Assembly (NCBI GenBank): GCA_021740175.1
Contig: JAIPAH010000022.1
Location: 1 to 33,432 of the forward strand
DNA from: Bacteroidales bacterium
Lineage (GTDB): Bacteria; Bacteroidota; Bacteroidia; Bacteroidales; JAIPAH01
Direction: 5' to 3'
Length of the DNA stretch: 33,432 bases
Both the position numbers and the translations under genes were made by a program. Shown here piece by piece: positions 1-33,432 of the stretch (its first letter is position 1; each line of letters starts with the position of its first letter). The notes under the pieces are model-generated. The model was not told the DNA's origin and ran no database searches. It saw nothing but the letters and a program-made list of their open reading frames with translations.

Positions 1-16
1 ATAAAGGAGAATAACA

Positions 17-226
17 ATGTTAACAAATGCCGAAATAAAAAAGAAAGGGTTAAAAGTACTTATCGAAAACCTCGGTGATATAGAGGCCGAAAAGTTTATA
101 CGGCTTATGCGACAAGATCCTTTTGATTACACCACCTGGCAGGATGCACTGTGGGAAAACAAATCTGTCAGGCAAGTTAGCGAAGAAGCCATGAAATACC
201 GGCGTAAAGACGATAAGGAGGGGTAG
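17..226 (+). CDS. Small hypothetical protein, possibly antitoxin-like
   Basis: This 69-residue charged protein has no membrane segment or signal peptide. The ATG follows a good purine-rich ribosome site (AAAGGAGA) about 7 bases upstream, which is unusual here and supports this start. The middle carries an acidic-aromatic stretch (DPFDYTTWQ) and the C-terminus is basic. From memory it resembles short proteins of unknown function found beside ParE/RelE-type toxins, but no toxin follows: the next 400 bases are repeats. The two other small-gene loci just downstream are toxin-antitoxin remnants, which makes an orphan antitoxin plausible. That role is inference; the coding call rests on the ribosome site and amino-acid composition. 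Confidence 0.55.
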   Translation: MLTNAEIKKKGLKVLIENLGDIEAEKFIRLMRQDPFDYTTWQDALWENKSVRQVSEEAMKYRRKDDKEG

Positions 227-294
227 TACGATAGCCCGAAGGTAACGAAAGAGAGAATTGGCGAGCTGGCGAATTGGCGAAACTGAGTAGAGCA

Positions 295-510
295 ATGAAC
301 AACCAACAACCGATAACCGACAACCAATTACTAAAAATTACGCGAAGCAAATGACAACAAATGACCATTGAATGACTATCGAATGACGCGAAGCAAATTA
401 CTAAGAATTACGCATTCTTCGCCCTGCGCTCTAGGCTCTAAGCCAGTTGGCAAACGGCAGTTGGCAATCCGCAATCCGCGCAATCCGCCAAAATCCGCGT
501 AATCTAACTC
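295..510. repeat. Composite low-complexity repeat block, copy 1
   Basis: The gap after the first gene holds no convincing gene. It is built from modules that recur in the same order near 1245-1890 and 2462-2855: an ACAACCGATAACCGACAACC run, then AATTACGCGAAGCAAAT units alternating with AATGACCATTGAATGAC, then CCCTGCGCTCT, then CAGTTGGCA repeats, then CAATCCGCCAAAATCCGCG units ending in TAATCTAAC. Short reading frames across it are fortuitous. Confidence 0.75.
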
Positions 511-524
511 TTTAGAAACTTTTA

Positions 525-555
525 CCCTATGAAACTTCCTTCTGTTTCATCGGGG
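525..555. repeat. CCCC-GTGAAAT hairpin, copy 1
   Basis: An imperfect palindrome pairs CCCTATGAAAC with GTTTCATCGGGG around an 8-base loop. Related hairpins occur at 1148-1179, 1364-1394 and 30374-30405, so this is a dispersed family. No T-run follows, so it is not a canonical terminator. Confidence 0.6.
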
Positions 556-596
556 CAAAATAACAAACAACATTTCCCAAATTCAGAGATTAAAAG

Positions 597-604
597 TAAC
601 TTTG
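597..604 (+). promoter_or_regulatory. Possible -7 box (TAACTTTG) upstream of the hicB remnant
   Basis: TAACTTTG matches the Bacteroidota sigma-factor -7 consensus TAnnTTTG and lies 36 bases before the hicB-like start codon. About 19-21 bases further upstream there is only ATTTCCC, a poor -33 element, so the call is weak. Confidence 0.3.
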
Positions 605-639
605 TTGTCGTTGACACGTGCATTTAAAACTAAAGGAAA

Positions 640-825
640 ATGAAGACTTTAAAATACATCGTTTACAAAGAAGGTAAATATTACGTTTCGCAGTGTTTGA
701 ATGTTGATGTTTCCAGTTTTGGAAATTCTTTTCAGGAAGCCATTGATAACCTGAATGAAGCACTTAAGCTTTATTTTTTCCCCAACGCAGGAGCCATGCA
801 AAGTACAGGAAAGGAAACAGAATAG
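640..825 (+). pseudogene. hicB: HicB-family antitoxin, N-terminal remnant
   Basis: The first 47 residues match the start of HicB antitoxins: a MKTLKYIVYKEGKYYVSQCL strand segment, then a helix with AIDNLNEALKLYF. Intact relatives continue for another 15-90 residues, but here the frame runs after YFFP into NAGAMQSTGKETE and stops. That tail is out-of-frame hicA sequence (see the overlapping hicA fragment). AAAGGAAA just before the ATG acts as ribosome site. In intact HicAB systems HicB neutralises the mRNA-cleaving toxin HicA and represses the operon. The fused, toxin-less remnant is presumably inactive. Confidence 0.75.
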
Positions 826-920
826 TCATTGTCCCTTCACCAAAGAAAGAAATTCCTTTAGGAACATTTCGCTCAATAATAAGGCAATCAGGATTAACTA
901 AAGAAAACTTCGATTTTTAA
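783..920 (+). pseudogene. hicA: HicA-family toxin, C-terminal remnant
   Basis: In a different frame from the hicB fragment, and overlapping its tail, 45 codons read QRRSHAKYRKGNR, then VIVPSPKKEIPLGTF, then RSIIRQSGLTKENF, then stop. This is the C-terminal half of HicA: the SHxxY strand with the catalytic histidine, the VIVP strand, the GT(L/F)RSIIxQ helix and the terminal KENF. There is no start codon and the N-terminal third (LKPxxxxKVIKxL) is missing. The order hicB-5' then hicA-3' fits a hicB-hicA operon that lost the middle. It is too short for the track of complete reading frames and is called from the motif pattern. Confidence 0.7.
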
Positions 921-1147
921 CTTTTCGGGTTTGCCAATCCGCAATCCGCGCAATCCGCCAAAAATCCGCGTAATCCGCGTTTTTGGAATTTTTATAAATC
1001 ATCTATCCATTCAACCAAAAATAGTGAACTTTGTGCCTTCATAGTGTTCCTTGTGGTTATTCTTAACCATGAGGAATTAACAACAATCCCGATAGCTATC
1101 GGGAACAAGGGAGAAATCACGATTCAGGCATTAACACGAAACCTTTA

Positions 1148-1179
1148 CCCCGTGAAATGCGAAGCAAATTTCACCGGGG
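1148..1179. repeat. CCCC-GTGAAAT hairpin, copy 2
   Basis: CCCCGTGAAAT and ATTTCACCGGGG form a stem around the loop GCGAAGCAA. The loop also contains the GCGAAGCAA word of the composite repeat blocks, linking the two families. Confidence 0.65.
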
Positions 1180-1195
1180 CGAAACCCGAAACATT

Positions 1196-1234
1196 ATCAG
1201 TGCAAATCAGTCATATCAGTGTCATCAGTGTGCA
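1196..1234. repeat. Half copy of the ATCAGTGTCATCAGTG palindromic repeat
   Basis: The stretch from ATCAGTGCAAATCAG to ATCAGTGTCATCAGTG matches the right half of the palindromic family found at 11.7-14.7 kb. It lies more than 10 kb from the other copies and is not beside a gene end. Confidence 0.6.
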
Positions 1235-1244
1235 ATAATTCAAT

Positions 1245-1890
1245 TCTCAGTTAGCAATCGGCAGTTGGCAGTTGGCAAAATGACAACAAATGACGTCCCG
1301 AAACTTCGGGACAAATGACAACAAATGACCATTGAATGACAATAAATTACGCGAAGCAAATTACCCCAGTGAAATAAGAAGAGATTTCACGGGGCAGGCA
1401 ATAAATTACGTGCTTTAGCACAAATGACGCCCAGCAAATGACCACTGAATAACCATCAATGACTGTATGACTGTATGATTGTATGAATGAAATAAAACCA
1501 ACCATTCAATCATTCAACCATTCAACCAATTACAATAAATGACGCCCAGCAAATGACCATAAATGACTGGATGAATGTATGACTGTATGATTGTATGAAA
1601 GAAACAAAACCATCCAACCATTCAATCATTCAAACATTCAATCATTCAACCAATTACTAAAAATTACGCGAAGCAAATTACAATAAATTACATGCTTTAG
1701 CACAAATTACGCGAAGCCAATTATGTCCTACAGGGCTATTGACTAATTAACTATTTAACGAATTAACTAATCAACCACGCATCCCTGCGCTCTACGCCCT
1801 ATGCTCTTAGCCAGCTGGCAATCCGCGTAATTCGCCAAAAATCCGCGTAATCAGTGTTTCACGTAATTCGCCAAAAATCCGCGCAATCTA
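1245..1890. repeat. Composite low-complexity repeat block, copy 2 (gene-free spacer)
   Basis: No supportable gene lies between 921 and 1961. The spacer contains CAGTTGGCA units, GTCCCGAAACTTCGGGAC (a perfect small hairpin near 1294), ACGCGAAGCAAATTAC units, a third CCCC-GTGAAAT hairpin at 1364-1394, two long inverted units (see separate entry), then CCTGCGCTCTACGCCC, and finally TAATTCGCCAAAAATCCGCG units ending in TAACTTTACC at about 1888. The perfect palindrome CCCGATAGCTATCGGGA lies at 1089-1105. Confidence 0.7.
1461..1655. repeat. Two tandem ATGACTGTATGA / CATTCAATCATTCAACC inverted units
   Basis: Each unit (about 1461-1528 and 1564-1655) has a left arm of TGACTGTATGATTGTATGAA words and a right arm of CATTCAATCATTCAACC words. 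The arms are roughly reverse complements, so each unit can fold into a long imperfect hairpin. The units are separated by ACGCCCAGCAAATGACC. The same CATTCAAACATTCAGTC words reappear inside the aminotransferase coding sequence at 5898-5935. Confidence 0.65.
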
Positions 1891-1961
1891 ACTTTACCTA
1901 AAACCAAAGATTTCGTGTTTATTCGGGTTAAATATTTACGATAATAATTAAATTTGGGGTT

Positions 1962-2270
1962 ATGAAGCCTGATAAGAAAATATTGAATAAAATGTCGGGG
2001 CATTTGTTTTGGGATGCAGATTTATCCGAAATAGATATTGAAAGAAATGCAAAATATATCATTAAGAAAGTATTACAATACGGGTTTTATTCCGACTGGA
2101 AAATCCTTCTCGAATTGTATGGAATAAATAAGATTACTCAAATTGCAACACAATTCAATGATCTTGATAAACGTACAGCTTCGTTTTTGTCAATTGTAGG
2201 TAACGTACCTAAAAATAAATTTCAATGTTATTCTACGAAACAATCGATGCCACAACACTGGAACTTTTAA
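1962..2270 (+). CDS. DUF6922-type small protein (antitoxin-like partner of AbiEii)
   Basis: A 102-residue soluble protein. The pattern LFWDADLSEIDIERN near residues 15-30, then AKYIIKKVLQYG, then a C-terminal PKNKFQCYSTKQSMPQHWNF matches my recollection of DUF6922-type Bacteroidota proteins, which end in CY-x-x-(R/K)QS-x-P-x-x-W. These commonly overlap the start of an AbiEii nucleotidyltransferase gene, as happens here: the next frame begins at 2225, inside this gene. Length is normal and the gene looks intact. A role as regulator or antitoxin is inferred from context only. TAAATTTG at 1949-1956 resembles a -7 box but lies too close to the ATG to be convincing. Confidence 0.7.
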   Translation: MKPDKKILNKMSGHLFWDADLSEIDIERNAKYIIKKVLQYGFYSDWKILLELYGINKITQIATQFNDLDKRTASFLSIVGNVPKNKFQCYSTKQSMPQHWNF

Positions 2271-2482
2271 AAAAGCTCCAAAGCAACAAGGTAGAAGAAG
2301 ACCCTATGCCGCGCATGCTCCACAAATCAGATTGGGGAAATGTGAAAACAAAAATTATGGGTGAAATAAAAAAAAGTAAGTTGAACCTAAGAACATTTAC
2401 CAGAATGGAATCTCGAAGTGAATATTCCAACAGGGGCCGACAACGAACAAAAAACAAAAAACAAACAACCGACAACCGATAA
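2225..2482 (+). pseudogene. AbiEii-type nucleotidyltransferase toxin with its core deleted
   Basis: The first 20 residues (MLFYETIDATTLELLKKLQS) look like the start of AbiEii/AbiGii nucleotidyltransferases. Residues about 25-52 (EEDPMPRMLHKSDWGNVKTK, then an IMGEIKKSK helix) look like the C-terminal end of the same family, which usually has D-x-x-PMP-x-M and W-x-x-(V/I)K. The 150-200 residues normally in between, including the GGTALAL-x-x-GHR-x-S-x-D-x-DLF catalytic centre, are absent, and the junction is in frame. The C-terminus then reads through into AACAAAAAACAAACAACCG repeat DNA until a chance stop. It overlaps the DUF6922 gene by 46 bases, the usual arrangement. Not functional as a toxin. 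Confidence 0.65.
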
Positions 2483-2860
2483 CTGACAACCGACAACCAA
2501 TTACAATAAATTACGCGTAGCAAATTACTACGAATTACACATTCTCCGCCCTGCGCTCTATGCCATAAGCCAGTTGGCAGTTGGCAGTGCCGAAAAACCA
2601 GAAATCTTTGATTTCACGGTTTTCGAGCATCCTCGAAAAGTTATAAAAATCACAGATTTTAAACTTTTCGGGATTGGCAAAATGACAATGAATTACTACG
2701 AATTACAATAAATTACTATTAAATTACGCAAAGCAAATAACTACAAATGACCATTGAATGACTATCAAATGACGCGAAGCAAATAACTACTGAATGACCA
2801 AGCCCCAGTTGGCAGTTGGCATTCCGCGCAATTCGCCAAAAATCCGCGTAATCTAATTTT
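2462..2860. repeat. Composite low-complexity repeat block, copy 3
   Basis: This spacer repeats the module order of the block at 295-510: ACAACCGACAACC runs, AATTACGCG(T/A)AGCAAAT units, CCGCCCTGCGCTCTATGCC, CAGTTGGCAGTTGGCA, AATGACCATTGAATGAC units, CAGTTGGCA again, then ATTCGCCAAAAATCCGCG and TAATCTAATTTTATCG. A TTTTCGAGCATCCTCGAAAAG-like hairpin interrupts it near 2620. It ends about 30 bases before the wbpB start. No gene is seen. Confidence 0.75.
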
Positions 2861-2891
2861 ATCGAAACAACGAACACAGAACAAATAAACA

Positions 2892-3857
2892 ATGCCAAAA
2901 GCAAATAGCAAACAATCAAACCTCCGCTTCGGCCTCATCGGCGCGGCAGGCTACATCGCCCCCCGCCACATGAAAGCCATTAAGGAGACGGGCAACGAAC
3001 TGGTAGCTGCGCTCGACCCTAACGACAGCGTGGGGATTATCGACAGCTACTTCCCCGAAGCTGACTTCTTTATCGAGTCGGAGCGCTACGACCGCCACCT
3101 CGACAAGCTGCGGCGCAAGCCCGGACAAAAGATAGACTACGTCAGCATCTGCTCGCCCAACTACCTGCACGACGCCCACGTGCGGATGGCCCTGCGCAAC
3201 GAAGCCAACGCCATCTGCGAAAAGCCCCTGGTGCTTAACCCGTGGAACGTCGACGCACTGGAAGAGATAGAGCAGGAGAGCGGCAAAAACATCTACAGCA
3301 TCCTGCAGCTACGCTACCACCCGGCTATCCTGGAGCTGAAAGAGAAGATAGCCGCACAGCCCGCCGACAAAATCCACGACATCGACCTCACCTACCTCAC
3401 CTCACGAGGAAAGTGGTACCACATGTCATGGAAAGGCGACAAGGAAAAGAGCGGCAGCATCGCCACCAACATCGGCGTACACTTCTTCGACATGCTGAGC
3501 TGGATATTCGGCAAACCCACCGAAAACATCGTCCACCTCTACGAGGAAGACCGCGCCGCCGGATACCTGCAGCTCGAAAAAGCCCGCGTAAGGTGGTTCC
3601 TCAGCGTCAGCGACCGCTACCTGCCTAAAGAGACCCTCAAAAAAGGACAGCGCACCTTCCGCTCCATCACCGTCGATGGCGAAGAACTCGAATTCTCAGG
3701 AGGCTTCACCGACCTCCACACCCTCTCCTACCAGGAAATCCTCAAAGGAAACGGCTACGGTCCCTCTGCAGCAAAACAATCCATATATATGGTACACAGC
3801 ATTCGCAACAAAAAACCTATTGGATTGCGCGGAGATTATCATCCCATGGTAAGATGA
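2892..3857 (+). CDS. wbpB: Gfo/Idh/MocA oxidoreductase, UDP-GlcNAcA 3-dehydrogenase type (WbpB/WlbA)
   Basis: The 321-residue protein has an N-terminal NAD-binding Rossmann fold (GLIGAAGYIAPRHM, residues 14-27), the family EKP signature at 110-112, and the catalytic-domain motif NIGVHFFDML at 193-202 with His197. The LIGAAGYIAPRHM and SVGIIDS motifs and the ITVDGEELEFS-GGFTDLHT segment near the C-terminus closely resemble WbpB of Pseudomonas aeruginosa and WlbA of Bordetella. These oxidise C3 of UDP-N-acetylglucosaminuronate on the way to UDP-ManNAc3NAcA. The aminotransferase, acetyltransferase and epimerase partners (WbpE, WbpD, WbpI) are not identified here. The N-terminus has about nine extra low-complexity residues, coded by AAC-rich DNA like the spacer repeats. 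The body of the gene is much richer in G+C than its neighbours, suggesting a different origin. Confidence 0.88.
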   Translation: MPKANSKQSNLRFGLIGAAGYIAPRHMKAIKETGNELVAALDPNDSVGIIDSYFPEADFFIESERYDRHLDKLRRKPGQKIDYVSICSPNYLHDAHVRMALRNEANAICEKPLVLNPWNVDALEEIEQESGKNIYSILQLRYHPAILELKEKIAAQPADKIHDIDLTYLTSRGKWYHMSWKGDKEKSGSIATNIGVHFFDMLSWIFGKPTENIVHLYEEDRAAGYLQLEKARVRWFLSVSDRYLPKETLKKGQRTFRSITVDGEELEFSGGFTDLHTLSYQEILKGNGYGPSAAKQSIYMVHSIRNKKPIGLRGDYHPMVR

Positions 3858-4003
3858 GGAAATAAGAAAATTTCGAATTCCGGGTTTCGAGTTTCGGATG
3901 ATATTCTTTTTGTTCCTTGTTTGATACCACATTTAAAAACTCTGAACAAAAAACAACGAACACCAAACAATAAATTAAAACAATGAACAGAAAACAAAAA
4001 AAT

Positions 4004-4981
4004 ATGAAAAACAAAGTGTTAGTAACCGGAGGCGCAGGATATATTGGAAGTATTCTATGCCGTTTACTCCTTAAAAAAGGATATAAAGTTAGAGTGCTTG
4101 ATAAACTATTATTTGGAGGCGAATCATTAGTAGAACTATTGAATGATCCCAATTTCGAATTTATAAAAGGGGATGTAAGAAATGAAGAGGATAGAAAGAA
4201 AGCCTTAAAAGGGATGAGCATGGCTGTTAATCTTGCTGCTATAGTTGGCGATCCGGCTTGTGCTAATGATCCTGACTTAGCCAAAGAGACTAATCTGGAA
4301 GCTACTAAGAAGCTTTACCAGGAAGCAAATGAAGAGGGCCTGGAGCGTTTTATTTTTGCTTCTACTTGTAGTAATTATGGAAAATCAAAAAATCCTGAAA
4401 ATTACATGAACGAAGATTCTGAGCTATCTCCGGTATCATTATACGCAGAAACCAAAGTTGCTGCTGAAAAATCCCTTTTAGGACAACCAAAAAATAATAG
4501 AACTAAACCCACATGCTTACGGTTTGCTACTGTATATGGTCTTTCTCCGCGGATGAGATTTGATTTAACCGTAAATGAATTCACAAAAGATTTAGCATTA
4601 GGGAAAGAGCTGCTAATTTTTGGCGAGCAATTTTGGAGGCCATATTGTCATGTAGAAGATTTAGCCCGTTCTGTGGTTCATGTGATTGAGGCTGATCAAA
4701 ATAAAGTGGCTTTTGATGTTTTTAATGTTGGCGATACATCAGAAAACTATACAAAAAGAATGCTGGCTGATGAAATGCAAGAACAATTACCTGAGGCTAT
4801 TATCAAATACGTTAAAAAAGATGAAGACCCCAGGGATTACAGAGTCAATTTTGATAAAATAAATGAAACCTTAGGATTTCAAATTACCAAAACGGTTACT
4901 GATGGAATAGGCCAAATAAAGAAAGTTGTACAGGAAGGGTTACTGAGCAAACCCGATGAACAAAAATATAGAAATAGCTAG
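4004..4981 (+). CDS. NAD-dependent epimerase/dehydratase (extended SDR)
   Basis: An extended short-chain dehydrogenase of 325 residues from this start. TGGAGYIGS near residues 8-16 binds NAD(P); the active-site YAETK gives Tyr147 and Lys151; STCSNYG supplies the catalytic Ser/Thr strand; WRPYCHVEDLA is the typical substrate-domain segment. It probably epimerises or dehydrates a nucleotide-sugar, but the exact substrate cannot be read off. An upstream in-frame ATG at 3983 would add MNRKQKN, which is coded by AAC/AAA-rich repeat-like DNA; the ATG directly before KNKVLVTGGAG is preferred. The next gene starts 3 bases after the stop, implying co-transcription. Confidence 0.85.
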   Translation: MKNKVLVTGGAGYIGSILCRLLLKKGYKVRVLDKLLFGGESLVELLNDPNFEFIKGDVRNEEDRKKALKGMSMAVNLAAIVGDPACANDPDLAKETNLEATKKLYQEANEEGLERFIFASTCSNYGKSKNPENYMNEDSELSPVSLYAETKVAAEKSLLGQPKNNRTKPTCLRFATVYGLSPRMRFDLTVNEFTKDLALGKELLIFGEQFWRPYCHVEDLARSVVHVIEADQNKVAFDVFNVGDTSENYTKRMLADEMQEQLPEAIIKYVKKDEDPRDYRVNFDKINETLGFQITKTVTDGIGQIKKVVQEGLLSKPDEQKYRNS

Positions 4982-4984
4982 AAT

Positions 4985-6175
4985 ATGTATAAAGATTTAG
5001 TTAAATTTATCAGGGAGTTGTATAATGAGCCGGAAGCTTTTATCCCTCTCCACGCTCCCGTCTTTCAGGGCAATGAAAAGGAATATCTTAACAACTGCAT
5101 TGACTCCACCTTCGTTTCCAGCGTAGGAAAATACGTGGATAAGTTTGAAGAGATGGTTGCCGAATACACCGGTGCAAAAAAAGCCATCGTTACCGTAAAC
5201 GGAACAAACGCTTTACACCTAGCTCTGCTCGTTGCAGGCGTAAAACCCGGCCATGAAGTCATTACCCAACCGCTAACCTTTATTGCTACTGCCAACGCCA
5301 TAGCCTACACCAGAGCAAAACCCGTTTTCATAGACGTCGACAATGACACCATGGGTCTCTCACCAAAAGCCCTCAAAGAGTGGCTGGAAAAAAATGTTAA
5401 GCTTGAAACAAAGAACACAGAACAAGGAACACAGAGCAAATCACCAATTAACCAATTAACTAATAAACCTGTTTCCGCTTGCATCCCCATGCACACCTTC
5501 GGTCACCCATGCCGTATTGATGAAATCGTTGAGATTTGCAATGAATACAATATACCTATAGTAGAAGATGCTGCTGAAAGCTTAGGAAGCACCTTTAAGG
5601 GGAAACACACCGGAACATTTGGCAAGCTCGGCATTTTAAGCTTTAACGGCAACAAAACACTAACCACCGGCGGTGGCGGAATGATTTTAACCAATGATGA
5701 AGAACTCGGAATCCATATCAAGCATTTAACCACCCAGGCAAAAGTGCCCCACCCCTGGGAATACATGCACGACCATGTGGGCTACAACTACCGCATGCCC
5801 AACATTAATGCAGCGCTCGGCGTAGCCCAAATGGAGCGAATTGAAGAAATAATCAAAAACAAGCGCCAAACAGCACAGCACTATAAAGAGTATTTAAATT
5901 CCATTCAAACATTCAGTCATTCAAACATTCAGTTTTTCACCGAACCAGGAAACGCTCGCTCAAACTATTGGCTTAACGCTGTTTTATTAAACGACAAGGA
6001 GCAGCGCAATGAATTCTTAAAATATACCAACGAAAAAGGTATCATGACGCGTCCAATATGGCGGTTGATGAATAAGTTGGAAATGTTTAAGAATGCTCAA
6101 ACCGGGAATTTGGATAATGCGGAATGGTTGGAAGATAGAGTGGTTAATTTACCAAGTAGTCTTCGAATAAAATAA
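4985..6175 (+). CDS. DegT/DnrJ/EryC1 aminotransferase, LegC-like, with two in-frame repeat insertions
   Basis: A PLP-dependent sugar aminotransferase of 396 residues. NGTNALHLAL (72-81) binds the cofactor phosphate, the VEDAAES stretch (193-199) positions the ring, and Lys224 in SFNGNKTLTTGGGG forms the internal aldimine. The start (IPLHAPVFQGNEKEYLN-x-CIDSTFVSSVGKYVD) resembles the LegC/PglE-like group that aminates 4-keto sugars for bacillosamine or legionaminic acid pathways. Residues 141-162 (bases 5405-5470) and about 304-316 (5898-5935) are low-complexity and match spacer repeats (GAACACAGAACAA, CAATTAACTAAT, CATTCAAACATTCAG). The first lies before the HTFGHP strand, where relatives have a short hairpin. 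The frame stays open, so the protein may still fold. Confidence 0.87.
   Translation: MYKDLVKFIRELYNEPEAFIPLHAPVFQGNEKEYLNNCIDSTFVSSVGKYVDKFEEMVAEYTGAKKAIVTVNGTNALHLALLVAGVKPGHEVITQPLTFIATANAIAYTRAKPVFIDVDNDTMGLSPKALKEWLEKNVKLETKNTEQGTQSKSPINQLTNKPVSACIPMHTFGHPCRIDEIVEICNEYNIPIVEDAAESLGSTFKGKHTGTFGKLGILSFNGNKTLTTGGGGMILTNDEELGIHIKHLTTQAKVPHPWEYMHDHVGYNYRMPNINAALGVAQMERIEEIIKNKRQTAQHYKEYLNSIQTFSHSNIQFFTEPGNARSNYWLNAVLLNDKEQRNEFLKYTNEKGIMTRPIWRLMNKLEMFKNAQTGNLDNAEWLEDRVVNLPSSLRIK
5405..5470 (+). repeat. Repeat-derived in-frame insertion 1 in the aminotransferase gene
   Basis: This 66-base stretch (22 codons) is built from GAAACAAAGAACACAGAACA, GGAACACAGAGC and CAATTAACCAATTAACTAAT words. The same words occur in non-coding DNA at 2871-2885 (CGAACACAGAACAAA) and around 1740-1775 (AATTAACTAAT). 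It encodes a Gln/Asn/Thr-rich linker absent from typical relatives. Confidence 0.6.
5898..5935 (+). repeat. Repeat-derived in-frame insertion 2 in the aminotransferase gene
   Basis: Three CATTCA(A/G) words in a row (ATTCAAACATTCAGTC, then ATTCAAACATTCAG) match the right arms of the inverted units at 1498-1530 and 1600-1650. They encode SIQTFSHSNIQF in the variable C-terminal region. Confidence 0.55.
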
Positions 6176-6181
6176 AACCAA

Positions 6182-6823
6182 ATGAGTAAAAAAGTATTAG
6201 CTGTATCAGTTCACCCGGATGACGAAACTCTTGGTTGCGGAGGAACACTTTTAAAGCATAAGGCCAATGGTGATAAAATATTTTGTGTCTATATCACCAA
6301 TGGGAATGCTTTCCAGGCAAAAACAATTAATGAGCTAAACAAGCTCTATGAATTTGAAAATACTTTTCAGCTTGGATTACCTGAATTAGAATTAGATGAT
6401 ATTTCTTTGAACCATATTATTCCAAAAATTTCTGAAGTTATTAAAGAAGTAGAGCCAGAGGTTTTGTATATACCAAACAGGAGTGATGTTCACTCTGATC
6501 ATAGAAGGGTTTTTGAAGCGTTGGTTGCTGTGACAAAATCATTCCGATATGATTCTATCAAGAAAATATTGATGTGTGAAGTAATGTCTGAAACGGATTT
6601 TTCTCCGGCGTTAATAGAAAATGTTTTTCAGCCAAACGTTTTTAATGACATTTCTGAATATTTTGATAAAAAAATCGAAATATTAAAGATTTTTAAGTCA
6701 GAACTTTTTGAAGCTCCATATACAAGAAGTATTGATTCAGTAACGGCTCATAACAGATATAGAGGCAGTCAGATTAATACTTACTATGCCGAATCCTTTA
6801 TGTTAATCAAAGAAATAAATTAA
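6182..6823 (+). CDS. PIG-L family N-deacetylase
   Basis: A 213-residue member of the LmbE/PIG-L zinc deacetylases. HPDDE at residues 11-15 and H-S-D-H at 104-107 are the metal and catalytic motifs. The family removes N-acetyl groups from GlcNAc-type sugars. The start codon is 6 bases after the aminotransferase stop, and a formyltransferase gene follows 6 bases downstream. The trio suggests an amino sugar whose acetyl group is removed and replaced by formyl, though other acyl exchanges are possible. Cytosolic; no signal peptide. Confidence 0.88.
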   Translation: MSKKVLAVSVHPDDETLGCGGTLLKHKANGDKIFCVYITNGNAFQAKTINELNKLYEFENTFQLGLPELELDDISLNHIIPKISEVIKEVEPEVLYIPNRSDVHSDHRRVFEALVAVTKSFRYDSIKKILMCEVMSETDFSPALIENVFQPNVFNDISEYFDKKIEILKIFKSELFEAPYTRSIDSVTAHNRYRGSQINTYYAESFMLIKEIN

Positions 6824-6829
6824 TAAGCT

Positions 6830-7681
6830 ATGGAGAAACTTAACGTAGTTTTTATTGGCGGCTTGACCAATGGAAAAATTGTGTACGATTATTTGTCAAA
6901 AAATAAATACGTCAATTTAGGATTAGTAATAACTTATCCCGACAATACAAATAAACCCAAGCATATTGTTTTTCCTGATGCAGAAAATATCATAAAAACA
7001 GATAATGCAAATAATTTATTGGAAGAAATTAAAGCAATAAAACCTGACTTTATTTTTGTGTCGGGTTGGTCAGAATTACTTTCTAAAGAACTGAGACAGT
7101 TACCTCTTAACGGCATGATAGGTTTTCATCCCTCAAAGCTTCCAAAAGATAGGGGAAGGTCAGTAGTTGCTTGGCAAATTTCAGAAGGTTATTCCCAGTC
7201 TGCTGTCACAATGTTTTATTACTCAGAGATACCTGATGAAGGCGATATTATTGGGCAAGAACTGTTTAGTATAGAAGAAAATGATTATGTTAAAGACATT
7301 CATCGTAAAATTGATTTTGCAGTTTATAATCTTTTAAGAGCATATTTCCCTCTCTTAAGACAAGGAATTGCACCTAGAATAAAACAAGATGAAAGTAAAG
7401 CTAATTTCAGACGCTTACGACATGAAAAAGATTCATTAATAAACTGGGATGAAAACTCAAAAAATATTTATAATAAAATCAGAGCAATTTCTTTTCCTTA
7501 TCCAGGCGCGATTGGTATACTAAATAATAATCAATACAAAATATGGAGTTCCGAAATAGTGACTTTTCCTTTTGGTAATGATAAGAAGCCTGGAGATGTC
7601 ATAGCTGAATTATTTGATGAAACATTAATCATTAAAACCAGAGATGGTTTTATTCGCGTAACTTCTTTTAATCCATTGTGA
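6830..7681 (+). CDS. Sugar N-formyltransferase (Formyl_trans_N fold)
   Basis: A 283-residue protein of the methionyl-tRNA formyltransferase fold, which uses 10-formyltetrahydrofolate. GFHPSKLPKDRGR gives catalytic His100, and PDEGDI gives Asp136, 36 residues later, the family spacing. The usual active-site Asn two residues before His is Gly98 here, a substitution I recall in some sugar formyltransferase groups. A C-terminal OB-like segment (NIYNKIRAISFPYPGA) is typical of the family. Position directly after a PIG-L deacetylase suggests it formylates the freed amine of a nucleotide sugar. It is not the housekeeping tRNA enzyme: it is short and sits inside a glycan operon. Confidence 0.82.
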   Translation: MEKLNVVFIGGLTNGKIVYDYLSKNKYVNLGLVITYPDNTNKPKHIVFPDAENIIKTDNANNLLEEIKAIKPDFIFVSGWSELLSKELRQLPLNGMIGFHPSKLPKDRGRSVVAWQISEGYSQSAVTMFYYSEIPDEGDIIGQELFSIEENDYVKDIHRKIDFAVYNLLRAYFPLLRQGIAPRIKQDESKANFRRLRHEKDSLINWDENSKNIYNKIRAISFPYPGAIGILNNNQYKIWSSEIVTFPFGNDKKPGDVIAELFDETLIIKTRDGFIRVTSFNPL

Positions 7682-7743
7682 TTAGATTAAAAATCATTTT
7701 ACTAAGAGATAATTAATTATTAAAACTTGAATAAAAAATAGTT

Positions 7744-8469
7744 ATGGGTTTACCTGATTTTATAATACTTGGAGAAACAAAATGTGGCACAACATCCCTT
7801 TACAATTATCTTATTGAACATCCAAAGGTAAAAGAAAATTTTGGTAATAAGGACGTAGTCCCGGAAGCTCAACATAAGGAGATGCGTTTTTTCGATAAGT
7901 TTTTTGATAGGGGGATAGGATGGTATCAATCGCTTTTCCCCGAAACAAAAGAAGGGGAACTTACTGGTGAAAGTACACCGATGTATTTATATAGAACGAT
8001 CACTATACAAAGAATATTGAAATATACTCCTAACGTAAAGTTTATAGTATTATTAAGGAATCCTGTTAATAGATTATATTCAAATTATTACCATTTTTAT
8101 AAATATATACCCCAATGGAGTAAAGAATATCCAGATTTTGAAACGTATTTAAATAGATGTAATGATAGAGATTATTATTTAATAGACAAAGGGTTATACT
8201 ACTATACACTTATTAAATGGTTTGATTATTTTCCAAGGGAACAATTTTTTATAGAAACTACTGAGAATTTAAATGCCATGCCGCAAAAAGTATATAGCTC
8301 ATTACTCAAATTCTTGAATTTATCAGATTTTAAAATTCAGAAATATGAACATCATAGAATAAATAGCTATCCGAAAATTAGTGATAATACTGCAAAATAT
8401 TTGAATGATTTCTATTCCCCTTACAACGAAAAACTTAAAGCATTATTAAACATTGATTTAAATTGGTAA
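7744..8469 (+). CDS. Sulfotransferase
   Basis: A 241-residue PAPS-dependent sulfotransferase. The 5'-phosphosulfate loop is ETKCGTTSLYNYL (residues 11-23) and the 3'-phosphate motif is FIVLLRNPVNRLYSNYYHFY near residue 100. These are the two diagnostic elements, spaced as in carbohydrate sulfotransferases. It probably adds sulfate to a hydroxyl of the repeat unit or a precursor. A 62-base AT-rich gap separates it from the formyltransferase gene; the next gene starts 4 bases after the stop. From here the DNA is visibly more AT-rich than before. Confidence 0.87.
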   Translation: MGLPDFIILGETKCGTTSLYNYLIEHPKVKENFGNKDVVPEAQHKEMRFFDKFFDRGIGWYQSLFPETKEGELTGESTPMYLYRTITIQRILKYTPNVKFIVLLRNPVNRLYSNYYHFYKYIPQWSKEYPDFETYLNRCNDRDYYLIDKGLYYYTLIKWFDYFPREQFFIETTENLNAMPQKVYSSLLKFLNLSDFKIQKYEHHRINSYPKISDNTAKYLNDFYSPYNEKLKALLNIDLNW

Positions 8470-8473
8470 TAAT

Positions 8474-9523
8474 ATGAAATTTAGTGATTATTATATAAAT
8501 AACGAAGCGAGTATCCTGGAGGCAATAAAGCAAATGGATAATATTGGTAAAAAACTACTCATTGTTATGGAAAATGAAAGATTTCATAGCATGCTGAGCA
8601 TAGGTGATCTGCAAAGGGCTATAATAAGGGAGAATAGCTTCAATATTCAGATAAAAAGCATTTTAAGACCAGCTAATAAGCAAAGAGTGGCTAAAACAAC
8701 AGATAGTTTTGAAGATATAAAAAAAACAATGCTGAATTACCGTACTGAATATATGCCGGAAATAGATGAAAAAAATAGTGTAGTTAATATTCATTTTTGG
8801 GAAGATGTCTTTTCCCAAGATGAAGTAAGAATTAACAGAAAAGTTAATTTGCCTGTGGTTGTTATGGCCGGAGGCAAGGGAACACGTTTAAAGCCCATCA
8901 CCAATGTCTTGCCAAAACCATTAATCCCTGTTGGTGACAAAACGATGTTAGAACATATTATGGATCGATTTGCCTCGATTGGTTCAAATAATTTTCTGAT
9001 TTCTGTGAATTATAAAGCTGATATGATTCAACAATATATGGATTCTTTGCCAAATAAAAATTATAAAATTGAATATTTCAGGGAAAATAAACCACTCGGT
9101 ACCGCTGGTAGTTTATCATTGCTAAGAAAGAAATTAGATGAGCCCTTTTTTGTATCAAATTGTGATATTATTATAGAAGAAGATTATTCAGAAATTTTTA
9201 ATTACCATGTTGAGAATGAAAATGAGTTAACCATCGTTGCCGCAATTAAAAATTATCCTATTCCATATGGCACACTCGAGACAAGTGAGAATGGTATATT
9301 ACGGTCACTATTAGAAAAGCCGGAATTAACTTTCAAGATTAATTCCGGAATGTATATTTTACAACCCCATTTGTTGAATGCAATACCGGAAGATAAATTT
9401 TATAATATTACTGATTTAATTAATAAAGTAATAAAGCGTAAAGGAAGAGTTGGGGTTTTTCCAGTAAGTGAAGGGTCCTGGAAAGATATAGGGACATGGA
9501 ATGAATATCTTAAAATAATTTAA
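8474..9523 (+). CDS. CBS-domain nucleotidyltransferase (PtmE-like sugar-1-phosphate nucleotidyltransferase)
   Basis: A 349-residue protein. Residues 1-115 form a CBS-domain pair (LLIVMENERFHSMLSIGDLQ, then a second repeat). Residues 126-349 are a GlmU/RfbA-type NTP transferase with MAGGKGTRLKP at 131-141, LPKPLIPVGDK just after, and later SNCDIII and EGSWKDIGTW. It makes an NDP-sugar from a sugar-1-phosphate. The same architecture occurs in PtmE, the glucosamine-1-phosphate guanylyltransferase of the Campylobacter legionaminic acid pathway, which fits the LegC-like aminotransferase upstream. However, LegB, LegG, LegI and LegF are absent, so a full legionaminate pathway is not supported. Confidence 0.85.
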   Translation: MKFSDYYINNEASILEAIKQMDNIGKKLLIVMENERFHSMLSIGDLQRAIIRENSFNIQIKSILRPANKQRVAKTTDSFEDIKKTMLNYRTEYMPEIDEKNSVVNIHFWEDVFSQDEVRINRKVNLPVVVMAGGKGTRLKPITNVLPKPLIPVGDKTMLEHIMDRFASIGSNNFLISVNYKADMIQQYMDSLPNKNYKIEYFRENKPLGTAGSLSLLRKKLDEPFFVSNCDIIIEEDYSEIFNYHVENENELTIVAAIKNYPIPYGTLETSENGILRSLLEKPELTFKINSGMYILQPHLLNAIPEDKFYNITDLINKVIKRKGRVGVFPVSEGSWKDIGTWNEYLKII

Positions 9524-9531
9524 TTGTATCC

Positions 9532-10689
9532 ATGAAAATTTTGTTTTTTATAAAAGTAAAAGAAGATTTCACTTTCTTAAGGTCTGATTTTAATTTGCTA
9601 GCTCGGAATCTAATTGAAGAAGGCAACAATGTATATGCATATGATGTGAAAAAGTTATCATTTTTTGATTTAAATAGAAAGGAAAAAACGAGAATTTTCA
9701 AGTTCTCTTTTTTCGAAAGGGCAAATCTTCTAAGAATAATCGCACAGTATTTTGCATTATTAAAATTATTAATGTCAATTCAGAAGGACGAATATGATTT
9801 TTTTCAATTTAATTATATTAGACATGAATATTTACTTTTACCAAAACGATACTTAAAAAAGGCAAAATACTCAATAGCACGTGTTTATGGGAGCGATATC
9901 AATAGGCGTGATTTTATAAAGAATAATTTCAGGAAGTTTTATAAAGAGGTTAATATAATACATTTTAGTTATAATAAATTAATTAAGACATTTGAAAAGT
10001 ATCATAGCAAATCTTGCAGGAACAAATATTATGTTCTACCACCACCAAATCTTAACTTGGCATATATAATAGAAAATAAGTACTCTAGAGATGAGGCAAA
10101 AAATATTATTGGTGTAGATATAAATACAGTAGTAATTCATTGTGGTACTAATTCGTCATCTATTGAACAACATTATAAGATTCTTGAAGCTATTAAAGAT
10201 ATTATAGACCATGTCAATGTTAAAATAAAGTATGTTTTTCATTTAAGTCACAGGAACAATAGTAATATTAAATATATTAGCAATTTCCGAAAAAAACTTG
10301 AAAATGTTATTAATAAGGATGAATTAATTATTATTGATCAATATCTCGAAATTGATAAATTAAATCTAATCAGATATGCCACTGATATATTTATTAATAT
10401 AAGAGAATATGACCAAATGGTTGGCTCTATGCTTGAGTATTTCGCGACTGGAGCGCAAGTATTAACAGGCCATTGGTTAAATTACAACAAATTTATAGAG
10501 ATGAACGGTTTTTATGTTAATTACATAAATAATGAAAATGAGTTAAGAGATAAACTTATTGAATTGATAAATAAGAATTCTTTTCAAATTTCGAAGAATG
10601 AGAGAATAATCAGAGAAGTTTTTAACATAAATAGTATTTTAAAACGTAACAAAGAACTTTTCTACAATATGTATAAGACAAATGAATGA
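9532..10689 (+). CDS. GT-B type glycosyltransferase
   Basis: A 385-residue cytosolic protein with an N-terminal MKILFFIKVK strand and an alternating strand-helix pattern typical of GT-B glycosyltransferases. A putative C-terminal donor domain starts near residue 195 (TVVIHCGTNSSSIEQHYKIL). MVGSMLEYFATGAQVLTG near 300-320 resembles the E-containing nucleotide-sugar motif of GT4-like enzymes. No closer family is recognised, and donor and acceptor are unknown. Its stop overlaps the capE start by 8 bases, indicating translational coupling. Composition is strongly AT-rich, unlike capE. Confidence 0.7.
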   Translation: MKILFFIKVKEDFTFLRSDFNLLARNLIEEGNNVYAYDVKKLSFFDLNRKEKTRIFKFSFFERANLLRIIAQYFALLKLLMSIQKDEYDFFQFNYIRHEYLLLPKRYLKKAKYSIARVYGSDINRRDFIKNNFRKFYKEVNIIHFSYNKLIKTFEKYHSKSCRNKYYVLPPPNLNLAYIIENKYSRDEAKNIIGVDINTVVIHCGTNSSSIEQHYKILEAIKDIIDHVNVKIKYVFHLSHRNNSNIKYISNFRKKLENVINKDELIIIDQYLEIDKLNLIRYATDIFINIREYDQMVGSMLEYFATGAQVLTGHWLNYNKFIEMNGFYVNYINNENELRDKLIELINKNSFQISKNERIIREVFNINSILKRNKELFYNMYKTNE

Positions 10690-11686
10690 TATTTTACTTA
10701 TAACCGGCGGTACTGGTTCCTTCGGAAATGCTGTACTAAATCGTTTTCTAAATACGGATGAATTTTCCGAAATCCGCATTTTCAGCCGTGATGAAAAAAA
10801 GCAGGATGACCTGCGTAAGAAAGTCAACAACTCTAAGGTGAAGCTTTACCTGGGCGATGTGCGGGATAAACGTTCTGTGGATACCGTAATGACGGGCGTA
10901 GATTATGTGTTTCATGCTGCGGCATTAAAACAAGTTCCTTCGTGTGAGTTTTTTCCCATGCAGGCAGTACGTACCAATGTATTGGGAACGGAGAATGTAC
11001 TGGATTCAGCCTTACAGCATGGGGTTAAACGTATGGTGACCTTAAGTACGGATAAAGCTGTTTATCCTATTAATGCTATGGGAACTTCCAAAGCCATGAT
11101 GGAAAAAGTGATGATTGCCAAAAGTCGCAATTCAAATGGTACGCTAATGTGTGGGACGCGTTATGGCAATGTAATGGCTTCACGGGGTTCAGTAATACCG
11201 CTTTTTATTAAGCAAATCAAAGAAGGGAAGCCCATTACTATCACCGACCCGGATATGACGCGGTTCATGATGACGCTGGAGAACGCGGTGGAGCTGGTTT
11301 GGTATGCATTCAACAATGCGAACCCGGGGGATATGTTTGTCCAAAAAGCTCCGGCAGCAACCATTGATACGTTGGCCAAGGCATTAAAAGAATTGTATAA
11401 GGCTGATAATGAAATCAGATATATTGGCACACGCCACGGGGAAAAACTCTATGAATCACTGATTAACCGGGAGGATATGATGAAGGCAGAGGATTTGGGG
11501 GATTACTACCGCATCCCTGCTGACAACCGCGACCTGAATTACGATAAATACTTTTCCAAAGGCGAAGGCAAAATCTCCCTCACGGATGAGTACACATCGC
11601 ATAATACACACCGCATGGATGTGGAAGAGACGAAGGAGTTGCTTTTGAAACTAGACATGATCAAAAAAGATGTAGAACACAGATGA
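10682..11686 (+). CDS. capE: UDP-GlcNAc 4,6-dehydratase/5-epimerase (CapE/FnlA)
   Basis: A 334-residue SDR. GGTGSFG at 9-15 binds NADP. STDKA (122-126) and NAMGTSK give an M-x-x-x-K catalytic pair (Met133, Lys137) in place of Tyr, the hallmark of CapE/FnlA-type inverting dehydratases. It converts UDP-GlcNAc to the L-arabino 4-keto-6-deoxy sugar, the first step to UDP-L-FucNAc, followed by CapF and CapG encoded downstream. The final codons and the TGA stop lie within a copy of the palindromic repeat (bases 11674-11755), so the C-terminal EHR and the stop are repeat-derived. Confidence 0.92.
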   Translation: MNDILLITGGTGSFGNAVLNRFLNTDEFSEIRIFSRDEKKQDDLRKKVNNSKVKLYLGDVRDKRSVDTVMTGVDYVFHAAALKQVPSCEFFPMQAVRTNVLGTENVLDSALQHGVKRMVTLSTDKAVYPINAMGTSKAMMEKVMIAKSRNSNGTLMCGTRYGNVMASRGSVIPLFIKQIKEGKPITITDPDMTRFMMTLENAVELVWYAFNNANPGDMFVQKAPAATIDTLAKALKELYKADNEIRYIGTRHGEKLYESLINREDMMKAEDLGDYYRIPADNRDLNYDKYFSKGEGKISLTDEYTSHNTHRMDVEETKELLLKLDMIKKDVEHR

Positions 11687-11755
11687 CACTGATTATACGG
11701 ATAATCACAGATTTTTATCAGTGCAAATCTGTTGCATCAGTGTCATCAGTGGTCA
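11674..11755. repeat. Palindromic ATCAGTGTC repeat, copy E1
   Basis: Outer arms AACACAGATGACACTGAT and ATCAGTGTCATCAGTG are nearly reverse complements. Inner words include TACGGATAATCACAGAT and ATCAGTGCAAATCTGTTG. Together they give a long imperfect hairpin. It covers the capE stop codon and fills the spacer up to the next gene. No T-run follows, so it is not an obvious terminator. Confidence 0.8.
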
Positions 11756-11765
11756 ATCTTAAATT

Positions 11766-12203
11766 ATGAAAGTACAAGTTATAAAAGGCGGAAACCACAC
11801 AGACGATCGTGGAACCCTCAGGTTCGTAAATGATTTCGACCTAAAAAACGTCCGCCGTTTCTACACCATCCAGCACCCGGATACTTCTGTCGTCCGAGCC
11901 TGGCAAGGCCACGAAATAGAAACCAAATGGTTTTTTTCGTTGAAAGGGAGCGTTGTGGTCGCCTGGGTTGAAATCGATGATTTCGATAACCCATCAGATA
12001 AACTAAAAGCCGAATACAAAATACTTAAAGCCGAAGAACCCACGGTAGTATATCTTCCTCCCGGCTACGCCAATGGATTAAAAGCCTTAGAACCCAATTC
12101 AGAAATAGCCGTATTCTCTGACCTGGACGTCAAGGAATCCGTAAAAGAAAAAAGAAGATACCCAGCGGAGTGGTGGTTTGATTGGGGGGAATTTGAAGAA
12201 TAG
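11766..12203 (+). CDS. RmlC/WxcM-like cupin sugar isomerase or epimerase
   Basis: A 145-residue single-domain cupin. The start (GGNHTDDRGTLRFVNDFD) resembles the D-x-RG segment of RmlC-type 3,5-epimerases and FdtA/WxcM 3,4-ketoisomerases. HEIETKWFFSLKGSVVVAWVEID forms the metal-strand region, and VYLPPGYANGLKAL the second cupin motif. It probably rearranges a 4-keto-6-deoxy sugar nucleotide. It lies between capE and capF, where UDP-FucNAc operons normally have no such gene, so it may act on CapE product or belong to another branch. The stop codon TAG abuts the next palindromic repeat copy. Confidence 0.7.
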   Translation: MKVQVIKGGNHTDDRGTLRFVNDFDLKNVRRFYTIQHPDTSVVRAWQGHEIETKWFFSLKGSVVVAWVEIDDFDNPSDKLKAEYKILKAEEPTVVYLPPGYANGLKALEPNSEIAVFSDLDVKESVKEKRRYPAEWWFDWGEFEE

Positions 12204-12270
12204 AACACAGATGACGCTGATTTAACTGATGACCACAGATATTAGTGTAAATCTGTAATATCAGTGTTCA
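12203..12270. repeat. Palindromic ATCAGTGTC repeat, copy E2
   Basis: It begins at the cupin gene stop (TAGAACACAGATGACGCTGAT) and ends ATATCAGTGTTCA just before the GxxExxY start. It is a shorter variant lacking the inner right-arm CATCAGTG word. With copy E3 it brackets the GxxExxY gene. Confidence 0.75.
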
Positions 12271-12278
12271 AAATTATT

Positions 12279-12683
12279 ATGGTTTACCTACATCAGGATA
12301 TAACGCAGAAGATCATTAAAGCCTTTTATAAGGTTTATAATACGCTTGGTTATGGATTCCTTGAAAGAGTCTATCAAAAAGCCATATTAGTTGAATTGAG
12401 GAGAGCAGGTCTACATTGTCAGGAAGAAGCACCGGTTGAAGTGCACTATGAAAGACATAATGTAGGCGATTACCGAGCAGATATCATCGTTGAGAATTGT
12501 GTTATTGTGGAAAATAAAGCAAGCGAAGCTCTTTGCGAAGAAAATGAATTTCAGCTAATAAACTATCTAAAAGCGACAAATATTGAAGTAGGTTTACTAC
12601 TGAACTTTGGTAAAAAGCCAGAGTTTAGAAGAAAAATATTTACTAACGATAGAAAGAAGATGAACACAGATGACGCAGATTAA
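12279..12683 (+). CDS. GxxExxY protein
   Basis: A 134-residue protein from this ATG. The signature G-F-L-E-R-V-Y near residues 24-30 follows HQDITQKIIKAFYKVYNTLGY. After it come DYRADIIVENCVIVENKA and the C-terminal NYLKATNIEVGLLLNFG, both family hallmarks with an acidic-Lys core reminiscent of PD-(D/E)XK nucleases (D...E-x-K). Function is unknown. An earlier GTG at 12264 lies in the repeat and is less likely. The last codons (NTDDAD) and the stop come from repeat copy E3. The gene has no evident role in the glycan pathway, and repeats flank it on both sides like a cassette. Confidence 0.87.
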   Translation: MVYLHQDITQKIIKAFYKVYNTLGYGFLERVYQKAILVELRRAGLHCQEEAPVEVHYERHNVGDYRADIIVENCVIVENKASEALCEENEFQLINYLKATNIEVGLLLNFGKKPEFRRKIFTNDRKKMNTDDAD

Positions 12684-12742
12684 ACGGATTAACACTGATA
12701 ATTATCAGTGAAAATCAGTAGCATCAGTGTCATCAGTGTTCT
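12662..12742. repeat. Palindromic ATCAGTGTC repeat, copy E3
   Basis: GAACACAGATGACGCAGATT, then ACGGATTAACACTGATAATT, then ATCAGTGAAAATCAGTAGC, then ATCAGTGTCATCAGTGTTC. It contains the stop codon of the GxxExxY gene and ends 35 bases before capF. Confidence 0.8.
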
Positions 12743-12776
12743 AAAAAAACAGCGTTCCAAAATAAATTAAACAGCT

Positions 12777-13952
12777 ATGAAAATCGGAATAACAGGTCAA
12801 TCAGGATTTGTCGGTACACACTTATACAACTATCTGGGCCTCCAGGAAAACGTCGAACGCATTCCATTTGAAGATGATTATTTCAAAGATGCTGAAAAGC
12901 TTGAAAACTGGGTACAACAATGTGATGCCATCGTCCACCTGGCCGCCATGAATCGCCACGGTGATCCGCAAGTGATTTACGACACAAACATCAAACTCGT
13001 AAAGCAACTTATTCAAGCCTGCGAGCAAACCAATTCCACACCTCATATTCATTTCTCATCCTCAACCCAGGAAGAAAGAGGCAACCCATATGGCAACTCC
13101 AAGAAGGAAGGGCGTATGTTGCTCGAGCAATGGGCAGAAAAAAACAATGCTCAATTTACAGGCTTTGTCATCCCCAACGTCTTCGGACCGTTTGGCAACC
13201 CTTATTACAACTCCTTCATCGCTACTTTCTGCCACCAACTAACCCATGGCGAACAGCCAATGATCGACGTAGATGGAACAGTAAAACTAATCTATGTAGG
13301 TGAGCTTGTGCATGAGTTCTGGAGTGAAATAAATAGAACACTGATAACACAGATGGAACAGATGAACACAGATGAAAAAATCAGTGAAAATCAGTCTAAT
13401 CAGTGTCATCTGTGTTCCATTAAACCAACCAAAGAAATCAAAGTATCAAAAGTTCTAAGCTTACTAGAGAGCTACAAAGCCAACTACTTCGATAAAGGCA
13501 TCATCCCCGATTTATCAAATGAATTTGAAAGGAACCTGTTCAATACCTTTCTCTGCTACATAGACCACAAAGAATTCTTCCCCTTCCATCTCAAACTAAA
13601 CACCGACGATAGAGGAAGCTTCGTTGAAACAGTAAAACTCAATAGCGGAGGCCAGATTTCATTTTCAACCACAGTACCGGGAATTGCCAGAGGAAACCAC
13701 TACCACACTAGAAAAGCCGAACGCTTCGCCGTCATCAAAGGCAAAGCCAGAATCCAGCTCCGCAAAATCGGAACCGATGAAGTGCTGAATATTGAATTGG
13801 ATGGAGAAAAACCATCCTTTGTTGATATGCCCATCTGGTACACCCACAACATCACCAATATCGGCGATGAAACCTTATATACCATCTTTTGGATCAGTGA
13901 GTTTTTTGATCCTGAAGATCCAGATACATATTTTGAAAAAGTTGAAAAATAG
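12777..13952 (+). CDS. capF: CapF-type bifunctional reductase/cupin for UDP-L-FucNAc synthesis, with repeat insertion
   Basis: A 391-residue protein. The N-terminal SDR has GQSGFVG (7-13) and Y-x-x-x-K at Tyr105/Lys109. The C-terminal cupin (about 280-391) has DDRGSFVE, GNHYHTRK (metal-binding His pair) and YTHNITN. This is the CapF/FnlB layout: reduction of the 4-keto sugar made by CapE to the 6-deoxy-L-talo product, used by CapG. Residues 187-214 (bases 13335-13418) are an in-frame copy of the palindromic repeat at the hinge between the domains. Relatives pass straight from the SDR end to the KPTKEIKVSKVLSLLE-type linker. The frame is open, so a functional enzyme with a 28-residue surface linker is likely. 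Another repeat copy starts at the stop codon. Confidence 0.9.
   Translation: MKIGITGQSGFVGTHLYNYLGLQENVERIPFEDDYFKDAEKLENWVQQCDAIVHLAAMNRHGDPQVIYDTNIKLVKQLIQACEQTNSTPHIHFSSSTQEERGNPYGNSKKEGRMLLEQWAEKNNAQFTGFVIPNVFGPFGNPYYNSFIATFCHQLTHGEQPMIDVDGTVKLIYVGELVHEFWSEINRTLITQMEQMNTDEKISENQSNQCHLCSIKPTKEIKVSKVLSLLESYKANYFDKGIIPDLSNEFERNLFNTFLCYIDHKEFFPFHLKLNTDDRGSFVETVKLNSGGQISFSTTVPGIARGNHYHTRKAERFAVIKGKARIQLRKIGTDEVLNIELDGEKPSFVDMPIWYTHNITNIGDETLYTIFWISEFFDPEDPDTYFEKVEK
13335..13418 (+). repeat. Palindromic ATCAGTGTC repeat inserted in frame in capF, copy E4
   Basis: 84 bases (28 codons) from AGAACACTGATAACACAGAT to ATCAGTGTCATCTGTGTTCC, with reverse-complementary ends. In frame it encodes RTLITQ, an acidic stretch, then ISEN and QCHLCS. 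The untranslated copy after capF (13951-14031) has nearly the same open frame (RTLITQ, then NISEN, then QCYLCS), so the family carries a stop-free reading frame. Confidence 0.85.
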
Positions 13953-14031
13953 AACACTGATTACACAGATTAGACGGATGCTCACAGATAATATCAGTGA
14001 AAATCCGTTGCATCAGTGTTATCTGTGTTCC
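13951..14031. repeat. Palindromic ATCAGTGTC repeat, copy E5
   Basis: 81 bases, a multiple of three. It abuts the capF stop (TAGAACACTGATTACACAG) and ends ATCAGTGTTATCTGTGTTCC, 14 bases before the capG ATG. It is the nearest relative of the in-capF copy. Confidence 0.8.
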
Positions 14032-14045
14032 ATAAACATATACAG

Positions 14046-15266
14046 ATGAAGAAACTCAAAGTAATGACAATCGTCGGTACGCGCCCGGAGATCATTCGCC
14101 TATCGCGTACCATGGCCCTGCTCGATGAACACACCAACCATGTCATCGTCCACACCGGCCAAAACTACGACTACGAACTCAACGAAATATTTTGGGAGCA
14201 GTTAGAGCTTCGTAAACCCGATCATTTCCTGGATGCTGACCGATCTTCCTTAGGCGGCGCAGTGGGTGACATCATCAAAAAATCTGAAGAAGTATTACAG
14301 CAGGAAAAACCTGATGCATTGCTGGTGCTGGGAGATACTAACTCCTGCCTCTCAGCTTATATGGCCAAACGCATGCACATCCCCATCTTCCACATGGAAG
14401 CTGGCAACCGCAGCTTCGACTTCAACGTCCCCGAAGAAGTCAACCGCCGCATCATCGACCACCTCGCCGACTTCAACCTCGTGTACACCGAACACGCCCG
14501 ACGTCATTTGCTTTCCGAAGGCTTGCAACACCGCCGCATTTATTTAACCGGCTCCCCCATGAAAGAAGTCCTGGACTATTACAAGCCCAAAATCGATAAC
14601 TCTAACATCCTGGAAAAACTTTCAGAAGAGTTACAAGAAAATGATCAGCGAAAATCAGTTAAATCAGCGTCATCAGCGTTCTATTCTTTAAAACCAAAAA
14701 AATACTTCCTCGTATCCGTCCACCGCGAAGAAAACGTAGACAACCAGGAAAACCTCAAAAAGATACTCACAATCCTAAACAACTTAGCCGAAAACTACAA
14801 TCTACCCGTCATCGTCTCAACTCATCCCAGAACCAGAAAACGCATAGAAGCGTTGAAGCAAGGAACAACAAACAACGAACAACAAACAACGAACAAACTA
14901 ATCCATTTCATGAAACCCTTCGGCTTCTTCGACTACATAAAACTCCAGATAGAATCCAAATGCGTTATTTCAGACTCCGGCACTATCAGCGAAGAATCCT
15001 CCATCCTCAGCTTCCCAGCCATTAGTCTCCGCCAGTCCATGGAACGCCCCGAAGCACAAGATGCCGGCACTATTATTCTCACTGGATTTGAGCCGGAATC
15101 AGTTCTTAATTCAATAGATTCAGTAGTTAAAGAATTTAAGCAAAAAAATGTATATCAGCACATCACTCCAGATTATAATAAAACCAACATTTCATGGAGA
15201 GTATTAAAGCTGATACTGGGGAATACTTACTTGAGCAATTTATGGTGGGGAATAAAAATTAATTAA
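14046..15266 (+). CDS. capG: Non-hydrolysing UDP-HexNAc 2-epimerase (CapG/FnlC) with repeat insertions
   Basis: A 406-residue WecB-superfamily epimerase. GTRPEI (11-16), HTGQNYDYELNEIFW, LVLGDTNSCLSA, HMEAGNRSFDFNVPEEVNRR, TGSPM and SDSGTISEES follow in family order. In the CapE-CapF-CapG set it inverts C2 to give UDP-N-acetyl-L-fucosamine. Two stretches look repeat-derived: residues 200-214 (bases 14643-14685), the right half of the palindromic repeat, and residues 271-284 (14856-14899), made of AACAAC/GAACAA words. Both lie in loops between conserved blocks. An upstream GTG at 14016 lies in repeat DNA; the ATG here is preferred. Confidence 0.9.
   Translation: MKKLKVMTIVGTRPEIIRLSRTMALLDEHTNHVIVHTGQNYDYELNEIFWEQLELRKPDHFLDADRSSLGGAVGDIIKKSEEVLQQEKPDALLVLGDTNSCLSAYMAKRMHIPIFHMEAGNRSFDFNVPEEVNRRIIDHLADFNLVYTEHARRHLLSEGLQHRRIYLTGSPMKEVLDYYKPKIDNSNILEKLSEELQENDQRKSVKSASSAFYSLKPKKYFLVSVHREENVDNQENLKKILTILNNLAENYNLPVIVSTHPRTRKRIEALKQGTTNNEQQTTNKLIHFMKPFGFFDYIKLQIESKCVISDSGTISEESSILSFPAISLRQSMERPEAQDAGTIILTGFEPESVLNSIDSVVKEFKQKNVYQHITPDYNKTNISWRVLKLILGNTYLSNLWWGIKIN
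14643..14685 (+). repeat. Half palindromic repeat in frame inside capG, copy E6
   Basis: GATCAGCGAAAATCAGTTAA followed by ATCAGCGTCATCAGCGTTCT matches the right half of copy E3 with T-to-C changes (CAGTG to CAGCG). It encodes DQRKSVKSASSAFYS between the N-terminal domain and the KKYFLVSVHREENVD strand. Confidence 0.75.
14856..14899 (+). repeat. AACAAC-type low-complexity insertion inside capG
   Basis: GGAACAACAAACAACGAAC and ACAACAAACAACGAAC tandem words encode a Thr/Asn/Gln-rich segment. The same words occur in the non-coding spacer at 3945-3965 (AACAAAAAACAACGAAC). Confidence 0.6.
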
Positions 15267-16466
15267 ATGGTACAAAAAGTTGCAATAATTATAAAAACTA
15301 GTTTCCCATTTGGGGGGGCAGCATCAAATATGGTCAGGAATCTTAGTTATGGCCTAGAAAAAAACAATATTGAAGTTTTTATATATGTAATAAGGAACAT
15401 TAATGAGAATAATAAGTATGGTGGGAAAACCCTTTCTAATAAAATACATTACTATTATGTTAATCCGGTACCTTTCAGTAATAGTTTTATGAAAAAGACT
15501 ACAATGTGGGTTATTAGTATCCTTTCTTTGCCAGCAATATTAAGTCATATCAGATTTAAAGTAAAAGCCAAAAATATTCTACTCTATGATTTAGATTACC
15601 CCTATTATTTTTTGCCAATTTTGGTAACAAAATATCTATTAGGCATTAAAGTTTATAATTTCATTGTTGATTTTTATGATGATTCTAAGTTTAAGGAAAG
15701 CATTAAGGATAGAATAAAGAAAGCTTTATATAAAACCCAGCTAATACATTTCAATAAGCTTTATGATGGTTCAATAACTATTAGTAATTATTTATACAAC
15801 TTTTATAAGAATAAGATTAATAAACATAATTTATTAATAATTAATCATTTTATAAATATGGAGTTTTTCTCAATTGAAAAATCAATTGATTTAAATCCTA
15901 AAATAATAAAAATTGGCTATTTTGGAACTCTTTCTGTGTTAAATGGAATATTAGAATTATTTGAAGCATTCAATGATTTGAGCAAGGAATACTGTAATAT
16001 CCACCTCATTATTGCCGGTGTTGTCAGAGATAAAATTATTCAAGAAGAGATAAATAAATATGAAGAAAACAATGATATAAAAAGAATTCACTACTTAGGG
16101 AATTTACCAATAGAAAAAGTTCCTTATGAGATGAATAAGTGTGAAATTTTAGTTAATCCACGTCGTAAAGGAAGGTTTTCAGAAGCCGGATTTCCTACTA
16201 AAATCGGCGAATATTTTTCTACAAAAATACCAACAGTAACGACTTCAGTTGGAGATCTAAAACTAAATATTAAGCATAAAGAACATGCTTTATTATGTTT
16301 ACCAGATGACTCAAAGGATTTGCGAGAAAAAATAGAATATTTAATACTTTATCCTGCAGAGAGAAGTAGGATAGCTGAAAATGCTTATCAATGGGCAAGG
16401 AATAATCTGGAATATAATAAAAATGCCTATCGACTACTAATGTTTATAATCAGAAACAATAATTAA
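15267..16466 (+). CDS. GT4-family glycosyltransferase
   Basis: A 399-residue GT-B enzyme. The N-terminal FPFGGAASNMVRNL is a typical acceptor-side glycine loop of GT4. The C-terminal donor domain has IGYFGTLSVLNGILELFEAF, IIAGVV, and the E-x7-E motif in EAGFPTKIGEYFSTKIPTVT. Probably a retaining hexosyl- or HexNAc-transferase that builds the repeat unit at the inner membrane. It starts directly after the capG stop, but base composition drops sharply to AT-rich here, marking a module boundary. Confidence 0.85.
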   Translation: MVQKVAIIIKTSFPFGGAASNMVRNLSYGLEKNNIEVFIYVIRNINENNKYGGKTLSNKIHYYYVNPVPFSNSFMKKTTMWVISILSLPAILSHIRFKVKAKNILLYDLDYPYYFLPILVTKYLLGIKVYNFIVDFYDDSKFKESIKDRIKKALYKTQLIHFNKLYDGSITISNYLYNFYKNKINKHNLLIINHFINMEFFSIEKSIDLNPKIIKIGYFGTLSVLNGILELFEAFNDLSKEYCNIHLIIAGVVRDKIIQEEINKYEENNDIKRIHYLGNLPIEKVPYEMNKCEILVNPRRKGRFSEAGFPTKIGEYFSTKIPTVTTSVGDLKLNIKHKEHALLCLPDDSKDLREKIEYLILYPAERSRIAENAYQWARNNLEYNKNAYRLLMFIIRNNN

Positions 16467-16661
16467 AGAGAATAGAAAGTTGAACACAATTTTGTAATAT
16501 CCCCAAAATAAGACTGATATAATTATAAAGATAAAAATTTATAATTATGCAAGCAGACATGAAAAGACCTAATTCGATGTATTGGTAAGTTTGCTGCCTA
16601 ACCATTGATTCGCAGTATTAATTAAATTTAAGGACTATATGTTTTCAATAAATTACTGATA

Positions 16662-18032
16662 ATGCAAAATAAACTCTTAAGAAAATATTTTAAAGTCGTT
16701 AGTTTAATAATAGCCACTTTAATTCCGTTATCTTTTTATGGAATATTTCCTGTTTCTTTTATAGGGCATACCATAATATTCTATTTCGAAGTCTATCTTT
16801 TAATCCAGTACTTATTTATTAGATTTTATCTAAATAGGCATAATATACCCATCATAATTGTATTAATTAATATTATTATGTTCATGTTTGCCTTCATTGG
16901 GAGCTTAAATTATTTTACGGTTAAATTCATTTTCCCTGACTATAATGAGGGGATTGAAAAGACTACTCTATATTGGATATTGTATAATTCATTTTTAAAT
17001 ATCGGCTATCTATTGAATTATGGAGTTTGGCGTATTCATTCTATCAGATATAGATATTCAATTGATAATAGGGTTTTACTAGCTATTTTTTTTATAGGTA
17101 CATTAGCCTCCATCTACATGATTGTTACAATCGGTTTTATTCCATCATTTACTGAGGGATCTGCTTCCGGAACAACCAGATTTTTCAAACAATTTGGAGG
17201 GTTAACTGTCAAAGCTTGGTATCTATTAATTCCATCTGGACTAATATATTACTATAAATATCTCGACTCCAAAAACCCTGTATATTTTCTATTTTTTATT
17301 TTTGGAGGCACGATGCTAGCAACTATGGTTGTGAGATTTCCTGTTATGCTTTATATTGTAAGTACATTGTTTTTATACCTTGTTTACAAAAAATTCTCAA
17401 TAAGAAAAAAGCTAATTGTAAGATTTTTCATAATTTTTGTTTTGTTTATGGTTTTAAATAATCTATTTCTAAGCTATAGAACTGGAGAAAAAATTAGCAT
17501 AGATAATAATAATAATACGTCTATAGGATTAAGTAGATTTTTATACTCTACTTTCAATGAATATCGCCAACTCAATCAACTAATAGATATATATGATACC
17601 AAAAGAGATTTATATATGGGAGAGACATTATTAAACTTTCCTGTTGCTTTCTTTCCGCAAGAGTTTTGGGATATCTTTAATATTGAGAAAGGAGAAATCA
17701 GAGAGAATAATTCAGCTCTTATATTAATGAGGTATCTTAATCGGGAAAGATCTGGTATAAGAAATGGGTTGGCAGGTGAGTTCTATATCAACTTTGGCTT
17801 TGCTGGTTTTTTGTTGGCTCTCATACCTGGTTTTTTGCTTAAATATCTTGACAGGAGTTTAATACGCCTTCAATTCAATGATGTTCGTACTATTTTTATT
17901 TTAATTTACGGGGGGATACTTGTCTATGCACTGATTAACGGACAAATGGATGCAATCAGCTCAAATGTTAGTTTAATAACATACTTTTTTATTATTTTTA
18001 TTGTAATGTCAAAGAAAATATATAATAATTGA
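16662..18032 (+). CDS. wzy: O-antigen/oligosaccharide repeat-unit polymerase (Wzy-like)
   Basis: A 456-residue polytopic membrane protein with roughly eleven hydrophobic segments, and larger hydrophilic loops near residues 155-185 and 275-350. Low sequence conservation with this topology and position next to a Wzx flippase is what identifies Wzy polymerases, which join lipid-linked repeat units on the periplasmic face. No family motif is decisive. A 195-base AT-rich gap without a gene precedes it. The next gene starts 8 bases after the stop. Confidence 0.8.
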   Translation: MQNKLLRKYFKVVSLIIATLIPLSFYGIFPVSFIGHTIIFYFEVYLLIQYLFIRFYLNRHNIPIIIVLINIIMFMFAFIGSLNYFTVKFIFPDYNEGIEKTTLYWILYNSFLNIGYLLNYGVWRIHSIRYRYSIDNRVLLAIFFIGTLASIYMIVTIGFIPSFTEGSASGTTRFFKQFGGLTVKAWYLLIPSGLIYYYKYLDSKNPVYFLFFIFGGTMLATMVVRFPVMLYIVSTLFLYLVYKKFSIRKKLIVRFFIIFVLFMVLNNLFLSYRTGEKISIDNNNNTSIGLSRFLYSTFNEYRQLNQLIDIYDTKRDLYMGETLLNFPVAFFPQEFWDIFNIEKGEIRENNSALILMRYLNRERSGIRNGLAGEFYINFGFAGFLLALIPGFLLKYLDRSLIRLQFNDVRTIFILIYGGILVYALINGQMDAISSNVSLITYFFIIFIVMSKKIYNN

Positions 18033-18040
18033 TATAGAAA

Positions 18041-19375
18041 ATGAATTTAATAGATGGACCTAATAGAACAAATAAGCTAAATAAACAAGTTATATATTCC
18101 TTTTTAATTAAAGGCGTATCTATTATAATAAACTTCATTCTTGTTCCATTAGTATTAGAAATCCTTGATGGAAGAAAATATGGACTTTGGGTAACAATTC
18201 AATCTGTTTTGTTTTGGATACATTTTTTCGATATAGGAGTAGGGAAAGGTCTACAAATAAATTTGGGAAAGGCATTAGCAAATGAAAAATTACATCAAGC
18301 TAAAGTTATTGTCAGTACCGCATACATTATTATTGGTTTTATTTCAATTTTATTATTGGCAATACTTTTCCTTGTATACCAACATATAAATTGGTTTAAA
18401 CTTTTTAATGCCATGGACATGAAAAATGTTGATTTAAACTTACTAATGGTAATAGTTTTTTCCACTTTTATTATTATTCTTACATTTAAACTGACTCAAG
18501 CAGTTTATAGAGCTATCCAATTACCATCATATGAAAAAGCGATTCCGGTACTAGGAAACGTAATGGTTTTATTGATTGTATTTCTTTTTAAAGATGATTT
18601 AAAGGGGGAACTTATTGTTGTTAGTGCAATATATACTATTTCTCCATTGTTTATATTTATACTGTTTTCTATTTATTTATTTATTAAGTATCCTTTTCTA
18701 AGACCTAATGTTAGGTTATTTGATAAAAAAACGGTTCCATCTATTCTAAATCTAGGAGTTAGTTTTTTTATCATTCAGATCGCGGTATTAGTACTGTTCC
18801 AATCAACTAATTTTATTATTAACTATTTGTATGGTCAGGAGGAAGTTGCTAGATTTGATACTGCAAGAAAACTATTTGCTACCATGTATATGCTTTTTAG
18901 TTTATTTATGACTCCGCATATGTCACCATTTACTTATGCATTTCAAAAAAAAGATTTTGTATGGATTCGAAAATCAGTTAGGAAATTATTCATATTTTGG
19001 ATGATTATTGTTCTTTATGGTAGTTTTCTATTAATCTTTTCTGATAAGATTTTTAATCTTTGGATAGGTGATAAACTAAGCATACCATTCAATTATTCAT
19101 TTTATTTATTTATTTTTTTTAGCATACTGACTTTTGGTGGAATATTCAACTCATTTATAAACGGGATAGGATATATCAAATTACAGATGTATAGTAATGT
19201 GGTAAGCATTTTCTTATTTCTTATTCTGGTTTATATATTTAAGTATATTTTGGAACTCGAAGCCTATAGTATTATTTTAGCAATTATATTTTCCAATTTT
19301 TATCATTTAATTATTGCTCCTATCCAATATTATAAAATAATAAGTGGAAAAGCAAAAGGAATATGGATTAAATAG
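18041..19375 (+). CDS. wzx: Polysaccharide flippase (Wzx-like, MATE/MVF superfamily)
   Basis: A 444-residue protein with about twelve to fourteen membrane helices. The N-terminal FLIKGVSIIINFILVPLVLEILDGRKYGLWVTIQ pattern (residues 22-55) is characteristic of the polysaccharide biosynthesis/export flippases: a helix, then the (E/D)-x-YG-x-W loop. It moves undecaprenyl-linked repeat units to the periplasm and pairs with the Wzy just upstream. The gene is very AT-rich, like its neighbours. Confidence 0.88.
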   Translation: MNLIDGPNRTNKLNKQVIYSFLIKGVSIIINFILVPLVLEILDGRKYGLWVTIQSVLFWIHFFDIGVGKGLQINLGKALANEKLHQAKVIVSTAYIIIGFISILLLAILFLVYQHINWFKLFNAMDMKNVDLNLLMVIVFSTFIIILTFKLTQAVYRAIQLPSYEKAIPVLGNVMVLLIVFLFKDDLKGELIVVSAIYTISPLFIFILFSIYLFIKYPFLRPNVRLFDKKTVPSILNLGVSFFIIQIAVLVLFQSTNFIINYLYGQEEVARFDTARKLFATMYMLFSLFMTPHMSPFTYAFQKKDFVWIRKSVRKLFIFWMIIVLYGSFLLIFSDKIFNLWIGDKLSIPFNYSFYLFIFFSILTFGGIFNSFINGIGYIKLQMYSNVVSIFLFLILVYIFKYILELEAYSIILAIIFSNFYHLIIAPIQYYKIISGKAKGIWIK

Positions 19376-19383
19376 TATTTGTC

Positions 19384-20106
19384 ATGGTTATAAGTCATAA
19401 GCATAAATATGTGTTCGTAGAGTTACCACGTACAGCAACTTCCGCAATTAGTAATGAGCTGGTGGAGAACTATTCTGGAAAACAAATTCTTAATAAACAC
19501 TCCACATACAGAGAGTTTTTAATGCAAGCTACCGAAGAAGAAAAGAGGTATTTCGTTTTTTCTGGTGTTCGCAACCCACTTGAGAGAATAATTAGTATTT
19601 ATGAAAAGTTAAAACAAGATCATAAGGGGCAGTTTTCCTCCTTGAAAAGAAAAAACAAAAAGACTTTAGGGGATAGGTGGCTGATAAAGCAATTTGATTT
19701 CATTCAAAATAGAAATGCTTGTTTTTCCGAATATTTTCTAAAATTCCATATTATACCTTACAATGACATGTCATGCTTAGACCATCATAGATTTGACTTT
19801 ATTTATAAATATGAAAATCTTAAGGAAGATTTTTCTCGATTGCTAAGTAAACTAAATATAGAGATTAAAAGACCTCTACCAATAATAAATAAGACAAAAA
19901 AATCTCAAAAAAATCTTGAATCTTATTACAACAATGATAAAGTTATAGGTAATGCAATAGCCAAATTTGGACCGTTTATGAGAGAATGGAGATATGATTT
20001 TCCTGTAAGCTGGGAAAAAAAGGAAATTGGGTATTTTGATACACTTAATTATAAATTATTCACTTCTCTTAGAATTATTTATTATAAACATATATATAAA
20101 TCATAG
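19384..20106 (+). CDS. Sulfotransferase family protein
   Basis: A 240-residue protein. HKYVFVELPRTATSAISNEL (residues 7-26) is a 5'-phosphosulfate loop of the Sulfotransfer_2-like type, and VFSGVRNPLERIISIYEKL near 60-78 carries the 3'-phosphate-binding R-x-P motif. It is only distantly similar to the other sulfotransferase at 7.7 kb, so it probably modifies a different position or sugar. It starts 8 bases after wzx and is followed by a DUF354-like gene. Confidence 0.8.
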   Translation: MVISHKHKYVFVELPRTATSAISNELVENYSGKQILNKHSTYREFLMQATEEEKRYFVFSGVRNPLERIISIYEKLKQDHKGQFSSLKRKNKKTLGDRWLIKQFDFIQNRNACFSEYFLKFHIIPYNDMSCLDHHRFDFIYKYENLKEDFSRLLSKLNIEIKRPLPIINKTKKSQKNLESYYNNDKVIGNAIAKFGPFMREWRYDFPVSWEKKEIGYFDTLNYKLFTSLRIIYYKHIYKS

Positions 20107-20122
20107 TCAACGTAAATCTTAT

Positions 20123-21136
20123 ATGAAAATAATTTTTGATTTAAACCATCCTGCGCACTTAAACTTTTTTAAATATTCTATTAAAAAGTTAAACAACAAG
20201 CATGAAGTTCTAGTATATGTCTTGAGAAGAGGAAAACTACCTAATATAGTGGAAAAAGAATTAGCTGGTATAAATTATAAGGTAATAGGCAGACATAGAG
20301 GTAATTTTCTCTCTATAATATTTGAAGCAAATATTTTTAAGTTTTTACATTTACTATTTGATATATGGAAGTTTCGCCCAGATCTTGGGGTGAGTGTTGG
20401 TGGATTTGTACTCGGAGCTTGTATGAAAATATTTAGAAAACCTAATATACAATTTGATGATGATCCTGAAAGTAGTAATAACATTTTATTGGAAAAACTT
20501 ACTTCTAATGAATTGTTTATTCCTCCTATAGAGTATAGCAGTAGGAAGGTGAATTATTTTTATGCAACTAAAGAATGGTCGTATCTGTCTCCAAACTATT
20601 TTATACCAAACGCAGAAGTCTTAAAATATTATGATTTGGAGCCTAAATCCTATATTTTTATAAGAGAAGTATCAACAGGCAGTTTAAATTATTTAAAGCA
20701 AGAAAAAAACTCAATTCTTTATTTTGCGAAGGATCTTCCTGTAGATTGTAAAGTGTTGTTTTCACTAGAGGATAAAAAAACTAAATCCTTATATCCAGGT
20801 GATTGGATTCTTCTTAGAGAACCAGTAGAAGACATTCATTCTTTAATTTATTATAGCAAAATTCTTATTTCATCTGGAGATAGTATGGCCAGAGAAGGGG
20901 CTGTTTTAGGAATACCGAGCATTTATTGCGGATTCAGAGAAATGAAAATTAATAATTTCGTTGCAGAAAATGGATTGTTTTATAGGACAAATCCTGATAA
21001 GGTAATACATTTATACCATAAGCTTAATAAAAATCAAAGCAATATTCAAAAACAAGAGAAATATAGAAATAAATTAAAAGAGGAATGGAGTGACATTACT
21101 AAATTTATAATTAAAAACGTTGAGAAATATGAATAA
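20123..21136 (+). CDS. DUF354-family protein (GT-B / UDP-GlcNAc 2-epimerase-like fold)
   Basis: A 337-residue protein from the ATG opening MKIIFDLNHPAHLNFFKYSI, the standard start of DUF354 proteins. SVGGFVLGACMKIF, FDDDPESSNN and a late ILISSGDSMAREGAVLGIPSIYC block are also typical. The fold is that of WecB/MurG-like GT-B enzymes; activity is not established, and glycosyltransferase or epimerase are the options. An upstream in-frame ATG at 20027 would overlap the sulfotransferase gene by 80 bases and is rejected. The 3' end overlaps the next start by 8 bases. Confidence 0.8.
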   Translation: MKIIFDLNHPAHLNFFKYSIKKLNNKHEVLVYVLRRGKLPNIVEKELAGINYKVIGRHRGNFLSIIFEANIFKFLHLLFDIWKFRPDLGVSVGGFVLGACMKIFRKPNIQFDDDPESSNNILLEKLTSNELFIPPIEYSSRKVNYFYATKEWSYLSPNYFIPNAEVLKYYDLEPKSYIFIREVSTGSLNYLKQEKNSILYFAKDLPVDCKVLFSLEDKKTKSLYPGDWILLREPVEDIHSLIYYSKILISSGDSMAREGAVLGIPSIYCGFREMKINNFVAENGLFYRTNPDKVIHLYHKLNKNQSNIQKQEKYRNKLKEEWSDITKFIIKNVEKYE

Positions 21137-22439
21137 AACTAAAATTTCAATTTTTGGCTTAGGTTATGTTGGCTGTGTAAGCCTTGGTTGCTTGTCAAAT
21201 GAAGGTTTCGATGTTATCGGAGTTGATGTAAGTCAATCCAAAATCGATTTAATAAACAAAGGGTTACCCACTATTATAGAAAAAGATATTGGCAATTTAA
21301 TAGACAGTGCTTATAAGAATGGCAGAATTAGTGCTACTTCTGACTATATAAAAGCAGTCAATAAATCAAATATATCTATAATATCGGTGGGAACACCGTC
21401 AACTAAAAAAGGGCATTTAAACCTAGACTATATTTATAATGTCTCTAAAGAGATTGGAGAAGCACTCAAGGAGAAAAATGATTTTCATACCATTATCATA
21501 CGAAGCACTGTATTTCCTGGCACAAATAATAAGGTAGGGGAACTTATTGAAAAATCTTCTGGAAAAAGACGAAATATACATTTCGCTGTAGTATCTAATC
21601 CTGAATTCTTAAGAGAAGGATCGGCTGTTAAAGATTATTATAACCCGTCAGTTACTGTAATAGGTTCAGATAATGAAAAGGCATTAGAAATAGTAACTAA
21701 TATTTATTCTTCAATTGATGCACCTATAGAAAAAGTTGACGTCAAAGTAGCTGAAATGATAAAATATGTAAACAATTCTTTCCATGCTTTAAAAATATCA
21801 TTCGCGAATGAAATAGGTAATATTTGTAAAGAACTAGAAATTAGCCCTCAAAGTGTAATGAATCTTTTTACTATGGATACAAAGCTTAATCTTTCAGCTT
21901 ATTATCTTAACCCGGGATTTTCTTATGGTGGTTCTTGCCTGCCAAAAGATTTGAAAGGTTTAAGAACAATGTCTCACGATCTTTACTTGTCTAGTCCAAT
22001 TGTTGAGTCGATCGACGAGTCAAATAATAATCAAAAAATGAAAGCCATTGATATAATTGAATCAAAAAGAAAAAAGAAAATCGGTATTCTTGGATTAAGC
22101 TTCAAGCCTGGTACGGACGATTTAAGGTATAGCCCTATAGTCGAGGTATCAGAATATTTACTTGGCAAAGGCTATGAAATTTTAATCTATGATGAGAATG
22201 TGAACTATTCTAGGTTAACAGGTACTAATAGGATTTATATTGAAAGTCATATACCGCATATAGCAAAGTACTTAAATGATGATATTAATAAGGTAATAAC
22301 TAGTTCAGACTTACTTGTAATAACTCATGACTTCGAAGATATAGAATTTTACATAGAAAAGTATCGGGATAAACAATTTGTTGATTTATCAAAGGAACGA
22401 ACTAATATGGGTAATAATTATGAGGGTATATGTTGGTAA
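21129..22439 (+). CDS. algD: Nucleotide-sugar 6-dehydrogenase, GDP-mannose dehydrogenase (AlgD)-like
   Basis: A 436-residue UDPG/MGDP dehydrogenase. GLGYVGCVSLGCL (10-22) is the NAD fold, VGTPS (88-92) and RSTVFPGT (125-132) are conserved turns, and GGSCLPKD gives catalytic Cys270. The start, the ALKISFANEIGNI segment, LGLSFKPGTDDLR and the terminal EGICW match AlgD rather than Ugd or WbpA. It would oxidise GDP-mannose to GDP-mannuronate, though a UDP-HexNAc substrate cannot be excluded. A TTG nine bases upstream is possible, but the ATG (overlapping the previous stop as ATGAATAA) is preferred. Confidence 0.88.
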   Translation: MNKTKISIFGLGYVGCVSLGCLSNEGFDVIGVDVSQSKIDLINKGLPTIIEKDIGNLIDSAYKNGRISATSDYIKAVNKSNISIISVGTPSTKKGHLNLDYIYNVSKEIGEALKEKNDFHTIIIRSTVFPGTNNKVGELIEKSSGKRRNIHFAVVSNPEFLREGSAVKDYYNPSVTVIGSDNEKALEIVTNIYSSIDAPIEKVDVKVAEMIKYVNNSFHALKISFANEIGNICKELEISPQSVMNLFTMDTKLNLSAYYLNPGFSYGGSCLPKDLKGLRTMSHDLYLSSPIVESIDESNNNQKMKAIDIIESKRKKKIGILGLSFKPGTDDLRYSPIVEVSEYLLGKGYEILIYDENVNYSRLTGTNRIYIESHIPHIAKYLNDDINKVITSSDLLVITHDFEDIEFYIEKYRDKQFVDLSKERTNMGNNYEGICW

Positions 22440-22490
22440 TAGCCAGTCTTGTAAATGTCAAAAAATTATTTATTAGTAAAATTTTGTAAT

Positions 22491-23627
22491 ATGAAGAACA
22501 TTAAAACATGTAAAAGATGTGTTATGGATACTACAGTTCCAGAGATTCGATTTAATGAAAATGGGATTTGTAATTTCTGCTTGACACATGATGAAATGGA
22601 TAATAAATATCCGCTCAATAAAGATGGTCATGAGAAATTACAATCGATAGCGGATAAAATAAAGCGCCAAGGAAAAGAAAAGCAATATGATTGTATAGTA
22701 GGTGTCAGTGGTGGCAGAGATAGCACATATACACTATATCAGGTTGTAAGGCTTGGTTTAAGACCTTTAGCTGTTCATTTTGATAATGGATGGAACTCTA
22801 AAATTGCTGTGAGAAATATAAAAAACCTTACAAACCAACTTGGTGTAGATCTTCATACGGAAGTAGCAGATTGGGAGGAGTTTAAAGATTTGCAATTGGC
22901 TTTTCTTGAAGCATCAGTTTCCGATGCAGAAGTGCCTACAGATTGGGTGATATTTTCTATTCTATTTAAAGTAGCAGCTCAAATGAATGTCAAATATATT
23001 ATGCAAGGTCATTCTTTTAGAACAGAGGGATTTACTCCTTTAAGTTGGACGTATATGGATGGTAAGTATGTATCGAAGGTTCATGAATTGTTTGGAAAGA
23101 AAAAAATACATAGTTTTCCGATAATGTCAATGTCGCAATACCTATATTATACTCTTTTCAAGGGTATTAAGCAAATCAGACCATTGTATTATTTGCAATA
23201 CAATGAAAAAGAGGTATTAGACTTACTCCAAAAAGAATTGGGATGGTCTGATTATGGAGGAAAACATTATGAGTCTACATATACAAGTTTCTTTCAGGCG
23301 TATATATTACCTAGAAAGTTTAATATTGATAAACGTAAATTGCATTTGTCTGCACTAATTCGTTCAGGGCAAATATCTAGAGAAGAAGCTTTAACTAAAT
23401 TGAAACAAAATCCATTTTCAGGAGACACTAATGAGATAAATTATGTGATTAAGAAATTTGGATTGAATCAAACTGAATTTCAAAGAATAATGAATAAACC
23501 GCTTAAAAGCTTCAAAGATTATCCCACATATTATCCAATAATTAAGAAACTTGAAAAACCTATCAGATTTTCTAATAAATTGGGGCTAGTTCCCGATGTG
23601 GTAATTAATAAATATTATAACCTTTAA
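22491..23627 (+). CDS. wbpG: N-acetyl sugar amidotransferase (WbpG/PseA-like)
   Basis: A 378-residue PP-loop ATP pyrophosphatase. Cys7, Cys10, Cys27 and Cys30 form a probable zinc site, and GVSGGRDSTY (71-80) is the PP-loop. GHSFRTEG and the long C-terminal region are as in WbpG of P. aeruginosa and PseA of Campylobacter. With HisH2 supplying ammonia and HisF2 channelling it, WbpG converts an acetamido group to acetamidino. An upstream ATG at 22455 gives a hydrophobic 12-residue extension before the conserved KTCKRC start and is less likely. hisH2 follows 6 bases downstream. Confidence 0.9.
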   Translation: MKNIKTCKRCVMDTTVPEIRFNENGICNFCLTHDEMDNKYPLNKDGHEKLQSIADKIKRQGKEKQYDCIVGVSGGRDSTYTLYQVVRLGLRPLAVHFDNGWNSKIAVRNIKNLTNQLGVDLHTEVADWEEFKDLQLAFLEASVSDAEVPTDWVIFSILFKVAAQMNVKYIMQGHSFRTEGFTPLSWTYMDGKYVSKVHELFGKKKIHSFPIMSMSQYLYYTLFKGIKQIRPLYYLQYNEKEVLDLLQKELGWSDYGGKHYESTYTSFFQAYILPRKFNIDKRKLHLSALIRSGQISREEALTKLKQNPFSGDTNEINYVIKKFGLNQTEFQRIMNKPLKSFKDYPTYYPIIKKLEKPIRFSNKLGLVPDVVINKYYNL

Positions 23628-23633
23628 CTAAAC

Positions 23634-24242
23634 ATGATTACTATTATAGACTATGGGATGGGAAATCTGAAATCTATCCAACGAAAATTCGATAGACTTG
23701 AGATTAAGTCAGAAATCACTTCAAATCCTGAAATAATTCGACTTGCAGACAAGCTAATTCTACCTGGTGTAGGTCATTTCAAAACAGCAATGGATAACTT
23801 AAGGGGATTAAATATTATTAATGCCTTAAATGAAGCGGTAACAACCAAGCAGAAGCCAATTTTGGGGATTTGTTTAGGTATGCAACTTATGACATCTTAC
23901 AGCGAAGAAGGCGGTGTGAATGGTTTAGGTTGGATTGAAGGCGAAGTAAAAAGATTTAATGTTCATGATAAAATCAGATATAAGGTGCCACATATTGGTT
24001 GGAACTCTGTCAATATAGAGTCCCATTCTAAGTTATTAAATAATATCAGTAATAATTATTTCTATTTTATTCATAGTTACCATGTCGATAGTGTAAATTC
24101 TGATAATGTACTTACTTCCACCCGGTATGAATATGATTTTGTCTCTTCTATTTACAAAGACAATATTTTTGGTACTCAGTTTCATCCTGAAAAAAGTCAT
24201 GGAAAAGGAGAGCAACTATTAATTAATTTTGCTAAAATATAG
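23634..24242 (+). CDS. hisH: Glutamine amidotransferase HisH-type subunit (HisH2)
   Basis: A 202-residue class I glutaminase. The nucleophile is Cys80 in GICLGMQLM; the His-Glu pair is His184/Glu186 in QFHPEKSHG. DYGMGNLKS and LPGVGHF are standard HisH blocks. Its place between wbpG and hisF2, with no other histidine genes, indicates it supplies ammonia for the sugar acetamidino modification rather than for imidazole glycerol phosphate. The gap to hisF2 is 2 bases. Confidence 0.92.
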   Translation: MITIIDYGMGNLKSIQRKFDRLEIKSEITSNPEIIRLADKLILPGVGHFKTAMDNLRGLNIINALNEAVTTKQKPILGICLGMQLMTSYSEEGGVNGLGWIEGEVKRFNVHDKIRYKVPHIGWNSVNIESHSKLLNNISNNYFYFIHSYHVDSVNSDNVLTSTRYEYDFVSSIYKDNIFGTQFHPEKSHGKGEQLLINFAKI

Positions 24243-24244
24243 TT

Positions 24245-25009
24245 ATGTATAGACCCAGAGTTATACCTGTTTTGCTTTTAAGAAATTTGGGGCTTGTTAA
24301 GTCAATTAAGTTTAAAAAATATAAATATATTGGGGATCCTATTAATGCAGTTAAGATTTTCAATGATTTAGAAGCTGATGAATTAGTTTTCCTTGATATT
24401 AATGCAAGCAAAGAGAAAAGGTGTATAGATTTAAGTTTTGTGGAACAAGTAGGTAGTGAAGCAAATATGCCATTTGGAGTTGGAGGCGGTATCACTAATA
24501 TTAAACAAATAAAACAAATTTTAAATGCTGGTGCAGAAAAAATAATTTTGAATTCAGGAGCAGCCCAGAGTCTTGACTTAATAAAAGATGCATCTTTGTC
24601 ATTTGGTTCTTCCACCGTATCTGTTGCAATAGACGTTTTTAGCAGCAAATTTAAAAAGGAAAAGGTGTATATTCATGGAGGTAACAAAAGAACAAAATGG
24701 GATCCAGTAACTTATGCTAAGAAGCTGGAGGATTCTGGAGCTGGAGAAATATTAATTAATTCTATTAATAATGATGGTATGATGAATGGTTATGATATTG
24801 AATTAATCAAAAAAATATCAAAGAATGTTACAATACCGGTTATAGCTTGTGGCGGAGCAGGTAGTTTGGATGATTTTAGAACTGCTTTAAGGGATGGATA
24901 CGCATCTGCAGTTGCAGCTGGATCTTACTTTGTGTTTCATGGACCTCGAAGAGCAGTGCTTATCAACTATCCTAGTAAAGTAGAACTCGAGTCATTATAT
25001 AAATTATAG
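24245..25009 (+). CDS. hisF: HisF2/AglZ-type acetamidino modification subunit
   Basis: A 254-residue (beta/alpha)8 barrel of the HisF family: YIGDPINAVKIFN, ELVFLDINAS, PFGVGGGI, NSGAA and CGGAGSLDDF. The histidine-pathway catalytic Asp, normally in IPCLD near residue 11, is Leu here (IPVLLLRN). That substitution is expected for the HisF2/AglZ branch, which only channels ammonia from HisH. The gene should therefore not be read as part of histidine synthesis. Together with wbpG and hisH2 it forms a compact three-gene acetamidino module. Confidence 0.9.
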   Translation: MYRPRVIPVLLLRNLGLVKSIKFKKYKYIGDPINAVKIFNDLEADELVFLDINASKEKRCIDLSFVEQVGSEANMPFGVGGGITNIKQIKQILNAGAEKIILNSGAAQSLDLIKDASLSFGSSTVSVAIDVFSSKFKKEKVYIHGGNKRTKWDPVTYAKKLEDSGAGEILINSINNDGMMNGYDIELIKKISKNVTIPVIACGGAGSLDDFRTALRDGYASAVAAGSYFVFHGPRRAVLINYPSKVELESLYKL

Positions 25010-25039
25010 CCATTGAATTCATCTAAATTTTTTTTTTTG

Positions 25040-25966
25040 ATGATTGAAAAAATGTGTTTACTAACCAATGATGTGGAAACCACCTCCATCTGGTTAAACG
25101 ACCTGAGGGATGCTACCGGCCTGAAAGTTTATCGTGAAGGGATGCCGATATTGTTGGATATCTATAAAAAGCACAATATCAAATCTACATTTTATTTTAC
25201 CGGTTACATAGCTCGTTTAGTCCCTGATATTGTAAAAATGATCATAAAAGATGGCCATGAGGTGGCATCGCATGGAAAATCGCATCTTAAAGAGAATGGC
25301 TTTGATGTTATGTCATTCGAAAGGCAGAAAAGACATCTTGCCGAGACTAAAAAGCTGCTTGAGGATATTTCGGGGCAGGAAGTAATATCTTTCCGTTCCC
25401 CTGCTTTACGGGTCAATGAAGATACAGGCAGAGCCTTAATTGAAACAGGGCATAAAATAGACTCTTCCGTTGCATCGCAGCGATTTGATTTTTTTATGTC
25501 ATTTGGTGGGATGAAAAAACTAAAGTGGCTAACAGCGCCACGTCTTCCTTATCATACTTCACCGGATTCATTATTCACAAAAGGAGATGGTCCTTTGATT
25601 GAGGTTCCTTTATCTGCATTATTTTTGCCCTATGTAGGTACAACCATGCGTATTTTTCCATGGATTACCAATATCCAGCGCCATGGAATTCATCTTGAGT
25701 CTTCAAAAATAAATGGCAAACCCGTAGTCTTTGATATCCATCCCAATGAATTCATCGATGAATCGGATGAACCCCGAAAAATCAATAAGCGCTCTAAAAA
25801 TCCGGTTGCTTATTTATTACAAGACGTTATTAGATCACAGCTAAAAACAAAAAACCTCGGCAAAGACGCTATCCCGCTATATGAGAAAGAGATAATGTTC
25901 TATAAAAATCGAGGGTATCAGTTTTCAACAGTCCAGGAGTATTGCAGGAAGAGTGGGCTATTGTAG
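25040..25966 (+). CDS. Polysaccharide deacetylase family protein (NodB-like)
   Basis: A 308-residue CE4/NodB-homology protein from this ATG. TNDVETTSIW replaces the usual TFDDG metal-Asp block (TNDVE, as in a related subgroup), STFYFTGYIA follows, and GHEVASHGKSHL carries the H-x-x-x-H zinc motif. SFRSPALRVNE is the catalytic Arg/Pro block. It probably deacetylates or hydrolyses an N-acyl sugar of the glycan. The ATG follows a run of eleven T bases; a TTG at 25013 upstream would translate through that run and is disfavoured. Composition is less AT-rich than in the preceding genes. Confidence 0.83.
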   Translation: MIEKMCLLTNDVETTSIWLNDLRDATGLKVYREGMPILLDIYKKHNIKSTFYFTGYIARLVPDIVKMIIKDGHEVASHGKSHLKENGFDVMSFERQKRHLAETKKLLEDISGQEVISFRSPALRVNEDTGRALIETGHKIDSSVASQRFDFFMSFGGMKKLKWLTAPRLPYHTSPDSLFTKGDGPLIEVPLSALFLPYVGTTMRIFPWITNIQRHGIHLESSKINGKPVVFDIHPNEFIDESDEPRKINKRSKNPVAYLLQDVIRSQLKTKNLGKDAIPLYEKEIMFYKNRGYQFSTVQEYCRKSGLL

Positions 25967-26041
25967 GGGAGAAGGTCAGAGGCCAGAAGTCAGAGATCAG
26001 AAGTCAGAGGACAGAGATCAGAAGTCGGAGATCAGAGTTCA
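25966..26041. repeat. CAGAAGTCAGAGATCAG tandem repeat, left of the four-helix-bundle gene
   Basis: A degenerate tandem array of (A/G)GAAGTCAGAG and GATCAGAAGTC words fills the spacer between the deacetylase stop and the next gene. The same words and their reverse complement reappear on the other side of that gene. Confidence 0.75.
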
Positions 26042-26057
26042 GTATTATAATAATTGA

Positions 26058-26447
26058 GTGACTAAGCAAATTAATTCGGCTAAGGAACTTAAAGTCTATA
26101 AAAAATCCTACGAGTTGGCGATGAGGATTTTTGAGATTAGTAAAACCTTTCCGAAAGAAGAGCGATATGCTTTAACAAGTCAGGTCAGAAGATCATCTCG
26201 TTCTGTTTGTTTAAACCTAAGAGAAGCCTGGGAAAAAAGACGATATGAAGCACATTTCATCAGTAAACTGACAGATTGCGACGGTGAAAACAGCGAAACT
26301 AACACAGCATTGGACTTTGCAAAAGATTATGAGTATATCTCTAACGAACTTTATCAAGAATTAGTAAACGAAACCCTTGAAGTAGGCAAGATGCTCGGCT
26401 CCATGATAAAATCGCCGGAATCCTTCATCTTGAAATCTAAGCAATAG
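26058..26447 (+). CDS. Four-helix bundle protein (23S rRNA intervening-sequence family)
   Basis: A 129-residue all-helical protein starting with GTG. AKELKVYKKSYELAMRIFEISKTFPKEERYALTSQVRRSSRSV and NLREAWEKRR are the diagnostic first half; EVGKMLGSMI ends it. The family was first seen in intervening sequences of 23S rRNA genes and is common in Bacteroidota; its function is unknown. It interrupts the glycan operon, has no evident role in it, and is flanked on both sides by the GAAGTCAGAG repeats, like a cassette. Confidence 0.88.
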   Translation: MTKQINSAKELKVYKKSYELAMRIFEISKTFPKEERYALTSQVRRSSRSVCLNLREAWEKRRYEAHFISKLTDCDGENSETNTALDFAKDYEYISNELYQELVNETLEVGKMLGSMIKSPESFILKSKQ

Positions 26448-26520
26448 AGGGCAGAAGTCAGAGGTCAGAAGTCAGAAATCAGCCCTCTGATCTCTGATCT
26501 CTGGTATCCGATCTCTGATC
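26448..26520. repeat. GAAGTCAGAGGTCAG / CTGATCTCTGATCTCTG inverted repeat, right of the four-helix-bundle gene
   Basis: The left arm (GGCAGAAGTCAGAGGTCAG) has the same words as 25966-26041. The right arm (CCTCTGATCTCTGATCTCTG) is their reverse complement, giving a hairpin around AAATCAG. Confidence 0.75.
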
Positions 26521-26577
26521 TATTTATCTTCAATCATCAATTACATAAACAAGCAACTTAAAAAACAACACACAATA

Positions 26578-27387
26578 ATGCGCATCTTCATAATAACCAT
26601 GGACGATCCCGTCCAGACCAAACAATTCATCAAACACATCATCGACAATAGAAAGGATGACATTATCGGCCTGGCCGTGCCAAAAGGGGACAGGTTAACT
26701 TTAAGTAAAGGGAAGTCAAAGTATGAATACCTGATTTCTCTTTTTTTGATTATGGGGCTATGGCATTTTTTAAAAAATGCTTTTATTTCTGTTTTTCACA
26801 AACTTAAAAAGAAAGGAAGTAAAGCAGGTTTTTTTAAAGATCCTACTATTCTCGGGTATGCAAAGGAAAAGGGTATACCAGTTTATGATATAAAAACTCC
26901 AAACAGTAAGAAATTCAGAGAGCACTTAATGACATTGAAACCAGATATTATTATCAATCAGAGCCAAAGTATCATTAAGAAAGAGTTATTGGAAATACCT
27001 GTCATCGGGGTGCTGAACCGGCACAATGCGCTTCTTCCCAAAAACAGGGGGCGGTTAACACCCTTTTGGGTACTATTAAAATGTGAAAAGGAGACCGGGG
27101 TCAGTATACATTTTGTTGAAGAAGGTTTAGACTCGGGAGATATTATTGTTCAAAAGAAATATAGGGTAGAGAAGAAAGATACGTTTAATTCACTTGTAAA
27201 GAAGAATTATGAAATAGCGCCCATCGCTATGTTGGAGGCTATATCATTGTTAGAAAAAGGGCATCGCGATTTTATTGAAAATGATGACAAATTAGCCACA
27301 TACAACTCTACACCGTCACTTAGGGAAGCATGGATATATAGGAAAGGAAGGATGATTAAGAAAAATTATTCGTTTGAAAGCATTTAA
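26578..27387 (+). CDS. Formyltransferase-family protein
   Basis: A 269-residue protein with the Formyl_trans_N fold. NRHNALLPKNRGR supplies Asn147 and His149, and EEGLDSGDII supplies Asp185, 36 residues after His, as in methionyl-tRNA formyltransferase. Unlike the formyltransferase at 6.8 kb it keeps the catalytic Asn. A hydrophobic helix at about 50-63 (YLISLFLIMGLWHFL) is unusual for a soluble enzyme. It presumably formylates an amino sugar of the glycan, perhaps after the NodB-type deacetylase. It is the last gene of the cluster and a terminator follows at 27501. Confidence 0.8.
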   Translation: MRIFIITMDDPVQTKQFIKHIIDNRKDDIIGLAVPKGDRLTLSKGKSKYEYLISLFLIMGLWHFLKNAFISVFHKLKKKGSKAGFFKDPTILGYAKEKGIPVYDIKTPNSKKFREHLMTLKPDIIINQSQSIIKKELLEIPVIGVLNRHNALLPKNRGRLTPFWVLLKCEKETGVSIHFVEEGLDSGDIIVQKKYRVEKKDTFNSLVKKNYEIAPIAMLEAISLLEKGHRDFIENDDKLATYNSTPSLREAWIYRKGRMIKKNYSFESI

Positions 27388-27500
27388 AGCTTTGTTTCTT
27401 ATTGTGGAGTTTATTACCTTAGCAACTCCATTCAGGGTTTATGTTTTTGACCCATAATAATAGAGTTTTAGGGTTAATAATTTTAGAGGTTATGTTGATT

Positions 27501-27532
27501 AAAAGGCCGGAGCAGTGATTTTCCGGCCTTTT
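27501..27532. terminator. Rho-independent terminator of the polysaccharide cluster
   Basis: AAAAGGCCGG and CCGGCCTTTT form a perfect 10-bp stem around a 12-base loop and end in T residues on either strand. It lies 114 bases after the last cluster gene and can act in both directions. Confidence 0.85.
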
Positions 27533-27659
27533 GATAATTTAGCAAGGGAAGTACTTTGAGATAAAAGCTAAGGGCGTAGAAGGGATTGCTTACAATTCAA
27601 TATATAGAGGCAGGATTTAATGAATAGTCAGCGCCTTTATAAGAAGACACGAATTAACT

Positions 27660-27819
27660 AGTGTCCGTCTATAATATCATCGCTTGGATTCACCCCTCTA
27701 ACTCTCCGCCTAGGCGGAAGAACCAATTAAATTATTGGTTGTGTGGGAGTTCTCCGCCTCAGGCGGAGATTAAGGGGTAGCGGGGAGGAAATTAACATTA
27801 GTACGACTTTATAGACAGA
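27660..27819. repeat. MITE-like inverted-repeat element
   Basis: The ends are inverted copies: GTCCGTCTATAATATC on the left, and on the right the reverse complement of CTGTCTATAAAGTC. Inside, ACCCCTCTAACTCTCCGCC (27692-27710) pairs with GGCGGAGATTAAGGGGT (27762-27778), and AACCAAT pairs with ATTGGTT. About 160 bases, no coding capacity. The group II intron begins at or just inside its right end. Confidence 0.55.
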
Positions 27820-29830
27820 TTGCGCCAAGCTAAGCCCGTGAAAAGGGAATTAGCATAGTTCTTTGAAACTTTTCAGCAGAAACCTGTAGGTAACCAATCC
27901 TACCTGGGAAAGCCTAACCAGCCCCAGAACCGAGTGTTGCGTAGTCAGCAGAGATGCTGGCACGAAGCGTACACAGGGAGTACAAAAGCTGTGTGATAGA
28001 GCCTCGAAAATAAAGATAATGTTTTGGTTTTCATTTTTCTGTCTGTGGGAACGAAAGCATAGTAACCGTCAAGGTAAGGGAACTATGCCTGACCGGGGTC
28101 GAAGAGCAGGGCAAATGTATAGATAGGTTTCTACGGGAACTTGGGAGAGCCTCCCGCCTCCAAACGAAAAGTGGTTGATATGGAATGACCACACCCGAAA
28201 ATTCCAGGTTCGCAGGGTACATGGTACCACCTTGCGAACGCTAAGAAAAAGGTAACATCGGATTGGTATCAAAGTCGAGGGAAACCGAAGACGATGAGAA
28301 GGGCGAAGGCAGTCTTAGCATCCCCATAGTACCGATAGAAATCTGGCAAATCAGTCCCATGAAAGCCAGAGAGTAGGGAAGGGAAAACCGGCCGGTCAGG
28401 CCGGGGATGCCTTAAACCGGGACTACATTTTGGAAACATTAAACGTACCAGAGATGTCTAAGAAAATGTCAACAGAAGAAATGCAGATAGCAGCGCGTGC
28501 AAGGAAACACAAAGGCGAAGCTTTGACCAACCTCCATCAGTTCATCGATGAGGGGATACTGCAACGGAGCTATCACAGCCTGAACAAACAAAGCAGTGCA
28601 GGGGTGGACGGCCATAGCTGGCAGAGCTATGGACAGGTGCAAGCCGACCGTTTACCGGAACTGCTGAGCAAGTTCAAGGCAGGTAGTTACAAAGCCCCGC
28701 CGGTGCGGCGGACATATATACCCAAAGGCAGGGATGGGCAACGCCCGCTGGGCATACCGACCATCGAAGACAAGATATTGCAGGAAGGTGTCCGTAGGAC
28801 ACTAACCCCAATATACGAAGAAGACTTTAAGGACTTCTCATTTGGCTTCAGAAAAGGTCGTTCAGCCCATCAGGCCATCAGGTATATGTTTACAGAAGTC
28901 AGTTTTAGAAAGAAGCACTATATCATAGATGCAGATATCAAAGACTACTTTGGCAGTATCAACCACAGTCAACTTCGTGCCTTTCTTGACCGCCGGGTGA
29001 AAGATGGTGTGATACGCAAGATGATAGATAAATGGCTCAAGGCCGGGATACTGGAAGATAAACAATTACATTATCCAACAGAAGGCACGCCTCAAGGCGG
29101 GCTTATTTCCCCGCTGCTGAGCAACATTTATCTGCATTATGTATTAGATGAGTGGTTTTCAGAACAAATCCAGCCATTATTGAAAGGAGAGAGTTTTATT
29201 GTGCGCTATGCCGATGATTTTATATTGGGATTTACCGATGGGAAAGACGCCCAAAGGGTGATGGAGGTGCTACCCAAACGGTTCGGGAAATACGGACTGG
29301 AGTTGCACCCGGATAAGACCCGATTAATCAAACTGGGCGATAAACCCAAAGGTGGCCCGCGGGGATTTGACTTTCTTGGCTTCACACATTTTCTGGGCAA
29401 AAGCCGCAAAGGAAAATGGGTATTGAAAAGAAAGACAAGCCGCAAAAAGTTCACCCAAGCGTTGAACAACATGCGGGGGTGGATATCCCAACATCGGCAT
29501 ACGCCACTCATAGAGCTCATTCCGGCGATAAATGCCAAATTACGGGGGCACTACAATTATTATGGAGTCACCTTTAATAGTCGGATGCTACAGAAATTTC
29601 ACCATGAAGTGTCTCGCATCCTGCACAAATGGATTAATCGCCGGGGAGGAAAGACTGTTTGGAACTGGCAACGGTTTTCCAAACTGATACACCAATGGCA
29701 GCCTTTGCTCAAACCCAAAATCTATCACAGCTATCGTTCAGCGAAATCGGTTTAAGAGGAACCGGATGCGGGAAAACCGCTCGTCCGGGTCTGTGGGGGA
29801 GCAGGATGGCAACGACCTGCTCTACCCGGA
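27820..29830 (+). mobile_element. Group II intron with its own maturase gene
   Basis: The 3' end is clear. Domain V follows the RT stop codon directly (GAACCGGATGCGG, GAAA loop, CCGCTCGTCCGGGTC; about 29758-29792). Domain VI is a GAGCAGG/CCTGCTC stem (about 29799-29822), ending near CTACCCGGAC. The 5' end is inferred near TTGCGCC at 27820, close to the usual GTGCG, followed by the GCTAAGCCC/GGGAATTAGC stem. The 600-base structured leader has no gene. Exact ends are uncertain by several bases. It lies downstream of a terminator, a common location for class C-like introns. Confidence 0.8.
28430..29755 (+). CDS. ltrA: Group II intron reverse transcriptase/maturase
   Basis: A 441-residue intron-encoded protein. 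Reverse transcriptase blocks run from YIPKGRDGQRPLGIPTIEDK through QGGLISPLLSNIYLH to the active-site YADD at 260-263, then LGFT. The maturase X domain (RGHYNYYGVTFNSRML) follows, and the protein ends soon after at RSAKSV. There is no HNH endonuclease domain, so mobility would rely on single-stranded or structured targets. The start is TTG; an ATG at 28454 is an alternative. The frame is intact, so the intron may be active. Confidence 0.93.
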   Translation: METLNVPEMSKKMSTEEMQIAARARKHKGEALTNLHQFIDEGILQRSYHSLNKQSSAGVDGHSWQSYGQVQADRLPELLSKFKAGSYKAPPVRRTYIPKGRDGQRPLGIPTIEDKILQEGVRRTLTPIYEEDFKDFSFGFRKGRSAHQAIRYMFTEVSFRKKHYIIDADIKDYFGSINHSQLRAFLDRRVKDGVIRKMIDKWLKAGILEDKQLHYPTEGTPQGGLISPLLSNIYLHYVLDEWFSEQIQPLLKGESFIVRYADDFILGFTDGKDAQRVMEVLPKRFGKYGLELHPDKTRLIKLGDKPKGGPRGFDFLGFTHFLGKSRKGKWVLKRKTSRKKFTQALNNMRGWISQHRHTPLIELIPAINAKLRGHYNYYGVTFNSRMLQKFHHEVSRILHKWINRRGGKTVWNWQRFSKLIHQWQPLLKPKIYHSYRSAKSV

Positions 29831-30800
29831 CTCACCAGCATGCGCCGAACAGAGTCCCCGCCGTATCTTTAATGTCCATCGCAGCCGCAAGTTGCGTTCA
29901 GGCGGAATACCAGGAATATTAGATGGCGCAGGGGCTACCCTGATGGTTTTTGTGCCGCTCCTGACGGAGCTAATATGCCTGGAAATATATTCTCAATGTA
30001 GCTCTGAAGATAGAATTTGAACTATAACAATAAATCCAACCCCAGACGTATTCCCCTTCTCCTTTGAGGAGAAGAGCCTGTCCCGCTTTGCGGGAGGTTA
30101 GGGGATGAGGTGCTACCCGAATGGCTTTTGTACCGCTCCTGCCGGAGCTCATAGGATTGGATGCCGGACATATTTCTACCATACTTTCGCTCCTAACGGA
30201 GCTAATATGCCTGGAAATGTATTCTCAATGTAGCAACGCCAGATATTAGTATCCTTAGCCCCGGGTTTTAACCCGGGGGCATCGGCCAACACACCATCCC
30301 CCGCCGTAAACCAATCTTCAATCGCAGCCGCAAGTTGCGTTCAGGCGGAAAACCCGGATGTTTGTTTCTGCTTGCCCTGTGAAATTTTTTCCCATTTAAC
30401 AGGGCCTGTCTAGGTCTCAGGAATTCTCTAAAACATAAGTCTACGGCGGTAAAAAGAAGAATGCAATCCAACCCCCGGGTTGAAACCCGGGGCTATTCTC
30501 ATTCAGCCCCTTCAGGGCTATTTGCTATTGGCATTTAAATATAGACACAGAAATATTTTTGGAATCCCGCTATAAAAATGGTTTTTGAGTGCTTATAGAT
30601 GACTTAGAAATAGTTAGTTTTTGGAGCTGCAACAACCTCCGATCGCAGGATCTCCGCTCCGCTCCGATTTGGAATTTGGATTTTCCAATTTGGAATTTCA
30701 ACAACAAGCTCCCCGGAACCACCGAACGCTGTCGGCAGCCCCGGGGAGTTGTTTGCCCCGGCTTTTATGGTGAATCCGGGAAAACCGCCGGGAGTGCATA
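29831..30800. repeat. Gene-free field of palindromic and direct repeats
   Basis: No gene is supportable here. Direct repeats: ATCGCAGCCGCAAGTTGCG with flanking words at 29856-29907 and 30299-30350; CTCCT(G/A)ACGGAGCTAATATG with a following GGAAAT-TATTCTCAATGTAGC at 29953-30003 and 30187-30234, with a third partial at 30113-30180. Palindromes: AGCCCCGGGTTTTAACCCGG at 30257-30280, and its inverted relative at 30472-30493; a CCCTGTGAAAT/ATTTAACAGGG hairpin at 30374-30405; CCCTTCTCC/GGAGAAG and CCCGC/GCGGG stems near 30052-30090; and AACAAGCTCCCCGG/CCGGGGAGTTGTT at 30703-30752. Confidence 0.75.
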
Positions 30801-30835
30801 ATTCCCGGACTTGATGCAACATTTAAACAGCGTTC

Positions 30836-31537
30836 TTAAGTGTTAATGGTTAAACTTTTATTTAATTCTCCGGTTCTAATCTCCTGCGCATTGCCGTATT
30901 TGCGGCGCACCACCAGGGCATAATTCCCCGGGGTTAATGCAGAGGGGATTTGGAACATTAACTTCCCGTCGGTGCGCACCGAGAGCACATCCACCCGCGT
31001 TTCGGTTCCGGCATCTTCAATAAAGAAGATCCCTTCTTCGGCATCGTCGTGATTGTACTTCAGCTCTTCGCCGGTAATCTCGCCGATACCTCCTGGCGTG
31101 AGCAGCGCGTCGGTGGTTTGTGAGTTGTAATCCACAAAGGCCACCAGCTCCGGTTTCGGACGGTTGTGCAGGATCTTCTCGGGACGGCCCTGGCTCATCT
31201 TTTCTTCGAGGAGCGGCCCGGCCGATACGGTTGCACGTATGGTATGACGCGCAGGGTCGAAGCTGTCGGAAGCCCCGTTGAAGACCCCGCGGATACCCGG
31301 CCGTATGCTGACCAGCGGAAGGTTTACATTATTTCCCTCCGACGCTTTGTCGGAGATAACTTCCATAAAAAGAGTTACCACCGCCTGGGCATCCGTGTCT
31401 GTGACCGTCGTACCCCGGCGCAGCATCTCCTGAACAATGGAATCAAAATCCAGTGACGCCACCGGATTTACCCTGGCAGAATGATCATCAGGATCAGTCG
31501 TTATAGGGTTTGGTTGTAAGTGATATTTAACACTCAT
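30836..31537 (-). CDS. HU-like DNA-binding protein with C-terminal DUF4469-type domain
   Basis: A 233-residue protein. The N-terminal half (MSVKYHLQPNP, then ASLDFDSIVQEMLRRGTTV, then TLFMEVISDKASEGNNVNLP) is the Bacteroidota HU-like fold. The C-terminal part (about 130-233; TPGGIGEITGEEL to NYALVVRRKYG) is a beta-rich DUF4469-type domain. A longer frame starts at 31753, overlapping the upstream stop as ATGA, but its first 72 residues are Arg/Cys/Ala-rich and unlike the family, so MSVKYH is chosen. It probably binds DNA; no target is known. The stop codon lies in a sequence complementary to the 5' leader of the upstream gene. Confidence 0.85.
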   Translation of the reverse strand: MSVKYHLQPNPITTDPDDHSARVNPVASLDFDSIVQEMLRRGTTVTDTDAQAVVTLFMEVISDKASEGNNVNLPLVSIRPGIRGVFNGASDSFDPARHTIRATVSAGPLLEEKMSQGRPEKILHNRPKPELVAFVDYNSQTTDALLTPGGIGEITGEELKYNHDDAEEGIFFIEDAGTETRVDVLSVRTDGKLMFQIPSALTPGNYALVVRRKYGNAQEIRTGELNKSLTINT

Positions 31538-31749
31538 ACTATTGAAATTTAGGTTTATAATAGGGTGCCCGGCACAGGCCAAAGCACCATGAATTCGTGT
31601 GAAAAGCATACCATGAGCCCGCCTGTCTTTATCCATGCATGAGGTGGCAGCAGATTGCAACAGCAGTATCGTCAGTAGCTTACGCCTGTCTGCTGATGCC
31701 GCATAACAGCACCGCCTGATGATGGGATAAATGCTCAGTCTCTTTTTTA

Positions 31750-32781
31750 TCATGACTTTGAGGGCGTTTTGTGTTGTTTTTGATGTAAATAAAGCATTAT
31801 CAGGTATTGTGTAAGCCGGTTGCTTTTATAGAGCCAGATGATAAAGAGGATCATCAGCGTCTTCAGGTAAAACAAGCCGGCCGAGAAATACAGACCAAGC
31901 ATACGCAGCGTTCCGTTATCGAGGTTATGAATACGCAGAACGCTCCATATCACGATTACAAACGACAACAGGTACAAAGCCGTCTTAAAGGTCCAGTGAG
32001 GGTTGATATGATAATTGTCGATTCGTCCGTTAAACATCACCAGGAATAATCCGGATATCACAGACATGACAAGGTAACTCGAAAAGAGCAGCAGGTTATT
32101 TGGGTATTGCGCATGATAGAAATGAATAATAAGGTGTGTAAGAATCAGCGTAATCAAGATAAAGGTCACCTTATGTCGCGATTTGGGCCAGATAATCTTT
32201 TTATCGTTACTGCGGCAGGAGCCTGCGAGCAGGTAGATATTATAGAACGCATAGAAGGCGAAGAGCATCAGAAAGGGCTGCAGCAGATTTTTGTAAATGT
32301 CCGGAATCTACAGGTCTATTGACAGCAATTCAAGCACATTTTCTATCACGGGTATCAGGTAATAAGCTGCCATTAACACCGTGGCAATTTTCCAGTAGAG
32401 GGTGGATTTGTCGGTAATACTGAAAGCCTTGTCGCGCATAGGAGTAAATGTGGTGGGGTTGCAGTTGAAATGCTTTTTTATAGCTGAATTATCAAGCGAT
32501 TTCAGATCATTTGTCTCTTCCTCGAACAAGTTAAAAGCGATAAAAAAAGCCAGGAGCATCTGCGTAAGATGCATAAGCTTAAAAAGAAAAGGCCTTTCGG
32601 GTTGAAAGAAATTGCCTTCATCCAATGCGGCATAATCCTGCGGATGGAACAAAAGTATCAGGTGCACTAAAGCAAGCGCTGAAATAATCAGATAATCGCC
32701 GTGTTTATTAAAAATACGGCTCTTTACAATCCTATCCAGATAATTCTCTATGTCTTTTGGCTCAAAAGAGATTGAAAACAT
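31750..32781 (-). pseudogene. Polytopic membrane protein gene interrupted by one in-frame amber codon
   Basis: Two frames (157 codons ending at 32308; 172 codons from ATG at 32268) are in the same phase, separated only by TAG at 32308-32310 and 13 open codons (IPDIYKNLLQPFL). Read through, they give one 343-residue protein with about eight hydrophobic segments. The first part has LIISALALVHLILLF, LMLLAFFIAFNLF-like and YWKIATVLMAAYYLIPVI helices; the second begins MLFAFYAFYNIYLLAG and has five more. No family is recognised. It is either a recent nonsense mutation (CAG to TAG is the simplest), a sequencing error, or two separate polypeptides. Transcription starts from the promoter at 32827-32858. 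Confidence 0.7.
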
Positions 32782-33432
32782 GCATTAGGGTGTTTTCACT
32801 AAGAGCGCTGTTAAATGTTGCAGTTTCAAAAGTAAAAAAGGAATTTAAGTTTTCAAAAGAAGAAAAGAAAAATATCTGAAATTTTTTATTTTTCGCAGGT
32901 TCCGGCAAAAGAACATTCCAGACGATAATATTGAAAGCGCTGTTAAAAAAAGAGATAAATATTGCATTGTTTAGATTATGTAATTCAGAGAGGAATAAGC
33001 ATCAGGCAAAGTGATTTCGGGTTTATGTGAAAACCAGTTTGTCTGTATCAGCTACGAAATCAAAAAACCTTATTTTCATTCTTTTAGCCCTAGTAGCCAG
33101 CATGAACCCAAAAAACACCCAACCTCAAAACAGGCGGAACCATCCAAGATATTGAAACCTGGCAAAAGCACTGAAAGCTTTCGGGGAACAGCCTGCCCCG
33201 ACACCTCGGGGGCAAAGGATACTGATTCTTTATTGTCATTATGCGATGTGGGGCAATTTTTTGATCTTCTCTCTCGGGATGACGGTATTATTTGGGTAAT
33301 AGGGGAAGAAAAATGGTTGTAGGCGGCAGCGGTAAGGCAACCAGATCCCTCCCTTCGATACTCCGCTTCGCTTCGTATCTTTGGTCGGGATGACCTGTTT
33401 TTGGGGTAATGGGGGAAGAAAAAGGGCGCGCC
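32782..33432. other. Right-end spacer without a supportable gene
   Basis: It contains the divergent promoter region, two direct copies of AGCGCTGTTAAA (32804-32815, 32935-32946), an AT-rich stretch, and at the end two direct copies of a TCGGGATGAC...GGTAAT-GGGGAAGAAAAA unit (about 33273-33315 and 33385-33426). A 103-codon plus-strand frame at 33011-33322 overlaps the first copy and has an unconvincing composition; it is not called a gene. Confidence 0.6.
32827..32858 (-). promoter_or_regulatory. Bacteroidota-type promoter for the minus-strand unit
   Basis: On the minus strand TTTTG (32858-32854), a 19-base spacer and TACTTTTG (32834-32827) match the TTTG-N19-TAnnTTTG consensus of the Bacteroidota primary sigma factor. 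Predicted transcription start is about 32820, giving a 40-base leader before the ATG at 32781. Confidence 0.65.

Follow-up and report, generated by a model that had tools for sequence, protein, structure and literature searches.

The question raised by this locus is how a palindromic repeat that recurs between capsule genes came to lie in frame inside one of them, and whether it is read there as protein. The window, i.e., the whole stretch of 33,432 nucleotides that was analyzed, carries on its forward (+) strand capE, an FnlA-like UDP-GlcNAc 4,6-dehydratase/5-epimerase gene (10682..11686), a cupin gene, a GxxExxY gene (12264..12683; TIGR04256, PF13366, PD-(D/E)XK nuclease superfamily), capF, an SDR + cupin reductase/epimerase gene (12777..13952), and capG/wecB, a UDP-GlcNAc 2-epimerase gene (14046..15266). 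We take capE, capF, and capG to form the CapE-CapF-CapG route to UDP-L-FucNAc. The closest solved structures are those of S. aureus CapF (2zkl, 3st7, and 3vhr), which the window CapF matches along its full length, and S. aureus CapG (7ya2). In CapF the SDR reductase domain is N-terminal and the cupin epimerase domain C-terminal (PMC5393024).

F1 copies in the window

The palindromic repeat, referred to as F1, occupies 84 bp of capF on the + strand (13335..13418, residues 187-214), between the SDR and cupin domains, and in the CapF frame it reads RTLITQMEQMNTDEKISENQSNQCHLCS. From one end to the other it can be aligned with the copies that follow capE, the GxxExxY gene, and capF. Coordinates, frame, and alignment thus bear out the earlier note, which had placed an 84-bp repeat in frame at these residues; its statement that the same repeat occupies four spacers holds for the copies after capE, the GxxExxY gene, and capF, whereas the copy after the cupin gene is shortened. 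Nor are the copies confined to spacers, as the note had it, since each also extends into the 3' end of the preceding gene. The intergenic copy at 11674..11755 (+) gives capE its last codons and stop, the shortened one between the cupin and GxxExxY genes (12202..12272, +) overlaps the cupin stop codon, and the copy at 12661..12742 (+) encodes the final 7 codons and stop of the GxxExxY gene, which has inverted F1 arms on both sides. The copy 3' of capF (13951..14031, +) overlaps the capF stop codon; it is 81 bp long and encodes a similar peptide, as had been claimed. In the TAG stops of both the cupin gene and capF, two bases are repeat sequence. An isolated half palindrome is located at 1190..1231 (+).

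The F1 unit is an imperfect palindrome of ~82 bp with period-9 words, and its copies start with AGAACAC or GGAACAC and finish with GTGTTCC/T. A covariance model built from the five copies in the window (R1) finds these five in the window and nothing else at E < 0.1. Chance is excluded, since a comparison of the hinge insert with the rest of its own locus gives E = 1.7e-18 and shuffled hinges have zero matches to their own loci. In the source genome, a 3.43-Mb bin, full F1 copies occur only in the capsule cassette, and half matches are found on four other contigs. The bin is fragmented (239 contigs, about 80% complete), and one might suspect that the hinge repeat is an artefact of metagenome-bin assembly; similar hinges, however, are present in the cultured isolates Tangfeifania diversioriginum and Perlabentimonas gracilis and in many independent bins, and such an artefact is scarcely conceivable.

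Other repeats and mobile elements were observed elsewhere in the window. The spacer region 290-2870 has many short-word palindromes and tandem words, with several families side by side. A DegT-type aminotransferase gene (4985-6175) contains in-frame word arrays at 5407-5469 and 5902-5933, the former falling in a stretch (about residues 135-158) that is unaligned with the closest solved homologue. A group II intron reverse transcriptase/maturase is encoded at 28430-29755, and a near-identical 47-nt repeat pair lies 3' of it (29956-30234).

Structure and selection of CapF and CapG

The AlphaFold model of CapF has a mean pLDDT of 86.9. According to this model, the native helix continues into the insert (174-197), residues 198-209 are poorly defined (203-206 being under pLDDT 50), and a strand at 210-214 consists mostly of repeat-encoded residues. 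The top fold match of the modelled protein is S. aureus CapF with a high overall rmsd (about 16 A), which is probably due to a different placement of the two domains in the model. Between the window capF and that of Tangfeifania, dN equals 0.07 and 0.11 in the two domains with a saturated dS of about 3, and therefore both domains are under strong purifying selection.

CapG also carries in-frame repeats at two sites, W1 and W2: a half F1 palindrome in the inter-domain linker (W1, 14628..14685, +) and a period-7 word array (AACAACAAACAACG) in a second loop (W2, 14859..14896, +). Both sites have different repeat families in different species. Further small elements, e.g., LSEVEG/LVEV and CPPLAGAGGG, are nested in frame in the CapG loops of loci L198, L149, L151, and L220, and the peptide CPPLAGAGGG appears at both W1 and W2 of L198.

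The hinge across CapF loci

The hinge set comprises the window and 80 further CapF loci (81 hinges), which were matched against 153 kb of pooled intergenic DNA. Matches to intergenic repeats are found for 28/81 hinges vs 2/~648 control windows of the same genes (p about 6e-27, relatedness uncorrected). When BLAST is run within each locus (E ≤ 1e-4), 19/81 hinges have a match outside the hinge, likewise uncorrected for relatedness, and the remaining parts of capF show such a match in 0/81.

Full F1 copies occupy the hinges of L148-L153, L155, and L157, and half copies those of L164, L167, and L220; the repeat is in frame at the hinge in both Saprospiraceae and Bacteroidales loci. A second family, F2 (ACACAGAGT/ACACTGTG words), is present in Tangfeifania (L147), Perlabentimonas (L160), L203, and others, and period-7 words of other families (AATCACC, AGATAAAAGT, and AAATCAG) are found at the hinges of L156, L161, L168, L193, and L183. 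There are probably more period-7 families at the hinge beyond these three. The CapF hinge is a hotspot used by four or more repeat families. The earlier note had overlooked this variety of unrelated families, as well as the repeats in the window's CapG and the likeness to the arms around GxxExxY genes, and its interpretation is too narrow in this respect.

Across loci the hinge alleles are empty, short, or repeat-filled. Native SDR-cupin linkers are short and variable, and filled loci have longer repeat-encoded peptides instead. Following the earlier note, homologues were aligned in search of a gap at 187-214, and the outcome is mixed: there is no clean gap, and the variable native linker is largely replaced by the repeat. 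The CapF loci yielded no exact empty site with a target duplication, and the near-empty pair L155/L170 shows a replaced linker with no clean insertion. The filled hinges compared lack part of the native linker, so they do not amount to evidence of simple transposition.

Coding capacity

In each of the nine F1 hinge copies the capF frame is free of stops and the length is a multiple of 3, compared with 16/50 (open in that frame) and 19/50 (divisible by 3) for intergenic F1 copies. Together with the purifying selection on the flanking domains, these values support the part of the earlier proposal in which the repeat is an in-frame insertion in capF, a gene that looks functional. Judging from the gene sequence, the insert is presumably translated in the cell, and the enzyme activity of CapF would be retained with it.

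The proposal that the family can act as a protein-coding insertion is not supported as a general statement. Among 64 repeat sites in other genomes rich in copies, none is inside a convincing gene, although two coincide partly with short ORFs of doubtful status, and across 393 order-level genomes the full insert peptide occurs within a long ORF only in CapF. A scan of 700 genes around capF confines interior matches to intergenic repeats to CapF and CapG, with several of the CapG matches representing unmasked coding DNA in the pool rather than repeats. On these sequences, the F1 repeat is not a general coding insertion. A frame of 101 aa in genome G253 was considered as a further coding host and rejected, as it is not a recognised gene.

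The insert might instead be cut out of the RNA, in the manner of RNase III-processed 23S rRNA intervening sequences, and hence stay untranslated. Its transcript is able to fold as a long hairpin, and comparable arms occur on the four-helix-bundle (S23-type) genes of rRNA intervening sequences (PMC4990558). Excision, however, would need neither the stop-free frame nor the length divisible by three that are seen in 9/9 hinge copies, and an Rfam search with the repeat gave no match. Moreover, after RNase III excision the RNA usually stays in pieces, a state that rRNA can tolerate and an mRNA cannot. Excision is therefore very improbable, and translation of the insert remains the preferred reading. 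A conserved RNA structure of the in-frame copies was also rejected: 89.7% of cells pair, yet there are zero compensatory changes.

Turnover of the hinge copies

A tree of CapF proteins made without the hinge residues places the window CapF as sister to that of Tangfeifania (88% identical, SH-aLRT 98), whose hinge belongs to F2 and not F1. Other sister pairs with unlike families are L151 (F1)/L156 (F3) and L162 (F2)/L220 (F1). Six hinge states on the tree require 21 changes. In L220, the hinge and the spacer before capF have the same nested small palindrome (92% over 77 bp), and therefore one served as the template for the other or the two share a source.

Could the repeat have entered capF once, long ago, and been passed down with the gene, its DNA conserved for its own sake? 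F1 hinge copies do agree in orientation and frame, and frequently also in the loop GATRAAAAAATC, and their identity to one another (0.782) is slightly higher than that between hinge and intergenic copies of the same locus (0.779) or of other loci (0.744). Since hinge copies from unrelated loci are slightly more alike (0.782 vs 0.744), the F1 distribution may come partly from inheritance or gene transfer, as far as these identities indicate. A single ancient insertion, however, is at odds with the unlike families in sister genes and with the starred branches of the tree, on which, even when all other branches are disregarded, F1 must have changed at least 4 times, F2 at least 3 times, and F3 at least twice. 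The in-frame copies also lack compensatory base-pair changes, and third positions are far more diverged in the flanks (differences of 0.2-0.7) than in the repeat (0-0.36, mostly 0.25 or less). We consider one inherited insertion quite unlikely. For 34/36 F1 pairs, at most 1% of control windows show third-position differences this low, which fits a family that maintains its consensus and supplies or refreshes the hinge copies.

Alternatively, hinge repeats could be recombination junctions at which cassettes or domains are swapped between loci, a copy being kept or refreshed by exchange and not by insertion of an element. Repeats are indeed concentrated in the capE-capF-capG segment, and one Saprospiraceae bin has three capF copies whose dS is unlike between the domains and lowest at the hinge: the values for the N domain, hinge, and C domain are 1.09, about 0, and 0.47 for L149/L150, and 0.96, 0.21, and 2.51 for L148/L149. 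In most CapF proteins tested, however, the N and C domains have matching or nearly matching best relatives, and exchange leaves unexplained how sister genes that otherwise match come to hold unrelated families. This reading is rather unlikely, and repeated filling of the hinge by different families is favored over it. Domain shuffling at the hinge was rejected as a general cause, the best relatives of the two CapF domains mostly coinciding. As for L148, L149, and L150 themselves, their nearly identical hinge amid unequally diverged domains points to possible recombination at the hinge.

Possible origin of the repeats

Inverted arms within 250 bp are found for 35/51 GxxExxY genes and 26/34 four-helix-bundle genes, compared with 10/70 for the wecB control. 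Read by eye, the arm words have a period of about 9 at GxxExxY genes and of 7 at four-helix-bundle genes, and both kinds of words occur in CapF hinges. A GxxExxY or four-helix-bundle gene is located just upstream of capF in 19/26 loci that have a repeat in the hinge vs 10/49 that have none (p = 1.4e-5). Co-occurrence of R1 and GxxExxY in 59 genomes (14/18 vs 15/41, p = 0.005) is real but loose, and no F1 copy lies near the second GxxExxY gene of the source genome. Across the phylum, R1 is detected in 36 of the 198 genomes sampled. A Y1 transposase was rejected as the partner: the 3 kb surrounding the single Y1_Tnp gene of the genome contain no R1 match.

The arms suggest that the palindromes are gene-less, MITE-like derivatives of GxxExxY or four-helix-bundle units, and they would presumably be mobilized by GxxExxY or related machinery. 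More broadly, it is a tentative but realistic possibility that there are two classes of palindromic mobile elements, both widespread and undescribed, one having period-9 arms and GxxExxY (PD-(D/E)XK-type) partner genes and the other period-7 arms and four-helix-bundle (S23-type) partner genes, and that copies of them without the gene have settled time and again in the same protein linkers of the CapF-CapG pathway.

Three further arrangements were observed. At 25976-26521 of the window, a PF05635 four-helix-bundle/23S rRNA IVP gene (26058-26447) lies between inverted period-7 arms (AGAAGTCAGAG / CTCTGATCTCTG); the unit resembles an intervening sequence, yet it is outside rRNA. Contig G056:C137 has at 118-1314 a regular array of R1-like units with a spacing of about 158 bp. 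Genome G439 has about a dozen equal-score R1 copies on many contigs, several of them within 20-30 bases of contig ends, which suggests a recent high-copy element.

Proposed explanation

The F1 palindrome (about 82 bp) would behave like a MITE, i.e., a miniature non-autonomous mobile element, and probably arose through gene loss from a unit composed of left arm, GxxExxY gene, and right arm. One copy would have entered the SDR-cupin linker of CapF, displacing most of the native linker, and since F1 has one often-open frame, the insert could be read as 28 residues. Its end would provide a beta-strand (HLCSI) leading into the next segment, so that CapF would tolerate the insert. The CapF hinge and the two CapG loops would represent permissive sites in the repeat-rich capE-capF-capG cassette, and copies landing elsewhere in capF or capG would be removed by selection; the same site would therefore be refilled by different palindrome families. 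Taken as a whole, this account, in which a MITE-like palindrome filled the CapF linker and is translated, the permissive site being refilled repeatedly by several families, appears probable.

Novelty and significance

In-frame palindromes are known from Rickettsia and from REP families of several genera (PMC10969869, PMC2229807, PMC3733652), mostly as scattered single cases. In the literature, no description of in-frame palindromes in Bacteroidota or in capsule genes was found, which is weak evidence, as the search covered open-licence papers only. Within the literature covered, what looks new is that the hotspot is shared, that several families use one site, that two successive enzymes of one capsule pathway are involved, and that GxxExxY and four-helix-bundle genes are associated with the repeats. 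With dozens of sequenced alleles, the CapF hinge amounts to a replicated natural experiment on the conversion of mobile DNA into protein and on the sites that will take it. The repeats that litter many Bacteroidota genomes also gain candidate partners in genes whose annotation goes no further than GxxExxY or four-helix-bundle protein; if this partnership is true, the hinges would be natural replicates of mobile DNA turning into protein.

Comparison with known systems

REP palindromes lie mostly just 3' of genes and sometimes in frame inside them (PMC3733652), and the RAYT gene, the partner of REP/REPIN sequences, is flanked by the same repeat (PMC3116915). F1 resembles this system in being palindromic, mostly downstream of genes but also in frame inside one, and associated with a candidate partner gene flanked by the repeat. 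It differs, however, in its period-9 words, in having neither a GTAG nor a CGTC tag, and in its associated GxxExxY or four-helix-bundle genes; the Y1 transposase gene, in turn, lacks the repeat, and F1 thus falls outside the REP/REPIN definition.

Intervening sequences of 23S rRNA consist of a small S23 ORF between terminal inverted repeats and are thought to be mobile (PMC4990558). The window unit at 25976-26521 is similar, with an S23/four-helix-bundle ORF between inverted arms. In contrast to intervening sequences, units of this kind sit between capsule genes, and their arms recur without the ORF in coding sequence; the capF insert has no ORF of its own and lies in a protein gene, not in rRNA.

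Bacterial MITEs are small and non-coding, have inverted ends, and are found in spacers as well as in frame in genes (PMC2229807). F1 likewise is short, has terminal inverted repeats, and lacks a transposase of its own; neither a transposase with matching ends nor a target-site duplication was identified for it.

Palindromic elements of Rickettsia are present both between genes and in frame in conserved genes, where the encoded peptide is tolerated (PMC10969869, PMC2229807). The F1 palindrome is alike in being both intergenic and in frame in a conserved gene, and the analogy drawn in the earlier note stands as regards this outcome. It does not extend to the spread over many genes: the Rickettsia elements occupy many unrelated genes of one genus, whereas full F1 copies are nearly confined to one hinge. 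Moreover, that hinge is used by several unrelated families in several phyla, unlike in Rickettsia.
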